Position numbers and translations under genes: made by a program. A stretch of 64,000 nt of DNA from Paludibacter sp. (GTDB taxonomy: Bacteria; Bacteroidota; Bacteroidia; Bacteroidales; Paludibacteraceae), in the NCBI GenBank assembly GCA_028710415.1, contig JAQTUE010000017.1:62001-126000 (forward strand). Reading direction: 5' to 3'. Positions 1 through 64,000 of the stretch are shown one piece after another (within the stretch, counting starts at the first letter, position 1; each line of letters starts with the position of its first letter). The notes below the pieces were generated by a model. The model had not been told where the DNA came from and ran no database searches. It was given only the letters and a program-made list of their open reading frames with translations.

Positions 1-1
1 A

Positions 2-1975
2 CGAACCAGTAATGAATGGCCGGCAATTGGCATTTCTGTTCCTGCATGGTTAAGTGATTACAGCAACAGATTGATGGTTGAAAGTAATGGGAATTTAGTC
101 CGTTGGATGCACGTTTCACCCTGGAGACAGGATGTTGAATCGTGTGACAGGGTTGGATTGATGCAAATGTTTCCTGCCGGAGATGCAGAAGCAGATGTAA
201 CAGGTAGACGTTGGGAACAGCGGACCGAATTAATGCGCGATGCCATCATCTATAACCGTAACAGCCCGAGTGTTTTGTTATATGAAAGCGGGAACAAAGG
301 GGTGAGCGAAAAACACATGGTTGAAATGAAAGCAATTCGTGATACTTTCGATCCACACGGGGGTCGTGCAAGTGGTTCACGCGAAATGCTCGACAGCAAA
401 ATTGCTGAATATGGTGGTGAAATGTTGTATATCAACCACAGTGCCGGCAAGCCGATGATTGCCACCGAATATTGCCGTGACGAAGCCTTGCGGAAATACT
501 GGGACGAACTGACTCCTCCTTACCACAAGAACGGTGCAGGTCCTCTTTACAAAAATGCAGATGCAAGCGACTATAACAGAAACCAGGATTCGTTTGCCAA
601 AGAAGATATTATTCGCTGGAACGATTACTTTGTTTGTCGTCCCGGAACAGGGAAGCGTGTGAGCGGCGGTGGATTGAATATTGTTTTTTCCGATACCAAC
701 ACCCATTGCCGTGGTGAAGAAAATTACAGGCGTAGTGGTGAAGTGGATGCCATGCGAATTGCCAAAGACGCTTACTATGCTCATCAAGTTATGTGGGATG
801 GTTGGGTTGATGTTGAAAAACCTCATTCGTACATTATTGGCCATTGGAATTATACTCCCGGAGCAGAAAAAGAGGTCATGGTAGTTTCGCCTTCCGATAA
901 AGTTGAACTATTCCTGAATGGCGTATCACTTGGATTTGGAGAAAAAAGTTATAATTTCCTGCACACTTTCAAAAATGTAAAATATGAAGCCGGAGAATTA
1001 AAAGCGGTATCGTATTCAGCTAACGGTGGAAACTTAAAAGAAGTTAGCTCTGATATAAAGAAAACAGCCGGAGCACCTGTTGCATTAAAATTAACTTTGG
1101 TTGATCACCAAGCAGTTGTCAAAGCAGATGGTGCCGATATGGTATTGGTGCAAGTGGAAGTCGTTGATGCAAAAGGCCAACGTTGCCCGACTGCATTTAT
1201 CCCCGTAAATTTCAAACTTGATGGACCTGCCGAATGGCGTGGCGGCATTGCACAAGGACCAAATAATTATATTTTATCAACAACATTACCTGCCGAATGT
1301 GGCGTTAACCGTGCATTGATTCGCACGACTCCTGAATCCGGGAAAGTAACTGTTTCAGCGACTTCTGAAGGGTTGAATGCTGCGAGTATTTCATTTGAAA
1401 CCACTCAGGTAAACATTGTCAACGGACTCAATGAGGTTTTGACAAGTGATGGATTACCTTCAAACTTAAATCGTGGAGAAACACCTACCACACCTTCCTA
1501 TCAAATTTCCCGTGAAGCTATAGATATCATTTCTGCCACAGCCGGTGTCAATGTAGAAAAAGCAGCATTCAGTTACGACGATAACGAAGTGACCGAATGG
1601 ACCAATGATGGGAAAATATCCACAGGTTGGATTACCTATCAGTTCGCTAAAAAAACTGCTATATCTGAAGTCTGCCTGAAATTGGCAGGTTGGCGTACAC
1701 GCAGTTATCCGATTGAGATATTAGTAGACAATAAAATAGTCTGGAAAGGCACAACCGCACAAAGTCTGGGTTATGTAAACATACCATTTACACCAACCAA
1801 AGGAAAATCACTGACTATTCGTCTTACCGGTTCGAATACCGAAAAGGATGCCTTTCAGAATATGATTGAAGTAAATGGCAACAAGGAGCTCGATGGATTT
1901 AAAGACCCGAAGAATGCAAATACCAAAGGCCAGTTGCGAATTATAGAAGCCGAGATTTATGAAAAAGTAAAATAA
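2..1975 (+). CDS. Glycoside hydrolase family 2 protein (beta-galactosidase-like), 5' end missing
   Basis: The reading frame is open from the left edge, so the N-terminus lies outside the window. The visible part starts inside a GH2 TIM barrel: the stretch NRNSPSVLLYESGN matches the acid/base region of GH2 enzymes and MIATEYCRDE matches the nucleophile strand. Then come an Ig-like DUF4982-type domain (FLNGVSLG), a second Ig-like domain, and a C-terminal discoidin-like jelly roll. The usual N-E dyad of the acid/base motif reads N-K here, so its mechanism or substrate may differ from classical beta-galactosidases. It is followed after 23 bp by a GH28 gene in the same direction, and the pectinolytic neighbours suggest it trims galactose or related residues from rhamnogalacturonan side chains. 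The family is fairly sure; the substrate is inferred from context. Confidence 0.8.
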   Translation, partial: RTSNEWPAIGISVPAWLSDYSNRLMVESNGNLVRWMHVSPWRQDVESCDRVGLMQMFPAGDAEADVTGRRWEQRTELMRDAIIYNRNSPSVLLYESGNKGVSEKHMVEMKAIRDTFDPHGGRASGSREMLDSKIAEYGGEMLYINHSAGKPMIATEYCRDEALRKYWDELTPPYHKNGAGPLYKNADASDYNRNQDSFAKEDIIRWNDYFVCRPGTGKRVSGGGLNIVFSDTNTHCRGEENYRRSGEVDAMRIAKDAYYAHQVMWDGWVDVEKPHSYIIGHWNYTPGAEKEVMVVSPSDKVELFLNGVSLGFGEKSYNFLHTFKNVKYEAGELKAVSYSANGGNLKEVSSDIKKTAGAPVALKLTLVDHQAVVKADGADMVLVQVEVVDAKGQRCPTAFIPVNFKLDGPAEWRGGIAQGPNNYILSTTLPAECGVNRALIRTTPESGKVTVSATSEGLNAASISFETTQVNIVNGLNEVLTSDGLPSNLNRGETPTTPSYQISREAIDIISATAGVNVEKAAFSYDDNEVTEWTNDGKISTGWITYQFAKKTAISEVCLKLAGWRTRSYPIEILVDNKIVWKGTTAQSLGYVNIPFTPTKGKSLTIRLTGSNTEKDAFQNMIEVNGNKELDGFKDPKNANTKGQLRIIEAEIYEKVK

Positions 1976-1998
1976 GCATACTAAGAAATAAAAAAAAT

Positions 1999-3252
1999 AT
2001 GAAAAGAGAATTTTTGATATTGTTTGTGTTGACTATTTTCCTGTCGGCCAAATCTGCCGAATATGTAATTCCAAATTCCGGAGTACTTTCTGATAGTACC
2101 CGGCTAAAAACAACAGTTATCCAGGCAGCTATTGACAAGGCTTCAAACGAAGGTGGTGGAACGATAGTAATCCCTAAAGGAGTTTACCTTTCCGGAGCGC
2201 TTTTCTTTAAACCGAATACGAAACTGCGGTTGATGGAAGGTGCAGTGCTTAAGGGTTCCGATAATATTGCTGATTACCCGTTGATTCCTTCGCGCATGGA
2301 AGGAAAAAGTATTTACTATTATGCTGCCCTGGTGAATGCATACCATGAGGATAGCTTTGGAATCTCCGGCCCGGGAACAATAAACGGAAATGGAATGAAA
2401 TTCTGGTCTTATTTCTGGGCATACCGCGATTCAATGAAGCTAATCGGGAAATCAGCTACCAACCTGGAAGTGCATCGACCACGATTACTGTTTATCTGGG
2501 GATGTAATAATGTAACTATCTCGAATGTAAAACTATGTAATTCAGGATTCTGGACAACCCATTTGTACGAATGCAACGATGTATTAATAGAAGGTTGTGA
2601 CATTCGTTCTCCCTTCAGACCAGTGAAAGCTCCCAGTACCGATGGTGTTGATATCGATGTTTGCAAACGGGTGACTATCCGGAATTGTTACATTTCCGTG
2701 AACGATGATGGGGTATGCATTAAAGGTGGTAAAGGCCCTGATGCTCAAAAACGTGCCGAAAACGGGATTGTAGAAGATATTCTGGTGGAAAATTGTACTT
2801 TCGGCGAATCACATGGTTTGTTGACATTGGGAAGCGAATGCATTCATGCCCGCAATATAACAGTACGCAACTGCAAGGTAGAAAGCAATACTCCGATTTT
2901 GAGGCTTAAAATGAGACCGGATACCTACCAGATTTTCGAGAACATAACAGTTGAGAATATCACCGGAAAATGTGGAACGATTATTGAAATGAGACCCTGG
3001 ACACAATTCTTCACTATGGAAGGAAGTAAAGAAAAGCCTTTTGGCATTGTGAGGAATATTACAATTTCCAACATCAAGGCTGATTGTCATGAGTTTGGTG
3101 AAATGAACGGAAATAAATCAGACCAGGTTTCAAATATAGTTTTTAAGAATATAATTGCAACAGCCAAAGATGCTGAGTTGAAATGCAACTATGCAGATGT
3201 GAAAATCGAAAATGTAACTGTCAACAACGCTCCTTTAGTAGTGAAAAAATAG
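1999..3252 (+). CDS. GH28 polygalacturonase-family glycosidase
   Basis: A 417-residue right-handed beta-helix enzyme with an N-terminal signal peptide (about residues 1-20), so it is exported. All four GH28 sequence landmarks are visible: TDGVDID near residue 214, NDDG near 235 (the catalytic aspartates), SHG near 271 and RLK near 302. GH28 enzymes hydrolyse alpha-galacturonosyl links in homogalacturonan or rhamnogalacturonan by inversion. Which of the two is cut here cannot be told from sequence. The gene lies between the GH2 gene and a CE12-type esterase on the same strand with gaps of 8-23 bp, so the three are probably co-transcribed. Confidence 0.9.
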   Translation: MKREFLILFVLTIFLSAKSAEYVIPNSGVLSDSTRLKTTVIQAAIDKASNEGGGTIVIPKGVYLSGALFFKPNTKLRLMEGAVLKGSDNIADYPLIPSRMEGKSIYYYAALVNAYHEDSFGISGPGTINGNGMKFWSYFWAYRDSMKLIGKSATNLEVHRPRLLFIWGCNNVTISNVKLCNSGFWTTHLYECNDVLIEGCDIRSPFRPVKAPSTDGVDIDVCKRVTIRNCYISVNDDGVCIKGGKGPDAQKRAENGIVEDILVENCTFGESHGLLTLGSECIHARNITVRNCKVESNTPILRLKMRPDTYQIFENITVENITGKCGTIIEMRPWTQFFTMEGSKEKPFGIVRNITISNIKADCHEFGEMNGNKSDQVSNIVFKNIIATAKDAELKCNYADVKIENVTVNNAPLVVKK

Positions 3253-3260
3253 TCTCTGAA

Positions 3261-4004
3261 ATGAAAAAAAGTATATTGGTTGTCTTCCTGGGAATTATCG
3301 CTTTGGTTGCCTTGTCATTCAAAAGTTCGGAGAAAATAAATATCTGGATGATTGGCGATTCAACCATGGCCAACAAGAAAGCTGATAAAGCTCCCGAAAC
3401 CGGATGGGGAATGGTCATGAATGAATTTGTGACAGAAAACGTAACAGTACATAACCATGCGTTAAATGGTCGCAGTTCCAAAAGCTTCCTGAATGAGGGT
3501 CGTTGGAAAGCAATAGTCGACAGCATTCAACCGGGCGATTATGTAATTATCCAGTTTGGACACAATGATGAAAAAGTTGACAGCAAATTACATACCGATG
3601 CTTCGACTACTTTCAAGGAGTATTTGAAGAAATATATCGATGAAACCAGGGCAAAGGGTGCAAATCCAATCATTTGTTCCTCCATTGTTCGGAGGCATTT
3701 TGATGGGAATGGAAACCTGAAAGATACCCATGGTGCATACATCAATGCTGCTCGTGAAATAGCACTTGAAACCAATACGCCTTATGTCGATATGGAAGCA
3801 AAAACCAGAATGCTTGTTTCAAAATTAGGCCCTGAGAAATCAAAAGAAATCTACCTGTTCAGCAAACCGGGTGAGTACCCAAACCGCCCGAATGGTGTAG
3901 AGGATTCAACCCACCTGAATGGTGCCGGAGCCAGGCAAGTTGCCGGATTGTTTATCAAGGAAGTAAAGAAACAAAAGTTGCCTTTAACAAAGTCCTTGAG
4001 ATAA
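3261..4004 (+). CDS. SGNH-family rhamnogalacturonan acetylesterase-like protein (CE12 type)
   Basis: This 247-residue secreted esterase has the SGNH blocks: GDS with nucleophile Ser34 (IGDSTMAN), the block I Gly/Asn region (LNGRSSKS), GHND, and the C-terminal D-x-x-H pair (DSTHLN). The order and spacing match CE12 rhamnogalacturonan acetylesterases, which remove acetyl groups from the RG-I backbone so that lyases and hydrolases can act. An upstream in-frame start would overlap the GH28 gene by 70 bp and add a cysteine-rich, non-signal-like extension. The ATG chosen here lies 8 bp after the GH28 stop and opens directly with a hydrophobic signal (MKKSILVVFLGIIALVALS). It closes the first three-gene block of the cluster. 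Confidence 0.85.
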   Translation: MKKSILVVFLGIIALVALSFKSSEKINIWMIGDSTMANKKADKAPETGWGMVMNEFVTENVTVHNHALNGRSSKSFLNEGRWKAIVDSIQPGDYVIIQFGHNDEKVDSKLHTDASTTFKEYLKKYIDETRAKGANPIICSSIVRRHFDGNGNLKDTHGAYINAAREIALETNTPYVDMEAKTRMLVSKLGPEKSKEIYLFSKPGEYPNRPNGVEDSTHLNGAGARQVAGLFIKEVKKQKLPLTKSLR

Positions 4005-4468
4005 ATGAGTCATTAGGATACAGGACAATTTAGGAATATAGATCGTTGATAAATAAAATGGACTGTTTTATATCTTTAAATAATAATCGCTACTAGTTAC
4101 TAAGTAACAGGAACTAAATTATGTCGTATTATTTTAATTTAAATAAGGGAATAAGGGATAGATTTTTTTTCTTAATATTTCTACTATGGGGAAAAAACAA
4201 AAATATGGCACATTCCGGTTTATCTGAAAGGTTTATAATTTAAAGCCCTTATATATAAATCTTAACCCTTCGTAGAAAACAGAACTCTCCAATATTAAAA
4301 CCCTTATTCCCTTATTTAGATAAGCTGTTTTAGTCGTATTTTTCAAGAAATAAAACAGGACTATATATTATTCCTACTACTTAAATCTACAAAACAGGAT
4401 AAATTGTTCCTGCCACATTTAAATGAAATAATGCATGGAATTGTTGCATTTATTTAGATCCAATTATC
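4005..4468. other. Intergenic region with a nested-hairpin repeat
   Basis: No gene is seen in this 464-bp gap between the esterase and the GH43-like gene. Most of it is one copy of the nested-hairpin element listed separately. The rest is AT-rich DNA, including the roughly 80-bp leader of the next gene. Confidence 0.7.
4100..4384 (+). repeat. Nested-hairpin intergenic element, copy 1 (long form)
   Basis: Imperfect terminal inverted repeats (left TAAGTAACAGGAAC, right-end reverse complement TAAGTAGTAGGAAT) enclose a longer inverted repeat, AAATAAGGGAATAAGGG against CCCTTATTCCCTTATTTA. Inside that lie CTACTATGGGG against CCCTTCGTAG and then a central AT-rich stem. GTCGTATT occurs in the same orientation on both sides. 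Compared with copies 3 and 4 it carries an extra piece of about 23 bp around 4205-4228, itself a small hairpin (TTCCGGTTTATCTGAA). It has no coding capacity. It resembles a MITE or a structured-RNA repeat; its nature is unproven. Confidence 0.85.
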
Positions 4469-5875
4469 ATGAAAATCAAATCATTCATCATTCTATACTT
4501 CTTTGTGTCCTTTATGTCATTTGGGATTAATAAAGATGAGAAACAAAAGTACGAAGCCATTCATAGCGGGATTGCATTATTTGATCAATTCAATAAGGAA
4601 GTCAATGCCCACGGATCCTGTATTGTTAAAGAAGGGGACCTGTATTATCTTTTCGGTGAATGCCATACGGATACCAGCAATGTTTTTATTGGTTTTAACT
4701 GCTATTCTTCACCAGACTTAATGAATTGGAAGTTCGAAAAGATGGTATTGCCCGTACAGACAGATGGTTTTTTAGGCCCTAACCGGGTTGGAGAATGTGT
4801 CAAGGTAATGAAATGCCCTGAAACCGGGGAATTTGTAATGTATATGCATACTGATGACACTAAATACGGTGACCCTTGTGTGGGATTCGCAACCTGTAAA
4901 ACCATAAACGGAGATTATCAGTTCCAGGGTGGGCTGTTGCAAAATGGAAAATTTATAAAAAAATGGGATCTGGGGACTTTCCAGGATACCGACGGCAAAG
5001 GTTATTTACTTACCCACAGCGGGTTTATTTACGAATTATCCTCCGATTACAAATCAGTCACGCGAATCGTAGCTTCCGAAAAACTGGATGGTGAATCACC
5101 TGCAATTTTTAAGAGTAAGGGAGTTTATTTTTGGTTGTTTTCGCACAGGACCAGTTGGGAACGAAATGATAACTTTTACTTTACTTCAATCTCTTTGAAA
5201 GGTCCATGGACTAAAAAAGGACTGTTTACTCCCGAAAATACCCTGACCTGGAATTCTCAGACAACTTTTATTCTTCCGATTACCAATCAAAAAGACACCC
5301 TGTACATGTTCATGGGTGACCGTTGGTCGTATCCACGGCAAGGTTCATCGGCAACTTATGTCTGGCAGCCTATCACAGTGAAAGGGGATCAGATGTCTAT
5401 TCCTACTTATCAACAGAATTGGAGCATAAATTTCAACAAAGCACAATGGTTTCCTGTAAACTCAAAAACGAAATCCATAAGAAATAAACAGATCACCGGT
5501 CAAGGGAATTGGAATTCAGATCACGGACGGCAAAGCTCAAAAGAAAAAGGTGCTGTAATCTCATATCCATTTAAAGGCCAGCAAGTTGGATTAAAGGCTC
5601 TTTCCAATAACACAAGCGGGTATGCAAAGGTTACTGTCAAAAACCTTAAAAACGAAATTATCATCAGCACTATTGTTGACTTCTACAGCAAATACGAATA
5701 TTCGTCCCTGAAGTATCTAAGTCCATTACTGGATAATGGCAGTTATGTATTGAGTATTGAAGTTTTGGGTGAACATCCCAAATGGAGTGACAAGCGATTC
5801 TCAAATTATGGAAGTACTGAGGATTCTGTTGTTATTGAAGATGTTTTTTTAGTAGAGACAAAAAGCAATAACTAG
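4469..5875 (+). CDS. Secreted GH43-like glycosidase (subfamily 24/34-like)
   Basis: A 468-residue protein with a signal peptide (about residues 1-19). The five-bladed propeller N-terminal half opens with NAHGSCIVKEGDLYYLFGE and continues with NCYSSPDLMNWKFE. This pattern is typical of the GH43 branch containing exo-beta-1,3-galactanases and related arabinogalactan or galactan enzymes. The last ~130 residues form a separate beta-rich domain (from about residue 330), probably carbohydrate-binding. In a pectin cluster a role on galactan or arabinan side chains fits, but the exact bond is inferred. The gene stands alone between 460 bp of repeat-bearing DNA and a 68-bp gap to the next GH28 gene. 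Confidence 0.7.
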   Translation: MKIKSFIILYFFVSFMSFGINKDEKQKYEAIHSGIALFDQFNKEVNAHGSCIVKEGDLYYLFGECHTDTSNVFIGFNCYSSPDLMNWKFEKMVLPVQTDGFLGPNRVGECVKVMKCPETGEFVMYMHTDDTKYGDPCVGFATCKTINGDYQFQGGLLQNGKFIKKWDLGTFQDTDGKGYLLTHSGFIYELSSDYKSVTRIVASEKLDGESPAIFKSKGVYFWLFSHRTSWERNDNFYFTSISLKGPWTKKGLFTPENTLTWNSQTTFILPITNQKDTLYMFMGDRWSYPRQGSSATYVWQPITVKGDQMSIPTYQQNWSINFNKAQWFPVNSKTKSIRNKQITGQGNWNSDHGRQSSKEKGAVISYPFKGQQVGLKALSNNTSGYAKVTVKNLKNEIIISTIVDFYSKYEYSSLKYLSPLLDNGSYVLSIEVLGEHPKWSDKRFSNYGSTEDSVVIEDVFLVETKSNN

Positions 5876-5943
5876 AATTCTGCAGCATGTCATCAATTCT
5901 CATTTAAGACCTGATTTAGTTAGAAAAGCAAATTTTTAATATT

Positions 5944-7317
5944 ATGAGAAATACAGTTATTACATTCATGATCTTGTTATCATTGAGTTCATTTTCTTTT
6001 GCGAAAGACGAAAGCCTTGTAACACTAACCGAACTGAAAGTCAAAGCACCATTTGAAATGCCAACCATCCAGGTGCCGGATTTCAAAAAGTGCAAGAGAT
6101 TATCGATAACCGACTTTGGAGCAGTTCCAGGCAATAAAGCTAAAACCACTCTGGCAATAGCCAAAGCCATTGCCGAAGCCAATAGAATCGGAGGAGGCGT
6201 AGTTGTGATTCCATCGGGTGAATGGTTAACCGGCAAGGTGCATCTAAAGAGTAATGTGGATCTGCACTTAGAAAAAGGAGCTGTATTGCTTTTCGACGAT
6301 GATCCGAACGACTATTTGCCGGCGGTAAATACCAGTTGGGAAGGCATGGAATGTATGAATTATTCTCCGCTCATTTATGCCTGGAAGTGTAAGAATATTG
6401 CCATTACCGGAGAAGGAACTATTAAAGCCAAAATGGATTTATGGAAAATTTGGGGTGCACGTCCTCGTCCGCACATGGAAAGCCTGAAACGCTTGTACAA
6501 TATGTCGTATCAGAATGTGCCAACTACAGAACGCCTGATGGTAAACGACACAGCTCATTTGCGTCCACACCTGATTCAGTTCAACCGCTGTGAGAATATT
6601 CGTCTCGAAGGTTTTTCAATCGTCAATAGCCCGTTCTGGACCATACACATGTACTTGTCGAAAAACATTTTACTTCGTAAGTTGAATGTGTATGCTCATG
6701 GCCATAACAACGATGGTTTTGATCCGGAAATGAGTCAAAATATCCTGGTTGAGGACTGTCAGTTTGATCAGGGTGATGATGCCATTGCAATAAAATCGGG
6801 TCGAAACCAGGAAGGCTGGCGCATTCAGGTACCAACGAAGAACCTAGTCATCCGTAACTGTGTGGTGAAGAATGGACATCAACTCATTGCTGTTGGAAGT
6901 GAACTATCGGGCGGTATCGAAAATGTGTATGTGCACGACTGCGTTGTGAATGACGGTGCAAAAATGTTCCATCTTGTATTTATCAAAACAAATGAACGCA
7001 TGGGCGGCTATGTAAATAACATTTATATCAAAAATATTAAAGCAGGGAAAATGGATCTGGGTATTTTGGGCATCGAAACTGATGTACTTTACCAATGGAA
7101 AGATTTGGTGCCAACCTACATTCGAAAATTGACGCCTATCAAGAACATTTACCTCGAAAATATAAAAGCTACGAATGTAAAATTCGAAACCAGAATCCTT
7201 GGTCAAAAAGAGTTGCCCGTTGAAAATGTGTTTTTAACTAACGTTGCAGCAGATTCTATTCGCGGTGAAAAAAGACATATTCATGAGAATGTCAAAAACT
7301 TTAATGATAACAAGTAA
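5944..7317 (+). CDS. GH28 polygalacturonase-family glycosidase
   Basis: A 457-residue secreted beta-helix enzyme (signal peptide MRNTVITFMILLSLSSFSFA). GH28 landmarks are NNDGFDPE, QGDDAIAIKSG with the catalytic Asp pair, GHQ where most members have GHG, and FIKTN in place of the usual R-I-K. It therefore belongs to a different GH28 branch from the gene at 2 kb. The broken GH28 gene at 18-19 kb shares this branch's NNDG-xDPE and GDDAIAIK-x-GR patterns. The 46-bp gap to the PL22 gene on the same strand suggests a shared transcript. Likely substrates are oligogalacturonides or rhamnogalacturonan oligosaccharides; this cannot be settled from sequence. Confidence 0.88.
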   Translation: MRNTVITFMILLSLSSFSFAKDESLVTLTELKVKAPFEMPTIQVPDFKKCKRLSITDFGAVPGNKAKTTLAIAKAIAEANRIGGGVVVIPSGEWLTGKVHLKSNVDLHLEKGAVLLFDDDPNDYLPAVNTSWEGMECMNYSPLIYAWKCKNIAITGEGTIKAKMDLWKIWGARPRPHMESLKRLYNMSYQNVPTTERLMVNDTAHLRPHLIQFNRCENIRLEGFSIVNSPFWTIHMYLSKNILLRKLNVYAHGHNNDGFDPEMSQNILVEDCQFDQGDDAIAIKSGRNQEGWRIQVPTKNLVIRNCVVKNGHQLIAVGSELSGGIENVYVHDCVVNDGAKMFHLVFIKTNERMGGYVNNIYIKNIKAGKMDLGILGIETDVLYQWKDLVPTYIRKLTPIKNIYLENIKATNVKFETRILGQKELPVENVFLTNVAADSIRGEKRHIHENVKNFNDNK

Positions 7318-7363
7318 CTAACAATTCAAGATAACAGTATTTATCCATTTTTGATCGAAATTT

Positions 7364-8719
7364 ATGAAAAACAGACAGGCTTTGATGTCTCTGATATTCT
7401 TTTTCTTCCTGATAATTCAGGGCACTCAGGCTCAGATCGGCAAACGCTTTCCCTCCGAACGCAAAGAAATTAAAGATCCGGTAACTGGAAATAAACTTAT
7501 CTTTCTGACCAGTACCCCTGCCGGGGATTCAAAGATTTACCAGACACATAATCAATGGACTTCGGATGGGAATTGGCTCATTTTCCGTTCGGGAAGAGTG
7601 AAGGGTGAAGCTATGGCTGTGAATGAGAAATCCGGCGAAATGGTTCAGGTGAGCGAGGGAGGTTACAATGGGATGCTGAATGTGGCACGCAAATCCATGA
7701 AATTGTACTTTATGCGTCGGTTGAATAACGATACCCTGAAAAGCCCACTCGCAATTATCGAGGTCGATCTGCAAAAACTCTTTACTGACAGTAAAACAGG
7801 GAAACTGAAACCTGAATCGGCTTATCAACGGGTATGCGGCATTACTCCTGCTGATCTTGAAGCAGGTGGTGATATGGCTCTGGACGGAAGTGAAGAATGG
7901 GTTTGGTTTCGGGTTGGAAAAAATGAAGCCCATAAACATTTGGACCCTGGTGCAAAAATTGAACCGAGTTTCGGCCCTCGTAAAATGGGTGCAGGACCTG
8001 CAGGAATTGCCGGAATGAATATCAAAACAGGCGAAATAAAATATGTTGTTTCCGTACCGTTTCAGATTGGACATATCCAGTGCAATCCCTGGGTTCCGGG
8101 ACAAATTATCTTTTGCTGGGAAACAGGTGGTAAATCCCCTCAACGGACATGGATTGTCAATTCAGATGGTTCAGGCTTGCGGCCGCTTTATCCGGAAGCT
8201 TCCTACGAATGGATTACACACGAAGCTGTGATCAGTAAAGATGAAGTGGCTATCGCTATCATGGGCCATCGCAAAATCGCAACTCCAACGGATACAACGA
8301 ATATTAAAGGAACCGATGTAAATGGTGTTAATCCGGGACAGGATTCCGGTTGGGGTGCTTGTGGGACACGCGAAAAACCTTCGGGATTGGGCATTGTGAA
8401 TATAAACACTCACGAAATGACTATATCCGGACAAACACCAACTGGCAGCGGTTTCTGGCATGTCAATGGTTCGTCCGATAAGCGTTTTGTGGTGGGCGAT
8501 GACTTTGCCCGTAACATTTATCTGATTGACAGGCGCACCCATGAAATGATGTTGCTTTCAACAGGACATAAAGCGACTGCTGCCGATCATCCGCACCCAA
8601 CATTCAGCCCCGATGGAACAAAAATAGAAATTCAATCGGCCATGTTATCCGCCGATAATCATTCCATGAATATTTGTGTGATTCCGGTACCTAAAAAATG
8701 GCTGGATAGAAAATTGTAA
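7364..8719 (+). CDS. PL22 oligogalacturonate lyase-family protein
   Basis: A 451-residue protein with a seven-bladed propeller, and a signal peptide unlike the cytoplasmic Ogl enzymes of enterobacteria (cleavage likely after GTQAQ). Family hallmarks are IGKRFPSERKE near the mature start, IYQTHNQWTSDG, and the metal-binding HPHP motif with His409 and His411. PL22 enzymes cleave short (unsaturated) galacturonate oligomers to 4-deoxy-L-threo-5-hexosulose uronate by beta-elimination, using a divalent metal. It follows the second GH28 gene by 46 bp, fitting the final breakdown of pectin oligomers, probably in the periplasm. The family is secure; its true substrate length is inferred. Confidence 0.85.
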   Translation: MKNRQALMSLIFFFFLIIQGTQAQIGKRFPSERKEIKDPVTGNKLIFLTSTPAGDSKIYQTHNQWTSDGNWLIFRSGRVKGEAMAVNEKSGEMVQVSEGGYNGMLNVARKSMKLYFMRRLNNDTLKSPLAIIEVDLQKLFTDSKTGKLKPESAYQRVCGITPADLEAGGDMALDGSEEWVWFRVGKNEAHKHLDPGAKIEPSFGPRKMGAGPAGIAGMNIKTGEIKYVVSVPFQIGHIQCNPWVPGQIIFCWETGGKSPQRTWIVNSDGSGLRPLYPEASYEWITHEAVISKDEVAIAIMGHRKIATPTDTTNIKGTDVNGVNPGQDSGWGACGTREKPSGLGIVNINTHEMTISGQTPTGSGFWHVNGSSDKRFVVGDDFARNIYLIDRRTHEMMLLSTGHKATAADHPHPTFSPDGTKIEIQSAMLSADNHSMNICVIPVPKKWLDRKL

Positions 8720-9169
8720 ATGTATTTCCGACTGAATAATCATCATATTTAATGTTTTCAGCGTATTAATTATCAAATGCGTAATCAGAAATAATAATAT
8801 GATTATCAGCATAATTTCCTAAAACGTAATTTTGCCTTTAACTTTCGGTTCTCTGCATCTTTTTATTAGTTCTTGATTTTTAATTCTACCAATCTATCGG
8901 GACTCTGTCCCTTTTCAATGCCAACACCAGGAGCATAGCTCCGATATTTTGGTAGATAGGATTGAAAATGAAAAGTAATAAAAAGGTGCAGATGGAACAT
9001 TCCGGTCTATCGGAAGCACCGAAACCTATTTTTGTCACTTTAGGACACATTTCGGATAATCAGAAACAATAAATATCAAATTCCAAAGGATCTATATCAA
9101 TATCTAATGATATCAAATTATTTTACTAAATAGTTTTTGTTACTTTTACCCCCTGAAAATAATCATTCT
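8720..9169. other. Intergenic region with a CTACCAA-type hairpin
   Basis: No gene is seen in 450 bp. The middle is a CTACCAA-ended hairpin element, listed separately. Near the next gene, TTACTTTTAC a few dozen bases before the start codon resembles a Bacteroidota -7 box but matches it imperfectly. Confidence 0.6.
8853..8993. repeat. CTACCAA-ended hairpin element
   Basis: The core (8886-8955) runs from CTACCAATCTATCGG to CCGATATTTTGGTAG, an inverted repeat. Each arm carries its own small hairpin: GGGACTCTGTCCC on the left and GGAGCATAGCTCC on the right. Outside the core a looser inverted repeat continues (TGCATCTTTTTATTA against TAATAAAAAGGTGCA). The same end sequences and the same two inner hairpins recur at 19475-19646. 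It is non-coding and could fold as a branched RNA or DNA structure. Confidence 0.8.
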
Positions 9170-10780
9170 ATGAATAGACATTTAAATTTAGTACTCTCAT
9201 TTTGTTTGCTTTTTCTTTTTCAAGGTCAGGCTAAAAACCTGTATGTAGCGACCACAGGGAATGATACAACCGGAACAGGATCCATAACAGCGCCTTTTGC
9301 AACCATCATGAAAGCACATTCTTCTGTTGTGGCAGGAGATACGGTTTTTATACGTGGTGGAAAGTATGTGATGACCGAATCTCAAATTTATTCAAAAGTG
9401 AGTATTTGGGCATACATAAACTACCTGGACAAAAGTGGAACTTCTGCAACGAAACGCATTTGTTACTGGGCATATCCGGGTGAACATCCGATATTTGATT
9501 TGTCAAATGTGAAACCCGCCAACTACCGGAATACTGTTTTCTATACAACCGGGTCATGGCTTCATATCAAAGGATTGGAAGTGATCGGGACACAGGTTAC
9601 TATATTAACCCACACCCAGTCGGAATGTTTCAGGAACGAAGGAAGCAACAATATCTTTGAACAGTTGAGCATGCACGACGGAATGGCCATTGGCTTTTAC
9701 CTGACCAAAGGATCGAATAACCTGGTGCTGAATTGTGATGCCTATCGCAACTGGGACAGTGTTTCTGAAAGTGGAAAAGGCGGCAATACTGATGGTTTTG
9801 GTGGACATCCATCGAAGGGCGGAACAGGGAATGTGTTTCGGGGATGCCGGGCATGGTTTAACAGCGACGATGGGTACGATTGCATCAATGCCTATGAATC
9901 CATTGTTTTTGAAAACAGTTGGTCGTTCTATAATGGTTATACGCCTGATTTTGTAAGCCGGGGTGATGGCAATGGCTTCAAAGCGGGTGGCTACGGGCAG
10001 GCTCCTGTCGTTTCAGGTTTACCAAGTCCGATACCGGCTCATACAGTTCGTTTTTGCATGGCTTACCGGAATAAGGCAAATGGAATTTATGCTAACCACC
10101 ATGTTGTTACCGGAAGCAACTGGTCAAACAATACCGCCTATCGGAATTCTACGAATTACAATATGTTGAGTCAGAAAATTACGAAAAGCACGATTACCGG
10201 AAACGATACAACGCTCGATTGCCCCGGGATAAATCATGTTTTACATAACAATATTTCCTTTAAATATTCTACCCAAACTGAAACTGCCAATCTGGGAACA
10301 AGTACGGATACTTACAACTCATTCTCTCCAAATCCCGGTGTTACAGTTGATGCCACTGATTTTTTGAGTACAGATGAATCGCTATTGATAGCAGCACGTC
10401 AACCCGATGGAAGCCTGCCTATCGTAAACTTTTTGAGACTCAAGCAAGGCAGTGATTTGATTGATAAAGGCATGAACCTCGGTTTTAGTTTCATAGGACT
10501 GGCACCTGATTTAGGAGCATTTGAATCAAATTATTCTACCGGACTTGAACCTGAAAATTACAGTCAGCAATCGCTTTTCTATCCAAATCCGGTTCATCAA
10601 AATATATACTTTACCCGGCAAATGAAGTCAGTTGAGATCTTTGATTTTCAGGGCAAATTAATTTCTTCAGCACAACAGGTAAATCAATTGAATCTTTCAG
10701 CTTTAAAGAATGGAATTTATCTTCTGAGAGCGAAACAGGATAATGACAATAGCGTGATGCAAAAATTAATCAAAAATTGA
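9170..10780 (+). CDS. PL9 pectate lyase with T9SS sorting domain
   Basis: A 536-residue secreted polysaccharide lyase. After a signal peptide comes the PL9 opening (NLYVATTGNDTTGTG, then APFATI and GDTVFIRGG). The beta-helix carries the calcium-site segments GGNTDGFG and NSDDGYDC and the catalytic base region DGNGFKAGG with Lys271. PL9 enzymes cleave polygalacturonate by beta-elimination. From about residue 470 the protein changes to a T9SS type A sorting domain (FYPNPVHQN..., then LNLSALKNGIYLLRAK), so it should be exported to the cell surface or medium. An ATG 33 bp upstream would add a non-signal-like peptide, so the ATG that begins the signal peptide was chosen. A paralogue lacking the sorting domain follows. 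Confidence 0.88.
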   Translation: MNRHLNLVLSFCLLFLFQGQAKNLYVATTGNDTTGTGSITAPFATIMKAHSSVVAGDTVFIRGGKYVMTESQIYSKVSIWAYINYLDKSGTSATKRICYWAYPGEHPIFDLSNVKPANYRNTVFYTTGSWLHIKGLEVIGTQVTILTHTQSECFRNEGSNNIFEQLSMHDGMAIGFYLTKGSNNLVLNCDAYRNWDSVSESGKGGNTDGFGGHPSKGGTGNVFRGCRAWFNSDDGYDCINAYESIVFENSWSFYNGYTPDFVSRGDGNGFKAGGYGQAPVVSGLPSPIPAHTVRFCMAYRNKANGIYANHHVVTGSNWSNNTAYRNSTNYNMLSQKITKSTITGNDTTLDCPGINHVLHNNISFKYSTQTETANLGTSTDTYNSFSPNPGVTVDATDFLSTDESLLIAARQPDGSLPIVNFLRLKQGSDLIDKGMNLGFSFIGLAPDLGAFESNYSTGLEPENYSQQSLFYPNPVHQNIYFTRQMKSVEIFDFQGKLISSAQQVNQLNLSALKNGIYLLRAKQDNDNSVMQKLIKN

Positions 10781-10854
10781 AGTACCTAAATCAAACTAAA
10801 ATATACATGGTACTGGCAATATGTGTTTGAATATATTTTATAATCCTAACGAAT

Positions 10855-11619
10855 CTAAGTAACAGAAACTAAATAATGTCGTATTATTTTATTTTAAATA
10901 AGGGACTAAGGGTTTGATCTTTTTGCTTAATATTTCTACTGAGTCCTCACGATCAGATGATCGAACAACAATAACGATAACCGTAAAGAGTAAAAAACAG
11001 ATGTTGGAAATCTGATTAATAGAGCTTTACAATTATTTTAATAATATTTTTTGTTGTATTTCATTTCTTTCATTTAAAACCTTATTTTTTTGTTCAACCT
11101 TAGTAGCCTGATTACCTCCCCTAAACCCAACCTTATTCTTTGATTGATTGTCTACGGATAAAAGTCCACTCAAAGAATAAGGTTTAATATTAGGGGTCAA
11201 CTTTGCTACTAAGGTTACAATATAAAAAAAATGATAAGGATTTTTATATTATAACATCTATAAAATCAACAAGTTGTGTAATTATAAAACATATCAATCA
11301 TTATTTAAGAAAAAAAACCAATTTATTAAAAGGTTTCCCGAACATATATTACAATATAGTTGGGTTGAAAAATAGGATTTATGGTCCACTGATTAATAGC
11401 AAATTACAACATGTTATATAGAAGGGGTAAAAAACAAAAATATGGCACATTCCGGTTTATCGGAAAGGTTTTTAATTCAAAGCCCTTATTTTTAGATATT
11501 AACCCTTCGTAAAAACCAAACTCCCCATATTAAAACCCTTATTTCCTTATTTAGAAAAGCAATTTTAGTCGTAAATTTCAAGAAATAAAACAGGACAAAT
11601 TATTGTTCCAACTACTTAA
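10855..11619 (+). repeat. Nested-hairpin element, copy 2, split by ~480 bp
   Basis: The left part (10855-10940) matches copy 1 from CTAAGTAACAGAAAC through AAATAAGGGACTAAGGG to TTTCTACT. The match resumes near 11423 (AGGGGTAAAAAACAAAAAT) and runs to the right terminus CTACTTAA. It has the ~23-bp long-form insert (TTCCGGTTTATCGGAA). Its right end stops two bases before the start codon of the second PL9 gene, so it would form much of that gene's leader. The intervening DNA contains a second, related hairpin unit. Confidence 0.8.
10941..11422. repeat. Insert within nested-hairpin copy 2, carrying a related hairpin unit
   Basis: This DNA separates the two halves of copy 2. It contains an imperfect inverted repeat with arms at 11096-11143 and 11170-11216, sharing AACCTTAGTAGC, CCCCTAA and CCTTATTCTTTGA. 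The reverse complement of the left arm matches 46053-46135 (AATAAGGTTGGG, then TTAGGGG, CTACTAAGG and AACAAAAATAAGG). It therefore looks like a second, related hairpin family inserted into the first. No convincing gene is present. Confidence 0.6.
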
Positions 11620-11621
11620 CT

Positions 11622-12947
11622 ATGAAAAGATATCTTAGTATCATATTTGCATTTTGTTTCTTATTTCATTCTGAGAACCATGCAAAAACCTATTTCGTAT
11701 CCGTCAACGGGAACGATACTACCAACGTGGGAACAGTCTCTGCCCCTTTTGCAACAATCATGCGTGCCCAGCAATACGTCTCTGCCGGGGATACGGTCTA
11801 TATCCGGGGTGGAATCTATAAAATGAAAGAGAACCAGATTGCCGAAAGATCAAGGATTTGGGTGTATGTCCATGCCTTAACTAAGAGCGGTACTCCGGGA
11901 AAATTTATAAATTATTGGGCATACCCGAAAGAACATCCTGTTTTCGATCTGGCGAATGTAAAACCTGCCGACAAAAGGGTGATTGCATTTAATGTTACCG
12001 GGTCCTGGATTCATATCAAAGGACTGGAAGTCATTCATACCCAGGTGACCATAAAAACTCACACTCAATCGGAATGCTTTCATAATGAAGGAAGTAACAA
12101 TGTCTACGAACAGCTATCGATGCATGATGGGCAAGCCATTGGTTTTTTCCTGACCAAAGGCTCCAACAACCTGATCCTGAATTGTGATGCTTACCGCAAC
12201 TGGGATTATACTTCGGAGGGAGGACGTGGTGGTAATGCGGACGGTTTTGGGTGTCATCCCCAGCCGGAGGGAAAAGGAAATATCTTCCGCGGTTGCCGTG
12301 CGTGGTTTAACAGCGACGATGGTTACGATTGTATTCGCTCATACGAATCGGTAACGTTCGATCATTGCTGGGCATTCTATAACGGTTATAGCACTGACTT
12401 CAAAAGCCTGGGCGACGGGAATGGTTTCAAAGCGGGTGGCTGGGGATTAGTAAAAGATCGCCGGGTCCCGGACTCAATACCTATGCACGTTGTACAGTTT
12501 TGCCTGGCGGTAAAAAACAAAGCGAATGGCTTTTACTCCAACCATCAACCCGGAGGCAGTTATTGGTACAACAATACCGCCTGTTACAATGGAACCAACT
12601 TCAACATGCTGAACCGTGATAAAGATTTTTCGGCTGATGTATCGGGTTATAATCATACTTTAACAAACAACCTGTCCTTTGCTCCCAAGACGTATGAAAC
12701 ACAATGGATTGATACTACAAAATGCAGGCTTAAAAACAATTCATTCTCAATTCCACTTCAGGTTTCCAAATCAGATTTTGAAAGCCTTGATGAATCCCAG
12801 CTGGTTGCCCCCCGGAAAGCCGATGGCAGTTTGCCTGATATTACGTTTATGCACTTGAAGAAAGGCAGTAAACTGATTGATAAAGGCGCAGATATTGGTT
12901 TTAAATTTTCCGGTAAGAAACCTGATTTGGGAGCATTTGAGTATTAG
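11622..12947 (+). CDS. PL9 pectate lyase, without sorting domain
   Basis: A 441-residue paralogue of the preceding PL9 enzyme with the same landmarks in the same order: signal peptide, YFVSVNGNDTT, APFATI, GGNADGFG, NSDDGYDC and DGNGFKAGG with the presumed catalytic base Lys270. It ends right after the shared DLGAFE-type strand and has no T9SS tail, so it is predicted to stay periplasmic or leave by another route. The pair suggests a local duplication with a split in location. The nested-hairpin element ends two bases before its start codon, and a run of TTGATTGG repeats begins right after its stop. Confidence 0.87.
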   Translation: MKRYLSIIFAFCFLFHSENHAKTYFVSVNGNDTTNVGTVSAPFATIMRAQQYVSAGDTVYIRGGIYKMKENQIAERSRIWVYVHALTKSGTPGKFINYWAYPKEHPVFDLANVKPADKRVIAFNVTGSWIHIKGLEVIHTQVTIKTHTQSECFHNEGSNNVYEQLSMHDGQAIGFFLTKGSNNLILNCDAYRNWDYTSEGGRGGNADGFGCHPQPEGKGNIFRGCRAWFNSDDGYDCIRSYESVTFDHCWAFYNGYSTDFKSLGDGNGFKAGGWGLVKDRRVPDSIPMHVVQFCLAVKNKANGFYSNHQPGGSYWYNNTACYNGTNFNMLNRDKDFSADVSGYNHTLTNNLSFAPKTYETQWIDTTKCRLKNNSFSIPLQVSKSDFESLDESQLVAPRKADGSLPDITFMHLKKGSKLIDKGADIGFKFSGKKPDLGAFEY

Positions 12948-13170
12948 TTGATTGGTTAATTGGTTGATTGGTTGATTGGTTGATTGGTTGATTAAGTTGA
13001 TTGAGTTGATTGAGTTGATTGAGTTGATTGAGTTAATTAGTTAATTAAGTTGAATTGAATGGTAGAATAAGTTGTTATTCCAATTGCAGAATGCTTCTAT
13101 CACAATAACGCGGAACACGGAACACTGAACGCGGAACACTCTCTTCAAACCTTTCAAACCTTTCAAACTC
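12948..13170 (+). repeat. Three-word composite repeat: TTGATTGG / CGGAACAC / CCTTTCAAA
   Basis: Directly after the PL9 stop codon comes a run of TTGATTGG and TTGATTGAG units (to about 13050), then CGGAACAC-type words (13109-13140), then CCTTTCAAA units. The same three words follow in the same order at 13621-13925 and 46147-46370, and in inverse order and orientation at 16075-16500. Units vary by a base or two, as expected from slippage and drift. Confidence 0.8.
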
Positions 13171-13189
13171 TACTATCAGGGAACTGGTA

Positions 13190-13375
13190 GATGATACCAT
13201 CACAATGCCATGATGATACACTGGTTTCGTAATAGTTAAGCGGTAGTTACGCTATAATTACGTATATAACCCGTATCCATTAAAAGGAGCGTAATATATG
13301 CGTATATACCGCATAAGGTTACGGAAACATCAAAAGAATGAGAGTATCATCATGGTATCATCATGGCATTATCCT
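13190..13375. repeat. Long-range inverted repeat, possible structured element
   Basis: A perfect 16-bp inverted repeat, AATGCCATGATGATAC (13204-13219) against GTATCATCATGGCATT (13355-13370), encloses about 135 bp. Inside, TGGTTTCGTAA pairs imperfectly with TTACGGAAACA and further TACG/CGTA stems follow. No gene is visible. It could be a decayed hairpin element or a non-coding RNA. Confidence 0.6.
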
Positions 13376-13439
13376 GGTATATTGCTAAAGCGACTTTTAC
13401 CATAATTACAAATTTACTCGCCATGTCTGGCACACAAAC

Positions 13440-13477
13440 AAAAAACCTCTGTAAACATTTAGTTTACAGAGGTTTTT
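13440..13477 (-). terminator. Rho-independent terminator after tRNA-Arg
   Basis: AACCTCTGTAAAC and GTTTACAGAGGTT form a 13-bp stem with a short loop. On the minus strand it is followed by a T-rich run (TTTTTTGTTTG). It begins one base past the CCA end of the tRNA. Confidence 0.85.
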
Positions 13478-13478
13478 A

Positions 13479-13555
13479 TGGTGACCGCGACAGGATTCAA
13501 ACCTGTAACCCCCACATCCGTAGTGTGGTACTCTATTCAGTTGAGCTACGCAGCC
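13479..13555 (-). tRNA. tRNA-Arg(ACG)
   Basis: The minus strand gives a 77-nt cloverleaf. The acceptor stem GGCTGCG pairs with CGCGGTC through two wobble pairs, the D-stem is GCTC/GAGT, and the anticodon arm CCACA-CTACGGA-TGTGG places ACG at positions 34-36. The T-arm ACAGG-TTTGAAT-CCTGT is canonical, the discriminator base is A, and CCA is encoded. ACG is read as ICG after deamination and serves CGN arginine codons. A terminator follows at once. The tRNA sits alone between two repeat composites. Confidence 0.93.
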
Positions 13556-13620
13556 ATTGGTTTTCTTTAGCGAGTGCAAAGATAGGCATTTTTTTAAAAC
13601 TACAAAGCCTTTATTGAAAA

Positions 13621-13925
13621 AAAGTTGATTAGTTTATTAAGTTGATTGGTTAATTGGCTGATTGATTGGTTAATTGGTTAATTGGCTGTTTGGTTAATTG
13701 GTCAATTAGTTAATTGGTTGATTGGTTAATTGGTTGATTAAGTTCATTAGAGAATTGGTTCATAAGTAAGATCTATGACCGATAATCTAATTCTAAACGC
13801 AAAACACGGAACGCAGAACACGGAACACGGAACTTTCAAACCTTTCAAATGGAGTATTCGACATCCCGATTTATCGGGACTTCAAACTCTTCAAACGCAG
13901 AACACGGAACGCGGAACGCGAAACG
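13621..13925 (+). repeat. Three-word composite repeat, left side of rnr
   Basis: TTGATTGG/TTAATTGG units (to about 13760) are followed by ACACGGAAC words (13800-13830), CCTTTCAAA units, the short palindrome ATCCCGATTTATCGGGA, a TTCAAACTC run and GGAACGCGGAACGCG up to the rnr stop codon. With the oppositely oriented composite upstream of rnr it brackets that gene as an inverted pair. Confidence 0.8.
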
Positions 13926-16067
13926 TCATGCTACCACAAAATCCAACTGCTTCTTATCCAGGTTAGCGCGTGCAACTTTCACTGTAATGCCATCACCAAG
14001 CTGGTAACGCCTGTGTAACTTACGACCGATCAAACAATAGTTTTTATCATCAAAAGTATAATAATCATCATCCAATTCACGGATAGGAATCATACCCTCG
14101 CATTTATTTTCGATCAGTTCAACATAAATTCCCCATTCGGTAACACCGGAGATGACCCCATCGAACACTTGTCCCAGACGGTCAGCCATAAACTCAACCT
14201 GCTTGTATTTGATGGAAGCACGCTCCGCATTGGAAGCCAGTTGTTCCATATCGGAGCTGTGCTGGCAATACTCTTCGTATTCAGTAGCGCTTACGCTGCG
14301 ACCACCGTCAGCATATTTTTCAAGAAGCCGATGTACCATCATATCCGGATAACGGCGGATAGGAGACGTAAAATGCGTGTAGAAGTCAAATGCCAGTCCG
14401 TAGTGTCCCAGGTTGCTGGTGGAATAGACAGCCTTTGCCATAGAACGGATTGCCAGCGTTTCAATCAGGTCCTGTTCTTTCTTGCCCTGGACCTCATCGA
14501 GCAATGCATTGATGGAAGCCGAAACCGCAGTTTGTTTGCCGCTTGTCTTCAGGTTATATCCAAAACGCTTGATAAACACTGCAAATGTGTTCAACTTGTC
14601 CGGGTTTGGCACATCATGGATACGATAGACAAAAGTCTTTGCTTTTTGACCTTTACCCGGCCGGCCTATATGGGTTGCCACGGTCTTATTTGCCAGCAAC
14701 ATAAATTCTTCAATCATTTTATTGGCATCCTTCTGTTCTTTAAAGAAAACAGAAGTAGGTTTCCCTTTGTCGTCAATTTCAAAACGGACCTCTACCCTAT
14801 CGAAGGCAATAGCACCATCCTGGAATCGTTTCGCACGAAGAATCTTAGCCAGCCTATCCAAGGTAAGCACTTCTTCCTTAAAATCACCTTCCCCTGTTTC
14901 AATGATCACCTGCGCTTCTTCATAGGCAAACCTGCGGTTACTGCAGGTTACTGTCTTGGCAATCTGGTAATGTTGCAGTTCGGCTTTATCATTAAGCTGG
15001 AAGATGATCGAATAAGTCAGTTTGTCTTCATTGGGGCGAAGGGAACAAATGCCATTCGACAAATGCTCGGGCAACATAGGGATCGTACGATCCACCAGGT
15101 ATACCGAAGTGGCACGTTGCTCTGCCTCTGTCTCAATAATACTTTCAGGGCGAACGTAATGGGTAACGTCGGCAATATGGACACCCACTTCCCAGAGTCC
15201 GTTATCCAGCTTACGCAAAGACAAGGCATCATCAAAATCCTTGGCATCACGTGGGTCAACAGTAAAAGTAGTCACATTGCGCATATCGATTCGTTTTGCC
15301 ACTTCTTCAAGGGTAATACCGGCATCAATTTTTGCAGCTGCTGCCTCTACATCTTCGGGATATTTATACGGCAATCCGAATTCAGCCAGGATAGCATGCA
15401 TTTCAGTATTGTTATCCCCTTTATCACCAAGGATATCAATGACCTCTCCTACCGGGTTTTTAGCATTCGGTTCCCAGTCGAGTAACTTAACGACTGCTTT
15501 TTGCCCGGTCTTTCCACCTTTCAATTTGTTTTTCGGAATAAAAATATCGTTGGTCATGATCCTGTTATCCAGGGTCAGGAATGCATAATTTTCCGACACA
15601 TCAAGTATGCCTACAAAAGTATCCTTAGCCCGTTTGATGATTTCCACAACCTCTCCTTCGGGTTGCTGTCCTTTGCGCCGTGCATACAGGAATACCTTGA
15701 CAACATCATTCAGCAAGGCATGGTTGGTCTTCCGTTCCGGGATAAATACCGCCTCGCCTCCATCATCCGGAGCCAGAAAGGTCTTTACTCCCTGACGTTC
15801 TATGGTGCCGGAAATATATCCGCCACGGGTATTGACTTTAAACATGCCACGAGATATCTCGGTCAAAAAATCCTCTTCCAGCAATTCATACAGCAGTTGA
15901 TTGACAAATATCCGTTGTGATTCGGACTTTATATTCAGCAGTGAAGAAATTTGTTTGTAATTAAACGTTTTATCCTGATTTTCGTTAAATACATTGATAA
16001 TATTACGCACCAGTTCGGTCTTGCGTATGCGTGTGCTGGGAGCGGCAGGTCTTTTCTTTTTTGACAT
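13926..16067 (-). CDS. rnr: Ribonuclease R
   Basis: A 713-residue 3'-5' exoribonuclease of the RNase II/RNB family. An N-terminal winged-helix domain (residues ~15-78) and cold-shock-type OB domains lead into the catalytic RNB domain. Its DPRDAKDFDDA motif near residue 269 supplies the magnesium-binding aspartates. A C-terminal S1 domain and a basic start (MSKKKRP) complete the RNase R order. It degrades structured RNA in mRNA turnover and rRNA quality control in the cytoplasm. A 438-residue open frame on the other strand is only its shadow. Both flanks are repeat composites, so it is probably a single-gene transcript. Confidence 0.95.
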   Translation of the reverse strand: MSKKKRPAAPSTRIRKTELVRNIINVFNENQDKTFNYKQISSLLNIKSESQRIFVNQLLYELLEEDFLTEISRGMFKVNTRGGYISGTIERQGVKTFLAPDDGGEAVFIPERKTNHALLNDVVKVFLYARRKGQQPEGEVVEIIKRAKDTFVGILDVSENYAFLTLDNRIMTNDIFIPKNKLKGGKTGQKAVVKLLDWEPNAKNPVGEVIDILGDKGDNNTEMHAILAEFGLPYKYPEDVEAAAAKIDAGITLEEVAKRIDMRNVTTFTVDPRDAKDFDDALSLRKLDNGLWEVGVHIADVTHYVRPESIIETEAEQRATSVYLVDRTIPMLPEHLSNGICSLRPNEDKLTYSIIFQLNDKAELQHYQIAKTVTCSNRRFAYEEAQVIIETGEGDFKEEVLTLDRLAKILRAKRFQDGAIAFDRVEVRFEIDDKGKPTSVFFKEQKDANKMIEEFMLLANKTVATHIGRPGKGQKAKTFVYRIHDVPNPDKLNTFAVFIKRFGYNLKTSGKQTAVSASINALLDEVQGKKEQDLIETLAIRSMAKAVYSTSNLGHYGLAFDFYTHFTSPIRRYPDMMVHRLLEKYADGGRSVSATEYEEYCQHSSDMEQLASNAERASIKYKQVEFMADRLGQVFDGVISGVTEWGIYVELIENKCEGMIPIRELDDDYYTFDDKNYCLIGRKLHRRYQLGDGITVKVARANLDKKQLDFVVA

Positions 16068-16074
16068 GATTCTT

Positions 16075-16500
16075 TATTTTGTGTTCCGTGTTCCTTTTTA
16101 AAGAGTTTGAAAGGTTTGATGTTTGAAAAGTTTGAAAGTTACTTAGCATTCAGTGTTCTGCGTTCCGCGTTTCGTGTTTGAAAGGTTTGAAGTTTGAAAG
16201 GTTTGAGAGGTTTCAAAACCAGATAGAGTTTAGCGTTTATCTTACGATTCCCTTTTATTATATCACCTTTCAACTTTATAAATCAACCATTCAACTTATT
16301 TAACTCATTCAACTTAATTAACCAGTCAACTTAATCAACCAATTAACCAATCAACTTAATCAACCAATTAACCAGTCAACTTAATCAACCAATTAACCAG
16401 TCAACTTAATCAACCAATTAACTCAATCAACTTAATCAACCAATTAACGAATCAACTTAATCAACCAATTAACCAATTAACCAATCAACTAATCAACCAA
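16075..16500 (-). repeat. Three-word composite repeat, right side of rnr, inverted
   Basis: Reading rightwards: GTGTTCCGTGTTCC words, TTTGAAAGGTTTGA units, TTCCGCGTTTCGTG, more TTTGAAAGG, and then about 200 bp of CAACTTAATCAACCAATTAACC units. On the minus strand this has the same words and order as the composites at 12948 and 13621. Lipid-kinase promoter DNA begins right after it. Confidence 0.8.
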
Positions 16501-16582
16501 CTGCAAATATACAACAAAGCATTGATACGAATGGTTTTTCAGACATATAAAGTTAAATTTTTAATTATCGATAATTTATTTG

Positions 16583-16590
16583 TACTTTCG
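16583..16590 (+). promoter_or_regulatory. Probable -7 promoter element of the lipid kinase gene
   Basis: TACTTTCG, followed by CAAC, fits the Bacteroidota -7 consensus TAnnTTTG with one mismatch. It lies 42 bp before the chosen start codon. No clear TTG at -33 is seen. Confidence 0.45.
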
Positions 16591-16632
16591 CAACTCAATT
16601 CATCACCAGAAACAATCAGGTTAAGAAACAAT

Positions 16633-17517
16633 ATGAAATCGAAAATTGCTTTTATTATCAATCCATTTTCGGGTACCGGAAAGAAAGAGGACATTCCGGC
16701 ATTAATCAAACAGGTTTTAGATCCAAAGTTATTTGAACCTGAAATTGTTTTTACAGAGAGTCGTGGGCACGGTACCGAGCTGGCAAAGTCCTTCGTGGAC
16801 AAGGGTTTTAATATTGTGGTTGCTGTGGGTGGTGATGGCACGGTCAATGAAGTAGGACGTTCCCTCGTACATACCAACACATCGCTTGGCATTGTTCCTA
16901 TCGGTTCCGGCAATGGACTGGCGCGCCACCTGGGCATTCCTATGAACACAAAAAAGGCGATCCACCAATTGAACCATTCAGAACCGATCCTGATGGATTA
17001 CGGATTAATAAACAAACGTCCTTTCTTTTGCACCTGCGGTACAGGTTTCGATGCTTATGTGAGCACTGAATTCGCCAAAGGCAAAAAACGAGGCGTAATG
17101 AGTTACATTGAAAAAATCATTACCGGATATTTCTCCTACAAATCACAAAACTATCATTTGCAGGGCGAAGGTATTGATTTAAACACAAAGGCTTTTGTTA
17201 TCACCTTTGCAAATGCCTCCCAATGGGGTAACAACGCATACATTGCCCCTCAGGCAAGTGTGCAGGATGGAAAACTGGACATTTCCATCATGAGTAACTT
17301 CCCCATCATTGCCATCCCTACCCTGGCCTTGCAGCTTTTTGCCAAGACTATCGACAAAGATTTATTTATGACAACACTCCGTTCTGAAAAGATTACCATG
17401 ATACGTGAAGAATCGGGTCCTTTCCATTATGATGGTGAACCCTATGAAGAAGGGAAAGAAATAGAGATACAGACAATAGCTGATGGGTTGAAAGTATTGG
17501 TGCATAAAAGGTATTAG
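16633..17517 (+). CDS. Diacylglycerol kinase family lipid kinase (YegS/BmrU-like)
   Basis: A 294-residue cytoplasmic kinase. The N-terminal nucleotide-binding region has FIINPFSG and the signature VVAVGGDGTVNEV, with GGDGT near residue 65, followed by GIVPIGSGNGLARHLGIP. The C-terminal beta-sandwich ends in the family's HYDGEP segment. Such enzymes phosphorylate diacylglycerol or related lipids using ATP. A longer reading frame starts 111 bp upstream, but it would include the -7 promoter box, so the start opening with MKSKIAFIINP was chosen. It appears monocistronic. Confidence 0.9.
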   Translation: MKSKIAFIINPFSGTGKKEDIPALIKQVLDPKLFEPEIVFTESRGHGTELAKSFVDKGFNIVVAVGGDGTVNEVGRSLVHTNTSLGIVPIGSGNGLARHLGIPMNTKKAIHQLNHSEPILMDYGLINKRPFFCTCGTGFDAYVSTEFAKGKKRGVMSYIEKIITGYFSYKSQNYHLQGEGIDLNTKAFVITFANASQWGNNAYIAPQASVQDGKLDISIMSNFPIIAIPTLALQLFAKTIDKDLFMTTLRSEKITMIREESGPFHYDGEPYEEGKEIEIQTIADGLKVLVHKRY

Positions 17518-17534
17518 CAGAAGGAGATAGTATT

Positions 17535-17692
17535 TTAGTGATATTAACTTCGTTGATATTATTTCAATGATATTATTTTCAATGATATTATTTCATTGAT
17601 ATTAATTCTTTGATATTATTTCAATGATATTAATTCTTTGATATTAATTCATTGATATTAATTCATTGATATTAATTCTTTGATATTAATTG
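17535..17692. repeat. Tandem 14-15 bp repeat GATATTAATTCTTT
   Basis: About eleven head-to-tail units of GATATTAATTCTTT or GATATTATTTCAAT, mostly 14 bp and some 15 bp long. It lies between the lipid kinase and the broken GH28 gene, and no gene lies within it. Confidence 0.85.
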
Positions 17693-17832
17693 AGAGTCCC
17701 TTCATTGAACTAATAAAGGAAACACTTTCCATCTGACTACAAAGGCTTACGAAACAGGTACAAACTTTAAGACGTACAAAAAACAACAAATTGCACGAGG
17801 TATTTCGAGGTTCTCTTATGAATTTGGGGGTT

Positions 17833-19233
17833 TTAATAAGAATTCAAGATCACTTCTCCTGTTTCCTCCGGACGTGCAGGCATTTTTACTCCTCCCAGTG
17901 TAACATGATCAAACAGCACATTTTCTACATTCTTCATAATATAGGGAGTCTTGCATTGCCGTAGCGATACATTTTTCAAGGTAATATCCTTTAATGGGTA
18001 TTTATCTATCCCAACCGCATAAAAACCACATTCACCCTAGCGATCCCCTGTAACATTTTCAATCAGGAAGTTCTGGAATAGTGTTGGATAGAACCCTCCC
18101 CTACCGCCATGATAATTCGTTTCAAAACGAATCAGGGCTGAACGGACACTATCACAGGTTATATTCCGGACCCAGACATTCCGAATCCACCCTCCCCTGT
18201 CGGGATTAGATTTAAAATACACACCACTCAACGAATTCTTCACTACCACATTTTCCATAAATACATTTTGTACTCCTGCCGACATTTCACTTCCAATACA
18301 AAGCCCGTTACATTTGGAATTGAATATGCAGTTGCGGATTATTATATTTTCAGTAGGTTGCCCGATACGCCAGCCATCCTGATCCCTCCCGGCTTTAATG
18401 GCAATAGCATCATCCCCTACATTGAAAGTACTGTTTTCAATCAACACATTACGGGTATATTCCGGGTCGCAACCATCGTTATTCAGGTTATTACTGTTTA
18501 TCTCCACACCCCGGACCGTGACATTCGTACAAAACACAGGATGAATCACCCAATATGGGGCATCCTGAATATGTATGTCCTGGATCAGGATATTACTGCA
18601 CCCAATGAGTTCAATCATACCGGGGGGCAGGTTTGACTCCATCCCAAAATTACGCCGGTATACCGGAACCTGGTCTATACCCATTTGTCTCAACAAGTCC
18701 TGGTTTTTTGAGCCCTGTGGTCTCCACGTGGCAAATTCTGTTGATGCATTTCCATTCAGATTCCCCTTGCCGGTAATGGCTATATTTGAAACATGATACC
18801 CATATACCATCGGGGCGTAATTGAACAACTCGGTTCCTTCCCACACGGTCAGGACAAACGGGGTATAGTCTTTGGGATGGGAGCTGAATAGAATCTCAGC
18901 ACCTTCATCCACTTTCAGGTTCACATTGCTCTTCATGATGACAGACCCAGCCACATAATACTTTCCCTTGGGGATAAGCACTATGCCTCCTTGTGCATTA
19001 CTACATGCTGTAATAGCCTTATTGATGGCCTCCCGTGCATCCGTGACACCATCATTCTTTGCCCCGAATTCCGTCACGCTGAAAACATAGTCCGGAAATA
19101 CAGGAGCCACGATATTTGACAATATTTCATTCACACTGACAGGTTGTGCCTGCATAGAGTCGACTGTTAGGAAACTTACTATAGAAACCAGTACAACTAA
19201 AACAATTTTCTTCAAATTTTTCTTTTTTATCAT
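17833..19233 (-). pseudogene. GH28 polygalacturonase-family gene interrupted by an in-frame amber codon
   Basis: The frame starts with a signal peptide (MIKKKNLKKIVLVVLVSIVS) and runs 398 codons through the GH28 landmarks NNDGCDPE and VGDDAIAIKAGRDQ, then NPDRGGW. At 18037-18039 it meets TAG directly after NVTGDR. Beyond the stop the same frame continues for 67 codons with GH28-like beta-helix rungs (GECGFYAVGIDKYPLKDI, then NVENVLFDHVTLGG) and ends in TAA. The full length of about 465 residues equals intact homologues such as the 457-residue GH28 at 6-7 kb. The simplest reading is a nonsense mutation removing the last rungs. A shortened product could still be made because the catalytic Asp pair is upstream. 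Confidence 0.82.
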
Positions 19234-19801
19234 ACAACAATTTTCTATTAGCTATACCCTGATAATGAATTTTCGACTAATATCTGTTTCCTGTTTTGAC
19301 GGTTTTTTCTGTCAATTTCAAAATATGAAAGAAACGGTTAGACCCTTATTCAAAAAGGCCAATCATTTCGGAGTGTTGGATAATGGGCAAATATGGTTAT
19401 CCGCAAAGTGTCCTAATGCTTCAAAAAATCTTGATCAGTACTCACGAAAAGTCTATTGATTCAGTTACAACTTTCTACCAAAATGTCGGAGCTATGCTCT
19501 TTATAAACTTTTCTACTTTAAATCTACCAAAATATTGGAGCTACGCACCTTAATACGGCGTTAAAAAAGGAACAGAGTTCCGACATTTTGGTAGGATTAT
19601 GTTTTGAGAATAAATTAAAAGGGACAGAGTCCCGACATTTTGGTAGAAACAAGAACAAATAAAAAAGATGCTTATGAAACATTCCTACTAACAGGACAGA
19701 ATCTCAGATAGATAAATGCAATAATTTTGGTTTAGGACGTTTTGGGGATAATCAAATAGGCAAATATTAAAGCTAACTTGACACCAAATTATTTCTATAG
19801 A
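19234..19801. other. Intergenic region with nested CTACCAA elements
   Basis: No convincing gene is seen. A 64-codon frame at 19265 has no family signature. About 170 bp in the middle are CTACCAA-ended hairpin elements, listed separately. Confidence 0.6.
19475..19685. repeat. CTACCAA hairpin element nested inside another copy
   Basis: Four element ends occur in order: CTACCAAAATGTCGGAGC, CTACCAAAATATTGGAGC, then GTTCCGACATTTTGGTAG and GTCCCGACATTTTGGTAG. This is one inverted-repeat element inside another. Each right arm has its own hairpin (GGAACAGAGTTCC, GGGACAGAGTCCC). The DNA just beyond (AAGAACAAATAAAAAAGATGC) resembles the outer arm of the copy at 8.9 kb, so the family has conserved outer flanks too. 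Confidence 0.8.
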
Positions 19802-20554
19802 TTATTTTAATGTATATGCTCCCTTCAACTTAAACACAGGGTTATACTCGGGATCCAATACCGTAATTCTATTATCAACGCTATTTGTACACACCGTGAC
19901 ATTTGCTCCATACCCTATGCTGCCTTCCACAAACAAACGTCCGGATATTGCCTGACGGTATCCAACTGTGGGTGTTAATATAAATGATCCTGAATATAAG
20001 ATTTCAGGAAACCAACTCTTTCCAATATATGGTTCCGGGGTATGCAGAATCAGGGTCTGAAATATCAAGGGGAATGAAATGAACCAACCTGAATTCAATT
20101 GAGAATTTCCTTCCTTATACCACTTTTTAGTCCCCTTATACCAACGAGGCTCAACTCCAACCTCCAGCAGAAGCGAATAATTTGTTTTAGTATCAGGTCC
20201 AAACCGTGTGTTAAAATGATCTACCGGATCATAAATTGACCTTAAAACAGGGCTTTGATTTATGACATTATGCAAGCCGGCAGTCAGTAGCAAAGTCCAC
20301 CGGGGAGCAATCCGCTTTTCGTTTAAATAACCCGCATATACCGATAGACTAAATGGCCTGACTGCAAATAATCCAACCTGGTTTAAAAACACCCCATTTG
20401 AATAGGGTATTAATCGTAGCTCAAATCCTTTCAGTGATTCTACTTTCACATCGTCTGACTTCGGGTTGCTGAGGTCTGCTTCTTTCTGTGAATAGATCTT
20501 CGGGCAACCGATATAGAATAGGGCAATTAGAATTAGAATTAGAATCTGTTTCAT
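19802..20554 (-). CDS. Predicted outer-membrane or secreted beta-barrel protein, function unknown
   Basis: A 250-residue protein with a hydrophobic N-terminus (MKQILILILIALFYIGC) ending in a possible lipobox cysteine or a signal peptidase I site at YSQ. The rest alternates hydrophobic and polar residues with many aromatic girdle positions (RWTLLLTAGLHN, YSLLLEVGVEPRWY). It has a terminal strand ending in KLKGAYTLK, as in small Bacteroidota outer-membrane barrels. No named family is recognised. A 331-bp gap separates it from the outer-membrane receptor gene upstream on the same strand. Confidence 0.6.
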   Translation of the reverse strand: MKQILILILIALFYIGCPKIYSQKEADLSNPKSDDVKVESLKGFELRLIPYSNGVFLNQVGLFAVRPFSLSVYAGYLNEKRIAPRWTLLLTAGLHNVINQSPVLRSIYDPVDHFNTRFGPDTKTNYSLLLEVGVEPRWYKGTKKWYKEGNSQLNSGWFISFPLIFQTLILHTPEPYIGKSWFPEILYSGSFILTPTVGYRQAISGRLFVEGSIGYGANVTVCTNSVDNRITVLDPEYNPVFKLKGAYTLK

Positions 20555-20819
20555 AAAGATAATTTAGGCCTTTGAAGTAAAAAGATTTACCGATTGCCAC
20601 ATGTTGTGCTCAATAAAGTGTTCAAAAATACAACAATCTATTGTTTCTCCAAATTATTTTTAAAAAGATCATCCCAACCTGTTGAATTAAAATCCTCGGG
20701 GTAATTATCGTGAATATTTATATCGTGAATATTTAGCTTCTTTCATTTTGATCTGAATTGTCCTGTAATTTGTTTACTCCATTGATTGATATTGTTTTCT
20801 TCTTTCTATCTAACTTCCT

Positions 20820-20880
20820 TTCATAACTACCTACTACCAACTACACACTACCTACTACCTACTACCTACTACCTACTAAT
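20820..20880. repeat. CTACCTA tandem repeat
   Basis: A short run of CTACCTACTA-type units ending just before the stop codon of the receptor gene. The rest of the 331-bp gap shows nothing recognisable. Confidence 0.75.
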
Positions 20881-20885
20881 TCTAA

Positions 20886-23342
20886 TTACTGGCCGCCACC
20901 ACCCGATTGGCCTCCCCCGCCTTTGACATCATCATTCGTGATGGTTCTTTCTACCTTCTTTATCTGGTTCTTCAATTCCCCGAACCGGTAACTTACAGAC
21001 AATCCAAAGGTACGAACTGCATAGGTTGTCGAATTATTCAACCGGTAGTCAGCTGTTTGTCTGACACTGGCATATTTTGTTGTTTCATTAAATGGATTCC
21101 GGGCGTTTATCGAGATATTCAGTTTTTTCTTCAGGAAATCACGATTCAGTGTCAACCCATAATAATAAAACCCTGAACGTTGTCCCTGCAACATTATTGT
21201 TGGGGAATAATAACCCCCATTAATACTTAGTTTAATTTCAACGGGCAATGTAAACTGTCCGCCACCTGAAACTGAGAAATTAATCCCTTTGTTATTCATT
21301 CCGCTATTATCGTTTGTGTTCAAGGCTGTATATCCAACATTGCTGTTCAGGTTTATTCTGATGGATTTATTCGGCTGCCAATTGCCATATAGCGATAAAC
21401 CGGCATTTTGATTTGAGCCAATATTCTTATAAGTATTGTAAACAACGCTGTCATTTAATGATTTGCTTACCCTATCAATGAAATTGTTGGTAAAAGAAGT
21501 AAACAGGCTGGTATTGATATTCAATTTTGGTGTAATATAGCTGTAATTCAATGAAATTGAATGGTTAACTTCAGGAATTAAATCAGGATTCCCCTGTGTA
21601 ATTGAAAACGGATTTGAATTATCCACAAATGGATTCAGATACCAGATACCCGGCCTGCTGATACGTTGGTTGTAACTTAATCGCAGGTTGGTTGTTTCAC
21701 TAAACTTATACGATATGCTCACCGAAGGCACCCAGTTGTGGAAACTGACATGAAAGTTAGTATCGGTCAAAATGATAGTCGAACCGGTTCGTTCGTATCG
21801 AAGTCCAGCTTTAAAACTCAGCTTCTTTAATTTCAGGGTATAACTGCTATAGGCTCCCAATATGTTTTGGGTCTGGTTCAGGTTGTTAACAGGTATGTTG
21901 GGCGTAGGCTCCCATTGTTGCGTTGAGTCATTCTGCAGCAGGTAGGTATTTACACTATTATTCAATCGCAAAATGTATTTTGCCCCCATTTCCACGACAT
22001 GCATTTTATTAAATGGTTCGGTATAATCTGCCTGAAAGGTATGTTCATCACCTTTGGCATCAAAAAGGATATGCTGGTTGTAATTCCGGTAATTCTTCAC
22101 CCCCGTCAGATCGGAATAATTATCGTTGTTATTTGGTGTGCGGCTCAATTTGTACGACAAGGTCAAAAGCTGATCCGGTTTTTTAAAGGAACGTTGATAA
22201 TCCAACGACATATCAATTCCACCCCATCCGTCATTACCCCGGGTATATTGATTAAAAGCCGAAAGTGTATCCCTGTTTGCGTTTAGTGTGTACGTATTTC
22301 CATGATCGTTGCTTGTTCCGCCACCGGCATACCCACCCATGGTAAAACTTACCAGGTTCAGGGAATCAAATTCGTAACTTGCTTCTATGTTTCCATAATA
22401 AAACTTATACCTTGAATCTGAATTTGCATCCTGCAGGATATATTTCGATGAGAGTGAATTAAAATTCTCTTTCTCACTTACAAAAAGCTGATTCGCATAA
22501 TGCTGCGAATTATAATTCAAATTAGTAGTCAACCCGAATTTACCTATCTTAGTGGACAGGTACAGTCCTCCATTATAGCCCCCTTTTGAATCAGCGCCTC
22601 CGCGTACCGTCCCGGTGAGTCCGTTCAGAGAATGATCGGTTACGATATTGATAATGCCTCCCAGTCCTTCTGCATCATACTTAGCCCCGGGCTCGGTAAT
22701 GACTTCAATGCTTTTGATGCTTGAAGCAGGAATGCTCTTCAACACCTGTGACGGATTATTGGCGGTCATGCCCGAAGCCTTGCCATTCATATAGATTTTG
22801 AAGTTGGACGAGCCCTTCAGTTGGATTTTATCATCCCCATCCACCGTTACTAAAGGCACTTTTCTCAGCATATCCAACGTATTTGATGATTGCGCTTCCG
22901 GGTCAGACTTCATATCATAGGTTATCTTATCCAGCTCCACCTTGACCAACGGCTTGAGCGCTGTTACTGTCACCTCGGATAAATTCTTACTCGCCGAAGC
23001 CATTGTTATTTTACCCATACTCAGGGTCTTTTGTTCCGGTACAATGGTGATAGTGCGGGTCTGTTTTGCCATACCCACCGACTCGAAACTGATCCGGTAA
23101 TCCCCGGTCTTAGTCATTGCCAGTTCAAATTCCCCTTTTACACCCGATGCAATACGTTTCAGATATACTTCCGGTTTTTCAACGGCTGCTATTGAAATAG
23201 TAACATACGGAATGGTCTCCTTCGAGATAGAATCCAGCACCAGGCCTTTTACCGTACAGTTTTGGTTTGGTGCAACCTGTGAGAAAGCAATAGGCATAAA
23301 CAGGCAAAAAATAAAAGCAATCAATAACGCTCTTTTATTCAT
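20886..23342 (-). CDS. TonB-dependent receptor-type outer-membrane protein (OMP_b-brl_3 family)
   Basis: An 818-residue protein. A signal peptide is followed by a carboxypeptidase-regulatory-like domain (residues ~27-110), a TonB-type plug (~125-235, with SIEVITEPGAKYDAEG and GIINIVTD) and a large C-terminal barrel of the class called outer membrane protein beta-barrel family. The tail is glycine-rich (GGGGQSGGGGQ). Such proteins occur widely in Bacteroidota and most have no known substrate. No SusD partner is adjacent, so glycan uptake is not supported. A two-component system starts about 1.2 kb away on the other strand; a regulatory link is possible but unproven. Confidence 0.85.
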   Translation of the reverse strand: MNKRALLIAFIFCLFMPIAFSQVAPNQNCTVKGLVLDSISKETIPYVTISIAAVEKPEVYLKRIASGVKGEFELAMTKTGDYRISFESVGMAKQTRTITIVPEQKTLSMGKITMASASKNLSEVTVTALKPLVKVELDKITYDMKSDPEAQSSNTLDMLRKVPLVTVDGDDKIQLKGSSNFKIYMNGKASGMTANNPSQVLKSIPASSIKSIEVITEPGAKYDAEGLGGIINIVTDHSLNGLTGTVRGGADSKGGYNGGLYLSTKIGKFGLTTNLNYNSQHYANQLFVSEKENFNSLSSKYILQDANSDSRYKFYYGNIEASYEFDSLNLVSFTMGGYAGGGTSNDHGNTYTLNANRDTLSAFNQYTRGNDGWGGIDMSLDYQRSFKKPDQLLTLSYKLSRTPNNNDNYSDLTGVKNYRNYNQHILFDAKGDEHTFQADYTEPFNKMHVVEMGAKYILRLNNSVNTYLLQNDSTQQWEPTPNIPVNNLNQTQNILGAYSSYTLKLKKLSFKAGLRYERTGSTIILTDTNFHVSFHNWVPSVSISYKFSETTNLRLSYNQRISRPGIWYLNPFVDNSNPFSITQGNPDLIPEVNHSISLNYSYITPKLNINTSLFTSFTNNFIDRVSKSLNDSVVYNTYKNIGSNQNAGLSLYGNWQPNKSIRINLNSNVGYTALNTNDNSGMNNKGINFSVSGGGQFTLPVEIKLSINGGYYSPTIMLQGQRSGFYYYGLTLNRDFLKKKLNISINARNPFNETTKYASVRQTADYRLNNSTTYAVRTFGLSVSYRFGELKNQIKKVERTITNDDVKGGGGQSGGGGQ

Positions 23343-23588
23343 AATAGTAGTTTAAAAGTAAGTAACTGGAGGCAGGAAAGATAAATCTGAAATGGGTGTT
23401 TAAAAAAAAATAATTCAATATCTTTTTTAAACGCCACAAATGTATTGAATTAACATTGTGAATACGGTTATTTAATTAAATTATTGTCTTTATTTCTTTT
23501 TATTTTAAGTATATTCAGATTTCACCTTTTCAATTTGCTTTTTCCGTTCATTGCCGGGGTTTATTTTTCTATTCTAAAAAATCGGAAA

Positions 23589-23849
23589 CTAAGTAGTTGG
23601 AACAATATATAGTCCTGTTTTATTTCTTGAAAAATACTACTAAAGAGCTTTTCTAAATAAGGGAATAAGGGTTTTAATATGTGGGAATTATGTTTTATAC
23701 GAAGGGTTAATGTCTAAATATAAGGGTTTTGAATTAAAAATCTTATTTTTATTTTTTACCCCTTAGTAGAAATATTAAGCAAAAAAATCTAACCCTTATT
23801 CCCTTATTTAAATTAAAATAATACGACATTATTTAGTTTCTAGTACTTA
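23589..23849 (-). repeat. Nested-hairpin intergenic element, copy 3 (short form)
   Basis: A complete 261-bp copy in reverse orientation. The ends are TAAGTAGTTGGAAC and, reverse-complemented, TAAGTACTAGAAAC, which pair over most of 14 bp. The inner arms AAATAAGGGAATAAGGG and CCCTTATTCCCTTATTT are perfect. It lacks the ~23-bp insert of copies 1 and 2. Confidence 0.88.
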
Positions 23850-24006
23850 TTTAATTGATAATGCATATATGATGGTGTAATTATAAGATTCCACTTTTAC
23901 CTGTATTGATTTTTTTTAATGTCAGGATTGAATTCATCTGTTTGGAAGGTAAAATTGAGTTTCAATCTCCTATAGGTTTTCATAAGTTGATCATTCATTT
24001 AGAATA

Positions 24007-24124
24007 AAAGCGGTACAGTCAATAAAATTACGAAATTAATTTGTCTGGTTTTGAATTATCAGTTTAGGTTAAAAAGACAAATCTCTATTGGTTCACTACA
24101 CCACATTTTTTACTGTACCGCTTT
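24007..24124. repeat. 118-bp inverted-repeat element with nested stem
   Basis: The outer 13-bp ends are a perfect inverted repeat (AAAGCGGTACAGT against ACTGTACCGCTTT). An inner perfect 8-bp pair, ATTTGTCT (24039) against AGACAAAT (24075), is nested within. No coding potential is seen. It may be a short MITE or an RNA structure, and no second copy was noticed in the window. Confidence 0.65.
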
Positions 24125-24463
24125 CTGTTTCTGTACTGTTGTCAATTGATTAACAAATCAATTGATTAACAAAGTCTGTATTCTTACGAATAATAAATTA
24201 CTAATTTTAAATTTTCATACGATCATAAATCAGGAAGATTCCGGACTTAAATTAGAAGACTCCACCTATGACATTCTTTTATTTCTTTTTGCATTCAATA
24301 TTAGACTTCTCTTAAAGGTGTTTTTTTAAAACCTATATCATTTTGACCGTGTATTTTCAGTACTTAAGATTAAGATTTTTAAGACGGTGCAATATTATAC
24401 TATTAATATTTAACTGATTCTAATTTTTTTCTCATTTGATTCTAATATTTTTCTAATATTTCG

Positions 24464-24471
24464 TACTTTTG
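24464..24471 (+). promoter_or_regulatory. Probable -7 promoter element of the two-component operon
   Basis: TACTTTTG matches the Bacteroidota -7 consensus TAnnTTTG exactly, 50 bp before the kinase start. A TTTG occurs 25 bp upstream, somewhat farther than usual for the -33 element. Confidence 0.55.
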
Positions 24472-24521
24472 ACGTTAAATAATGCGAGAAAATAGATATT
24501 TTAAATCAAATAAAGGAAACA

Positions 24522-25895
24522 ATGCAAAAAAGGAGCCTGTTTTTAAATACTTTCAGAATTTGGTTTATTACTTTTTTCTCCGTGATATGTATCCTGCTGA
24601 TACTTGGTTCGCAGGCTTATATTATCTACGACAACTACAAACTTACCCGCAAGTCCTTAATCCGCGAATCGGATGCCATCCTGGAAACTGCCTTCCGAAA
24701 AGACCTGAGTATAAGACATAAAACGTTTAAACATTTACGCAAGGAAGATGACATTATAGCTCCACCACCTCAGACAGCAAAAAATACAATTAAAGTCGAT
24801 ATGAGCAAATACAATGACCTGGGAAATAATACCCTGGGCACGATTGATTTGGCTATTAATTATGTTGTCGGCACATTGGTTCCTTTAAATTTAAACCGAT
24901 TGGATAGTATAACCGGAACTATCCTAAAGGCACGGGGTATTAATTCAACTTATACGGTAAATATCATTGACCCAATATCAAATAAAGTATTAGCGGAATC
25001 AAAAAAAGGTATGAAGGGATCTGTATTTGTCATTCATTCAAAAATACTTTTAATTGATTTTCAACGGAATAAATCCCTGCAGTTGTTGCTGATTAATCCT
25101 TTTACAAGTATTTTTAAACGAATGGGGATCTTGCTCATTACATCTTTCCTGCTTTCACTCTTCTGCTTCTATGCTCTTTGGTTTTTGTTCCGTACATTGG
25201 CCCGTCAGAAGAAACTGATTGAAATAAAGAATGAATTCTTCGGACATACCGCCCATGAACTGAAACGTCCGGTGGCTCATTTACACATGGCATTGGAAGC
25301 ATTGTCAAATCCGGCCATAGATGAAAACAAGCTTAAAAAGGAACGGTATCTGGCTATTTCAAAAGATGCAACCAGGGATATGTCCGAGAAAATTACCATG
25401 ATTATGACTCTCTCCATGGCTGAAGAGGGTGTATTCAACCTGAATTACAGCGAATTTGATATAAACTCTGTAATAACTGATTTACGGGAAAAGTTCATGG
25501 CATTATCGGATAAAAAGATTGCTATCCAATTTGAAAACCAAGATGAGAAAGTTATTGTCAGGGCCGACAGGGACCATATTTCCCAAACCATTGCCAACCT
25601 GATAGACAATGCTATCCGTTATTCAAAGGAATCGGTACAAATCCTTATCACGACTCAAAAGATCAAAAAAACACTGGTACTACTCGTAAAAGATAACGGC
25701 ATAGGCATTAAGCCTGAAAAGATCAATCAGGTATTCGAAAAATATGTCCGTTTAAATCCGGAAGCAGGTTCACCTGCCGGATTCGGCATAGGGTTGAGTT
25801 ATGTGAAAGCAGTCGTTGATAAACATTCCGGTAGAATTGAACTGAAGAGTGAAGTTTCAATAGGAAGTGAATTTATTCTTTATTTGCCTGTATGA
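24522..25895 (+). CDS. Sensor histidine kinase
   Basis: A 457-residue inner-membrane kinase. One transmembrane helix lies near residues 9-31 and another near 197-220, enclosing a ~165-residue periplasmic sensor domain of no recognised family. The HisKA domain has GHTAHELKRP with phospho-acceptor His245. The ATPase part shows the N box (NLIDNAIRYS), G1 (DNGIGI), F box (FEKYVR) and G2 (GFGIGLSYV). Its stop overlaps the start of the response regulator by 4 bp, so the two are translationally coupled. The signal sensed is unknown. An alternative start 40 bp upstream is in another frame and is not part of this gene. Confidence 0.92.
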   Translation: MQKRSLFLNTFRIWFITFFSVICILLILGSQAYIIYDNYKLTRKSLIRESDAILETAFRKDLSIRHKTFKHLRKEDDIIAPPPQTAKNTIKVDMSKYNDLGNNTLGTIDLAINYVVGTLVPLNLNRLDSITGTILKARGINSTYTVNIIDPISNKVLAESKKGMKGSVFVIHSKILLIDFQRNKSLQLLLINPFTSIFKRMGILLITSFLLSLFCFYALWFLFRTLARQKKLIEIKNEFFGHTAHELKRPVAHLHMALEALSNPAIDENKLKKERYLAISKDATRDMSEKITMIMTLSMAEEGVFNLNYSEFDINSVITDLREKFMALSDKKIAIQFENQDEKVIVRADRDHISQTIANLIDNAIRYSKESVQILITTQKIKKTLVLLVKDNGIGIKPEKINQVFEKYVRLNPEAGSPAGFGIGLSYVKAVVDKHSGRIELKSEVSIGSEFILYLPV

Positions 25896-26605
25896 AAAAA
25901 ATACTGTTAATCGAAGACGATGCCAACCTGGCTTTTATGATGACCGATGGATTGGAAAGGGAAGGTTTCAAAGTACATCATATCAGCAGCGGGGAAGAAT
26001 TGTTAGCAGGGATGCATGAATTTAATCTGTTTCCACCTGACATTGTTTTGTTGGATGTCAATCTAAACGGAGCCTTGAATGGTTTTGACATTAGCAGTAT
26101 GATCCGGGATAAAAGCCAGGTGCCCATCATATTTACCACCGCACGAACCCAGATTGAAGATATTCAGCAAGGATTTAAGGCTGGCAACGTCGACTATCTC
26201 AAGAAACCATTTGGAATCAGGGAACTGATTTTACGGATAAACGAACTGTTATCCCGTCAGGTTATTCCAACAAGGCATAGCAGTCCTAGCCTTAAAAACG
26301 ATCAAACATATCAACTGGGAGACTATCACTTTCTCACAGCTGAAAACATCCTGTTCTATTTTGATGAAAAAATTCATTTGCCTAAAAACGAATGTACTTT
26401 CCTTAAATTATTATGCCAGAATATGGATCAGGTAGTGATCAAAAATGACATATTAGGCTCAATATGGTTAGATGAAGACCTGAAACAAAAGGAACCCTCC
26501 ATGAATAACATTCTGTCTTCCCTAAGATCCAAATTAAACAGGGATAAGCGCATTGAAATTCAAACAATTCCTAAAACAGGATACAAACTAATTATTACTA
26601 AATAA
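25892..26605 (+). CDS. OmpR-family response regulator
   Basis: A 237-residue regulator with a receiver domain (residues 1-120; acidic pair in IEDDAN, phospho-acceptor Asp55 in LLDVNL, switch Thr in FTTAR and Lys in KKPFG). A winged-helix DNA-binding domain follows (about 135-236, ending IQTIPKTGYKLII). It should be phosphorylated by the kinase encoded immediately upstream, with which it overlaps by four bases. Its targets are not evident. The nearby outer-membrane receptor is a candidate only by position. Confidence 0.93.
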   Translation: MKKILLIEDDANLAFMMTDGLEREGFKVHHISSGEELLAGMHEFNLFPPDIVLLDVNLNGALNGFDISSMIRDKSQVPIIFTTARTQIEDIQQGFKAGNVDYLKKPFGIRELILRINELLSRQVIPTRHSSPSLKNDQTYQLGDYHFLTAENILFYFDEKIHLPKNECTFLKLLCQNMDQVVIKNDILGSIWLDEDLKQKEPSMNNILSSLRSKLNRDKRIEIQTIPKTGYKLIITK

Positions 26606-26698
26606 TGATACCTGTCTTTTCAGGTTTCTCTCTTGACCGACATGTAAACAATCTGAATAACAGAGGAAACCAGGTCATTTAGTTGAGATTTATTAAAC

Positions 26699-26735
26699 AA
26701 AAAAGGTGGAATAATTAGTTCCACCTTTTTTATTT
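26699..26735 (+). terminator. Rho-independent terminator of the two-component operon
   Basis: AAAAAGGTGGAA and TTCCACCTTTTT form a strong hairpin followed by TTTATTT, about 95 bp after the response regulator stop. The stem is symmetrical enough to act in both directions. Confidence 0.85.
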
Positions 26736-26769
26736 AACTGCTTATCATCCAATTTTAATCCATATACAT

Positions 26770-26902
26770 TGGCTCCTGGTTCTTGCTTCTTGCTTCTTGC
26801 TTCTTGTCTCTTGCCTCTTGGCTCTTGGCTCTTGGTTCTAGCTTCTTGCCTCTTGCTTCTTGCCTCTTACCTCTTGCCTCTTGGCTCTTGGTTCTTGGTT
26901 CT
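26770..26902. repeat. CTTCTTG / CTCTTGG heptamer repeat
   Basis: About eighteen units of a 7-bp word (CTTCTTG, CCTCTTG, GCTCTTG) run up to the 3' end of the porU-like gene. A small frame through it encodes only leucine/serine-rich repeats and is not taken as a gene. Confidence 0.85.
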
Positions 26903-29900
26903 TTACTCTATAATAATCAGTTTATTATTCTTTGAGCTTAGATCCCCATCCGTCGTTTTTAGCTGTACCTGATAAAAGTAAATGCCCGCTTTTACTTTCC
27001 TCCCGCCTTCAGTGGATAAATCCCAGGTTAAGTGATCCATGGAAGCCTGGTTTAATGACCATACCTTGCGACCCGAGATATCAAATATTTCGACCGTGGC
27101 ACGGATAACAGATTCAGGCCTGCCATAATTTACGACAAAGGTGGTTTGATTTCTTGCCGGATTCGGATAATTGGATACTGACAATTCTCCCTGGGCTGAA
27201 ACATTAACAACATCAATCCCATTCGGTTGATTACCTCCTACAATGACATTCTCAAAATACCCCTGTGCTTCAGCATCCGTTGCAGCATCCTGCGCATAAT
27301 AATTCAGCCTTCCGGTACCAAAATCAGCATGAATGCCCCCGGGTAGCTGGAAAGATAAAACGTACTCACCATTCACTACCGGAACATCCCCTTCATACAA
27401 GGTATCGGGGCGGTCGGAAAAAGCATAGGGCAGTTCATAACTGCTTAGCTCCTTATGATTATCCAGGGTATTTATCCGTTGTTCCTTGTCAAACATCACA
27501 GCATGCAATGTCCCGTTGAAGCCGGTCACTTTATTCCCGTTTGCATCTGCTATATATCCACGAATGGTGTTAGCTGACGAAGCCCTCAACGTATCGGTTC
27601 CAAATACAGTGCTGTTATTTATTTTAGAAGTAATTACCTGATATTTTGTCGGGTAAGTAAGCCTGACAGCAGGGTCACCCATATAAATATAGGATAATTT
27701 ATTCAGTTCCTGCCCGAGAGCATTCTTGGTTGTTCTGATTACATCTCCTATGCGCTGCTGTTCATCATTTACTTTCATGAATAAGTTTTCATTGAATAAT
27801 TTATTCAATGAAAAATTCTGGGAAGAATAAACTGGACGTGACGCAGAAATAATACCAATTCCACCACCGATAGGATTTAGAATAACTTTTTCACCTCCTG
27901 AAACAGCTTGTACATCAAAATTCATAAAATCACATGTTGCAGCAAACCAGAACGCCAAATGGGGATTAACGATGGATTCAATATCAGAATTCAATATAAT
28001 TTTCTCATTCGCTAATCCTGTTGGAAATCCATGTCCGGTATAATTCAGAAAGAATAAACCGGATTGAATAGAATTCAACAAACGGGTTTTAGCCAGCGGA
28101 TAGCTCTCCCCACTGGTTGATACAACCTGTGGGTAAGCATCCATATAAATCTTATCAACCTGGAAACCACGGCCTGTCCTGGCCGTGATGGCGGCTACAC
28201 TATCAGCCTGCTTAATGTGTATATCAGAATCCCCATCATCAGCCAAAAAGCAGAGTTGATTTTTCCAGTTCCCCTTCGCGGTATTATTCATGTAACCGAT
28301 CGTTTTGTTGACTACATCGGTGGCCTGTTGAGTTGTCGTCACCGGAAAACGTCCTACACCAATATCCATTAGATTCGATGGGATTTGTACTCCTTCATTA
28401 TCGTCCAACATTGCAAAATAATCATCGGTAACATATGACAAGGTCGATACCAATGAATTATCAGCCTCGTAAGTGAGTACCAAATTATCTCCCGAGTCAG
28501 TCCTGATTTTCCTGTTATCATAACTTCCCCTGCCAAAAAGCAACAGGTATTTTGGCATTCCGGTTGTATTCGATGCAGATAAAGCTCGGTCATAGAGCAT
28601 TTTCATCACCCAGCGGTATGCAGTGGCATCCGGGGTCCCTGAAGAAAATTCGTTGTAAACCTGATCGGTAGTTACCACAGCAACTGTCATTTTATCTTTC
28701 TGCCTGTGAGCTTGTGCCAGCGTTTCTGCCTGGCTTACAAAATTGGGGTGTGTAATGATAACCATATCAGCCTGTGCCATACCGTGTAGATCCTGATTAG
28801 GAACATCCCCAACAATTTCAGGGGTTTGAAATGCCTGATAAACAGTAGGATCAAGTGCCACATAGCGGTTCACATCATTGGCCGAAGCAACGAAAGTCAT
28901 TTTTCCATCCACCGTTTCAGTCACCATCCGACTGACATTCAACGGATCGGTAATATCCCATATCTGAATATTCCCGTTCGCGGCACTGAGCATATACTTA
29001 TTGAATGTGCCTGTATTCAGGTAATCAACATTTTGGAAAGGCATAACAAATCCACTCATGGTAAGATAGCGGCGTGCGTTTACTTCCAGATAATTCAGAT
29101 ACCCAACTGAACCAGTAGGCTTGTCGTAGGCCAGGTTGAATGTGAAGGCATCACTCTGCGGAGTATAAGAATATATACCTGAAGTTTTTATGCCCATTTC
29201 GTAATAGTCTCCCAAAGTATTTCGCGGTACTGTAAGTGTTTTTGTCTGAACACCATTTAAACTTAAAGTAAAGTTGGGAGAGATACTGTAAGACCTGGAA
29301 GCTGCCACATCCAACCGGACTTTTGTTGAGTTGGTCAATACCGGATTCGGAAAGTTAAAAGACAAACCATACGAAGTAATTTCATTGAAAGTTTCCCCGT
29401 AAAACTCCTTTCCTGAATTGGATAAGTTGATCAGGTCCTTTTCATAAAGCTGATAATCGACAAATTCTTCAACAGGGTGAATTACAGGTGAAGCCGGTAA
29501 TACGCTGGTTTTGTCCATCATCTTTTTGCCTGTTCCTGCGTCGGAAGTAACAAAATAATACCCAAAATTGGAATAGGTATTGGTGGTATGGGTAAACATC
29601 AATTTTGTTGCATCATACGACCAACTGTTCGTACCTTGCGCATAAAACAGAATATAATCCCCCGCACCAAACACTCCATCTGTCCCTTTCTGCATGGAGA
29701 TAGCCAATTCTGGCAAATCATCCATCTTAGTACTCATAAAGTTCTGATCCAGTACGCCTCCCCCATATCCGAAGATACGGACATTTGATGGATCAACTCC
29801 CATCCCGGTCAAAGCCTCAAAGGTTAGATTATAAATCCCGCTGTCCTTTACTTTTATCTTTACAAATTTACCCTGTGCTAACACAGAATGGGCTGCATAG

Positions 29901-30379
29901 GTATGAAGTGCTGTACCGCTTACTTTTTGAGCAACAGGGCTTTTGGTAAGTTGCAGGTCAAACGACAGCAGTTTGAGTATCTTTCCTTCCTGGTTTACAA
30001 AAGGCAGGATACTCACATTCAGGATTCCGTTGGTGCCCTCCTTTAACAGGGTTACCTGGACCTGTACCTGTGCAGGAATTGAATTCACATCAAGTAGGGT
30101 GCTTTCTTCCTTGGTAAGGGCTCCATACACAGGATGAATCACCTCTGCCTGGGAGGATAAGTTCCGGTCATACTCCAATCGTTGATTAAAATACGGCAGG
30201 TGGTTTTCCGAAGGGTACTGAGCACCCTCAAACGACAGGACATTCAGGGATGCTGAACCTGCAACCCATTTCTCAATTCCTGTCCAGTGTAACTTGTACG
30301 AAGTAATTTCAGTGGTTTGTGCTTGTGCCAGGGAAACAAACAGTGAAACAAACAGCAAGAGAACAATCTTGTTTTTCAT
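26903..30379 (-). CDS. porU: PorU-like type IX secretion system sortase (C25 family)
   Basis: An 1158-residue protein with a signal peptide (cleavage near AQAQ). The centre carries a gingipain-like C25 peptidase domain with the catalytic His in NYTGHGFPTG (His783) and Cys in AATCDFMNFD (Cys816). Length and domain order match PorU, the surface sortase that removes the C-terminal signal of T9SS cargo and attaches the cargo to lipopolysaccharide. The C-terminus itself ends in a T9SS type A-like sorting domain (NYPNPARNQT, then GIYFYQVQL), which PorU family members keep. Cargo proteins with such tails are encoded in the window (PL9, CE8 and the protein at the right edge). No other Por gene is adjacent. 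Confidence 0.85.
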   Translation of the reverse strand: MKNKIVLLLFVSLFVSLAQAQTTEITSYKLHWTGIEKWVAGSASLNVLSFEGAQYPSENHLPYFNQRLEYDRNLSSQAEVIHPVYGALTKEESTLLDVNSIPAQVQVQVTLLKEGTNGILNVSILPFVNQEGKILKLLSFDLQLTKSPVAQKVSGTALHTYAAHSVLAQGKFVKIKVKDSGIYNLTFEALTGMGVDPSNVRIFGYGGGVLDQNFMSTKMDDLPELAISMQKGTDGVFGAGDYILFYAQGTNSWSYDATKLMFTHTTNTYSNFGYYFVTSDAGTGKKMMDKTSVLPASPVIHPVEEFVDYQLYEKDLINLSNSGKEFYGETFNEITSYGLSFNFPNPVLTNSTKVRLDVAASRSYSISPNFTLSLNGVQTKTLTVPRNTLGDYYEMGIKTSGIYSYTPQSDAFTFNLAYDKPTGSVGYLNYLEVNARRYLTMSGFVMPFQNVDYLNTGTFNKYMLSAANGNIQIWDITDPLNVSRMVTETVDGKMTFVASANDVNRYVALDPTVYQAFQTPEIVGDVPNQDLHGMAQADMVIITHPNFVSQAETLAQAHRQKDKMTVAVVTTDQVYNEFSSGTPDATAYRWVMKMLYDRALSASNTTGMPKYLLLFGRGSYDNRKIRTDSGDNLVLTYEADNSLVSTLSYVTDDYFAMLDDNEGVQIPSNLMDIGVGRFPVTTTQQATDVVNKTIGYMNNTAKGNWKNQLCFLADDGDSDIHIKQADSVAAITARTGRGFQVDKIYMDAYPQVVSTSGESYPLAKTRLLNSIQSGLFFLNYTGHGFPTGLANEKIILNSDIESIVNPHLAFWFAATCDFMNFDVQAVSGGEKVILNPIGGGIGIISASRPVYSSQNFSLNKLFNENLFMKVNDEQQRIGDVIRTTKNALGQELNKLSYIYMGDPAVRLTYPTKYQVITSKINNSTVFGTDTLRASSANTIRGYIADANGNKVTGFNGTLHAVMFDKEQRINTLDNHKELSSYELPYAFSDRPDTLYEGDVPVVNGEYVLSFQLPGGIHADFGTGRLNYYAQDAATDAEAQGYFENVIVGGNQPNGIDVVNVSAQGELSVSNYPNPARNQTTFVVNYGRPESVIRATVEIFDISGRKVWSLNQASMDHLTWDLSTEGGRKVKAGIYFYQVQLKTTDGDLSSKNNKLIIIE

Positions 30380-30567
30380 GCGACAAATACATTTTAGTTA
30401 GTTTTCTTAAACATAAAATGAATTAACGCAAATGTGACTTTATTATTATTTTAAATTAAAATAAACATGCAATAACTTAAAATAGAGTATGGTTTTTCTG
30501 TTTAAGGAAGGCAATATCCGGAAGGTAAGGTGATAACTAATTGCTTTCAAAGGATGGAATATTTAAC

Positions 30568-31080
30568 TCACGAAAGCACTTTCCACGCTTCCAATCGATT
30601 TTCACACTCAATCTTAGGAAGATTCAGACGTGGATTTACAACCTCCCTCAATTCTGTTAGTTTGTTTATGGCATTTTGAGGAGTAATGGTATTTTCGGCT
30701 ATCATTTTATCGAACACCCATAAATGGCCAAAGACGGCAATTGATTTTCTGGCAGCAAAGTTACGGAGGTTTTTGTCAGATGTCAAGATACAGCCTGATA
30801 CCTTTCCTGCACATACGATGGATGAACAATCCTGTTCAGACAATTGTCTTTTTTCAGCTTGTAGAATTACCATTTCCAACAGTTCAGCCCCTGTTAATTG
30901 TATGATGGTCAACGTCCCATTGAGGATATATAATTGGAGCTCATCCACTTGTGAGACGTGCAACTCATTCAGTATTAAATCTGTGGTATAGAATTTTAGG
31001 TGTAACGCAAAAAAGTGAGGCAACAAATGTAGCTTCACCAGATCAATAAGAATATTTGCATCAGTTACAACCAGAGTCAT
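30568..31080 (-). CDS. PIN-domain ribonuclease, probable toxin
   Basis: A 170-residue PIN fold. The acidic residues expected to bind the metal are visible: Asp7 in VVTDANILIDL, a mid-domain Glu in ILNELH, Asp in LSEQDCSSIVCA and Asp in LTSDKNLRN. PIN toxins cleave RNA in a magnesium-dependent way. It lies 97 bp downstream of an XRE-ImmA/IrrE gene on the same strand. Pairs of a PIN-like protein with an XRE-ImmA/IrrE protein occur as putative toxin-antitoxin modules, so that is the likely role. A DNA-repair or processing function cannot be excluded. Confidence 0.82.
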   Translation of the reverse strand: MTLVVTDANILIDLVKLHLLPHFFALHLKFYTTDLILNELHVSQVDELQLYILNGTLTIIQLTGAELLEMVILQAEKRQLSEQDCSSIVCAGKVSGCILTSDKNLRNFAARKSIAVFGHLWVFDKMIAENTITPQNAINKLTELREVVNPRLNLPKIECENRLEAWKVLS

Positions 31081-31177
31081 GTAAAGAATAAAATATCATA
31101 CATAACATTTTATAATTCCAAATAATCACTTGTCCTGCATCAGCGTCCAGTGTTTCTTTTACGGTTTGACGCGTTAC

Positions 31178-32239
31178 TTATACCTGAACAAATTCGTCCC
31201 TGAATGTGGCAAGTTTCTGATTGGCCAGATTCGCTGCCTTACTCATTGATATAAGTTCCTCGGAAGTTGCCCGGTACAACAACTGTTTAAAGCGGGTAGA
31301 TTGTTCCCTGCCAACATATTCTCCAAAACCAATTTCTTTTCTTCTGTTGCTATCTTTATTCAACCAAAACCTAAACCGAAGAAATCGTTCCTCAGTAATA
31401 ATTCCCAGGCTTTTAGCCCTTGCCATGACTGCCTGCATTGAAATACCGTAAGTTTCTTTAATGACTATCAATTCAGGAATGCTAATATCCTTACGGGACA
31501 ATCCAATTTCCTGTATAAACGTTTCCTTAGGCATCAACATAGCCCCTGCAAACCGGTGACAGAGTCTTTCCTTTTCCTTTTGGTCAATGCTTTCATCAAA
31601 TATAAGTAACAAATGGGCCAATTCATGCAACGCAGTAAGGCGTTTCCTGTCAACAGGGGAATTTTTATTTATGACTATTACCGGAATGTTGTTGTTTGCC
31701 CAGCCGGAAAGACCATCGAAAGATTCATTGTCATCAATCTCAATCACTTTAATTTCTTTATCTTCCAACAGTTCGACCACATTTGGCAAGGCATTAAACC
31801 CAAGTTTCCAATAATTCAACAACTGGTTTACTGCATTCTCAACATCCTCTCCATTTGAAATGAGTATCTCTTGCAAGGGATTAATGAACACGGTGGTAAG
31901 ATTCAGAAACTGCTCCAATTCAATATAATTTGATATGGAATCAGTGACCTTTTCTTTAATCGAATTAGCCTCTTTCACCAACAATTTACTTTTTTTTCTG
32001 AACTCTATATTTTCTATGCTTACCTCATACGGCCTAAAAAAATAATCCGTCTTCACCTTCAACGCAGTTGCCAGAGCCAGCAGCACCTTGCTATCGGGCA
32101 TCATCACTCCCATCTCATATTTTTTAATCGCATTATGGCTCACTATGCCGTCCATTTTATCGGACAACTCACGCAATGAGAAACCGGCTAAGTTCCTGGC
32201 TGACTTGATTCTTTTTGCTATAATATCTTTCATGCTCAT
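31178..32239 (-). CDS. XRE-family regulator fused to ImmA/IrrE metallopeptidase, probable antitoxin
   Basis: A 353-residue protein. Residues ~5-65 are an XRE helix-turn-helix (SARNLAGFSLRELSDKM, then NAIKKYEMG). After a helical linker comes a zinc-peptidase domain with LTALHELAHLLL (His205-Glu206-x-x-His209), typical of ImmA/IrrE. The first family member studied (ImmA of ICEBs1) cleaves a repressor. In toxin-antitoxin contexts the fusion is thought to bind its own promoter and control the toxin next door, here the PIN gene. The HExxH motif is complete, so proteolysis is possible. Confidence 0.87.
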   Translation of the reverse strand: MSMKDIIAKRIKSARNLAGFSLRELSDKMDGIVSHNAIKKYEMGVMMPDSKVLLALATALKVKTDYFFRPYEVSIENIEFRKKSKLLVKEANSIKEKVTDSISNYIELEQFLNLTTVFINPLQEILISNGEDVENAVNQLLNYWKLGFNALPNVVELLEDKEIKVIEIDDNESFDGLSGWANNNIPVIVINKNSPVDRKRLTALHELAHLLLIFDESIDQKEKERLCHRFAGAMLMPKETFIQEIGLSRKDISIPELIVIKETYGISMQAVMARAKSLGIITEERFLRFRFWLNKDSNRRKEIGFGEYVGREQSTRFKQLLYRATSEELISMSKAANLANQKLATFRDEFVQV

Positions 32240-32443
32240 CTGACTGATTGGTTTACAAAAATACTATATTTATTTAATATGTAAACCAATAATACGTTTT
32301 GAATGTTCGATATTTAAGATTAATTAAATTAATTGCTACTGGCATGCCTTATTTACAACAATATCAAGATATACAAATGATTGTGCCAACTGTTTGAAAT
32401 GAGAATTCAAATAGCAGGCATTCTTATAAAGAAATTAATTATG

Positions 32444-32698
32444 TTACTTTTTCACTAATGAGTGAATTTTTATAATTTCACCCTCAATGGAATAGATCAC
32501 TCTATCTTTCTTTGATAATTTTCGGGACCATTTACCCGACAATTCATGTTTTAAAGCTTCAGGACTTGCAAATCCTGAAAAAGGAGTTTCTTTAATACTT
32601 TCTAAAATTCGTGTTAGTCTGTTTTTAGAAGTATTTGAATGACTACGTTTTATGATTGATAAATCTTTCAGTGCTGTCGGTGAAAATTCTATTTCCAT
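32444..32698 (-). CDS. YoeB/Txe-like toxin
   Basis: An 84-residue RelE/ParE-fold protein. Its core PEALKHELSGKWSRKLSKKDRVIY matches YoeB, with the basic and arginine residues of the ribosome-dependent mRNA endonuclease. The C-terminus ends in HSLVKK and lacks the His-Tyr pair that closes YoeB and contributes to catalysis. Activity may therefore be altered or lost, or another residue may substitute. The antitoxin gene upstream overlaps it by 10 bp, so the two are translationally coupled. Confidence 0.85.
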   Translation of the reverse strand: MEIEFSPTALKDLSIIKRSHSNTSKNRLTRILESIKETPFSGFASPEALKHELSGKWSRKLSKKDRVIYSIEGEIIKIHSLVKK

Positions 32699-32922
32699 AA
32701 ATCTTCAATGTCGATCTTTTTACCTTTTCCTTCTGCAAATTCTTTTTCGCTTTTTCTTATTTTTGCTACAAATTCAGGATCATAAGGTGATACTTGGTCC
32801 TCTAAGCCTAATTCTTTGAAAATAGGATTTAAAAGATGGCCGTATTTTTTTAAATCAATACGTGCATACCGTGCATTTCCCTGCTTGTCCTTTTCTATTG
32901 TTATTCCTGCTATGCGTGCCAT
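32689..32922 (-). CDS. Antitoxin of the YoeB-like toxin
   Basis: A 77-residue protein with a beta-strand-rich N-terminus (ARIAGITIEKDKQGNARYARI) and an acidic, helical C-terminus ending in KKIDIEDLWK. This is the usual plan of an antitoxin that binds DNA at one end and the toxin at the other. It directly precedes and overlaps the toxin gene. A TTG start 27 bp upstream is possible but falls on the last base of the -7 promoter box TATATTTG, so the ATG was chosen. No established family name is assigned. Confidence 0.75.
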   Translation of the reverse strand: MARIAGITIEKDKQGNARYARIDLKKYGHLLNPIFKELGLEDQVSPYDPEFVAKIRKSEKEFAEGKGKKIDIEDLWK

Positions 32923-32948
32923 ACCCGTGAGTTTTAATTGATAATACA

Positions 32949-32956
32949 AATATACA
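32949..32956 (-). promoter_or_regulatory. Probable -7 promoter element of the toxin-antitoxin operon
   Basis: On the minus strand TATATTTG fits TAnnTTTG exactly and ends about 26 bp before the antitoxin ATG. It overlaps the alternative TTG start, arguing against that start. Confidence 0.5.
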
Positions 32957-33064
32957 TCTTTCGTTTTGTATTGATACCTGAATTCTTTTAAATATCAAAC
33001 AATAAGACTGTTAGAGCTTAAATTGTTGTGTTTATTTCAACACATTCGTTACAAGGTGTTTGCT

Positions 33065-33379
33065 TCATAGTTCAATCCCTTCATTCATTACGTTTATGTA
33101 AAATGGGGTCTTAAACGGACGGTTTTCCCATTCCTTTTTTGACACAACCATAGGACTGATAAGAACTCCTGTTTTAAGTTCCAGTTCATAAATCGGATAC
33201 ATTATTTTTGTTTCGTCTTCCAGTGTCACCTTGTCTGAATCCACTAAAATCAACAAGTCAATATCGCTATCCTTACCCGCATCACCACGCGCCTCTGAGC
33301 CATAAAGTATTACTTTGGCACTAGGTGCTTCCTTGTGAATTATTTCGCGAAGACGGCTTACAATTTCTGGTCGTCTCAT
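33065..33379 (-). CDS. MNT-type minimal nucleotidyltransferase
   Basis: A 104-residue protein with the pol-beta nucleotidyltransferase signature: Gly27-Ser28, ten residues, Asp39-x-Asp41 (GSEARGDAGKDSDIDLLI). In MNT-HEPN toxin-antitoxin pairs this protein inactivates the HEPN ribonuclease by adding nucleotides to a tyrosine. No HEPN gene is found on either side, only 115-140 bp to neighbours without such a frame. It is therefore an orphan, either a leftover antitoxin or a stand-alone enzyme. It lies in the same toxin-antitoxin island as the PIN and YoeB-like genes. Confidence 0.82.
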   Translation of the reverse strand: MRRPEIVSRLREIIHKEAPSAKVILYGSEARGDAGKDSDIDLLILVDSDKVTLEDETKIMYPIYELELKTGVLISPMVVSKKEWENRPFKTPFYINVMNEGIEL

Positions 33380-34080
33380 GGTGAATTTCTCTTTTCATTT
33401 ATAAAACCATTAAAAATAACGTTTCTTTTTCAATAAAGTTACGCCATATTCTTTTTTTCTTAAAATCCTCTGACTTTCGGTTATGCCTTTTTTTAACTTC
33501 GCATTGTTAGTGAGATTATCAATCCTGATTTTTTGTATTCTTGAGATTTTCAATCTGTTAGCCTGTTTTAGAATGAACCAAACATTCAAACTCTTTTTTG
33601 ATAATTACAAAATATCATGTAATTATTTTAAATACCCGAAAATATTTTCTGAATACTCACAATAATCTATCTCACAGCCAACACTTTTCCACACCCTGTA
33701 AACTGATTTTCCAGCGTTTTACCCTTAAAACCCACTTGCTCAAATCCCATATTCTGCTGTAGTTTGCATGCTGATTTCAACTAGTATCCACCCATTCTGC
33801 ATTCGTTCTCTCTATGGTGAGTATTTAGAGGGGGTTTCGAGGGAGTTTCCTGGGGGTTTCGAGGGCTAGGACCCTCGGAACCCCCAGCCAACCCCCAGCC
33901 AACCCCCAGGCAACCCCCTCGCAACCCTGAACGAGTGAAGACCGGAATCAAGCCAACTTGAGAATACTCCCCGCATGTCTTTTTGGAACAGAAACAAGCG
34001 ATACGAAAGTACGAATGCACAAAAAAGAGGTTGCCTCCGGACCCGGGGACAACCTCTCTTCAACAAGAGAATCACAAATT
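33380..34080. other. Intergenic region, mostly featureless, with a GGGGGTT repeat
   Basis: No convincing gene. Around 33830-33925 a G/C-skewed run of CCCCCAGCCAA-type units and GGGGGTTTCGAGGG occurs. Small frames on both strands cross it but lack any family feature. The rest is AT-rich. Confidence 0.6.
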
Positions 34081-37000
34081 CTATTTCGTTACTTTCGACA
34101 GGCTGGTTTGACCTTTGACGCTGACTTTCACGATGTAAATACCGGCAGGAATTCCGGAAACATCCAGTATAGAAGTGTTATTGCCAATGAGCAACAATTT
34201 ACCCTGTACATTATACACTTTTGCATTATCGGCCGTTTCACCAAGATGAATCAGGTTATTGGCACAATAAATTCGGTGCAATCCTTCTGAACCATTATTC
34301 AAGCCTGTACCTATCGAGAAGGTGGCAACAAAAGCAGTGGCAGCATTTGGAATGTAATTGGCACCGCTGATGATGGAAATATTATTTGCTGTAAGACCGC
34401 TCGATTCCAACTGGTAACCACTATCTGGAGTAGCTGTCACAGTCAGGCTTGCTCCGACAGGAACAATATCACCACTGATGACATTGGTACTGCAATTGAC
34501 AACCGACAATTTACCATTTACAGGTGTCGTAACTGTCACAGGAACAAATACATCCGAAACCAGGACAGGCGACGGCAACCAATTGTACGAGAAAGCAGTA
34601 TTTGTGTTTTTAGAGAAGATATTACTGATGGTATAGTTGAGTGCCTGTGCATCCGACAATTGAATGCCAGGGAAGTCCACATTGGTTGCACGGCCGGTGG
34701 TGGCTGAGCCGGGACCGGTACACTGGTATTCAGCAAAGACCGGGCTTAATCCGGTAGACATTGAGGTCCATCCTGCTGTATTGAGGGTTGCAGGTTCTAC
34801 ACATTTAATGTAGGCCACTTTTGGGTTGTTCTGCCATGGACGACCAAGATAGAAACTGACCATTGCTTTATTATCAAACCCAACCGTACCTGCGGGCAAA
34901 GAAGTCAAAGTACAGTTCAGGAACACATACCCAAAAGCAGATGCTGCATCAGTATTCGGGGCACAATTCACGCCGCCTTCCCTGTTGACATAAGTTGTAC
35001 AGCTATCCAACACCATAACGCCATTTCCGAAAATAAAGTCAACACTTCCGGCAATATAGCATTTTTTCATGTAAATCCGACCATTGCTGTTGGTATAATA
35101 GGTATCCTGATAACCCAGCAACTTACAGTTATAATACTGTTGGCGGTCACCTTTGGTACGCAATGCCACTGCCTGGTCGCCACCGCTTGAATATGTGTTG
35201 GTTCCTGTATTTTTAATTGTATTCCTGAAAGTGATGTTCTGTGCATAAAAATCGCTGGCATCAATGGCCACACTATACGAGTTATTCGTGCCGAATGTAC
35301 CGCCACCACTTGGTTTGCCGGCATAATCATCAAAAGTAACAATACAGGAATCGACATTTTGACCGATTAAAGCTACATTTGGTTTCGTAGCTGCAAGCAG
35401 GCATTTTTCATAATACGTTCCATTTTTCACGTAAATAATCCAACGTCCGGTATAATTATCGGGAACAGCCGTAAATGCCGCCTGAATGGAGCTATAATCG
35501 CTGCAACCATCCTTTCCGACCGTCTTAACAACATCTGCAGCTACTGCCTGGGTGGTAAAGGTAACCACAGGGCCATAACCGGTGCCGGTGCTGTTTGTGG
35601 CATAGGCTGAAACATAATAGGTTGTGGATGGCACCAATTGACTCAAAGAACCTGTATAGGCGCCTATTCCACTTCCATTGGTACAAATTGAATCGGCAAT
35701 GGTTGGGATGGCATTGACCCGGCTCCAGCAAATACCGCGAACAGTCACTGATGAGCCTCCCCAATCAGTCACTGCACCGCCACCAGATGCTGTTTTAGCA
35801 AGTATCGAGGATATTGCTGTCGTTGTTAATACCGGGGTTGTCAGGGCAGCCATGGTGTTGAATGTAACGACAGTGCCATAACTTGTACCGGCAGAATTCA
35901 CTGCATAGGCACAGGCATAGTAGGTTGTTCCTGCTGTGAGTCCTGTAAGTTGTGTGGAAAATGAACCTGAACCCGATCCTGTCTGAATTTTTGTATCGGC
36001 AATCGTAGGGGTTGTGTTAGTTGAACTGTAAACGATACCCCGGTCGGTCACAGCAGCACCGCCATCAGAAGAAATGGTCCCTCCTGTAGATACAAAAGTA
36101 GTGGAGATACCCGTTACAGCTGCCGTGGAAATGGTTGGAGGATCGGAAGTGACCCCGGTAACCTTTCCGCAAACTGAAATACTATCCAGCCCTACCAGTT
36201 TCCACTGGTCACCCGAAGTACTCAGATGGTAAGGATAAAACCTTAGATACATGGTTTCCCCGCTATTAAAAGTATTGTTGGAAGTCAGTGGAGTCAGTGT
36301 TTTTGTAAATGCTCCATTACTAACGGCTACATCCGGTCCAAGCTGGGTACCGGTTGACAAAGTAAATGCTGGGTCTTTTGAATAAAAAACCGACACTTTA
36401 AAATCAGTGGTAGCAAATGCTGCCAATTTGAATTTCACACTATCCACGACCAATACACCCCCTGATTTTGGGGAAGCAGCAAACTGGATGTACCTGCCTT
36501 CTGCCGGGGCAGTTTCGGCTTGCCATACAGTACCGGTATAGATGGACTGTCCACCCACGGGAGTATAGGAAAGGTTGCCATAATTAATCAGGTTACTCAG
36601 GGCAGTTGTTCCGGCTAACATGGTACCGGTTACAACACTTGATGTGATATTCGAAATACAAGGCCAAACAATGGATGATGAGACTGGTACAGGATCGGTT
36701 GATCCGCCAATAGCCATATTAAGGAGTGTAATATATTTTCCGGTAATAGCTGCAGCCGATGAATTCCAGGCATAAACCCTGACATATATGGTTTGGCCTG
36801 GATTAAGTACGATACCCAGTGCTGAATATTTAAACCGGGAATAGATTGTATTTCCCAAAAGCGTATTTGAGCCTAACTGGGTAGAGGTAACAAATGTTGG
36901 GTCGGTAGAATAATAGACACTGGCTTTTAAAACTGAAGTTCCACCTGAAGTACCTATAGTCACTGAAATGGTATCAACGGTGAGTATACTCCCGGCTTTA

Positions 37001-37317
37001 GGGGATGCCGCAAACTGAATGTAACGGCCTGCATTTTTCACAGTTTCAGCAGGCCATCCTGTCCCGGCAGGATCCTTGAGCCTTTGCATGACCAGAGCCG
37101 GTGTTCCGACTGAAGCTGTAGCACCGGAGCCTAAAATAATACCTGTCAGGCTTTCAGCGACTGCATCAACTTGCCCTGAAGTTGTTGGTATTGATGTGGA
37201 AACACCGGCTGATACCAATGGCCAGGAAGCTACGGCAGGAGTAGCCGCCTGTATAAAGCCGTTCATACCCACCGTTCCCACTAAGAGAACGATAAAATAA
37301 AGTAATTGTTTTTTCAT
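34081..37317 (-). CDS. Large secreted CE8 pectin methylesterase with T9SS sorting domain
   Basis: A 1078-residue exported protein. A signal peptide is followed by two beta-rich modules (about 30-390), two fibronectin-like repeats of the type with GLTAGTTYYACAYAVNSAG (about 395-590), then the CE8 domain (about 597-890). CE8 landmarks are GGDQAVAL, GYQDTYY, GSVDFIFGN with the second catalytic Asp, and YLGRPW with the conserved Arg. The C-terminus is a T9SS type A sorting domain (VYNVQGKLLL, then IPAGIYIVKVSV). It removes methyl esters from homogalacturonan, preparing it for the PL9 lyases and GH28 enzymes at 2-13 kb. It stands alone, 20 kb from that cluster. Confidence 0.9.
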   Translation of the reverse strand: MKKQLLYFIVLLVGTVGMNGFIQAATPAVASWPLVSAGVSTSIPTTSGQVDAVAESLTGIILGSGATASVGTPALVMQRLKDPAGTGWPAETVKNAGRYIQFAASPKAGSILTVDTISVTIGTSGGTSVLKASVYYSTDPTFVTSTQLGSNTLLGNTIYSRFKYSALGIVLNPGQTIYVRVYAWNSSAAAITGKYITLLNMAIGGSTDPVPVSSSIVWPCISNITSSVVTGTMLAGTTALSNLINYGNLSYTPVGGQSIYTGTVWQAETAPAEGRYIQFAASPKSGGVLVVDSVKFKLAAFATTDFKVSVFYSKDPAFTLSTGTQLGPDVAVSNGAFTKTLTPLTSNNTFNSGETMYLRFYPYHLSTSGDQWKLVGLDSISVCGKVTGVTSDPPTISTAAVTGISTTFVSTGGTISSDGGAAVTDRGIVYSSTNTTPTIADTKIQTGSGSGSFSTQLTGLTAGTTYYACAYAVNSAGTSYGTVVTFNTMAALTTPVLTTTAISSILAKTASGGGAVTDWGGSSVTVRGICWSRVNAIPTIADSICTNGSGIGAYTGSLSQLVPSTTYYVSAYATNSTGTGYGPVVTFTTQAVAADVVKTVGKDGCSDYSSIQAAFTAVPDNYTGRWIIYVKNGTYYEKCLLAATKPNVALIGQNVDSCIVTFDDYAGKPSGGGTFGTNNSYSVAIDASDFYAQNITFRNTIKNTGTNTYSSGGDQAVALRTKGDRQQYYNCKLLGYQDTYYTNSNGRIYMKKCYIAGSVDFIFGNGVMVLDSCTTYVNREGGVNCAPNTDAASAFGYVFLNCTLTSLPAGTVGFDNKAMVSFYLGRPWQNNPKVAYIKCVEPATLNTAGWTSMSTGLSPVFAEYQCTGPGSATTGRATNVDFPGIQLSDAQALNYTISNIFSKNTNTAFSYNWLPSPVLVSDVFVPVTVTTPVNGKLSVVNCSTNVISGDIVPVGASLTVTATPDSGYQLESSGLTANNISIISGANYIPNAATAFVATFSIGTGLNNGSEGLHRIYCANNLIHLGETADNAKVYNVQGKLLLIGNNTSILDVSGIPAGIYIVKVSVKGQTSLSKVTK

Positions 37318-37503
37318 GAGAATTAGTTTTTAAAGTTGATTTTCAATAAGAATTATCGTTTTAGTATATGAAAAAATCTGATTACGAAAAACTGAAAAGA
37401 TTAGAACGCGGAATTAATATGTGCAAAAATAAAGAAGTTAATAAGAACCCGTGTGCATTAATTATCTGAAATGGTGGATAATTTAACGCACGCTATCTGA
37501 AAC

Positions 37504-37546
37504 AAAAAAAAGTATCATCTCCGTAAAGGAAATGATACTTTTTGTA
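37504..37546 (-). terminator. Rho-independent terminator after the DUF4831 gene
   Basis: AAAGTATCAT and ATGATACTTT form the stem around a ~13-base loop. On the minus strand a run of TTTTTTTG follows. It lies 23 bp past the stop codon. Confidence 0.8.
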
Positions 37547-37568
37547 TGTACTGCTATGAATTTACGTT

Positions 37569-38609
37569 CTATTCAATTTTTAATAACCGTCCTGTTTGCG
37601 GATCCAGCTGTACTTTAATATGGGCTTGTTTGAACAGGCTTTCGGCCAGCGGAACGGTTACACCAAACTGAGGCATAAAGAACTGTCCGGAGTATACGGT
37701 ATTCACGCCATCACCAATGACAACCTGGGTGGAGGCAGGCAGAATATAATAAATCCCTGCCTTTTCATATTTTGATTTTGAATCGTTGGCCTTCCTGTTC
37801 TGGTCAGCGGGCTTGACAGTGATATAATAGGGTGTACCACTTAAATCATCAGAGTTAACAAGACCTTTCAGGGCAGACAAACGGAACAGCACATCATTGG
37901 CAACAGCAGCAGAAGGAGTCAGGTACAGGGTTTGAACCTGAGATTCTTTGACCGTCTTGCCTACAAAGAGTTCGGTTAATTCTCGTTCCATTTTATTAAG
38001 TCCATCGAGCATGGATTTAAATGAATCGCCATCGGCAGGCAGTTTATCCTGGTCGGCAGTAAGCAGGCTGACACGGCTTTCGCGTATGCGGTAGATTTGT
38101 TTGGCAGCACCTTCGGCCAGTTTCGCCTCCGAGCCGGCCATCATGTATTCTTCGCCAAGCGGCAACAGGGCATCAGGCTGGGAATTATCCTTTAACGGCA
38201 CAAAAGTAGCTTTAGGAGTTATCACTTCGGCGTCCAACGGGACATTCACACCGCAGAGTATGCCATCAGAGTTTAAGGTCAAATGGCTTGTGTGCAGGTT
38301 GCCCGAAGGCACGAAAGCAAACGTCCTGGCAGGATCAGGCACAGCATGTGTCAAAATCTGAATGCTCTTCAGCCTGTACGATGTTTTCTCCTCGGTAATT
38401 ACTTTTTTAGTGGCCAGGTATCGCTCGGAATAGCGGTAAAACATACCCGGGGTTTGTATCGTTTTCTCAGTCTCCACGACTATGCAAAGCTCCGTTTTGG
38501 GCAACGCATAGATCAGGTTCGATTCCCCTTCATTAAATGCAGGAAGCACTTGTGACATGACCCGTAAGGTCAGTACAAACAGGATGGTTAATAGGAATAA
38601 CTTTTTCAT
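37569..38609 (-). CDS. DUF4831 family protein
   Basis: A 346-residue protein with a signal peptide (MKKLFLLTILFVLTLRVMSQ), so periplasmic or surface-exposed. The opening of the mature part (NLIYALPKTELCIVVETEK) and the overall length fit DUF4831, a family of unknown function found in Bacteroidales. It sits 41 bp downstream of topA on the same strand and has its own terminator, so it may be transcribed with topA. No catalytic motif is apparent. Confidence 0.75.
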   Translation of the reverse strand: MKKLFLLTILFVLTLRVMSQVLPAFNEGESNLIYALPKTELCIVVETEKTIQTPGMFYRYSERYLATKKVITEEKTSYRLKSIQILTHAVPDPARTFAFVPSGNLHTSHLTLNSDGILCGVNVPLDAEVITPKATFVPLKDNSQPDALLPLGEEYMMAGSEAKLAEGAAKQIYRIRESRVSLLTADQDKLPADGDSFKSMLDGLNKMERELTELFVGKTVKESQVQTLYLTPSAAVANDVLFRLSALKGLVNSDDLSGTPYYITVKPADQNRKANDSKSKYEKAGIYYILPASTQVVIGDGVNTVYSGQFFMPQFGVTVPLAESLFKQAHIKVQLDPQTGRLLKIE

Positions 38610-38650
38610 TTTATTTATTTCATGAAATGATTAAATAATAAATGACAGGA

Positions 38651-41056
38651 TTATTTTTTCGCTTTAGCAGGGGCTTTCGCTTTTGCCTTCGGTTTAGCAG
38701 CAGCTTTCTTTTCCGGTTTGGCAGCGGCGGCCTTGCGACCGAACGGTTTCTTTTTATTGGCAGCCTCGGGTTGTGCAGCAATCAGTTCCCGGCACTTTTC
38801 AAGTGTCAGTGATGTTGGATCGGTGCCTTTTGGGATTTTATAGTTTATCTTATCGCAGGTAAAATAAGGTCCGAAACGTCCGTTCAGCACCTGGATCTCA
38901 CTGTTTTCACCCAGGGTCTGGATAATACGGTTCTTTTCAACCTCACGCTTGTCTTCAATGATCTCGATAGAACGTTCGGTAGTTATCTCCATGGGGTCAT
39001 CAGTCTTTGGAAGCGAGTAGAAAGCGCCATCATGACGGATATACGGTCCGAAACGGCCAATAGCTACCGTCATCTCCTTTTCTTCGAACAAACCCACTGT
39101 ACGGGGCAATTTGAATAATTCAAGGGCATCCTCCAGTGAAATGCTTTCAATGGACTGGTCGCGACGTAAAGAGGCAAAAACAGGCTTTTCTTCTTCTTCA
39201 ACAGTGCCTATTTGAGCCAGGGGACCGTACTTACCGATTTTCACCGATAACTGGCGGCCGCTTTTAGGATCAACACCCAGAATACGCTCGCCAACCTGAC
39301 GTTCGGAATTCTTCATGGTATCCTCCACAATCGGGTGGAATTTCTTGTAGAACTTATCGATGGCAACCCTCCACTTGATATCCCCGTCGGCAATGCTGTC
39401 AAATTCCTTTTCAACATCAGCCGTAAAGTTATAATTGAGGATTTCAGGGAAGTATTCAGTTAAGAAATCAGTCACCACAGTGCCTATGTCTGTCGGGAAG
39501 AGTTTTGACTTCTCTGCCCCGGTATTTTCAGCTTTTATCAGGTCGGTGATCTTACCGGCCTTTAATTTCAGGACATTAATATCGCGCTTTTCAGGTTCAC
39601 GGTCGCCTTTCTCTACGTACAAGCGGTTCTGGATGGTCGAAATGGTCGGGGCATAGGTAGAAGGACGTCCAATGCCCAGTTCTTCGAGTTTGCGTACCAG
39701 GCTGGCTTCAGCATAACGCGGAGGCTTTTGGGAAAAGCGTTCCTGGGCTACAATTTCTACAGGTGAAAGTTTCTCACCGTTTTTCATTTGCGGTAACAAT
39801 GATTCGTCTACCGTATCGGTATCGTCATCGGTGGATTCCATGTATACTTTCAGGAAACCATCGAACACGATCACTTCGCCTGAAGCCACAAACTGATGCT
39901 TGCTTCCGGACACCTGGATATAGATAGAGGTTTTTTCCAGTTCAGCATCCGACATCTGGGAAGCAATAGTGCGTTTCCAGATCAATTCATATAATTTCTT
40001 TTCCTGGGAGGTACCTTCCACCGTATGGGCGTTCATGTAACTCGGACGGATAGCCTCATGGGCTTCCTGTGCCCCTTTGCTTTTGGTATTGAACTTGCGG
40101 GTATGAACATATTTCTGTCCTGCCATGCTGATAATCTCAGCCTTGGAAGTACCCAATGCCAGGTCGGACAGGTTTACCGAGTCGGTACGCATGTAGGTGA
40201 TCTTACCAGCTTCGTACAACCGTTGGGCTACCTGCATGGTTTGAGCCACTGAATAACCCAGTTTGCGGGCTGCTTCCTGTTGAAGGGTTGACGTGGTAAA
40301 TGGCGGTGCAGGCGATTTCTTAGCCGGCTTGGTGATGATATTGTCAATGCTGAATTGTGCATTCTTGCAAAGTTCAAGAAAAGCCAGTGCTTCAGCCTTG
40401 GTATTAAAACGTTGTTGAAGTTCAGACTTCAGCTCTACGGGTTTTCCGTTACTGTCGACCGATGTAAATACAGCGCTGACACGATAAGCTGCTTCGGCTA
40501 CAAACTGGTTGATTTCACGTTCACGCTCCACGATAAGACGAACTGCTACGGATTGCACACGTCCTGCCGACAAGGAAGGGCGAACTTTCCGCCACAATAT
40601 GGGGGATAATTCAAAACCCACAATACGATCCAGTACGCGGCGTGCCTGCTGGGCATCTACCAAGTTGATATCAATATCGCGGGGGGTGTCAATGGCATGG
40701 AGTATGGCGTCCTTGGTAATTTCGTGGAATACAATGCGACGCGTATTATCTTTTTTGAGTTTCAGTTCCTCGAACAGGTGCCAGGCAATAGCTTCCCCCT
40801 CCCGGTCCTCATCGGAAGCGAGCCATACCGTTTCGGCTTCCTTACTGGCTTTCTTTAAATCAGCGACCAGCTTTTTCTTATCGGAAGATACTACATATTG
40901 TGGTTCATAATTATTTTCGAAGTCAATACCTAATCCCTTTTCAGCTAAATCACGGATATGGCCAAAGCTTGACATGACATGATAATCGTTCCCCAGGAAT
41001 TTTTCTATGGTTTTAGCTTTCGCCGGAGATTCTACAATAACAAGGTTTTTAGACAT
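38651..41056 (-). CDS. topA: DNA topoisomerase I
   Basis: An 801-residue type IA topoisomerase that relaxes negative supercoils. The N-terminal TOPRIM domain shows KNLVIVESPAKAKTIEKFLG and SDEDREGEAIAWHL. The catalytic tyrosine lies in ITYMRTDSVNLS. In place of zinc fingers the C-terminus carries repeated domains of the type IGRFGPYI (three copies: IGKYGPLA, IGRFGPYI, NGRFGPYF), followed by a lysine/alanine-rich tail (KPKAKAKAPAKAKK) that probably binds DNA non-specifically. The start is clear, since no in-frame ATG precedes it. The DUF4831 gene follows closely. Confidence 0.96.
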   Translation of the reverse strand: MSKNLVIVESPAKAKTIEKFLGNDYHVMSSFGHIRDLAEKGLGIDFENNYEPQYVVSSDKKKLVADLKKASKEAETVWLASDEDREGEAIAWHLFEELKLKKDNTRRIVFHEITKDAILHAIDTPRDIDINLVDAQQARRVLDRIVGFELSPILWRKVRPSLSAGRVQSVAVRLIVEREREINQFVAEAAYRVSAVFTSVDSNGKPVELKSELQQRFNTKAEALAFLELCKNAQFSIDNIITKPAKKSPAPPFTTSTLQQEAARKLGYSVAQTMQVAQRLYEAGKITYMRTDSVNLSDLALGTSKAEIISMAGQKYVHTRKFNTKSKGAQEAHEAIRPSYMNAHTVEGTSQEKKLYELIWKRTIASQMSDAELEKTSIYIQVSGSKHQFVASGEVIVFDGFLKVYMESTDDDTDTVDESLLPQMKNGEKLSPVEIVAQERFSQKPPRYAEASLVRKLEELGIGRPSTYAPTISTIQNRLYVEKGDREPEKRDINVLKLKAGKITDLIKAENTGAEKSKLFPTDIGTVVTDFLTEYFPEILNYNFTADVEKEFDSIADGDIKWRVAIDKFYKKFHPIVEDTMKNSERQVGERILGVDPKSGRQLSVKIGKYGPLAQIGTVEEEEKPVFASLRRDQSIESISLEDALELFKLPRTVGLFEEKEMTVAIGRFGPYIRHDGAFYSLPKTDDPMEITTERSIEIIEDKREVEKNRIIQTLGENSEIQVLNGRFGPYFTCDKINYKIPKGTDPTSLTLEKCRELIAAQPEAANKKKPFGRKAAAAKPEKKAAAKPKAKAKAPAKAKK

Positions 41057-41439
41057 AATTCGATAAGTTAGGTATTGGTTGGTTCAAATCGGGTGCAAAA
41101 TAACAAAAACAAGTTGGTACGAGCCAAATTTTCAGGCCATTATTTTTGTTTTTTATTGTATTTGGTCGAAAAATGGGCTGTAAAATCAGTTATTGAGGTT
41201 TATTTATAACGTTAAAGTAAAGAAAACTGCTTAAATTAAATCTAAAAATCATCCGTACGAAATCAACTTTACAGGGGACAACATGAAACTTTTATCGCTT
41301 ATTTGGCCAAAAATAATCAATTATCCAATGCCGGGATTCTGTAGTTAAACAAGAATACCGCGATGAATGTTAGGAAAGCAACTTTTATTTTGTTTGTTTC
41401 AGGGCAGGAATAATAAATGCAATTGACATTGGGAATGCC
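41057..41439. other. Intergenic region upstream of topA
   Basis: No gene is seen. Close to topA, on the minus strand, TTATTTTGC follows a TTTG by about 22 bases. This is a near-match to the Bacteroidota promoter and may serve topA. Confidence 0.45.
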
Positions 41440-41490
41440 TAAAAAACAGAGAAGCTCCTGCAAATCAACTGACTTGCATGGAGCTTTTTA
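41440..41490 (-). terminator. Rho-independent terminator after hemL
   Basis: AAGCTCC-TGCAA and TTGCA-TGGAGCTT form a stem with one mismatch. On the minus strand TTCTCTGTTTTTT follows. It is the first structure after the hemL stop. Confidence 0.72.
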
Positions 41491-41508
41491 GATAAAGCAC
41501 TGATTTAT

Positions 41509-42786
41509 TTAAATCTCTGCCAATACCTTTTTTATGGTTTGGAGTGTTTTTTCCAACTGCTCGGGCGTATGTGCCTCCGAAATGAAATTACTTTCATACG
41601 CTGATGGGGAAATATAGACATTCTCGTTCAGCAAGGCCCTGAAGAACCTGGCGAAGCGTTCTGTATCACTATTTTTTACATCTTCAAAATTACGTATCTC
41701 ATGATCGGAGAAAAACAGGGTAAACATAGAACCGATATGATTCAGCACAATGCCTTTTCCTTTGATGATTTCTTTCAAACCATCAATAAACAGGGTGCTC
41801 TTTGCTTCGAGGTCAGCATAGAAACCAGGCTGCTGCAACAACTGCACTGTTTGTATGCCTGAAGCCATGGCTATGGGATTGCCTGACAGGGTGCCTGCCT
41901 GGTAAACCGGCCCATCAGGAGCAAGTACTGCCATGATATCATTCCTGCCACCAAAAGCCGCAGCAGGGAAACCTCCCCCAATAATCTTACCAAAAGTTGA
42001 TAAGTCTGGTGTAATGCCAAAGCGTTCCTGGGCACCGCCTAATGAAAGCCTGAAACCGGTGATCACCTCATCGAAAATCAGCAATGCACCGTATTTTTTG
42101 GTTATGGTACGCAATTCAGTCAGGAAGCTCAACTCCGGGATGATCACCCCCATATTGGCTGCAACCGGTTCAATAATGATAGCTGCAATATCATCACCGT
42201 GTTTCTCGAAAACAGCTTTCACCGATTCAAGGTCATTAAAAGGAAGGCTCAGGGTATATTTTGTAAAGTCTTCGGGAATGCCACTGGACGAACTTGCATT
42301 GAGTTGGGCCACTCCCGATCCTGCCGACACCAGCAAATGGTCGGCATGGCCGTGGTAGCAACCATCAAACTTAACGATGATGTTTCGTTTTGTAAATCCC
42401 CTTGCAACCCTGATGGCGCTCATTACAGCTTCCGTTCCGGAGCTTACAAAGCGTACTTTCTCCAGCGAAGGAACCGATTCAACCAACAGTTTTGCGAGTT
42501 GTGTTTCCTGCAGGGTTGGTATACCATAGCTGGTACCCAGGTCAACGGCATGCTTCACAGCCTCATTTACCTTCTTATGATTGTGTCCCAGGATAAAGAC
42601 GCCCCAGGAAAGGCAGAAATCTATGAATTCATTTCCATCCACATCCGTCAGGGTTACCCCGTTTGCCCTGGATATAAAAAGAGGAGCTGCCCCCACACTT
42701 TTCAATGCACGCACCGGACTGTTTACACCTCCCGGAATATATTTAACTGCCTCTTTATAGGCCTTTTCTGACAAACTCCTTTGCAT
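41509..42786 (-). CDS. hemL: Glutamate-1-semialdehyde 2,1-aminomutase
   Basis: A 425-residue class III aminotransferase that converts glutamate-1-semialdehyde to 5-aminolevulinate, the first committed tetrapyrrole precursor. Family marks are GGVNSPVRA near the start, SSGTEAVMSAIRVARGFT, FDEVITGFR and the PLP-binding lysine in STFGKIIGGGFP. It overlaps the end of hemB by 32 bp and ends in a terminator. The unit is therefore hemCD fusion-hemB-hemL, with hemL last. Confidence 0.95.
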   Translation of the reverse strand: MQRSLSEKAYKEAVKYIPGGVNSPVRALKSVGAAPLFISRANGVTLTDVDGNEFIDFCLSWGVFILGHNHKKVNEAVKHAVDLGTSYGIPTLQETQLAKLLVESVPSLEKVRFVSSGTEAVMSAIRVARGFTKRNIIVKFDGCYHGHADHLLVSAGSGVAQLNASSSSGIPEDFTKYTLSLPFNDLESVKAVFEKHGDDIAAIIIEPVAANMGVIIPELSFLTELRTITKKYGALLIFDEVITGFRLSLGGAQERFGITPDLSTFGKIIGGGFPAAAFGGRNDIMAVLAPDGPVYQAGTLSGNPIAMASGIQTVQLLQQPGFYADLEAKSTLFIDGLKEIIKGKGIVLNHIGSMFTLFFSDHEIRNFEDVKNSDTERFARFFRALLNENVYISPSAYESNFISEAHTPEQLEKTLQTIKKVLAEI

Positions 42787-43765
42787 AGTAGGTAATTATA
42801 TAGTTTGCTCCGGCACGTTTAATGGCCGTAAGTGATTCGAGAAATCCAAGTTCTTCATTCAAGTACCCTGCTGCTGCAGCTGCCTTCAGCATGGCAAATT
42901 CACCCGATACCTGATAGGCCGCCAAGGGTATGGCCGGGTATGCCACACTGGCACGTTGTATAATATCCAGGTAAGTCTGGGCGGGCTTCACCATGATCCA
43001 GTCAGCCCCTTCTTCTACGTCAGCAGCTATTTCTTCCAGCCCCTGATTCTTGGTACGGTAATCCATTTGATAGGTCTTTCGGTCACCAAACGAAGGAGCT
43101 GAACCTGCTGCATCCCTGAAAGGACCGTAGAACGAAGAAGAGTATTTGGCAGAATAAGCCAGTACTTTTGCAGTCTGGTTGTTTTCTTTCAACAGTTCCT
43201 TGATGGCCTTCACCTGTCCGTCCATCATGGCGGAAGGAGCAACATAATCGGCTCCTGCCTGCGCATGCACCAGTGCCATTTGTGCCAAAAGCGGCAAGGT
43301 AGTGTCGTTATCCACTGTCTCGCCCTGAAGCAATCCACAATGACCGTGGGAAGTATATTCACACAGACAAACATCCGTAAAGATAACAATATTGGGGTAA
43401 TGTTGTTTGATAAGCCTGATAGTTCTGCAAACCAGTGAATCGGGATCATACCCGGCACTGCCAACTTCATCTTTCAGATCATTTTCAATGACTCCAAAGA
43501 GGAGTATTTTATCAATTCCCAACTTTACAGTCTCTTCCAGGTCTTTTACCAGCTCATCAGGTGAAAACCTTGAAATTCCTTTCAGGGAATGAATGGGTTG
43601 AACTTCATCAAAGCCATCCACAATAAAATAGGGATAAATAAAATCTTTCACCGATACCCGCACGTCTGCATACCTATCGCGTGTAGCTGCATCCAGCCTG
43701 TACGGCCTGAAACGAGAGAATTGTCCCTCTGCCTCAATTGAGGCGTTTTTGTTACTGTTGTTCAT
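42755..43765 (-). CDS. hemB: Porphobilinogen synthase (delta-aminolevulinate dehydratase)
   Basis: A 336-residue cytoplasmic enzyme joining two 5-aminolevulinate molecules into porphobilinogen. The active-site lysines lie in YSAKYSSSFYGPFRDA and MVKPAQTYLDI. The CEYTSHGHCG segment has the His/Cys pattern of the metal-site region. Length is normal. It overlaps hemL downstream by 32 bp, indicating translational coupling. An 88-bp gap with a CCCCTTTAGGGG repeat separates it from the HemC-CobA-HemD fusion gene upstream. Confidence 0.95.
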   Translation of the reverse strand: MNNSNKNASIEAEGQFSRFRPYRLDAATRDRYADVRVSVKDFIYPYFIVDGFDEVQPIHSLKGISRFSPDELVKDLEETVKLGIDKILLFGVIENDLKDEVGSAGYDPDSLVCRTIRLIKQHYPNIVIFTDVCLCEYTSHGHCGLLQGETVDNDTTLPLLAQMALVHAQAGADYVAPSAMMDGQVKAIKELLKENNQTAKVLAYSAKYSSSFYGPFRDAAGSAPSFGDRKTYQMDYRTKNQGLEEIAADVEEGADWIMVKPAQTYLDIIQRASVAYPAIPLAAYQVSGEFAMLKAAAAAGYLNEELGFLESLTAIKRAGANYIITYYAKEFVRKGL

Positions 43766-43827
43766 TATAAATGATTTATATTTTGATGATTAATCTAAAA
43801 TGTGTACATATTCAGTCGCCGATCTTA

Positions 43828-43850
43828 CCCCCCTTTAGGGGTTGGGGGTC
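43828..43850. repeat. CCCCTTTAGGGG-type palindromic repeat
   Basis: CCCCCCTTTAGGGG followed by TTGGGGGTC. The same core occurs twice at 55793-55840 between cysN and cysD. It lies inside an apparent operon, so it is transcribed as a short hairpin. Confidence 0.7.
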
Positions 43851-43853
43851 GTC

Positions 43854-45839
43854 TTATTTTCTTAGTTCATTAAATCTCTTCTCTGTTTCTTTTCCCCTGA
43901 AAATATATTCTTTCCCTTCCGGGAAATGACCGTACAACCGTATAAAATTAGTAACGCAGGAAGGTGATGAGAACACAATGACCTGTACTTTCGATACATC
44001 CAGGGGCTTCAGGTTTTCCGGATACGTATTCCGGTAAACAGGCAAGGTGGTTACCTCCCACCCTAGTTTGGTTAATCCATCCGGAAGTACCGGCAATCCT
44101 AAATCAGATCGTGGGATCAGTACTTTTGCAGGAGCAATACTACCTGACTGGATATCTTTTAATAATCCTTCCGAAGATTCAATAACAGAGGCTTGCAGGT
44201 CGGGGATGATTCCGGCTTCCTTTAATGCCTGTGAAGTTACCTTTCCTACGGATGCTATTTTAATGCCTGTTAATGACCGGCTGTCTTTTCCCTTTTTATA
44301 GATTGCTTCGAAGAAGTAATTGACAGTATACCGGCTGGTAAAAAAGATCCAATCGTATTGTTGCAGGTTGTCAAGGGCTATATCCAGCTCCGGGTTTGGA
44401 TCAATTCTGTCAATTTGTATTAGCGGTTGGTGAATAACTTTCCCCACCTGTTCATACTGTTCTTTCTGTGTCCCGGTAACTAATATAACAGGTTTTGCAA
44501 CGGCTTGTTCGGAGTTATTCTTTAAGGCAACCACGTCCCCGATAACAATGATGACCGGTGTTGGATAAACAGTATCGCCCGCAGCCAGCTCTTCAAGTGT
44601 TGAGAAAAACTCCTGCTGGTCAGGCATGGAGACATTGTAAGTCAACAATACCGGAGTCTTTGGATTCTTACCCTGAGCAATTGCTTTTTGTGAAATCAAC
44701 TTTATATTCGCTCCGGACATGTAATACACCAGGGTATCGGTATCCGGTATTTTGACATCTTCTGAATGTCCCGATATAAAAGCTACCGATGAGGCTATTC
44801 CCCGATGGGTCAGGGGTACTTTGGTAAGGGAAGATACAGCTATTCCTGAAGATACCCCGGGAATAACCGCCACCTGTACAAAGTTCTTTTGAAGGTATTC
44901 TATCTCTTCACCACCATGTGCAAATACCATGGGATCACCTCCTTTTAGCCTGACAACCTGTTTCCCGGCTTTCGCTGCATCCAGCAACAAGCGGTTGATA
45001 TCGTCCTGTTCGAAGCTGTGGAGGTTCTTACGTTTCCCTACATACACTTTCTCAGCATTGTATTTTTCTAAATAATCTTTATCCAGCAGATCATCATGAA
45101 AAATAATGTCTGCTTTACTGAGGGCTTTATCCCCGCCAATAGTCAATAAGTCTGGATTCCCCGGGCCAAAGCCTACCAGGGTTACCGTGCCATAGTGAGT
45201 TCGACTATCTTTGTCTTTAAAAAGCAATTTTAAATCTTGCCTGCCAGTCCGGGATACTATCGCCAGGTTTCCCTGCAAAGGGTGTGTTTCAAAGGGTAAT
45301 TCTTCTGCTACCCTATCCGTCAAACCCAGTCGTTGCAACGCACAGGAAGCAACAATCAGGGCATCAATCTTACCTTCATCAACCAGTTCTATCCGTTCCT
45401 CAATGGTACCCCGTATGCTTACGACTTGTACATCTGGACGTATTGCCAGTAATTCCTTCCTTCGGGCTGGTGAACTGGTTCCAACCTTCGCACCAATTGG
45501 TAATTCTTTCAAGGTAGAGTCATTCCGGCTAACTAATGAATCAGTCTGGTCATCAGCGGCAAATAAAGCAATCACTTCCAGTCCCGGCGCAAGAGGGTAT
45601 GGCAGATCCTTAGCAGAATGAATGGCAATATCAGCCGTTCCATTCAGGATAGCCTGATCAAGTTCACGTGTAAACAAATCTACGGGTGGATTTTCCAGTA
45701 ACGAAATTTCCTTATGCTTGTCACCATACGATTCAAGCACGATCAATTCGTACTTCAATGCAGGATAAAAGTCAAAAACCTCCTGCACCTGCACTAATGC
45801 AAGTGGACTTTTACGGCTGATCACTTTTAAATTACTCAT
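43854..45839 (-). CDS. Fused HemC (domain 3 missing)-CobA-HemD protein
   Basis: A 661-residue trifunctional protein. Residues 1-~214 are hydroxymethylbilane synthase domains 1 and 2, with the catalytic Asp78 in IHSAKDLP and VGTSSPARR. The part ends at QGNLAIVSRTGRQDLKLLF, where domain 3 with the cofactor-binding cysteine should begin. The only cysteine in this part is Cys166, elsewhere in the fold. Residues ~217-450 are a complete uroporphyrinogen-III C-methyltransferase (VTLVGFGPGNPDLLT, RLKGGDPMVFAHGGEE). Residues ~455-661 are a uroporphyrinogen-III synthase that looks slightly short at its end. The product would be precorrin-2, which goes on to siroheme for the sulfite reductase nearby. 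hemB and hemL follow on the same strand. Confidence 0.88.
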   Translation of the reverse strand: MSNLKVISRKSPLALVQVQEVFDFYPALKYELIVLESYGDKHKEISLLENPPVDLFTRELDQAILNGTADIAIHSAKDLPYPLAPGLEVIALFAADDQTDSLVSRNDSTLKELPIGAKVGTSSPARRKELLAIRPDVQVVSIRGTIEERIELVDEGKIDALIVASCALQRLGLTDRVAEELPFETHPLQGNLAIVSRTGRQDLKLLFKDKDSRTHYGTVTLVGFGPGNPDLLTIGGDKALSKADIIFHDDLLDKDYLEKYNAEKVYVGKRKNLHSFEQDDINRLLLDAAKAGKQVVRLKGGDPMVFAHGGEEIEYLQKNFVQVAVIPGVSSGIAVSSLTKVPLTHRGIASSVAFISGHSEDVKIPDTDTLVYYMSGANIKLISQKAIAQGKNPKTPVLLTYNVSMPDQQEFFSTLEELAAGDTVYPTPVIIVIGDVVALKNNSEQAVAKPVILVTGTQKEQYEQVGKVIHQPLIQIDRIDPNPELDIALDNLQQYDWIFFTSRYTVNYFFEAIYKKGKDSRSLTGIKIASVGKVTSQALKEAGIIPDLQASVIESSEGLLKDIQSGSIAPAKVLIPRSDLGLPVLPDGLTKLGWEVTTLPVYRNTYPENLKPLDVSKVQVIVFSSPSCVTNFIRLYGHFPEGKEYIFRGKETEKRFNELRK

Positions 45840-46013
45840 TGTATTGTCCTGAAATTTGTATACACTATTGATTCATGTTATCTTCTACTTTCTCAAATGG
45901 AGTATTCGACATCCCGATTTATCGGGACTCTTAAAACCTTTCAAACTATTCAAACCTTTCAAACCTTATTTTTCTTTTTTACTTCCCTAAATACAAATTT
46001 ATGTCACCTCAGA

Positions 46014-46135
46014 ACCCACCCTTTGTCCCTTATTTAAATGATTCATTCACAATAACAGAATAAGGGAATAAGGTTGGGATTTAGGGGGTTACGGTTTTCT
46101 ACTAAGGGTGCCAAAACAAAAATAAGGGTTTTAAA
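46014..46135 (+). repeat. Partial element of the second nested-hairpin family
   Basis: CCCTTATTTAAAT and, further on, AATAAGGGAATAAGG form an inverted pair. Then TTGGGATTTAGGGGGTTACGG, CTACTAAGGG and AACAAAAATAAGGG follow. The order matches the reverse complement of the left hairpin arm inserted at 11.1 kb. One half of a full element appears to be missing. Confidence 0.6.
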
Positions 46136-46146
46136 TGCCAGGATTT

Positions 46147-46370
46147 ATACAGTTAATTGGTTGATTAGTTGATTGGTTAATTGGTTAATTGGTTAATTGG
46201 TTAATTGGTTAATTGGTTAATTGGTTGATTGGTTACCCGTTTAATCAGATTATTCCTTCAATTGTAGAGTACTCCAATACCAAAAAACGCGGAACACGGA
46301 ACTTTGAACACGAAACGCTACCCCAAACCTTTCAAACCTTTCAAACTATTCAAACTATTCAAACTTGCCT
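46147..46370 (+). repeat. Three-word composite repeat
   Basis: About ten TTAATTGG/TTGATTGG units, then CGCGGAACACGGAAC, then CCTTTCAAA/CTATTCAAA units, ending just before the 3' end of the hydrolase gene. Word order is the same as at 12.9 and 13.6 kb. Confidence 0.8.
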
Positions 46371-46388
46371 GTTCGACTTTGTTTTTTG

Positions 46389-46916
46389 TTACCCCAATGT
46401 TTTTAAAATCTCCAGTCCTTCATTCCATTCCCCGAATCCGGATAGGTTGTTGATATGCCCTGCTTCCCCAATGTTGATAAATTTACTACCCCAGTTTTCA
46501 GCATAATTCTTAGACTTTTCAAGAGTTGTCCAGGGGTCATTGGAACTGGCAACCAGGATGGTCGGGAACAATACTTTGCTGTCAGGCGAGGTTACAAATA
46601 GTTTCTGATTTATTTTTCGTTGCACCAGCTCCACATCAGGAGGTGCTACCAGCATAGCCGCTTTTATTTTACCCTGATAGTTTTTTGCCCATTCTACAAC
46701 AGTCAGGCAACCCAGGCTATGTGCTACCAGCACCACTGTTTCAGGGTCGTATCCGGCAATTGCTTTCTCTACATTGCCTGCCCACTCGTCTATATCCGGA
46801 TGATCCCAGTCTTTTTGATGGATCCGTTTGAAATTTGGCTGTGTCTTTTCGAACTGTGTTTGCCAATGATCGGTACCTGAACCACCAAGACCCGGAACGA
46901 TAAAATAGTTTGTCAT
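46389..46916 (-). CDS. RBBP9/YdeN-family serine hydrolase
   Basis: A 175-residue alpha/beta hydrolase without a signal peptide. It opens with FIVPGLGGSGTDHWQT, typical of the RBBP9/YdeN family. The nucleophile serine lies in VAHSLGC and the catalytic His in GEAGHINNLSG. Length fits this small family. The natural substrate is unknown. No operon partner is adjacent. Confidence 0.85.
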   Translation of the reverse strand: MTNYFIVPGLGGSGTDHWQTQFEKTQPNFKRIHQKDWDHPDIDEWAGNVEKAIAGYDPETVVLVAHSLGCLTVVEWAKNYQGKIKAAMLVAPPDVELVQRKINQKLFVTSPDSKVLFPTILVASSNDPWTTLEKSKNYAENWGSKFINIGEAGHINNLSGFGEWNEGLEILKTLG

Positions 46917-47147
46917 ATGCTTTAAAATTTCAGGTTCATGTTACATTTTTTCTTTCTCAACTGCCCATCCAATTACTGGATTTGGTAGTTTGTAATCGAT
47001 AATGCAAAATTCCGGATTTTTAAGCATTGCTGCAATCGCACGATGATGGTAAATATATACCTTAAAAGAGGTAGGAAAATTTAATGATTCAGATAGATAG
47101 CAAGAATAGAATACGGATCTTTATTTCTTTAAATTGAAAAGTTAGTT

Positions 47148-47408
47148 CTAGTAACAGAAACTAAATAATGTCGTATTATTGTAATTTAAATAAGGGAATA
47201 AGGGTTAGATTTTATAGCTTAACATTTCTACTAAGGGTTAAAAAACAAAAATAAGGTTTTTAATTTAAAGCCCTTATTTTTAGATATTAACCCTTCGTAG
47301 AAAACCTAACTCCCATCATAAAAACCCTTATTCCCTTATTTAAAAAAGCTGTTTTAGTCGTATTTTTCAAGAAATAAAACAGGACAATATATTATTTCAA
47401 CCACTTAA
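47148..47408 (+). repeat. Nested-hairpin intergenic element, copy 4 (short form)
   Basis: A complete 261-bp copy with left end CTAGTAACAGAAAC, the arms AAATAAGGGAATAAGGG and CCCTTATTCCCTTATTT, the inner pair CTACTAAGGG against CCCTTCGTAG, and GTCGTATT in the same orientation on both sides. It lacks the ~23-bp insert. Confidence 0.88.
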
Positions 47409-47411
47409 ACC

Positions 47412-47606
47412 CAATACCCCAATCATTCATACGTGTATGAATAAAATCCGCATTCAATCCGCCAGATCAGTGAACATCCGCGTTCCAATCTTTATTCAAA
47501 TAGATTTAAAAGTACTTCTAAATTCAATACCCTAATCATTCATACTTGTATGAATAAAATCCGTATTAAATCCGCCAAATCAGCGAACATCCGCGTTCTA
47601 ATCTTA
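47412..47606 (+). repeat. Tandem ~81-bp direct repeat with central palindrome
   Basis: Two copies (47412-47492, 47525-47606) share CAATACC, a palindrome, AATAAAATCCG, CCGCCA and CATCCGCGTTC. In the first copy the palindrome ATTCATACGTGTATGAAT is perfect over 18 bp; the second has one change. The final part recurs once more at 49091-49130 (AATCCGCCAGATCAGCG). Confidence 0.8.
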
Positions 47607-47609
47607 AAA

Positions 47610-48512
47610 TCAGTTTCTGAAAGCTGTTGTAGAGACTTTATTGTTTTTTGTACAGAATTTTTCAACTTCCTCATCAATAATCTGTAGTGCGACATCCACT
47701 TCCTTCATCCTGGCCTCCTTATTCTGATTCACCCTATCTTTAATATCTTCAAGATTATAAAGTGTCACATTAGGCAGTAACCCGATACTTTCATCCACAT
47801 CACGCGGGAAAGCCAGGTCAAGGATCAGTATTTTCTGATTGGGCGATATGTGCTCGGGCCTTACAATCAGGTGAGGTGCCGAAGTAGCTGTGATCAGCAC
47901 ATCCGTATAGTCCAAAAAAGGTTGCATCTGGTCCAGCTGGAATGCCTTGCAGCCATATTTCGCTGCCTGTTCCTGAGCCTTCTCAAAATAACGGTTTCCC
48001 AGAAAAATAGAGTAGGCACCCTTTGACTGCAGGAATTTAATAATGTCTTCATTCAGCTTGTTCACCCCAAGCAAGGTGATCAATGCATTTTTGAGTTGCA
48101 CTTTCTCCTGTACCAGGCATTCGATAACCGCCTGGCTATGGGATACGGCACCCTGCGATATGGCTGATTCAGTGCGGACCCTTTTCCCTACACTCAGGGC
48201 TGTCTGGAACAGTCGATGCAAGGATGAGGACAAGGCATGTTTTGAGCTCGAATCCTGATAGCAGTTTTTCACCTGTCCCTGGATGGCACCTTCCCCGATC
48301 AACGAAGACTCCAACCCTGAAACAACGCTAAAAAGGTGTTGGGCTATAGCCTCAGGCACACTTCCTTCTCCCCAGTAAACCTCAACACGGTCGCAGGTTT
48401 GCAACAATACATGAGGGGTATCTTTGGGCAGCTGAAGTGTCCTGAAAAACTGTTCACGCTCTGCCAGGGAGCTTGTTTTCTGGCTACTGGATATGTATTT
48501 GACCATTTTCAA
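47610..48512 (-). CDS. hemA: Glutamyl-tRNA reductase, short form lacking the C-terminal domain
   Basis: A 300-residue protein. The N-terminal catalytic domain has the thioester cysteine in LLQTCDRVEVY (Cys40) and GLESSLIGEGAIQGQVK. The NADPH-binding domain follows (ITLLGVNKLNEDI). The sequence ends soon after NLEDIKDRVNQN, where ordinary enzymes of about 420 residues continue into a long helix and a dimerisation domain. It converts Glu-tRNA to glutamate-1-semialdehyde, the substrate of hemL. Its 29-bp overlap with the precorrin-2 dehydrogenase gene ties it to siroheme synthesis. It lies last in the apparent cysJ-cysI-sirC-hemA direction. Confidence 0.88.
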   Translation of the reverse strand: MKMVKYISSSQKTSSLAEREQFFRTLQLPKDTPHVLLQTCDRVEVYWGEGSVPEAIAQHLFSVVSGLESSLIGEGAIQGQVKNCYQDSSSKHALSSSLHRLFQTALSVGKRVRTESAISQGAVSHSQAVIECLVQEKVQLKNALITLLGVNKLNEDIIKFLQSKGAYSIFLGNRYFEKAQEQAAKYGCKAFQLDQMQPFLDYTDVLITATSAPHLIVRPEHISPNQKILILDLAFPRDVDESIGLLPNVTLYNLEDIKDRVNQNKEARMKEVDVALQIIDEEVEKFCTKNNKVSTTAFRN

Positions 48513-48954
48513 TTAATTCTTTTATTTGATTCCGGATATCAACCGACTGATAAACATTCTGTGCATTTGAGGCAACTGAAATAGTGATATGTCCCTCTTT
48601 ATGAATGGCGGGTGATACAAAATCACACAGGAATGGCGCATCACACACACTGGTTAAAATATCCAGCGTCTCCGCATCCTGCTTTATCCTGCGGTTCAGT
48701 TCATGGTCGCCGGTGCAGACATATACCAGGAAGAATCCTTCCAGGTCGCTTTTCTCATACTCTTTTTCAATAAAAGTAAACGGCAGTTGTTTTATTTCAG
48801 GCGTAAATTCAGGGGCAATCACCGTCACCTGATTCACAAAGCGGGCCATGATGCTTCCTTTATGAGTCGCTACTTTTCCACCGCCAATAAGCAATATTTT
48901 CTTATTGGTAACATTGATGGAGATGGGTAGAAACTGTAAATCTTCTCTTTTCAT
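48484..48954 (-). CDS. Precorrin-2 dehydrogenase (siroheme synthase N-terminal type)
   Basis: A 156-residue Rossmann protein: LPISINVTNKKILLIGGGKVATHKG is the NAD-binding start, and DAPFLCDFVSPAIHKEGHITISVAS matches CysG-N/Met8. It oxidises precorrin-2 to sirohydrochlorin and in many members also inserts iron to give siroheme. At 156 residues it is shorter than CysG-N/Met8-type proteins of 200 or more, so a separate chelatase may do the last step. It overlaps hemA by 29 bp. Upstream, a TTGATTGG run separates it from cysI. Confidence 0.87.
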   Translation of the reverse strand: MKREDLQFLPISINVTNKKILLIGGGKVATHKGSIMARFVNQVTVIAPEFTPEIKQLPFTFIEKEYEKSDLEGFFLVYVCTGDHELNRRIKQDAETLDILTSVCDAPFLCDFVSPAIHKEGHITISVASNAQNVYQSVDIRNQIKELIENGQIHIQ

Positions 48955-48956
48955 TT

Positions 48957-49031
48957 GGAGATTGGTTAATTGGTTGATTGGTTGACTGGTTAATTGGTTA
49001 ATTGGTTGATTGGTTAATTGGTTGATTGGTT
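48957..49031 (+). repeat. TTGATTGG/TTAATTGG tandem repeat between cysI and the dehydrogenase gene
   Basis: Eight-base units with alternating TTGATTGG and TTAATTGG, as in the three-word composites but without the other two words. It sits inside the cys-siroheme transcription unit. Confidence 0.8.
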
Positions 49032-49157
49032 CTGACTTGTCCGTATCTGGTGTTTAAATCAAAATACGTAGTATTTTTCTTATCCGTTTTTAATCCGCCA
49101 GATCAGCGTTCATCAGCGTTCTAATCTTAATTCCTACTTGTTCAGGTATTCGCCTCT

Positions 49158-50861
49158 TTATTCATAGAAATTCAACCCGGCAGTGGTGGCTTTAATATAC
49201 TCCTTACGAATTACGAAGTCTCCGAAATGCTCATCCTGCAACCTGGTTTGTGCAAAATCCTGAAGAATAGGGGTTAATACCTCGATAATTCCGTCTTCGT
49301 TCAGCATCTCCTTGTACAGTTTATTAAGCCTTTCACCGGTAAATCCGGCACCCAGGTAAATGTTGTATTTCCCGGGAGCCCTGCCTACCAGTCCGATCTC
49401 TGCCAGGTAAGGCCTGCCGCAACCATTGGGGCATCCGGTCATGCGAATGCTGATAGGTACTTGCAACAGATCGTTTTCTTCCAGCACTTTATCTATCCTG
49501 GTGATTAATGTTGGCAGGTAGCGTTCCGCTTCTGCAAAGGCCAGCCCGCAATAAGGCAATGCGGCACAGGCTATCGAGTTCTGACGGAGCATAGACAGGC
49601 TGGAAGCCTCTACAATCTGGTATTTCTGTAGCAAGGCATGTATGGCTTGTTTTTGTGATTCCGGGATACGCGCTATTACCACGTTCTGGTTCCCGGTAAG
49701 AATAAATGTCCCGGTATGGATAGCTGCTATTTCACGGATGGCTGTCTTGGCTAAATACCCGTCACGATCGATCAGCTTTCCCCCTTCCACAAATACGGTA
49801 TAATGCCAAAAACCATCAGCACTTTTTGTCCAGCCGTACTTATCACCCATGGTACTGAATTTGTAATCCCTCACAGGTTCCAGGGTAATGCCCGAAACAC
49901 GTTCTATTTCTGCTTTAAAGAAGTCAAGACCCAGTCGGTCAATGGTATATTTCAGCCGGGCATTCTTCCTTTCGGATCGGTTGCCATTGTCCCGTTGAAA
50001 AATAAGGATCGCTTCTGAAACATCCACTACTTTTTCTTTCGGGATATAGCCAACCACATCGCCGATACGCGGATAGGTGCTTTTATTTCCAAAACTATAG
50101 GCCATTCCCCCGCCTACCGACACATTGTACCCTGCTAACTTTCCTTTTTCAACTATGGCAATAAAACCAAGGTCATTGGACAGTACGTCGGTATCGTTCC
50201 GGGGTGGTACTGCAATCGCTATTTTAAATTTCCGTGGCAAATAAGTTTTGCCGTACAGCGGTTCTTCTTCCTTCTCCCCGCCTTCAAGCAGTTTCCCGTC
50301 TAGCCATATTTCATGATAGGCATTGGTCTGGGGTGTAAGATGCGCCGATATCCGTTTGGCATCTTCGGCGACTTCAGCATGAATGGACGACTCAAACGGA
50401 TTGGCCGAGCACATCACATTCCGGTTCACATCACCGCAGGCTGCAATTGTATCGAGCAGGGTTTTGTTTATTTCTTTTATGGTCGTTTTCAAATTCCGTT
50501 TCAATACCCCATGCAACTGAAAAGTCTGGCGGGTAGTGAATTTCAGGTTATGATCGGCATATTTTTCAGACAAAGCGTCTATGGCCAGCCATTGTTCGGG
50601 AGTAGCCACACCGCCCGGTATGCGGATTCGTATCAGGAAACTGTAAAGCGGTTCCAGCTTCTGACGCCTGCGTTCATTGTCCAGGTCGCGGTCTTGTTGT
50701 TGGTAGGTACCGTGAAACTTTATCAAGACCTGGTCATCTGCCCGTAATGAACCAGTCAGTGGATCTGTCAGGCTTTCGTTGAGTGTACCCCGCAGGTAAT
50801 TGCTGTTCTCCTTGATGGTTTCTAATGCCGAAGGTTTTGGGGTGTTTATGTTGTTGTCCAT
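49158..50861 (-). CDS. cysI: Assimilatory sulfite reductase hemoprotein subunit
   Basis: A 567-residue siroheme and 4Fe-4S enzyme. It has two repeated ferredoxin-like halves with TTRQTFQLHGV in the first half. The cofactor cysteines lie in ACAALPYCGLAFAEAERYLP and TGCPNGCGRPYLAEIGLVG. Together with CysJ it reduces sulfite to sulfide with NADPH. The order cysJ then cysI on one strand, with the siroheme genes just beyond, fits assimilatory sulfate reduction better than nitrite reduction. A 138-bp gap of AAATAGTAAATG repeats separates it from cysJ. Confidence 0.93.
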   Translation of the reverse strand: MDNNINTPKPSALETIKENSNYLRGTLNESLTDPLTGSLRADDQVLIKFHGTYQQQDRDLDNERRRQKLEPLYSFLIRIRIPGGVATPEQWLAIDALSEKYADHNLKFTTRQTFQLHGVLKRNLKTTIKEINKTLLDTIAACGDVNRNVMCSANPFESSIHAEVAEDAKRISAHLTPQTNAYHEIWLDGKLLEGGEKEEEPLYGKTYLPRKFKIAIAVPPRNDTDVLSNDLGFIAIVEKGKLAGYNVSVGGGMAYSFGNKSTYPRIGDVVGYIPKEKVVDVSEAILIFQRDNGNRSERKNARLKYTIDRLGLDFFKAEIERVSGITLEPVRDYKFSTMGDKYGWTKSADGFWHYTVFVEGGKLIDRDGYLAKTAIREIAAIHTGTFILTGNQNVVIARIPESQKQAIHALLQKYQIVEASSLSMLRQNSIACAALPYCGLAFAEAERYLPTLITRIDKVLEENDLLQVPISIRMTGCPNGCGRPYLAEIGLVGRAPGKYNIYLGAGFTGERLNKLYKEMLNEDGIIEVLTPILQDFAQTRLQDEHFGDFVIRKEYIKATTAGLNFYE

Positions 50862-50999
50862 TGGAGTTTTCTTAAATGGTAAATTGTAAATGAATAAATG
50901 GTAATTGAATAAAAAGTAAATATCAAAAATGGTAAATAGTAAATGACCAAATAGTAAATGCCTGAAATTGTAAATTGTAAATGATTAAATTGTAAATTT
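50862..50999. repeat. AAATAGTAAATG-type repeat between cysJ and cysI
   Basis: Irregular units of AAATGGTAAATAGTAAATG fill the gap. Similar units occur upstream of cysD (56850-56915). Confidence 0.7.
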
Positions 51000-52820
51000 T
51001 CAATAGACATCCAGTTGGTACCTTTTTTCCTTTTGTAAGTTATCAAAGTATTCCAGGGCCTGTTCTTTTTTCATCACTCCTTGTTTTTCAATGATCTTTA
51101 TAAATGCAGCCTGTACATCGCCAGCCATTTTCTTCATGTCGCCGCAGATATAAATATGTGCACCCTCTTCCACCCATTTGTAGATTTCCGGGGCATTCTC
51201 AAACAACCGTTGCTGTACATATTCTTTTTGGGGACTATCCCTCGAAAAGGCAACCGACATGTTAGTCAATGCTCCCGATTTAAGGTATTCCAGCCACTCA
51301 GCCTGGTACAGAAACTCCGATTCAAAGTTCCGGTTTCCAAAGAACAGCCAGCTCTTTCCACGTTTTTCGGATAACTCCCTGTGTTGCACAAAGGCACGGA
51401 AGGGGGCTATTCCGGTTCCTGCTCCGACCATGATGATCGGCGTTTCTTCGTTTTCCGGCAATCTGAATGCAGGGTTTGATTCTATAAACAGCTGTACGGT
51501 TTCATTTTCGATATTTACATCCGACAAATAGTTGGAACAGGTTCCATGCTTTAACCGGCCGTTGTCTTCAAACTTTACGATTCCAACCGTCAGGTGCAAT
51601 TCACCCGGATAGGCTTTCGGACTCGATGCTATGGAGTAATACCGGGCTTGCAATGGCCTGAGGAGTAGGATCAGTTCCTGGGCACTTAGCTTTGCCGGAT
51701 ATTCCTGGAACAAATCCACTATATCCCGGCCTTTCAGGTATTCCTTATACTTTTCAGGTTTCTCAACAAGTTTTTGAAGTTCAGCGTTAGGCTTTAAGTT
51801 CAGGTAACGGCCTATTACATCCGTAGTTATTTTAGAGAGTTCAAAATCACGGTAAAGTGCTTCGTAGAGTGTTGTTTTGTTTCCTTTCACATCAACCGGA
51901 GCAGAAGCCTGCTGCCCTGTAACCTGCAATACTTCGTTTACCAGTGCAACCGGATTTAATGGGATGATTCCGGCAGCATCGCCCGGTTCAAACAAAAGAT
52001 CCTTTGCCTCTTCTGTGTTCAGTTCCAGATGCAATGTCTGTCGTTCAGAACCTTTTCCATGCAGGGATATTTTTTCAAGTACCGGCGCCAGGAAGGGATT
52101 TTTCTTTGTGAAAGAAGATGCTTCAGTTTTTACAGTTTTTTGACCTGACTGATCCATGCGGAAAGCACGGGTAGCATTCGATGATTTCACCACACTATCC
52201 GTTGCAAAACTGGCAATAGTATCTTTCAGCCATTGTTCGGCAGGTTCTTCAAAATCGACATCACAGGCTATCATCGGCACCTTTTTGGTGGCACCTAGTT
52301 TCTCCAGTTGGCTGTCAAAATCTTTTCCGGTCTGGCAAAACTGGAAGTACGACGAGTCGCCCAATGCCAGTACGGCATAGTTGACTCCCTCAAGCCCGGG
52401 TGCCCTTTTGCTGAAAATATGCTCGTGCAGGCCTTTTGCCGCCAGGGGTGGTTCGCCTTCTCCATGAGTGGATACAATCACTATCAGGTTTTTCTCCGTG
52501 GGCAGGTCATGAAGTTTATAATTCTCCATGCTTTTAACGGTCACTGCCAATCCTTGTGCACTGGCTATCTCCCGGGCTTTCTTTGCCAGTCCTTCCCCGT
52601 TTCCGGTACGCGAACCATACAAAACAGTCAGTGACGGAACATTCTCAGCAATTGTAATAGTCTCGGTCTGCACAGGTTCTACTGCCCCGGCATGCTGAGC
52701 CAACTTCCCGGCCAGATAGCCAGATGCCCAGATCAACTGATCCCGGTTCATGGAACCGGTGAGTTTCGTAAACAGTTCTCTTTGATCGGAAGTTAATATA
52801 TCGGATAGTGATGTACTCAT
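51000..52820 (-). CDS. cysJ: Sulfite reductase (NADPH) flavoprotein subunit
   Basis: A 606-residue diflavin reductase. An N-terminal helical lead is followed by a flavodoxin domain (LTVLYGSRTGNGEGLAKK, then VSTHGEGEPP and LGDSSYFQFC) that binds FMN. Next comes an FAD domain with RYYSIASSP and HGTCSNYLSD and an NADPH domain with MVGAGTGIAPFRAFVQ. The C-terminus YFDNLQKEKRYQLDVY is typical of CysJ. It passes electrons from NADPH to the CysI subunit encoded downstream. A small DUF2061 gene lies 35 bp upstream, and the unit starts at the shared cys promoter. Confidence 0.95.
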   Translation of the reverse strand: MSTSLSDILTSDQRELFTKLTGSMNRDQLIWASGYLAGKLAQHAGAVEPVQTETITIAENVPSLTVLYGSRTGNGEGLAKKAREIASAQGLAVTVKSMENYKLHDLPTEKNLIVIVSTHGEGEPPLAAKGLHEHIFSKRAPGLEGVNYAVLALGDSSYFQFCQTGKDFDSQLEKLGATKKVPMIACDVDFEEPAEQWLKDTIASFATDSVVKSSNATRAFRMDQSGQKTVKTEASSFTKKNPFLAPVLEKISLHGKGSERQTLHLELNTEEAKDLLFEPGDAAGIIPLNPVALVNEVLQVTGQQASAPVDVKGNKTTLYEALYRDFELSKITTDVIGRYLNLKPNAELQKLVEKPEKYKEYLKGRDIVDLFQEYPAKLSAQELILLLRPLQARYYSIASSPKAYPGELHLTVGIVKFEDNGRLKHGTCSNYLSDVNIENETVQLFIESNPAFRLPENEETPIIMVGAGTGIAPFRAFVQHRELSEKRGKSWLFFGNRNFESEFLYQAEWLEYLKSGALTNMSVAFSRDSPQKEYVQQRLFENAPEIYKWVEEGAHIYICGDMKKMAGDVQAAFIKIIEKQGVMKKEQALEYFDNLQKEKRYQLDVY

Positions 52821-52855
52821 TGTTTGTGGGTTAGGTTTATGTATGTCAATGAAAT

Positions 52856-53086
52856 CTAGATTTCATAATCGGGTTCGGTCACTTTTTCACGGCCAATGTT
52901 GATTTTATTCCATAGCCTTTCGTGAAAATAATACAGCGTAAATTTGGTGAGTATCTCCACCCCGCTGATCGACATGGCAATAGTAAATTTTCCTGTTATA
53001 AAATAGGATATCACAAAGGTGTCAATGGTTCCGGTAATTCGCCATGAAATTGATTTCAGAACGCTTCGGTAGTTTTTATCTTTCAA
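52856..53086 (-). CDS. DUF2061 small membrane protein
   Basis: A 76-residue protein with the DUF2061 pattern: SISWRITGTIDTFVISYFIT, then a second hydrophobic stretch (ISGVEILTKFTLYYFHERLW). It is predicted to span the inner membrane twice. Its function is unknown. DUF2061 proteins are often encoded next to sulfate-activation genes, and here it is the first gene of the cysJ-cysI unit, directly behind the shared cys-type promoter. It is 35 bp from cysJ. A role in sulfate or sulfite metabolism or transport is an inference from context. Confidence 0.85.
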   Translation of the reverse strand: MKDKNYRSVLKSISWRITGTIDTFVISYFITGKFTIAMSISGVEILTKFTLYYFHERLWNKINIGREKVTEPDYEI

Positions 53087-53120
53087 GGGTATTGTTTTTT
53101 TTTAGTTTCTTTTGATTATA

Positions 53121-53177
53121 CAAAATTAGACTTAACCCCCGGTTCCCACCATACCCGCATAGCGGTAAATTTATACC
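53121..53177 (-). promoter_or_regulatory. Cys-type promoter and operator of the DUF2061-cysJ-cysI unit
   Basis: On the minus strand the -7 box TAATTTTG (53121-53128) is preceded by exactly 18 bp and GGTATGGTG (53147-53155), then 8 bp and an imperfect palindrome written on the plus strand as GGTAAATTTATACC (53164-53177). The same arrangement and spacing occur upstream of cysD. GGTATGGTG takes the place of a normal TTTG at -33, suggesting an activator-dependent promoter. The protein that binds is unknown. Confidence 0.72.
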
Positions 53178-53409
53178 CTGTTGATGGTATACTTAGAGTT
53201 ATAAATATACAATTCAGCGACTTAAACTTGAGCCGAATGATTCCGGGCTCATGTTTTAAAAGAATTAAGTGTGATTGCAACATTCTACGGGTCCTCCGGT
53301 TCAAAACGAGCATTCCTGGACCCATTCTCCATGATGTAACTGTATTATCTGAATTGTAATATCTTTTTCATTTAGATAACATTTAGATATCCCACCCTTA
53401 TTATGATAT

Positions 53410-53464
53410 GGGATATCTAAGGGATATCTAAGGGACATTTAAGGGATATCTAAGGGATATCTGC
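53410..53464. repeat. Five tandem 11-bp units GGGATATCTAA
   Basis: Five head-to-tail units of exactly 11 bp, four of them with the palindrome GATATC (the middle one has GACATT). The period equals about one helical turn, so all would face one side of the DNA. It lies between the cysH stop and the shared cys promoter. No gene is seen in the surrounding ~230 bp. Confidence 0.85.
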
Positions 53465-53693
53465 ATTCTCATGGAGATATGATGAAAAAAACAATTGATG
53501 GAAAAGAATCGAATATAGATGAATTAAGAACTATCGGAAAGTGTACTTCCTGTTATATTGTAAAGTTCAAGTCACTTAAAAACAGGAATCCAATCCTTTT
53601 TAGTGGAATGGTTTAAGGCTTCTAATTTACTAAATCAGCAATATGCAACGTTCTATGATTTATGTCGAATAAGAGTTGGTGCGAATCACCTGA

Positions 53694-54395
53694 TTATCTC
53701 CGGTGTAATCCGCATTCCTTCTGATCTGGATTTTCCCACCACCAGCGTCCGGCACGGATATCCTCACCGGGTTTAATGGCACGGGTACAGGGCTGGCATC
53801 CAATGCTTGGAAATCCCTGGTCCTGAAGTTTATTATAAGGCACCTTGTTTGTTTTGATATACTCCCACACCTGTTCTTCGGTAAAATGAATCAGCGGATT
53901 AAGTTTTATCAGTTGATTTCCTTCGTCCCATTCCACCAGCTGTACTCCCTGGCGGGTAATGGACTGTTCATTCCTCAAGCCGCAAATCCAGACTTCCAGT
54001 CCTTGGAATGCACGCTTCAGGGGATTGAGCTTACGCACCCGGCAACAGGCTTTGCGCTGGTCGATCCCATTGTAGAAAAGGTTGATCCCTTCGGTCTTCA
54101 CCAGCTCCTCCACCTCTTTATAGTCGGGAAACATCACATCCAGATGAATGTCGTATTTAAGATTTGTCTTTTCAATCAGGCTGTACGTTTCAGGAAACAG
54201 GCGTCCGGTATCGAGGGTAAAAATACGCGTAGATTTGTCGATTTTCACGATCAAATCAGTCAGCACCTGGTCCTCAATACTTAGGCTCGAGGACAGTGCT
54301 ATTTTTCCTTTGTATTCAGCCAGAAAATACCGCAGTACCTCTTCGGGGGACTTGCCTTCAGACTGTTTGTTGAGTTGTTCTATATTTTGATTCAT
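53694..54395 (-). CDS. cysH: APS/PAPS reductase, iron-sulfur type
   Basis: A 233-residue CysH protein with the PP-loop-like start (KIALSSSLSIEDQVLTD) and FTLDTGRLFPETY. Two cysteine pairs, KACCRVRK and GCQPCTR, mark the 4Fe-4S group of adenylylsulfate reductases, and the catalytic cysteine lies in ECGLH at the C-terminus. It therefore likely reduces APS directly to sulfite with thioredoxin. This fits the absence of an APS kinase gene here, and a thioredoxin gene lies at 60 kb. An ATG 42 bp upstream would overlap cysN; the chosen start lies 4 bp after the cysN stop. Confidence 0.92.
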   Translation of the reverse strand: MNQNIEQLNKQSEGKSPEEVLRYFLAEYKGKIALSSSLSIEDQVLTDLIVKIDKSTRIFTLDTGRLFPETYSLIEKTNLKYDIHLDVMFPDYKEVEELVKTEGINLFYNGIDQRKACCRVRKLNPLKRAFQGLEVWICGLRNEQSITRQGVQLVEWDEGNQLIKLNPLIHFTEEQVWEYIKTNKVPYNKLQDQGFPSIGCQPCTRAIKPGEDIRAGRWWWENPDQKECGLHRR

Positions 54396-54399
54396 GATA

Positions 54400-55755
54400 T
54401 TAAATAGTAAATGTCTCATCTTCCAGGTCATGCACAATCATACCTGCCCCAACGGTTTCAAAGGTGTTTTCATCAATCAGTACCAGGCTACCTGTAATAC
54501 GGTTTTCTCCATAAGAATCATATTTCAGCGGCTTTAGAGTTTTGATTGTAATATGGGCAATATCATTTACTTTCACCGTTTTATCATCCAGTATATTCTC
54601 CAGGCTGTTGATATTTACCTTGTAATGGACTTCCTTAATCACTGCCCGGGTTTCCTCGGTGGCATGACGAATAATGTATTTACCTCCTACATTAAGGGGT
54701 TTATGATTCAACCAGCAGATCAACAGGGAAACATTGGCACTGACTGTTGGCTTTGGTTCATCCAGCTTAACAAGAATATCCCCGCGGCTAATATCCACAT
54801 TATCTGCCAGGCGGATTGTAACCGACTGTGGTGTATAGGCTATGTCCAATGATTTATCCCCTTCGTCGATGGCTATGATCCTGGATTGAGTATTGGAAGG
54901 CAGGACTTTTACTTCATCACCAACCTTAAAAGTACCTCCCGAAATACGGCCTGCATACCCTCGGTAATCATGAAAATCATCAGTGTGCGGGCGGATAATG
55001 TATTGCACCGGAAAACGTGCCGGCAATTTGGTCTCATCTTTGCGTACCGGCAAAGTCTCGAGCATATGCAACAAGGTATCCCCGGTATACCATGGAGTCT
55101 TTGCGGAAGCATCCACTACATTATCGCCATCACGGGCTGAGATCGGTATAAAGATGACATTCTTAAGTTTCAGGATAGCCGCAATTGCCTCGTATTCTGT
55201 TTTAATATCGTTGTACACGGTTTCTGAGAAATCCACCAGATCCATTTTATTCACCGCCACAATCACATTCGGGATTTGCAATAAGGACGCAATATAGGAA
55301 TGGCGTTTGCTTTGTTCAATGATACCATTGCGGGCATCAATCAGGATTATGGCCACATCAGCGGTAGAAGCACCGGTAACCATGTTCCGGGTATATTCAA
55401 TATGCCCGGGAGTATCGGCAATAATAAATTTACGCTTTGGGGTAGCAAAATAGCGGTAAGCCACATCAATGGTAATACCCTGCTCCCGCTCAGCGCGCAA
55501 GCCATCGGTAAGCAATGCCAGGTTCACTTCTTCACCCCCACCCAGCCTTTTGCTGGCATCTTTCACTGCCTGAAGCTGATCTTCGAAGATGGATTTACTG
55601 TCATACAGCAACCGTCCTATCAGGGTACTCTTTCCATCATCCACACTCCCTGCCGTACTGAAGCGAAGCAGTTCCATATCCAGGTAACCCCCAACTCCGT
55701 CAGTTGACTGAGAACTGGAGATCGTATTGTTTTGTATATTTTTATTTGAAATCAT
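54400..55755 (-). CDS. cysN: Sulfate adenylyltransferase subunit 1 (GTPase)
   Basis: A 451-residue EF-Tu-like GTPase. G1 is AGSVDDGKSTL, the switch II region is DTPGHIEYTRNM and G4 is VNKMDLV, followed by two beta-barrel domains. GTP hydrolysis by CysN drives APS formation by CysD. The protein ends after the barrels without a CysC kinase extension, so PAPS is not made by this gene. It lies between cysD (94 bp upstream) and cysH (4 bp downstream) on one strand. Confidence 0.95.
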   Translation of the reverse strand: MISNKNIQNNTISSSQSTDGVGGYLDMELLRFSTAGSVDDGKSTLIGRLLYDSKSIFEDQLQAVKDASKRLGGGEEVNLALLTDGLRAEREQGITIDVAYRYFATPKRKFIIADTPGHIEYTRNMVTGASTADVAIILIDARNGIIEQSKRHSYIASLLQIPNVIVAVNKMDLVDFSETVYNDIKTEYEAIAAILKLKNVIFIPISARDGDNVVDASAKTPWYTGDTLLHMLETLPVRKDETKLPARFPVQYIIRPHTDDFHDYRGYAGRISGGTFKVGDEVKVLPSNTQSRIIAIDEGDKSLDIAYTPQSVTIRLADNVDISRGDILVKLDEPKPTVSANVSLLICWLNHKPLNVGGKYIIRHATEETRAVIKEVHYKVNINSLENILDDKTVKVNDIAHITIKTLKPLKYDSYGENRITGSLVLIDENTFETVGAGMIVHDLEDETFTI

Positions 55756-55792
55756 AAATCTAATTTTTAATGATAGTACGGCTATATCTTAT

Positions 55793-55840
55793 TCCCCTTT
55801 AGGGGTTCTTATATTCCTCCCCTTTAGGGGTCGGGGGTTC
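55793..55840. repeat. CCCCTTTAGGGG repeats between cysN and cysD
   Basis: Two palindromes CCCCTTTAGGGG spaced by about 20 bp, the second followed by TCGGGGGTT. The core matches that at 43.83 kb. It lies within the operon, so its transcript would form a short hairpin. Confidence 0.7.
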
Positions 55841-55849
55841 TTTCTTCAA

Positions 55850-56755
55850 TCAAAAATATCCCGCTTTCTTCCGGTCTTCCATGGCAGCCTCGGAACGTTT
55901 ATCATCGGACCTGCCACCACGTTCAGTAATCCTGGAACTGGCTATCTCATCAATAATATCCTCGAGTGAATCGGCAGTGGAAAGGGTTAAGCCTGTACAG
56001 GTTATATCGCCAATGGTGCGGCAGCGTACTTTGCGTACTTCAACTTTTTCAGTGGGCTTGCGTGGTATGGCATCCAATGCGGCATACCAGATTCCATCCC
56101 GTTCGAATACTTCCCGGGTGTGGGTATAGTAAAGCGAAGGCAGGGGAATGTTTTCCTGCAAAATATATTGCCAGATATCCATTTCCGTCCAGTTGCTGAT
56201 CGGGAATACCCGGAAGTGCTCACCAAGTTGTTTCTTGCCATTGAAGATATTCCAAAGCTCAGGGCGTTGGTTCTTAGGATCCCACTGGCCAAATTCATCA
56301 CGATGGGAGAAGAAACGTTCTTTGGCACGTGCTTTCTCTTCATCACGACGGGCTCCACCCAATGCCGCATCGAACTTATGCTTTTCAAGCGTATCGAGCA
56401 GGGTTACAGTCTGAAGTTTATTCCGGCTGGCGGAATAGCCTTTCTCTTCCACTGCACGTCCTGTTTCAATGGATTCCTCCACGGAACCTACAATTAAATC
56501 AGCGCCCAGGAGTTTTACCAGTTCATCCCGATAGGTAATGGTTTCTTCAAAATTATGCCCCGTATCGATATGAACGAACGGGAATGGGATGGCAGCAGGA
56601 TAAAAAGCCTTGTAAGCCAGATAGGCCATGACGATGGAATCCTTGCCTCCTGAAAAAAGGAGCACGGGTTTTTCGAACTGGGCTGCCACTTCACGCATGA
56701 TAAAGATGGATTCGGACTCTAATTCTTTCAGATGGGTTAGTTTATAGGAGCTCAT
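55850..56755 (-). CDS. cysD: Sulfate adenylyltransferase subunit 2
   Basis: A 301-residue PP-loop ATP pyrophosphatase. LLFSGGKDSIVMAYLA is the P-loop-like motif, FVHIDTGHNFEET follows and FRVFPISNWTEMDIWQY is the family's C-terminal mark. It makes adenylylsulfate from ATP and sulfate with CysN. It is the first gene of cysDNH. Upstream lie ~160 bp of repeat words and then the shared cys-type promoter, so its leader is long. Confidence 0.96.
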   Translation of the reverse strand: MSSYKLTHLKELESESIFIMREVAAQFEKPVLLFSGGKDSIVMAYLAYKAFYPAAIPFPFVHIDTGHNFEETITYRDELVKLLGADLIVGSVEESIETGRAVEEKGYSASRNKLQTVTLLDTLEKHKFDAALGGARRDEEKARAKERFFSHRDEFGQWDPKNQRPELWNIFNGKKQLGEHFRVFPISNWTEMDIWQYILQENIPLPSLYYTHTREVFERDGIWYAALDAIPRKPTEKVEVRKVRCRTIGDITCTGLTLSTADSLEDIIDEIASSRITERGGRSDDKRSEAAMEDRKKAGYF

Positions 56756-56920
56756 GGTTTGAAGGGTTTGAAGTTTGAAGTTTGAAGTTTGGAGTTTGGG
56801 GTTTGAGGTTTGTCTATCGAATGTTATGGTTAAATCAAATCTACAGCAAATAGTAAATGGTAAATGAAAAAATAGTAAATGGTTTTATGGTAAATGATAA
56901 AATAGTAAATCTATTTAATT
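56756..56920. repeat. TTTGAAG and AAATAGTAAATGG repeats in the cysD leader
   Basis: TTTGAAGTTTGGAGTTTGGGG-type units directly before the cysD start are followed by TAGTAAATGGTAAATG units. Both would lie in the 5' leader of the cysDNH transcript. Confidence 0.75.
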
Positions 56921-56928
56921 TGACAATG

Positions 56929-56986
56929 CAAAATTACGGTATACACTTCTACTACACCATACCGATGAGGGGGTATATTGTATACC
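56929..56986 (-). promoter_or_regulatory. Cys-type promoter and operator of cysDNH
   Basis: On the minus strand the -7 box TAATTTTG (56929-56936) follows 18 bp after GGTATGGTG (56955-56963). After a further 8 bp comes a perfect palindrome with a 3-bp centre, GGTATATTGTATACC (56972-56986). Spacing of all three parts equals that upstream of DUF2061-cysJ, as does the absence of a normal -33 box. Confidence 0.75.
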
Positions 56987-57133
56987 GCTTTTAGGGTATT
57001 TACCTTTGAAACAACAGCAAATCGGTATAATTATGCTGTAATTCCACCAAACATACATGCAGGAATCGACTTGCAAAGACTACCATAATTTAAAAAGGGT
57101 TATGATTCCAAAGAAATATTATTGACTAATAGC

Positions 57134-57164
57134 GAACATATGTTCATAACTATTCGTACCTTTG
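57134..57164 (+). promoter_or_regulatory. Promoter and palindromic site of the DUF134 gene
   Basis: TACCTTTG (57157-57164), followed by CAG, matches the Bacteroidota -7 consensus exactly. A perfect 12-bp palindrome, GAACATATGTTC (57134-57145), sits where the -33 element would be. A repressor bound there would block this promoter. Autoregulation by the DUF134 protein is possible but unproven. Confidence 0.6.
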
Positions 57165-57190
57165 CAGTCACAACTCAACAAACACTTTCC

Positions 57191-57601
57191 ATGGCCCGTC
57201 CAAAACAAGACCGTAAAATATGCAACCCACCCCTGATGCAGGGATTTAAACCTTATGGCATTCCAAGGAATACACTCAGTTCATTATCGTTGCTTTTTGA
57301 TGAATACGAGGTAATCCGTTTGCTGGATTACGAAGGAATGAACCAGGAACAGGCTGCTGAGAAAATGAATGTTTCCCGTCCTACCCTGACCCGAATCTAT
57401 GAGAAAGCCCGCAAAACAATTGCAACTGCTTTTGTGGAAGGTAAAATGATACTGATAGAAGGTGGGAATGTCCAGTTTGAAAAACAGTGGTTTCGTTGCA
57501 AGCGGTGTTTTAAACTGGTAGGCGGACTGGAGAATCATGTACGGTGCAAGGATTGCAAGAACTTCTGCAATGATGAACTGACACCGATAAACAGAATATG
57601 A
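57191..57601 (+). CDS. DUF134 (UPF0251) helix-turn-helix protein
   Basis: A 136-residue protein with the UPF0251 opening (MARPKQDRKICNPPLMQGFKP), a sigma-like helix-turn-helix (EAAEKM-type AAEKMNVSRPTLTRIYEKAR) and a C-terminal cluster of cysteines (FRCKRCF, then VRCKDCKNFC) that may bind metal or an iron-sulfur cluster. It probably regulates transcription. It is followed by a NifX-like gene, a common neighbour of the family. A longer frame starts 69 bp upstream but would begin before the promoter box, so the ATG after it was chosen. Confidence 0.85.
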   Translation: MARPKQDRKICNPPLMQGFKPYGIPRNTLSSLSLLFDEYEVIRLLDYEGMNQEQAAEKMNVSRPTLTRIYEKARKTIATAFVEGKMILIEGGNVQFEKQWFRCKRCFKLVGGLENHVRCKDCKNFCNDELTPINRI

Positions 57602-57669
57602 CTGATTTATTTATCGCTTTCAACAAACAAAATCAAATTTAGGATTAAAACGATATAAACAAAACAAGT

Positions 57670-58047
57670 ATGAAAATTGCTGTCCCTACAAAAGAAAACA
57701 ACCAGGTGGATGCTCATTTTGGGCATTGTGAATTCTACACCGTTTACACCATTTCTGATCTGAACAAGATCCTGACTGAAGAACGCATGGATTCTCCACA
57801 GGGTTGCGGTTGCAAATCAAATATTGCAGGTGAATTCGAGCATGCAGGAGTAAAAACAATGTTAGCCGGTGGAATCGGTGATGGGGCTGTTAATGTACTG
57901 AATGCTCACGGAGTTACTGTAATTCGTAATTGTCAGGGTGATGTAACTGAACTGGTTCAACAATACCTGGATGGCAACGTGAAAGATAGCGGCAGCAATT
58001 GTGCAGCCCATGGACAAGAGGATGGACATGTTTGTAGTCATAATTAA
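57670..58047 (+). CDS. NifX/NifB-type dinitrogenase iron-molybdenum cofactor-binding domain protein
   Basis: A 125-residue protein of the NifX/MTH1175 family: MKIAVPTKENNQVDAHFGHC opens it, then SNIAGEFEHAGVKTMLAGGIG and NVLNAHGVTVIRN follow. The C-terminal tail is rich in His and Cys (CAAHGQEDGHVCSHN). Outside nitrogen fixation such proteins are thought to bind or carry metal or Fe-S clusters. The gene follows the DUF134 gene by 68 bp and precedes the thioesterase by 12 bp, consistent with a transcript. No nif genes are present. Confidence 0.87.
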   Translation: MKIAVPTKENNQVDAHFGHCEFYTVYTISDLNKILTEERMDSPQGCGCKSNIAGEFEHAGVKTMLAGGIGDGAVNVLNAHGVTVIRNCQGDVTELVQQYLDGNVKDSGSNCAAHGQEDGHVCSHN

Positions 58048-58059
58048 AAAGGCAGGAGT

Positions 58060-58470
58060 ATGATTGAACATGAATATAAATTCAGGGTTACCTACCCCGA
58101 TACCGATATAATGGGGACCATGCATCATGCAAATTATGTAAAATATTACGAAGCAGCCCGTTGGGAATTGTTTCGGAGTATTGGAGTTTCGTATAATTCA
58201 GTGGAAGAAGCCGGCGTTATGTGCCCGGTAATTCGCATGAATTTCAGGTTTATAAAAGCGACACGCTACGATGAACAACTCACGGTCATAACGACATTAA
58301 GAACCGTGAAAGGTGTACGAATCTGGTTTGACTATAAGCTTTATAACGAGCAGAACGAATTGATCAATGAAGCCGAAACTGAATTGGCTTTTGTTGGTAA
58401 AGATAATTGGAAACCCTGTGCAGCCCCTGACTTTTTACTTAAAGCCATTCATGCAAACAGTAAAATATAA
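58060..58470 (+). CDS. Hotdog-fold acyl-CoA thioesterase (YbgC/4-hydroxybenzoyl-CoA type)
   Basis: A 136-residue cytoplasmic hotdog protein. The motif YPDTDIMGTMHHANYVKYYEAARWE carries the Asp and the surrounding residues of the 4-hydroxybenzoyl-CoA thioesterase family. Such enzymes hydrolyse acyl-CoA esters; the true acyl group is unknown. It lies between the NifX-like gene and the YeiH-type transporter, with 12 and 14 bp gaps, so it is probably co-transcribed. Confidence 0.87.
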   Translation: MIEHEYKFRVTYPDTDIMGTMHHANYVKYYEAARWELFRSIGVSYNSVEEAGVMCPVIRMNFRFIKATRYDEQLTVITTLRTVKGVRIWFDYKLYNEQNELINEAETELAFVGKDNWKPCAAPDFLLKAIHANSKI

Positions 58471-58484
58471 TTACAATTCAGTAT

Positions 58485-59429
58485 ATGGCATCCAAAAAAC
58501 TCATTACAAAACAAGTACACAGAATCATCTATTTAATTCTGGCAGTAGCTTGTTTAACCCCGTTTATTACTCCGCCAATAGCACTGTTTTTAGGATTGGC
58601 ATTTGCACTTACATTTGGCTCGACGTTTCCATTGTTTAATAAGAATGCTTCAAAATACTTACTGCAGATATCGGTAGTGGGATTGGGATTTGGCATGAAT
58701 TTATCCGATTCAGTCAAAGCAGGGTCCGATGGCATGTTATTTACCCTGTTTTCGGTAGTATCAGTCATGTTCATTGGTATTTTGGCAGGCAAGTGGCTTG
58801 GTGTTGCCAAAGTGCCATCCTATCTGATTGCTTCCGGCACGGCTATTTGTGGCGGGAGTGCCATAGCAGCGGTTGGGCCGATTGCCAAAGCCAACGAAAG
58901 CGAAATGTCGGTATCGCTGGCAACTATATTTGTGCTGAATGCAATAGCCTTGTTCTTATTCCCTGTCCTGGGTCATTGGTTGCATCTTTCACAACACCAG
59001 TTTGGCATGTGGGCCGCCATTGCTATTCACGATACCAGCTCGGTGGTAGGTGCCGGAGCAACTTTTGGGGAAGAAGCCCTGAAGGTAGCAACAACCGTGA
59101 AGCTCACCCGGGCGTTGTGGATCATACCATTGTCTTTATTCACCTCCATTTATTTTAAATCGAAGGGTGATAAAGTAGTCATTCCCTGGTTTATTTTGTT
59201 CTTTATACTGGCCATGGTAATGAACTCATACCTCACAATCCCGGCAAAGATAACCCATGAGATTGTGACTGTTTCCAGGCAAAGCCTGACCATGACACTT
59301 TTCTTTATAGGTGCCGGGTTATCACGGTCAACGATTAAGATGGTCGGTGTAAAACCACTCGTATTGGGTATCATCCTTTGGTTTTTTATTGCCGTAATTA
59401 GCCTGGGCTTTATTTATTTTTTGTATTGA
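58485..59429 (+). CDS. YeiH-family putative sulfate exporter
   Basis: A 314-residue inner-membrane protein with about nine to ten hydrophobic helices. Family marks are SGTAICGGSAIAAVGPI and IHDTSSVVGAGATFGEEAL. YeiH-type (UPF0324) proteins are annotated as putative sulfate or sulfite exporters, although direct transport evidence is limited. Lying a few kilobases from the sulfate-reduction genes, it could relieve sulfite build-up. It follows the thioesterase by 14 bp. Confidence 0.85.
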   Translation: MASKKLITKQVHRIIYLILAVACLTPFITPPIALFLGLAFALTFGSTFPLFNKNASKYLLQISVVGLGFGMNLSDSVKAGSDGMLFTLFSVVSVMFIGILAGKWLGVAKVPSYLIASGTAICGGSAIAAVGPIAKANESEMSVSLATIFVLNAIALFLFPVLGHWLHLSQHQFGMWAAIAIHDTSSVVGAGATFGEEALKVATTVKLTRALWIIPLSLFTSIYFKSKGDKVVIPWFILFFILAMVMNSYLTIPAKITHEIVTVSRQSLTMTLFFIGAGLSRSTIKMVGVKPLVLGIILWFFIAVISLGFIYFLY

Positions 59430-59431
59430 AA

Positions 59432-59529
59432 TTGGTCGAAGGTCAAAGGTCGAAGGTCAAAGGACGAAAGACCTTAGACATTTGACATTAGACATTAGAC
59501 CCTTGACATTAGACATTAGACAAAAGAAC
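59432..59529. repeat. GACATTAGACCC-type repeat
   Basis: Units of GGTCGAAGGTCAAAGG are followed by GACATTAGACATTAGACCC words, filling the gap between the transporter and the phosphatase. The phosphatase start codon lies just beyond. Confidence 0.75.
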
Positions 59530-60153
59530 ATGAACAAACAAAATACTTCCCAAACAATTATTTGCCTGGTTCGCCATGGAGAGACAGACTGGAATACATT
59601 AGGAAAATTACAAGGCACAGAGGATACTGAATTAAACTCTACCGGCCGCGAACAAGCCATTGAAGCAGCCAGCTATTTTGATAAGGAATCGTGGGATATA
59701 GTTGTTTCAAGTCCTTTGAAGCGGGCACTGGAAACAGCACAGATTATTGCAAACAAAATATCAATCCCTGATATCCATATGAATGATGAACTTGTTGAAC
59801 GCAGTTATGGTGATGCAGAAGGGTTATTACCCGAGGAACGTTTACTCCAATTCCCGGATGGTATTGTTCCCGGGCAGGAAGACTTCGAACATTTACGGGA
59901 ACGGGCTATGGCTGCTTTAAATATAATTGCAACTGAATTCATGGGCAAAAAGATCATTGTAGTCTCCCACGGAGGAATCATCTATACCATTTTGTACACC
60001 CTGCTGGGAAGTGCATTCAACAATTTAAAACTCCATCTGAAGAACGGGAGTATTAATAAACTCAGGTTGGAGAACAATACCTGGTCGGTGGAGTTTTATA
60101 ATAAAACGTCCAATGAATTAATCCCGGTTCAGAAGAACCAAAATGAACAATAA
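59530..60153 (+). CDS. Histidine phosphatase (phosphoglycerate-mutase-like) family protein
   Basis: A 207-residue protein with the branch-1 signature LVRHGETDWN (the phospho-acceptor His), SPLKRALETAQ with the catalytic Arg, and VVSHGGIIY (second His). It acts on small phosphomonoesters; the substrate is not known. An in-frame start 48 bp upstream lies in the repeat and adds unrelated residues, so the ATG after the repeat was chosen. It ends 2 bp before the thioredoxin start, so the two are translationally coupled. Confidence 0.87.
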   Translation: MNKQNTSQTIICLVRHGETDWNTLGKLQGTEDTELNSTGREQAIEAASYFDKESWDIVVSSPLKRALETAQIIANKISIPDIHMNDELVERSYGDAEGLLPEERLLQFPDGIVPGQEDFEHLRERAMAALNIIATEFMGKKIIVVSHGGIIYTILYTLLGSAFNNLKLHLKNGSINKLRLENNTWSVEFYNKTSNELIPVQKNQNEQ

Positions 60154-60155
60154 CT

Positions 60156-60455
60156 ATGAAAGGAAAATTTGAAACAATAGTCAATGAAAACAGGCCTGTG
60201 ATCGTTGATTTTCATGCCCTGTGGTGCGGACCGTGCAAAGTACAGTCTCCTATTTTAAAACAGGTAGCCGATGAGTTGGGTGAAAAAGTAAAAGTCATAA
60301 AAATTGATGTGGATCAAAACCAGGAAATAGCCGGGAAGTATCGTATACAGAGCGTCCCGACCCTGATGATCTTTAAGAATGGGGAGGTGAAATATCAGCA
60401 GGCAGGGGTACATACCAAACAACAACTGATGGGTATACTGACGAATATTTTATAA
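60156..60455 (+). CDS. Thioredoxin
   Basis: A 99-residue protein with the thioredoxin active site FHALWCGPCKVQSP (Cys-Gly-Pro-Cys), KIDVDQNQEIAGKY and the cis-proline loop SVPTLMIF. It reduces disulfides and may feed electrons to the APS reductase encoded at 54 kb. It is tightly coupled to the phosphatase gene upstream. Length is normal for the family. Confidence 0.93.
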   Translation: MKGKFETIVNENRPVIVDFHALWCGPCKVQSPILKQVADELGEKVKVIKIDVDQNQEIAGKYRIQSVPTLMIFKNGEVKYQQAGVHTKQQLMGILTNIL

Positions 60456-60477
60456 TCTAGCTTATTGGGTAAAAAAC

Positions 60478-60518
60478 AATCAGGCTGCCGGAAATATTAT
60501 ATTCCTGACAACCTGATT
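60478..60518 (-). terminator. Possible terminator on the minus strand
   Basis: AATCAGG and CCTGATT close an imperfect ~15-bp stem. On the minus strand it is followed by GTTTTTTACCC, while the plus-strand side has no T run. It therefore points towards the small ferredoxin-like frame (60537-60701) as the transcript it ends. Confidence 0.5.
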
Positions 60519-60536
60519 CTTGAAAATGGAAATGAC

Positions 60537-60701
60537 TTATATCTTATATTTCAAACTTCCATTAGGACACGCTGCAACACACTTCAGGCATTTAGAACAG
60601 GAATAACTGCTGCCTGGATTTGATTTTCCTTCTTTGTATAAACTGTATTTAAACAAAAAAATGAAACTAACATCACACAGATTGCTCTCAGCAACTTTCA
60701 T
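60537..60701 (-). pseudogene. Small ferredoxin-like frame, probable gene remnant
   Basis: A 54-codon frame on the minus strand. Its second half reads CSKCLKCVAACPNGSLKYKI, with the 4Fe-4S ligand spacing C-x2-C-x2-C-x3-C-P. The first half is hydrophobic and has no ferredoxin features, and it overlaps the start of the next gene on the other strand. A minus-strand terminator follows. The likely explanation is the 3' end of a former ferredoxin-type gene whose 5' part was lost. A functional one-cluster mini-protein cannot be excluded. Confidence 0.45.
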
Positions 60702-63150
60702 CCTGCAAAAGGTTCGTCTAATGATACCGGATATTTCATTGCCGGCATTTCTGCTTTTACTTATTCTGACTACACCTGCAACTGCACAGTTAAAGCAAAA
60801 CCAACCATCACAAGTGAAATTGCCGAATGGATGGAGTTTAAGTCCGGTAGGGAATCAGATTCCTGTTGGGGACCTTCCACTTAATATTGCGGTTAGTCCG
60901 GATCAGAAATATGCAGCTGTGACCAATAACGGTGAGAGTGAACATTCCATTCAGCTGATCGACCTGCATGAACAGAAACTGCTAGATACCCATGTCGTTG
61001 GTAAAGCGTGGCTAGGACTTGTATTTGGAGACAAAGGCAAGAGCCTCTATGCATCAGGAGGGAATGATAATTTCATACTGAAGTTCAAGGTACAACAGGA
61101 TAAACTGATTTGTTGCGATACATTTCGACTGGGCAAACCGATGAAACCTAAAATCTCAGTAGCAGGGATTGCCCTGGATGAATCGGCAAAACGACTTTAC
61201 GCACTTACCAAGGATAATAATTCCGTCTACAGTATCGATCTTATTACAAAGAAGATATTAAAACAGATTCCATTGGGAGGTGAAGGGTATACCTGTATCC
61301 TGTCTCCGGATAAAAAACATCTTTACTGCAGTTGCTGGGGGTGCGACAAGGTAATCAGCATCAATACCAATTCAATGGAAATTGAATATTCGATATCAGT
61401 AGGGGATAATCCGAACGATATGGTCATCGACAAGAAGGGCAACAGGCTTTACGTAGCCAACTCGAATGACAATTCGGTATCTGTCATTGATGTGAAAGCA
61501 AGAAAGGTCATTGAAATATTAAATGCAGCACTATACCCAACATCATTACCCGGTTCAACTACAAACAGTGTGGCACTTAGCAAAGACGACCGGACGCTGT
61601 ATATTGCAAATGCAGATAACAACTGCCTGGCAGCTTTTGATGTGACTAATCCCGGACAAAGCGTTAGTTTAGGATTCATTCCCACCGGCTGGTATCCAAG
61701 TTGTGTGCGCATTGCAGGTGAAAACATACTGGTCAGTAACAGCAAAGGACTTACTTCTTATCCAAATCCAAAGGGACCGAATCCGGTAAAAGAAAGTGAA
61801 ACTGTGAAATATCAGAAAGGAGTTAAGCCTAAAAAAGAGAAAGTTCAATATATTGCCGGACTTTTTAAAGGAACGTTAAACCTGATCCCGGTTCCAGATA
61901 AAGTAAAGCTTGGAGTATGGACTAAGCAGGTCTATGAGAATACTCCCTTCAAAAAAGAGAATGAAACCCAGTCAACAGGAATGAAGGGCAATCCAATACC
62001 TTCAGTAGTTGGAGAAACCTCGCCTATAAAGTATGTGTTTTACATTATCAAAGAGAACAGGACGTACGACCAGGTATTAGGCGATATGCCTCAGGGAAAC
62101 GGAGATACAACGCTTGTGCTTTTTGGGAAGAAATACACGCCTAACCAGCATGCCATTGCATCACAATTTGTGTTGCTGGATAATTTCTACAACGATGCTG
62201 AAGTAAGTGCCGACGGTCATAATTGGAGTATGGGAGCCTATGCAACCGATTATCTTGAAAAAATATGGCCCACTTTTTATGGGAGCAGGGGCGGAAGTTA
62301 TGATGCCGAAGGTAAACGGGAAATTGCCAATAACAAAAATGGTTTTATCTGGGATAATTGCAAAAGAAATGGCGTAAGTTTCAGAACCTATGGCGAATTT
62401 GCAGATGATTACAAAGCAAATATACCGGTACTACGAAACCATTTGTGCCGGACTTTTACCGGGTGGGATCAGAACGTTATGGATACAACCCGCTTCCGGC
62501 AATGGAAACAGGATTTTGATTCACTGTTATCCATTCATCAGGTACCACAACTGAATACCATTCGTTTTATAAATGACCATACCGAAGGAATGAAGATCGG
62601 ACGTCCGACACCTTTTGCTGAAGTTGCAGATAATGACCTGGCAGTGGGACTTTTCGTAGAATACCTGAGTAAAAGTCCGATATGGAAAGAAAGTGCTGTT
62701 TTCATAGTGGAGGATGACTCCCAAAACGGACCTGACCATGTCGATGCACATCGCAGTACAACTTATGTAGCTGGGGGCTTTGTGAAAAATTCATACGTTG
62801 ATCATACGCCCTATTCTACAACCTCTGTGTTGCGGACCATAGAACTAATTTTAGGGCTCCCTCCGATGTCCCAGTATGATGCTGCGGCTGAACCTTTATG
62901 GCGTTGTTTTGATTCTTATACCTTACATTCTCCATTTGTTTCAATCCCCGCACAAACCAGTCTCTTTGAAAAGTGTACAGCTCAGAATGAATGGCAAAAG
63001 AAAAGTGAGAAATTTGATTTCAGCAAGGAAGACCTTGTCAATGACCGGGAGCTCAATGAAGTTATCTGGGTAGCCTGCCGTGGAACAGCAAAACCATGTC
63101 CTGCTCCGGTTCATGCAGCTTTTGTTATGGTGAAAGAAAATGAGGAATGA
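60661..63150 (+). CDS. YncE-like beta-propeller fused to phosphoesterase (alkaline-phosphatase superfamily)
   Basis: An 829-residue exported protein. After a long hydrophobic N-terminus come propeller blades of the YncE type (LNIAVSPDQKYAAVTNNG, then NRLYVANSNDNSVSVIDV) over roughly residues 60-370. From about residue 450 lies a phosphoesterase domain with YIIKENRTYDQVLGDMPQ, NDAEVSADGHNW and FIVEDDSQNGPDHVDAHRS, matching the metal-site blocks of PF04185-type phospholipase C/acid phosphatases. The substrate is unknown. The start is uncertain: an ATG at 60721 gives a more compact signal peptide (MIPDISLPAFLLLLILTT). Confidence 0.85.
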   Translation: MKLTSHRLLSATFILQKVRLMIPDISLPAFLLLLILTTPATAQLKQNQPSQVKLPNGWSLSPVGNQIPVGDLPLNIAVSPDQKYAAVTNNGESEHSIQLIDLHEQKLLDTHVVGKAWLGLVFGDKGKSLYASGGNDNFILKFKVQQDKLICCDTFRLGKPMKPKISVAGIALDESAKRLYALTKDNNSVYSIDLITKKILKQIPLGGEGYTCILSPDKKHLYCSCWGCDKVISINTNSMEIEYSISVGDNPNDMVIDKKGNRLYVANSNDNSVSVIDVKARKVIEILNAALYPTSLPGSTTNSVALSKDDRTLYIANADNNCLAAFDVTNPGQSVSLGFIPTGWYPSCVRIAGENILVSNSKGLTSYPNPKGPNPVKESETVKYQKGVKPKKEKVQYIAGLFKGTLNLIPVPDKVKLGVWTKQVYENTPFKKENETQSTGMKGNPIPSVVGETSPIKYVFYIIKENRTYDQVLGDMPQGNGDTTLVLFGKKYTPNQHAIASQFVLLDNFYNDAEVSADGHNWSMGAYATDYLEKIWPTFYGSRGGSYDAEGKREIANNKNGFIWDNCKRNGVSFRTYGEFADDYKANIPVLRNHLCRTFTGWDQNVMDTTRFRQWKQDFDSLLSIHQVPQLNTIRFINDHTEGMKIGRPTPFAEVADNDLAVGLFVEYLSKSPIWKESAVFIVEDDSQNGPDHVDAHRSTTYVAGGFVKNSYVDHTPYSTTSVLRTIELILGLPPMSQYDAAAEPLWRCFDSYTLHSPFVSIPAQTSLFEKCTAQNEWQKKSEKFDFSKEDLVNDRELNEVIWVACRGTAKPCPAPVHAAFVMVKENEE

Positions 63151-63264
63151 TTATTCTGAAACAGATGGTTTCCTACAGAGAATTTAAACCACTACCCTAA
63201 AAATTCCTCAAAAGTTCTAATTCAATACTAGATTTCGATTGAAATACGTTAGTTTTTTTTTAAT

Positions 63265-63307
63265 AAGCACAAATACCTCACGGTATTTGTGCTTTGGTTT
63301 TTTCTTT
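63265..63307 (+). terminator. Rho-independent terminator of the phosphoesterase gene
   Basis: AAGCACAAATACC and GGTATTTGTGCTT form a perfect 13-bp stem with a 4-base loop, followed by TGGTTTTTTCTTT on the plus strand. It lies about 115 bp after the stop codon. Confidence 0.88.
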
Positions 63308-63397
63308 GTGGTAGATATTTGGTTCTTAGAAACAGGTCATTTTAGTATTTAACCACTTAGTTCTTTTACATGGGAAAGAAATAAACAACCCTACGAT

Positions 63398-64000
63398 TTA
63401 AATGACAATAATCTGATTTACTATTTGATTTCCTGAAACACCCTTTACCAAATAGGTCCCGGAAGGCAAGTCCATTTTTGTTGTTGTAATAGAGTTTGCA
63501 CTAAAATGAATTGTCTCAATGAATTTCCCTGAAATATCATATAAATACAATTCTCCATTTGTCATCATGGAATTATGAACAAAAATCATTTGTTGTGAAC
63601 TGAAGATATTAAATCCTAATTTCGTTATTGGATTTTCAAGTACAGGACTGGTTAATATCTTAAACCGCTTTTGGGTAGAGTCATTGTAACTGGTATTAAA
63701 TGAATATTGGGTTCCACTTTGTGTGATGTCGGTGGTTATATTATTTTTCAAATCAATTAAATAGACTGTTGAATATTTTGTTTCAAGGTTCTCATTTGTA
63801 AATGTGAGTGTATAAGTTGAATCTTCCCCTGTCCTGAAGCCAAGAACAGTATTGTTCATATCGTCTACCGAATTGACCTGGTAATTGCCATCTGCTTCTA
63901 TGGTATAAAGCTGTGGTGCCAGTAAGGACCCCATGAATTTATAACCGTCCCAGCCATTATCGAAATTGTGCGTACAACCGGGGTCTGAGAAAATCCACAT
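63398..64000 (-). CDS. T9SS cargo protein, C-terminal part only
   Basis: The frame runs out of the right edge. The visible 200 residues contain beta-rich Ig-like segments (TYTLTFTNENLETKYSTVYL) and end in a T9SS type A sorting domain (NGELYLYDISGKFIET, then LPSGTYLVKGVSG). The protein is thus expected to be carried to the surface by the T9SS, with PorU acting on its tail. Its function is not visible from this part. Confidence 0.8.
   Translation of the reverse strand: MWIFSDPGCTHNFDNGWDGYKFMGSLLAPQLYTIEADGNYQVNSVDDMNNTVLGFRTGEDSTYTLTFTNENLETKYSTVYLIDLKNNITTDITQSGTQYSFNTSYNDSTQKRFKILTSPVLENPITKLGFNIFSSQQMIFVHNSMMTNGELYLYDISGKFIETIHFSANSITTTKMDLPSGTYLVKGVSGNQIVNQIIVI

Follow-up and report, generated by a model that had tools for sequence, protein, structure and literature searches.

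Sulfur genes in Bacteroidales share a tandem upstream site, and this site marks a sulfur regulon that is well supported at the sequence level; its regulator is probably a LuxR-type family that we call RR1/RR2. In the window (the whole stretch of 64,000 nucleotides analysed here), the site lies upstream of both cysDNH and DUF2061-cysJI (Table 1) and consists of a 16-bp inverted repeat, TACC-N8-GGTA, present twice with 6-7 bp between the copies. The full layout, TACC-N8-GGTA-N6/7-TACC-N8-GGTA-N23-TAnnTTTG, is found at all three exact sites of the genome, with 23 bp from the proximal GGTA to TAnnTTTG and 22-23 bp (about two helical turns, on the same face) between the centres of the two repeats. 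Each repeat has the 7-2-7 form, two inverted heptamers with a 2-bp gap that read TACC....GGTA over 16 bp.

The original prediction had placed one equally spaced control element in front of both units, and its components were confirmed on the minus strand by reading the window sequence. Before cysD, TAATTTTG and GGTATGGTG correspond in reverse complement to 56929-56936 and 56955-56963, respectively; before DUF2061-cysJ the same elements lie at 53121-53128 and 53147-53155, and the coordinates bear out the proposed 8-bp and 18-bp spacings at both places. The outer part had been parsed as GGTA-N6/7-TACC, and here the proposal held only partly: three arms are real, and a fourth was missed, namely another TACC at N8 upstream of the outer GGTA in 3/3 exact sites. 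Because of this extra TACC, and because the GGTA to TACC distance varies, we dropped GGTA-N6/7-TACC as the operator; it is the spacer between two repeats plus their inner arms. Within the window, the core CACCATACC-N8-GGTA was found three times at up to one mismatch versus 0.05 expected from shuffles (the third match, with one mismatch, is at 59028), and single TACC-N8-GGTA repeats were found seven times versus 0.64 expected.

Table 1 Genes and putative control elements of the sulfur units, in window coordinates.
Feature	Position	Strand	Basis
Putative distal operator of cysDNH, TACC-CTAAAAGC-GGTA	56983..56998	-	motif search
Putative proximal operator of cysDNH, TACC-CCCTCATC-GGTA, 7-bp spacer to distal	56960..56975	-	motif search
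-7 element TAATTTTG of cysDNH promoter, 23 bp past proximal GGTA	56929..56936	-	motif search
cysD, sulfate adenylyltransferase subunit 2	55850..56755	-	NCBIfam TIGR02039
cysN, sulfate adenylyltransferase subunit 1	54400..55755	-	NCBIfam TIGR02034
cysH-type APS/PAPS reductase; mechanical ORF, start codon maybe further in	53694..54437	-	NCBIfam PRK02090, TIGR02055
Putative distal operator of DUF2061-cysJI, TACC-ATCAACAG-GGTA	53174..53189	-	motif search
Putative proximal operator of DUF2061-cysJI, TACC-GCTATGCG-GGTA, 6-bp spacer	53152..53167	-	motif search
-7 element TAATTTTG of DUF2061-cysJI promoter	53121..53128	-	motif search
DUF2061 membrane protein, TTG start	52856..53086	-	Pfam PF09834
cysJ, sulfite reductase flavoprotein	51000..52820	-	Pfam flavodoxin, FAD_binding_1, NAD_binding_1
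cysI-type sulfite/nitrite reductase haemoprotein	49158..50861	-	Pfam NIR_SIR
Sirohaem-synthase-like NAD-binding protein	48484..48954	-	Pfam PF13241; sirohaem role by reading
Glutamyl-tRNA reductase-like gene (haem/sirohaem precursor)	47610..48512	-	Pfam GlutR_N, Shikimate_DH
Putative distal operator before serine hydrolase gene, TACC-TCTTTTAA-GGTA	47058..47073	-	motif search
Degenerate putative proximal operator before serine hydrolase gene, TACC-ATCATCGT-GCGA	47036..47051	-	motif search
-7-like element GAATTTTG of serine hydrolase promoter	47005..47012	-	motif search
Serine hydrolase	46389..46916	-	PF06821

Across the 6.28-Mb genome, the exact tandem occurs at three places, each preceding a sulfur operon (cysDNH, DUF2061-cysJI and an ABC-transporter/sulfite-reductase operon), versus 0 for the control. 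The pattern CAAANNTA-N18-CACCATACC-N8-GGTA has exactly three perfect matches genome-wide (the two window sites and another sulfur operon), and at three mismatches it was found at 8 places versus 2 in the reversed control. Allowing up to three mismatches in the tandem yielded 16 rows: 12 are distinct sites that lie between genes in promoter orientation and are spread over five contigs, two are reverse readings of the same sites, and two fall inside one coding frame (C58:17710 and C58:16996) and were excluded from the 12. The reversed-pattern controls gave 0 and 0 matches in this genome. The targets, named partly by profile matches and partly by reading, are cysDNH, DUF2061-cysJI, a PstS/PstCAB-like ABC transporter with a TusA-fused sirohaem reductase, cysK, cysK-metY, a cysE-like gene, thiS-thiF, a TonB receptor, DUF4395, a second PstS-like protein, the serine hydrolase and the LuxR-type regulator RR1 itself. 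In 9/12 sites the proximal copy carries degenerate arms (TGAC, TACT, GCGA), and two of these sites also have a changed distal arm. The same site precedes functionally linked operons, more often than chance would allow and across species, as the original prediction had anticipated for a shared element.

The tandem is also conserved in other genomes. In a public collection, 39 stretches carry the exact tandem, with the 23-bp spacing in 35/39 even though 22-24 bp was allowed, and sulfur-type genes follow in 25/39 by reading of translations. Genes resembling the serine hydrolase recur behind the tandem site in relatives, also by reading, and in G236 sites stand before metY-like and hydrolase genes. 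One carrier of the site, L051, is a Dysgonomonas isolate. Several matches were judged to be chance or unrelated and were kept in the counts: L064, L054, L075 and L088 in the collection (a gammaproteobacterium, or 22-bp spacing), and G076 and G092 in the family draw, the latter with mostly head-to-tail repeats.

According to PMC7366714, Bacteroidota housekeeping promoters carry TAnnTTTG at -7 and TTTG at about -33. The -7 element is common to both, whereas here the end of the proximal operator replaces or overlaps the -33 place. By reckoning from the -7 element, the repeats are centred near -42 (proximal) and -65 (distal); with the start site predicted in this way, they match the class II arrangement, in which a site is centred near -41.5 at a fixed distance from the core promoter. 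The 23-bp distance in 12/12 sites of this genome was demanded by the search pattern. The proposal that GGTATGGTG occupies -33 as part of the shared element did not hold in general: we ruled it out as a defining -33 replacement, as it is present at 3/12 sites while the others read GGTATTTTA, GGTATTTCG, GGTATTGTT, GCGATTGTG and similar. By manual count, TTG directly follows the proximal repeat in 4/12 sites and no -33 TTG is seen in 8/12, so that these promoters often, though not always, lack the -33 TTG.

Among the literature matches listed, judged by title and the start of the abstract and with subscription papers mostly outside the scope, we found no description of the control of sulfur assimilation in Bacteroidales, in agreement with the original statement that no named regulator was known for this site. 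Cysteine and sulfur master regulators such as CysB (LysR) and CymR (Rrf2) have regulons that join sulfate assimilation, cysteine synthase and transport, and resemble the present one in scope, while their DNA-binding families and operator types differ. LysR-, Rrf2- and DtxR-type binding was weighed by operator shape and set aside. Another likeness is offered by the E. coli NarL/NarP operators, which share the 16-bp TACC-N8-GGTA inverted repeat: NarL binds 7-2-7 sites, an engineered one being TACCCCTAAAGGGGTA (PMC4549865), the NarL/NarP heptamer is TACYYMT (PMC4886647), and 7-2-7 sites lie upstream of activated genes at -40 to -49 (napF) and -38 to -47 (yeaR) (PMC4549865). As the half-operator has this published architecture, a LuxR/GerE protein is indicated; NarL/NarP operators are bound by a GerE dimer, and a GerE dimer is predicted here. 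The present system differs in having two 7-2-7 sites in tandem at a fixed distance, sulfur-gene targets, degenerate receivers, another phylum and other promoter elements.

The genome encodes nine GerE proteins above the Pfam cut-off, and RR1 and RR2 carry a C-terminal GerE helix-turn-helix (PF00196; 50.5 and 53.7 bits, cut-off 23.5) with nearly identical recognition helices. RR1 has no Pfam Response_reg match and RR2 scores 24.0 bits, below the cut-off of 30.2; Asp55 and Lys106 are invariant in 18/18 aligned family rows, while the receiver acidic pair reads D/E-N or is reduced in another way. A cysteine at RR1 position 128, at the receiver-linker junction, is nearly invariant. The predicted fold (AlphaFold, Foldseek) is receiver plus GerE and matches LiaR/VraR/RcsB/NarL. 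The closest solved structures, LiaR/VraR/RcsB, share this overall architecture, but identity is ~20%, RR1 is without one of two acidic pocket residues, and their targets differ from the sulfur genes described here. Among the loci inspected by eye, none has a kinase gene directly adjoining RR1 or RR2; L158 has a kinase-like gene, accompanied by a regulator of its own, ~2.5 kb from the RR locus.

RR1-type loci adjoin cysK, metY, malY-like, thiF or anSME-like genes, and in 4/8 of them a site stands no more than 300 bp upstream, compared with 0/21 loci of RR2, a paralogue without the site that often adjoins mnmA. In an order-level draw of 393 genomes, the RR family is present (E<=1e-50) in 12/16 site-bearing genomes versus 28/377 others (p 3e-10), or by genus in 8/11 versus 17/196 (p 2e-6), p-values that overstate independence because the genomes are related. 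A Fisher test without three genomes (11/11, p 5e-6) was set aside. Among site-bearing genomes, 4/16 in the order draw (G236, G285, G402, G442) and 3/14 in the family draw (G039, G076, G092) have no RR-family match at the thresholds used, and the family scores <200 bits in 8/35 genomes reached via collection matches; conversely, no site was found in 28/40 family-bearing order-draw genomes by a search with two mismatches and a 6-bp spacer only. RR1 is absent from six family-draw genomes with the exact tandem (G051, G130, G148, G182, G188 and G190, with G182 and G188 82% complete), which have RR2-type proteins only. RR1 as sole regulator is thus not upheld, and either of the two paralogues, or another protein, may bind.

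We consider it likely that a sulfur-assimilation regulon is controlled here from class II-type activator promoters, with NarL/FixJ-type dimers, most likely RR1/RR2, on the tandem 7-2-7 repeats. Two dimers of this LuxR/GerE regulator would sit on the two TACC-N8-GGTA repeats, at about -42 and -65, and, during a shortage of cysteine or reduced sulfur, would bring in the Bacteroidota RNA polymerase at promoters that have a discernible -7 element (TAnnTTTG or near) and in many cases no -33 TTG. The geometry and gene content make activation under sulfur limitation plausible. RR1/RR2 keep the phospho-acceptor Asp55 and Lys106 without the usual acidic pair, and RR1, which lies under its own type of site in several genomes, could provide feedback. 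The tandem sites with their fixed geometry, the content of the regulon, its conservation, the sites ahead of RR1 and the co-occurrence are observed; binding of the sites by RR1/RR2, an activating effect and the sulfur-shortage signal are what we infer from these sequences. That another transcription factor binds the repeat, with RR1 merely one of its targets, seems unlikely to us: the six genomes without RR1, the 4/16 without the family at the threshold used and the nine GerE proteins would fit it, and the site upstream of RR1 may mark a target only. Against it stand the published NarL 7-2-7 geometry of the half-operator, the GerE domain of RR1/RR2, the clustering of RR1 with sulfur genes and the co-occurrence of family and site.

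Slightly less credible still is a repressor, a GerE protein that would block polymerase at about -42 under plentiful sulfur and be released on starvation. Repressor operators usually tolerate variable positions, and the rigid 23-bp distance (35/39), the placement of the two repeats, near -42 and -65, on a single face and the missing -33 TTG in 8/12 sites are expected of activation. On the other hand, the proximal repeat borders on the -33 region, where an overlapping position would fit repression too, TTG is retained there in 4/12 sites, and NarL represses at the frdA promoter (PMC4549865). That the two units lie side by side in the window would fit a chance or recently duplicated promoter, yet this origin is exceedingly improbable: N8, spacer and N18 vary in sequence from site to site, and it is contradicted by the spread of 12 sites over five contigs, their retention in other genera and controls of 0.

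Beyond the activator reading, it is conceivable, if rather doubtful, that a phosphorylation-independent, pseudo-receiver NarL-like pair (constitutive RR2, self-amplifying RR1) acts as the sulfur master regulators of Bacteroidales, sensing thiol or sulfide directly, perhaps via Cys128, and driving one regulon for sulfate activation, sulfite reduction, sirohaem, cysteine, methionine, thiazole sulfur and sulfate-ester use. A recognisable operator with a candidate regulator would make the regulon readable from sequence in other Bacteroidales, would allow sulfur sensing by an atypical LuxR-type regulator to be tested cleanly by genetics, and would give hints of function for unnamed partners (DUF2061, DUF4395, the serine hydrolase and the PstS/PstCAB-like transporters, which may carry a sulfur oxyanion). 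A set of single sites in other genera, TACC-N8-GGTATTGTG, is possibly a sister regulon and was set aside.

Direct reading of the sequence shows the minus strand upstream of cysD to be TACC-CTAAAAGC-GGTA-TACAATA-TACC-CCCTCATC-GGTA-TGGTG-N18-TAATTTTG, and that upstream of DUF2061-cysJ to be TACC-ATCAACAG-GGTA-TAAATT-TACC-GCTATGCG-GGTA-TGGTG-N18-TAATTTTG. All parts of the originally predicted element are present on this strand, but the most upstream TACC had been missed; with that TACC added, the element becomes a tandem pair of 16-bp inverted repeats (TACC-N8-GGTA) separated by 7 bp before cysD and 6 bp before DUF2061-cysJ. The outer "palindrome" formerly described at cysD is, in the full tandem parse, the inter-copy spacer plus its flanking arms. 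The cysD leader, between promoter and start, is ~170 bases long, and much of it consists of low-complexity direct repeats whose units resemble GTTTGAAGTTT and GTAAATGGT.

A genome-wide search for the full string of the original prediction returned three perfect matches. The exact tandem was found at three places, with none for the reversed-pattern control (spacer of 5–8 bp allowed), and the third perfect site belongs to an ABC transporter/sirohaem reductase operon (locus L009) whose transporter may import a sulfur oxyanion instead of phosphate. TACC-N8-GGTA alone occurs 7 times in the window versus 0.64 expected. Allowing ≤3 mismatches, scored over 22 fixed bases, the tandem gave 16 rows genome-wide (controls 0 and 0), which resolve into 12 distinct intergenic, gene-facing sites, two reverse readings duplicating sites already in the count, and two coding matches within one large coding frame on contig C58. 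The distal repeat keeps both TACC and GGTA in 10 of the 12 sites; the proximal repeat is exact in three and has one altered arm in nine. The cluster holding the candidate LuxR-type (GerE) regulator RR1 also contains, by reading of translations, a sulfatase-like frame together with a radical-SAM gene (Pfam Radical_SAM and SPASM) that looks like a sulfatase maturase. In this genome metY, thiS, thiF, TonB, sulfatase and DUF4395 were named by reading translations, and profile checks were made in relatives for metY (L062) and DUF4395 (L157).

Targets of the tandem site in the Paludibacter genome, with neighbouring and related features (G, genome, G000 being the Paludibacter genome; C, contig; L, locus)
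Feature	Location	Remark
cysDNH		site target
DUF2061-cysJ-cysI		site target
PstS-like binding protein, PstC-, PstA- and PstB-like transporter, sirohaem reductase	L009:8827-14911	site target; last gene fused to TusA domain
TonB receptor, cysK, RR1 (same cluster)		site targets; TonB by reading
RR1	G000:C91:18847-19503	between cysK and TonB gene
Second PstS-like protein		site target
cysK-metY		site target; metY by reading
cysE-like gene		site target; best profile TIGR01172, 165 bits, under curated 211
thiS-thiF		site target; by reading of translations
DUF4395 gene		site target; by reading of translation
Serine hydrolase	window 46389-46916	site target
Low-complexity direct repeats	window 56757-56930	in cysD promoter-to-start stretch
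Small-protein gene	window 57122-57601	divergent from cysD across operator region; weak PRK04217 and sigma-70-like similarity, under both cut-offs
Hemerythrin-like gene (by reading), then LuxR-type regulator	L043:31-1349; L056:4640-5958	adjoining tandem site
Divergent nitrogenase-type genes	L149:3-4638 (G023)	tandem sites between them

Scanning 84,980 genomes, one per species, for the exact tandem with TAnnTTTG 22–24 bp on yielded 39 stretches, all but two of them (an uncultured bacterium and a Marinobacterium) Bacteroidota by title. Although three distances were permitted, 35 of these have 23 bp; three have 22 bp (two Flavobacteriales, one Adhaeribacter) and one 24 bp. Conservation in other species, which had been proposed as support, was borne out, with sulfur-type genes downstream in 25/39 stretches (by reading): cysJ or DUF2061 units, PstS-like transport operons, metY, hemC-like, thiS, DUF4395 and serine hydrolase genes. 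The remaining 14 divide into TonB-type, other and truncated cases and probable chance matches. In the order search (≤2 mismatches), 15 of 26 loci, all from other genomes and with some matches lacking a locus, precede cysK, metY or related enzymes, PstS-like, anSME-like or hydrolase genes, four precede TonB receptors and seven have no clear target. A weight matrix built from the 12 own sites found 25 distinct places scoring >30, six of them training sites, in 13 loci (333 kb over the two strands) picked for a candidate regulator or site and therefore a biased sample; reversed sequence gave two matches scoring at most 19.

NarL "7-2-7" operators have the same geometry as TACC-N8-GGTA, an engineered high-affinity site being TACCCCTAAAGGGGTA (PMC4549865), and PMC4886647 gives the NarL/NarP heptamer as TACYYMT. 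Because of this geometry, GerE proteins were sought as candidate binders; PF00196 has 10 matches in the genome, nine over the cut-off. RR1 relatives adjoin metY, thiF, malY-like or anSME-like genes, and a tandem site lies ≤300 bp upstream of RR1 in 4/8 loci, while in two further loci RR1 is downstream, on the same strand, of a site-bearing metY gene. Its paralogue RR2 (36% identity) adjoins mnmA in many genomes of the genus and lacks an upstream site in all 21 loci examined. Both proteins keep Asp55 and Lys106 in 18/18 alignment rows and do not keep the normal acidic pair; Cys128 is nearly invariant and the recognition helix almost identical between them. The RR1 structure model (mean pLDDT 89) resembles LiaR, VraR, RcsB and NarL.

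In the family draw (n = 200), the exact tandem occurs in 14 genomes (reversed control in one), and proteins of the RR1/RR2 type (visual count, best E ≤ 2.4e-25) in 11/14 of these versus 57/186 others (Fisher p 5e-4, kinship ignored); the three misses are one 55%-complete genome and two with unrelated-looking site matches. In the order draw (n = 393), 16 genomes have the site (≤2 mismatches, 6-bp spacer; one control hit overall), the protein family (E ≤ 1e-50) occurs in 40, and site and family coincide in 12, with kinship ignored in all tests (p 3e-10; 2e-9 without the own genome; by genus 8/11 versus 17/196, p 2e-6). The 39 collection stretches represent 36 genomes by accession, and of the 35 searched (the genome of L082 was left out) 27 score ≥200 bits for the family and one more 147, its gene adjoining the site; four of the seven without it are outside Bacteroidales by title. 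Against the simplest RR1 story count six site-bearing genomes (G051, G130, G148, G182, G188 and G190) with RR2-type proteins only, and G236, where the family is absent at E ≤ 1e-50 and sites precede metY-like and hydrolase genes.

With TAnnTTTG taken as the −7 element (PMC7366714), the repeats centre at ~−42 (proximal) and ~−65 (distal), on the same face, matching the zone from which NarL activates napF and yeaR through 7-2-7 sites (PMC4549865). Eight of the 12 own sites, all three exact ones among them, have no TTG after the proximal repeat; the other four do. Given these positions, the NarL precedent and the frequent lack of TTG, we favour a model in which two GerE dimers would activate the promoter from the proximal and distal repeats and RR1 would feed back on its own gene; activation, signal and binder are all inferred. 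Among the papers listed, with subscription literature thinly covered, titles and abstract openings contained no description of such a sulfur regulon in Bacteroidota; putative sulfur control through tandem NarL-type 7-2-7 sites and regulators whose receivers are degenerate would thus far be new, but its component kinds are already known.

Related elements occur elsewhere. Seven loci in other genera of the family (L024, L027, L028, L032, L035, L036 and L042) carry a single TACC-N8-GGTATTGTG-N18-TAnnTTTG element, with small changes in two, before feoAB-like, TonB-receptor-like and other genes (by reading; in the truncated genes of L035 and L042 the best profile match is FeoB, at a score under its cut-off), and may form a sister regulon under a related LuxR-type protein. 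At the hemerythrin-like/LuxR-type pairs, L043 has a TCCC/GGGA tandem variant upstream and L056 an exact tandem site just downstream. In G023, NifH and NifB pass NCBIfam cut-offs and a cut component-1 gene fails, which suggests a nitrogenase or nitrogenase-like system under putative tandem-site control.
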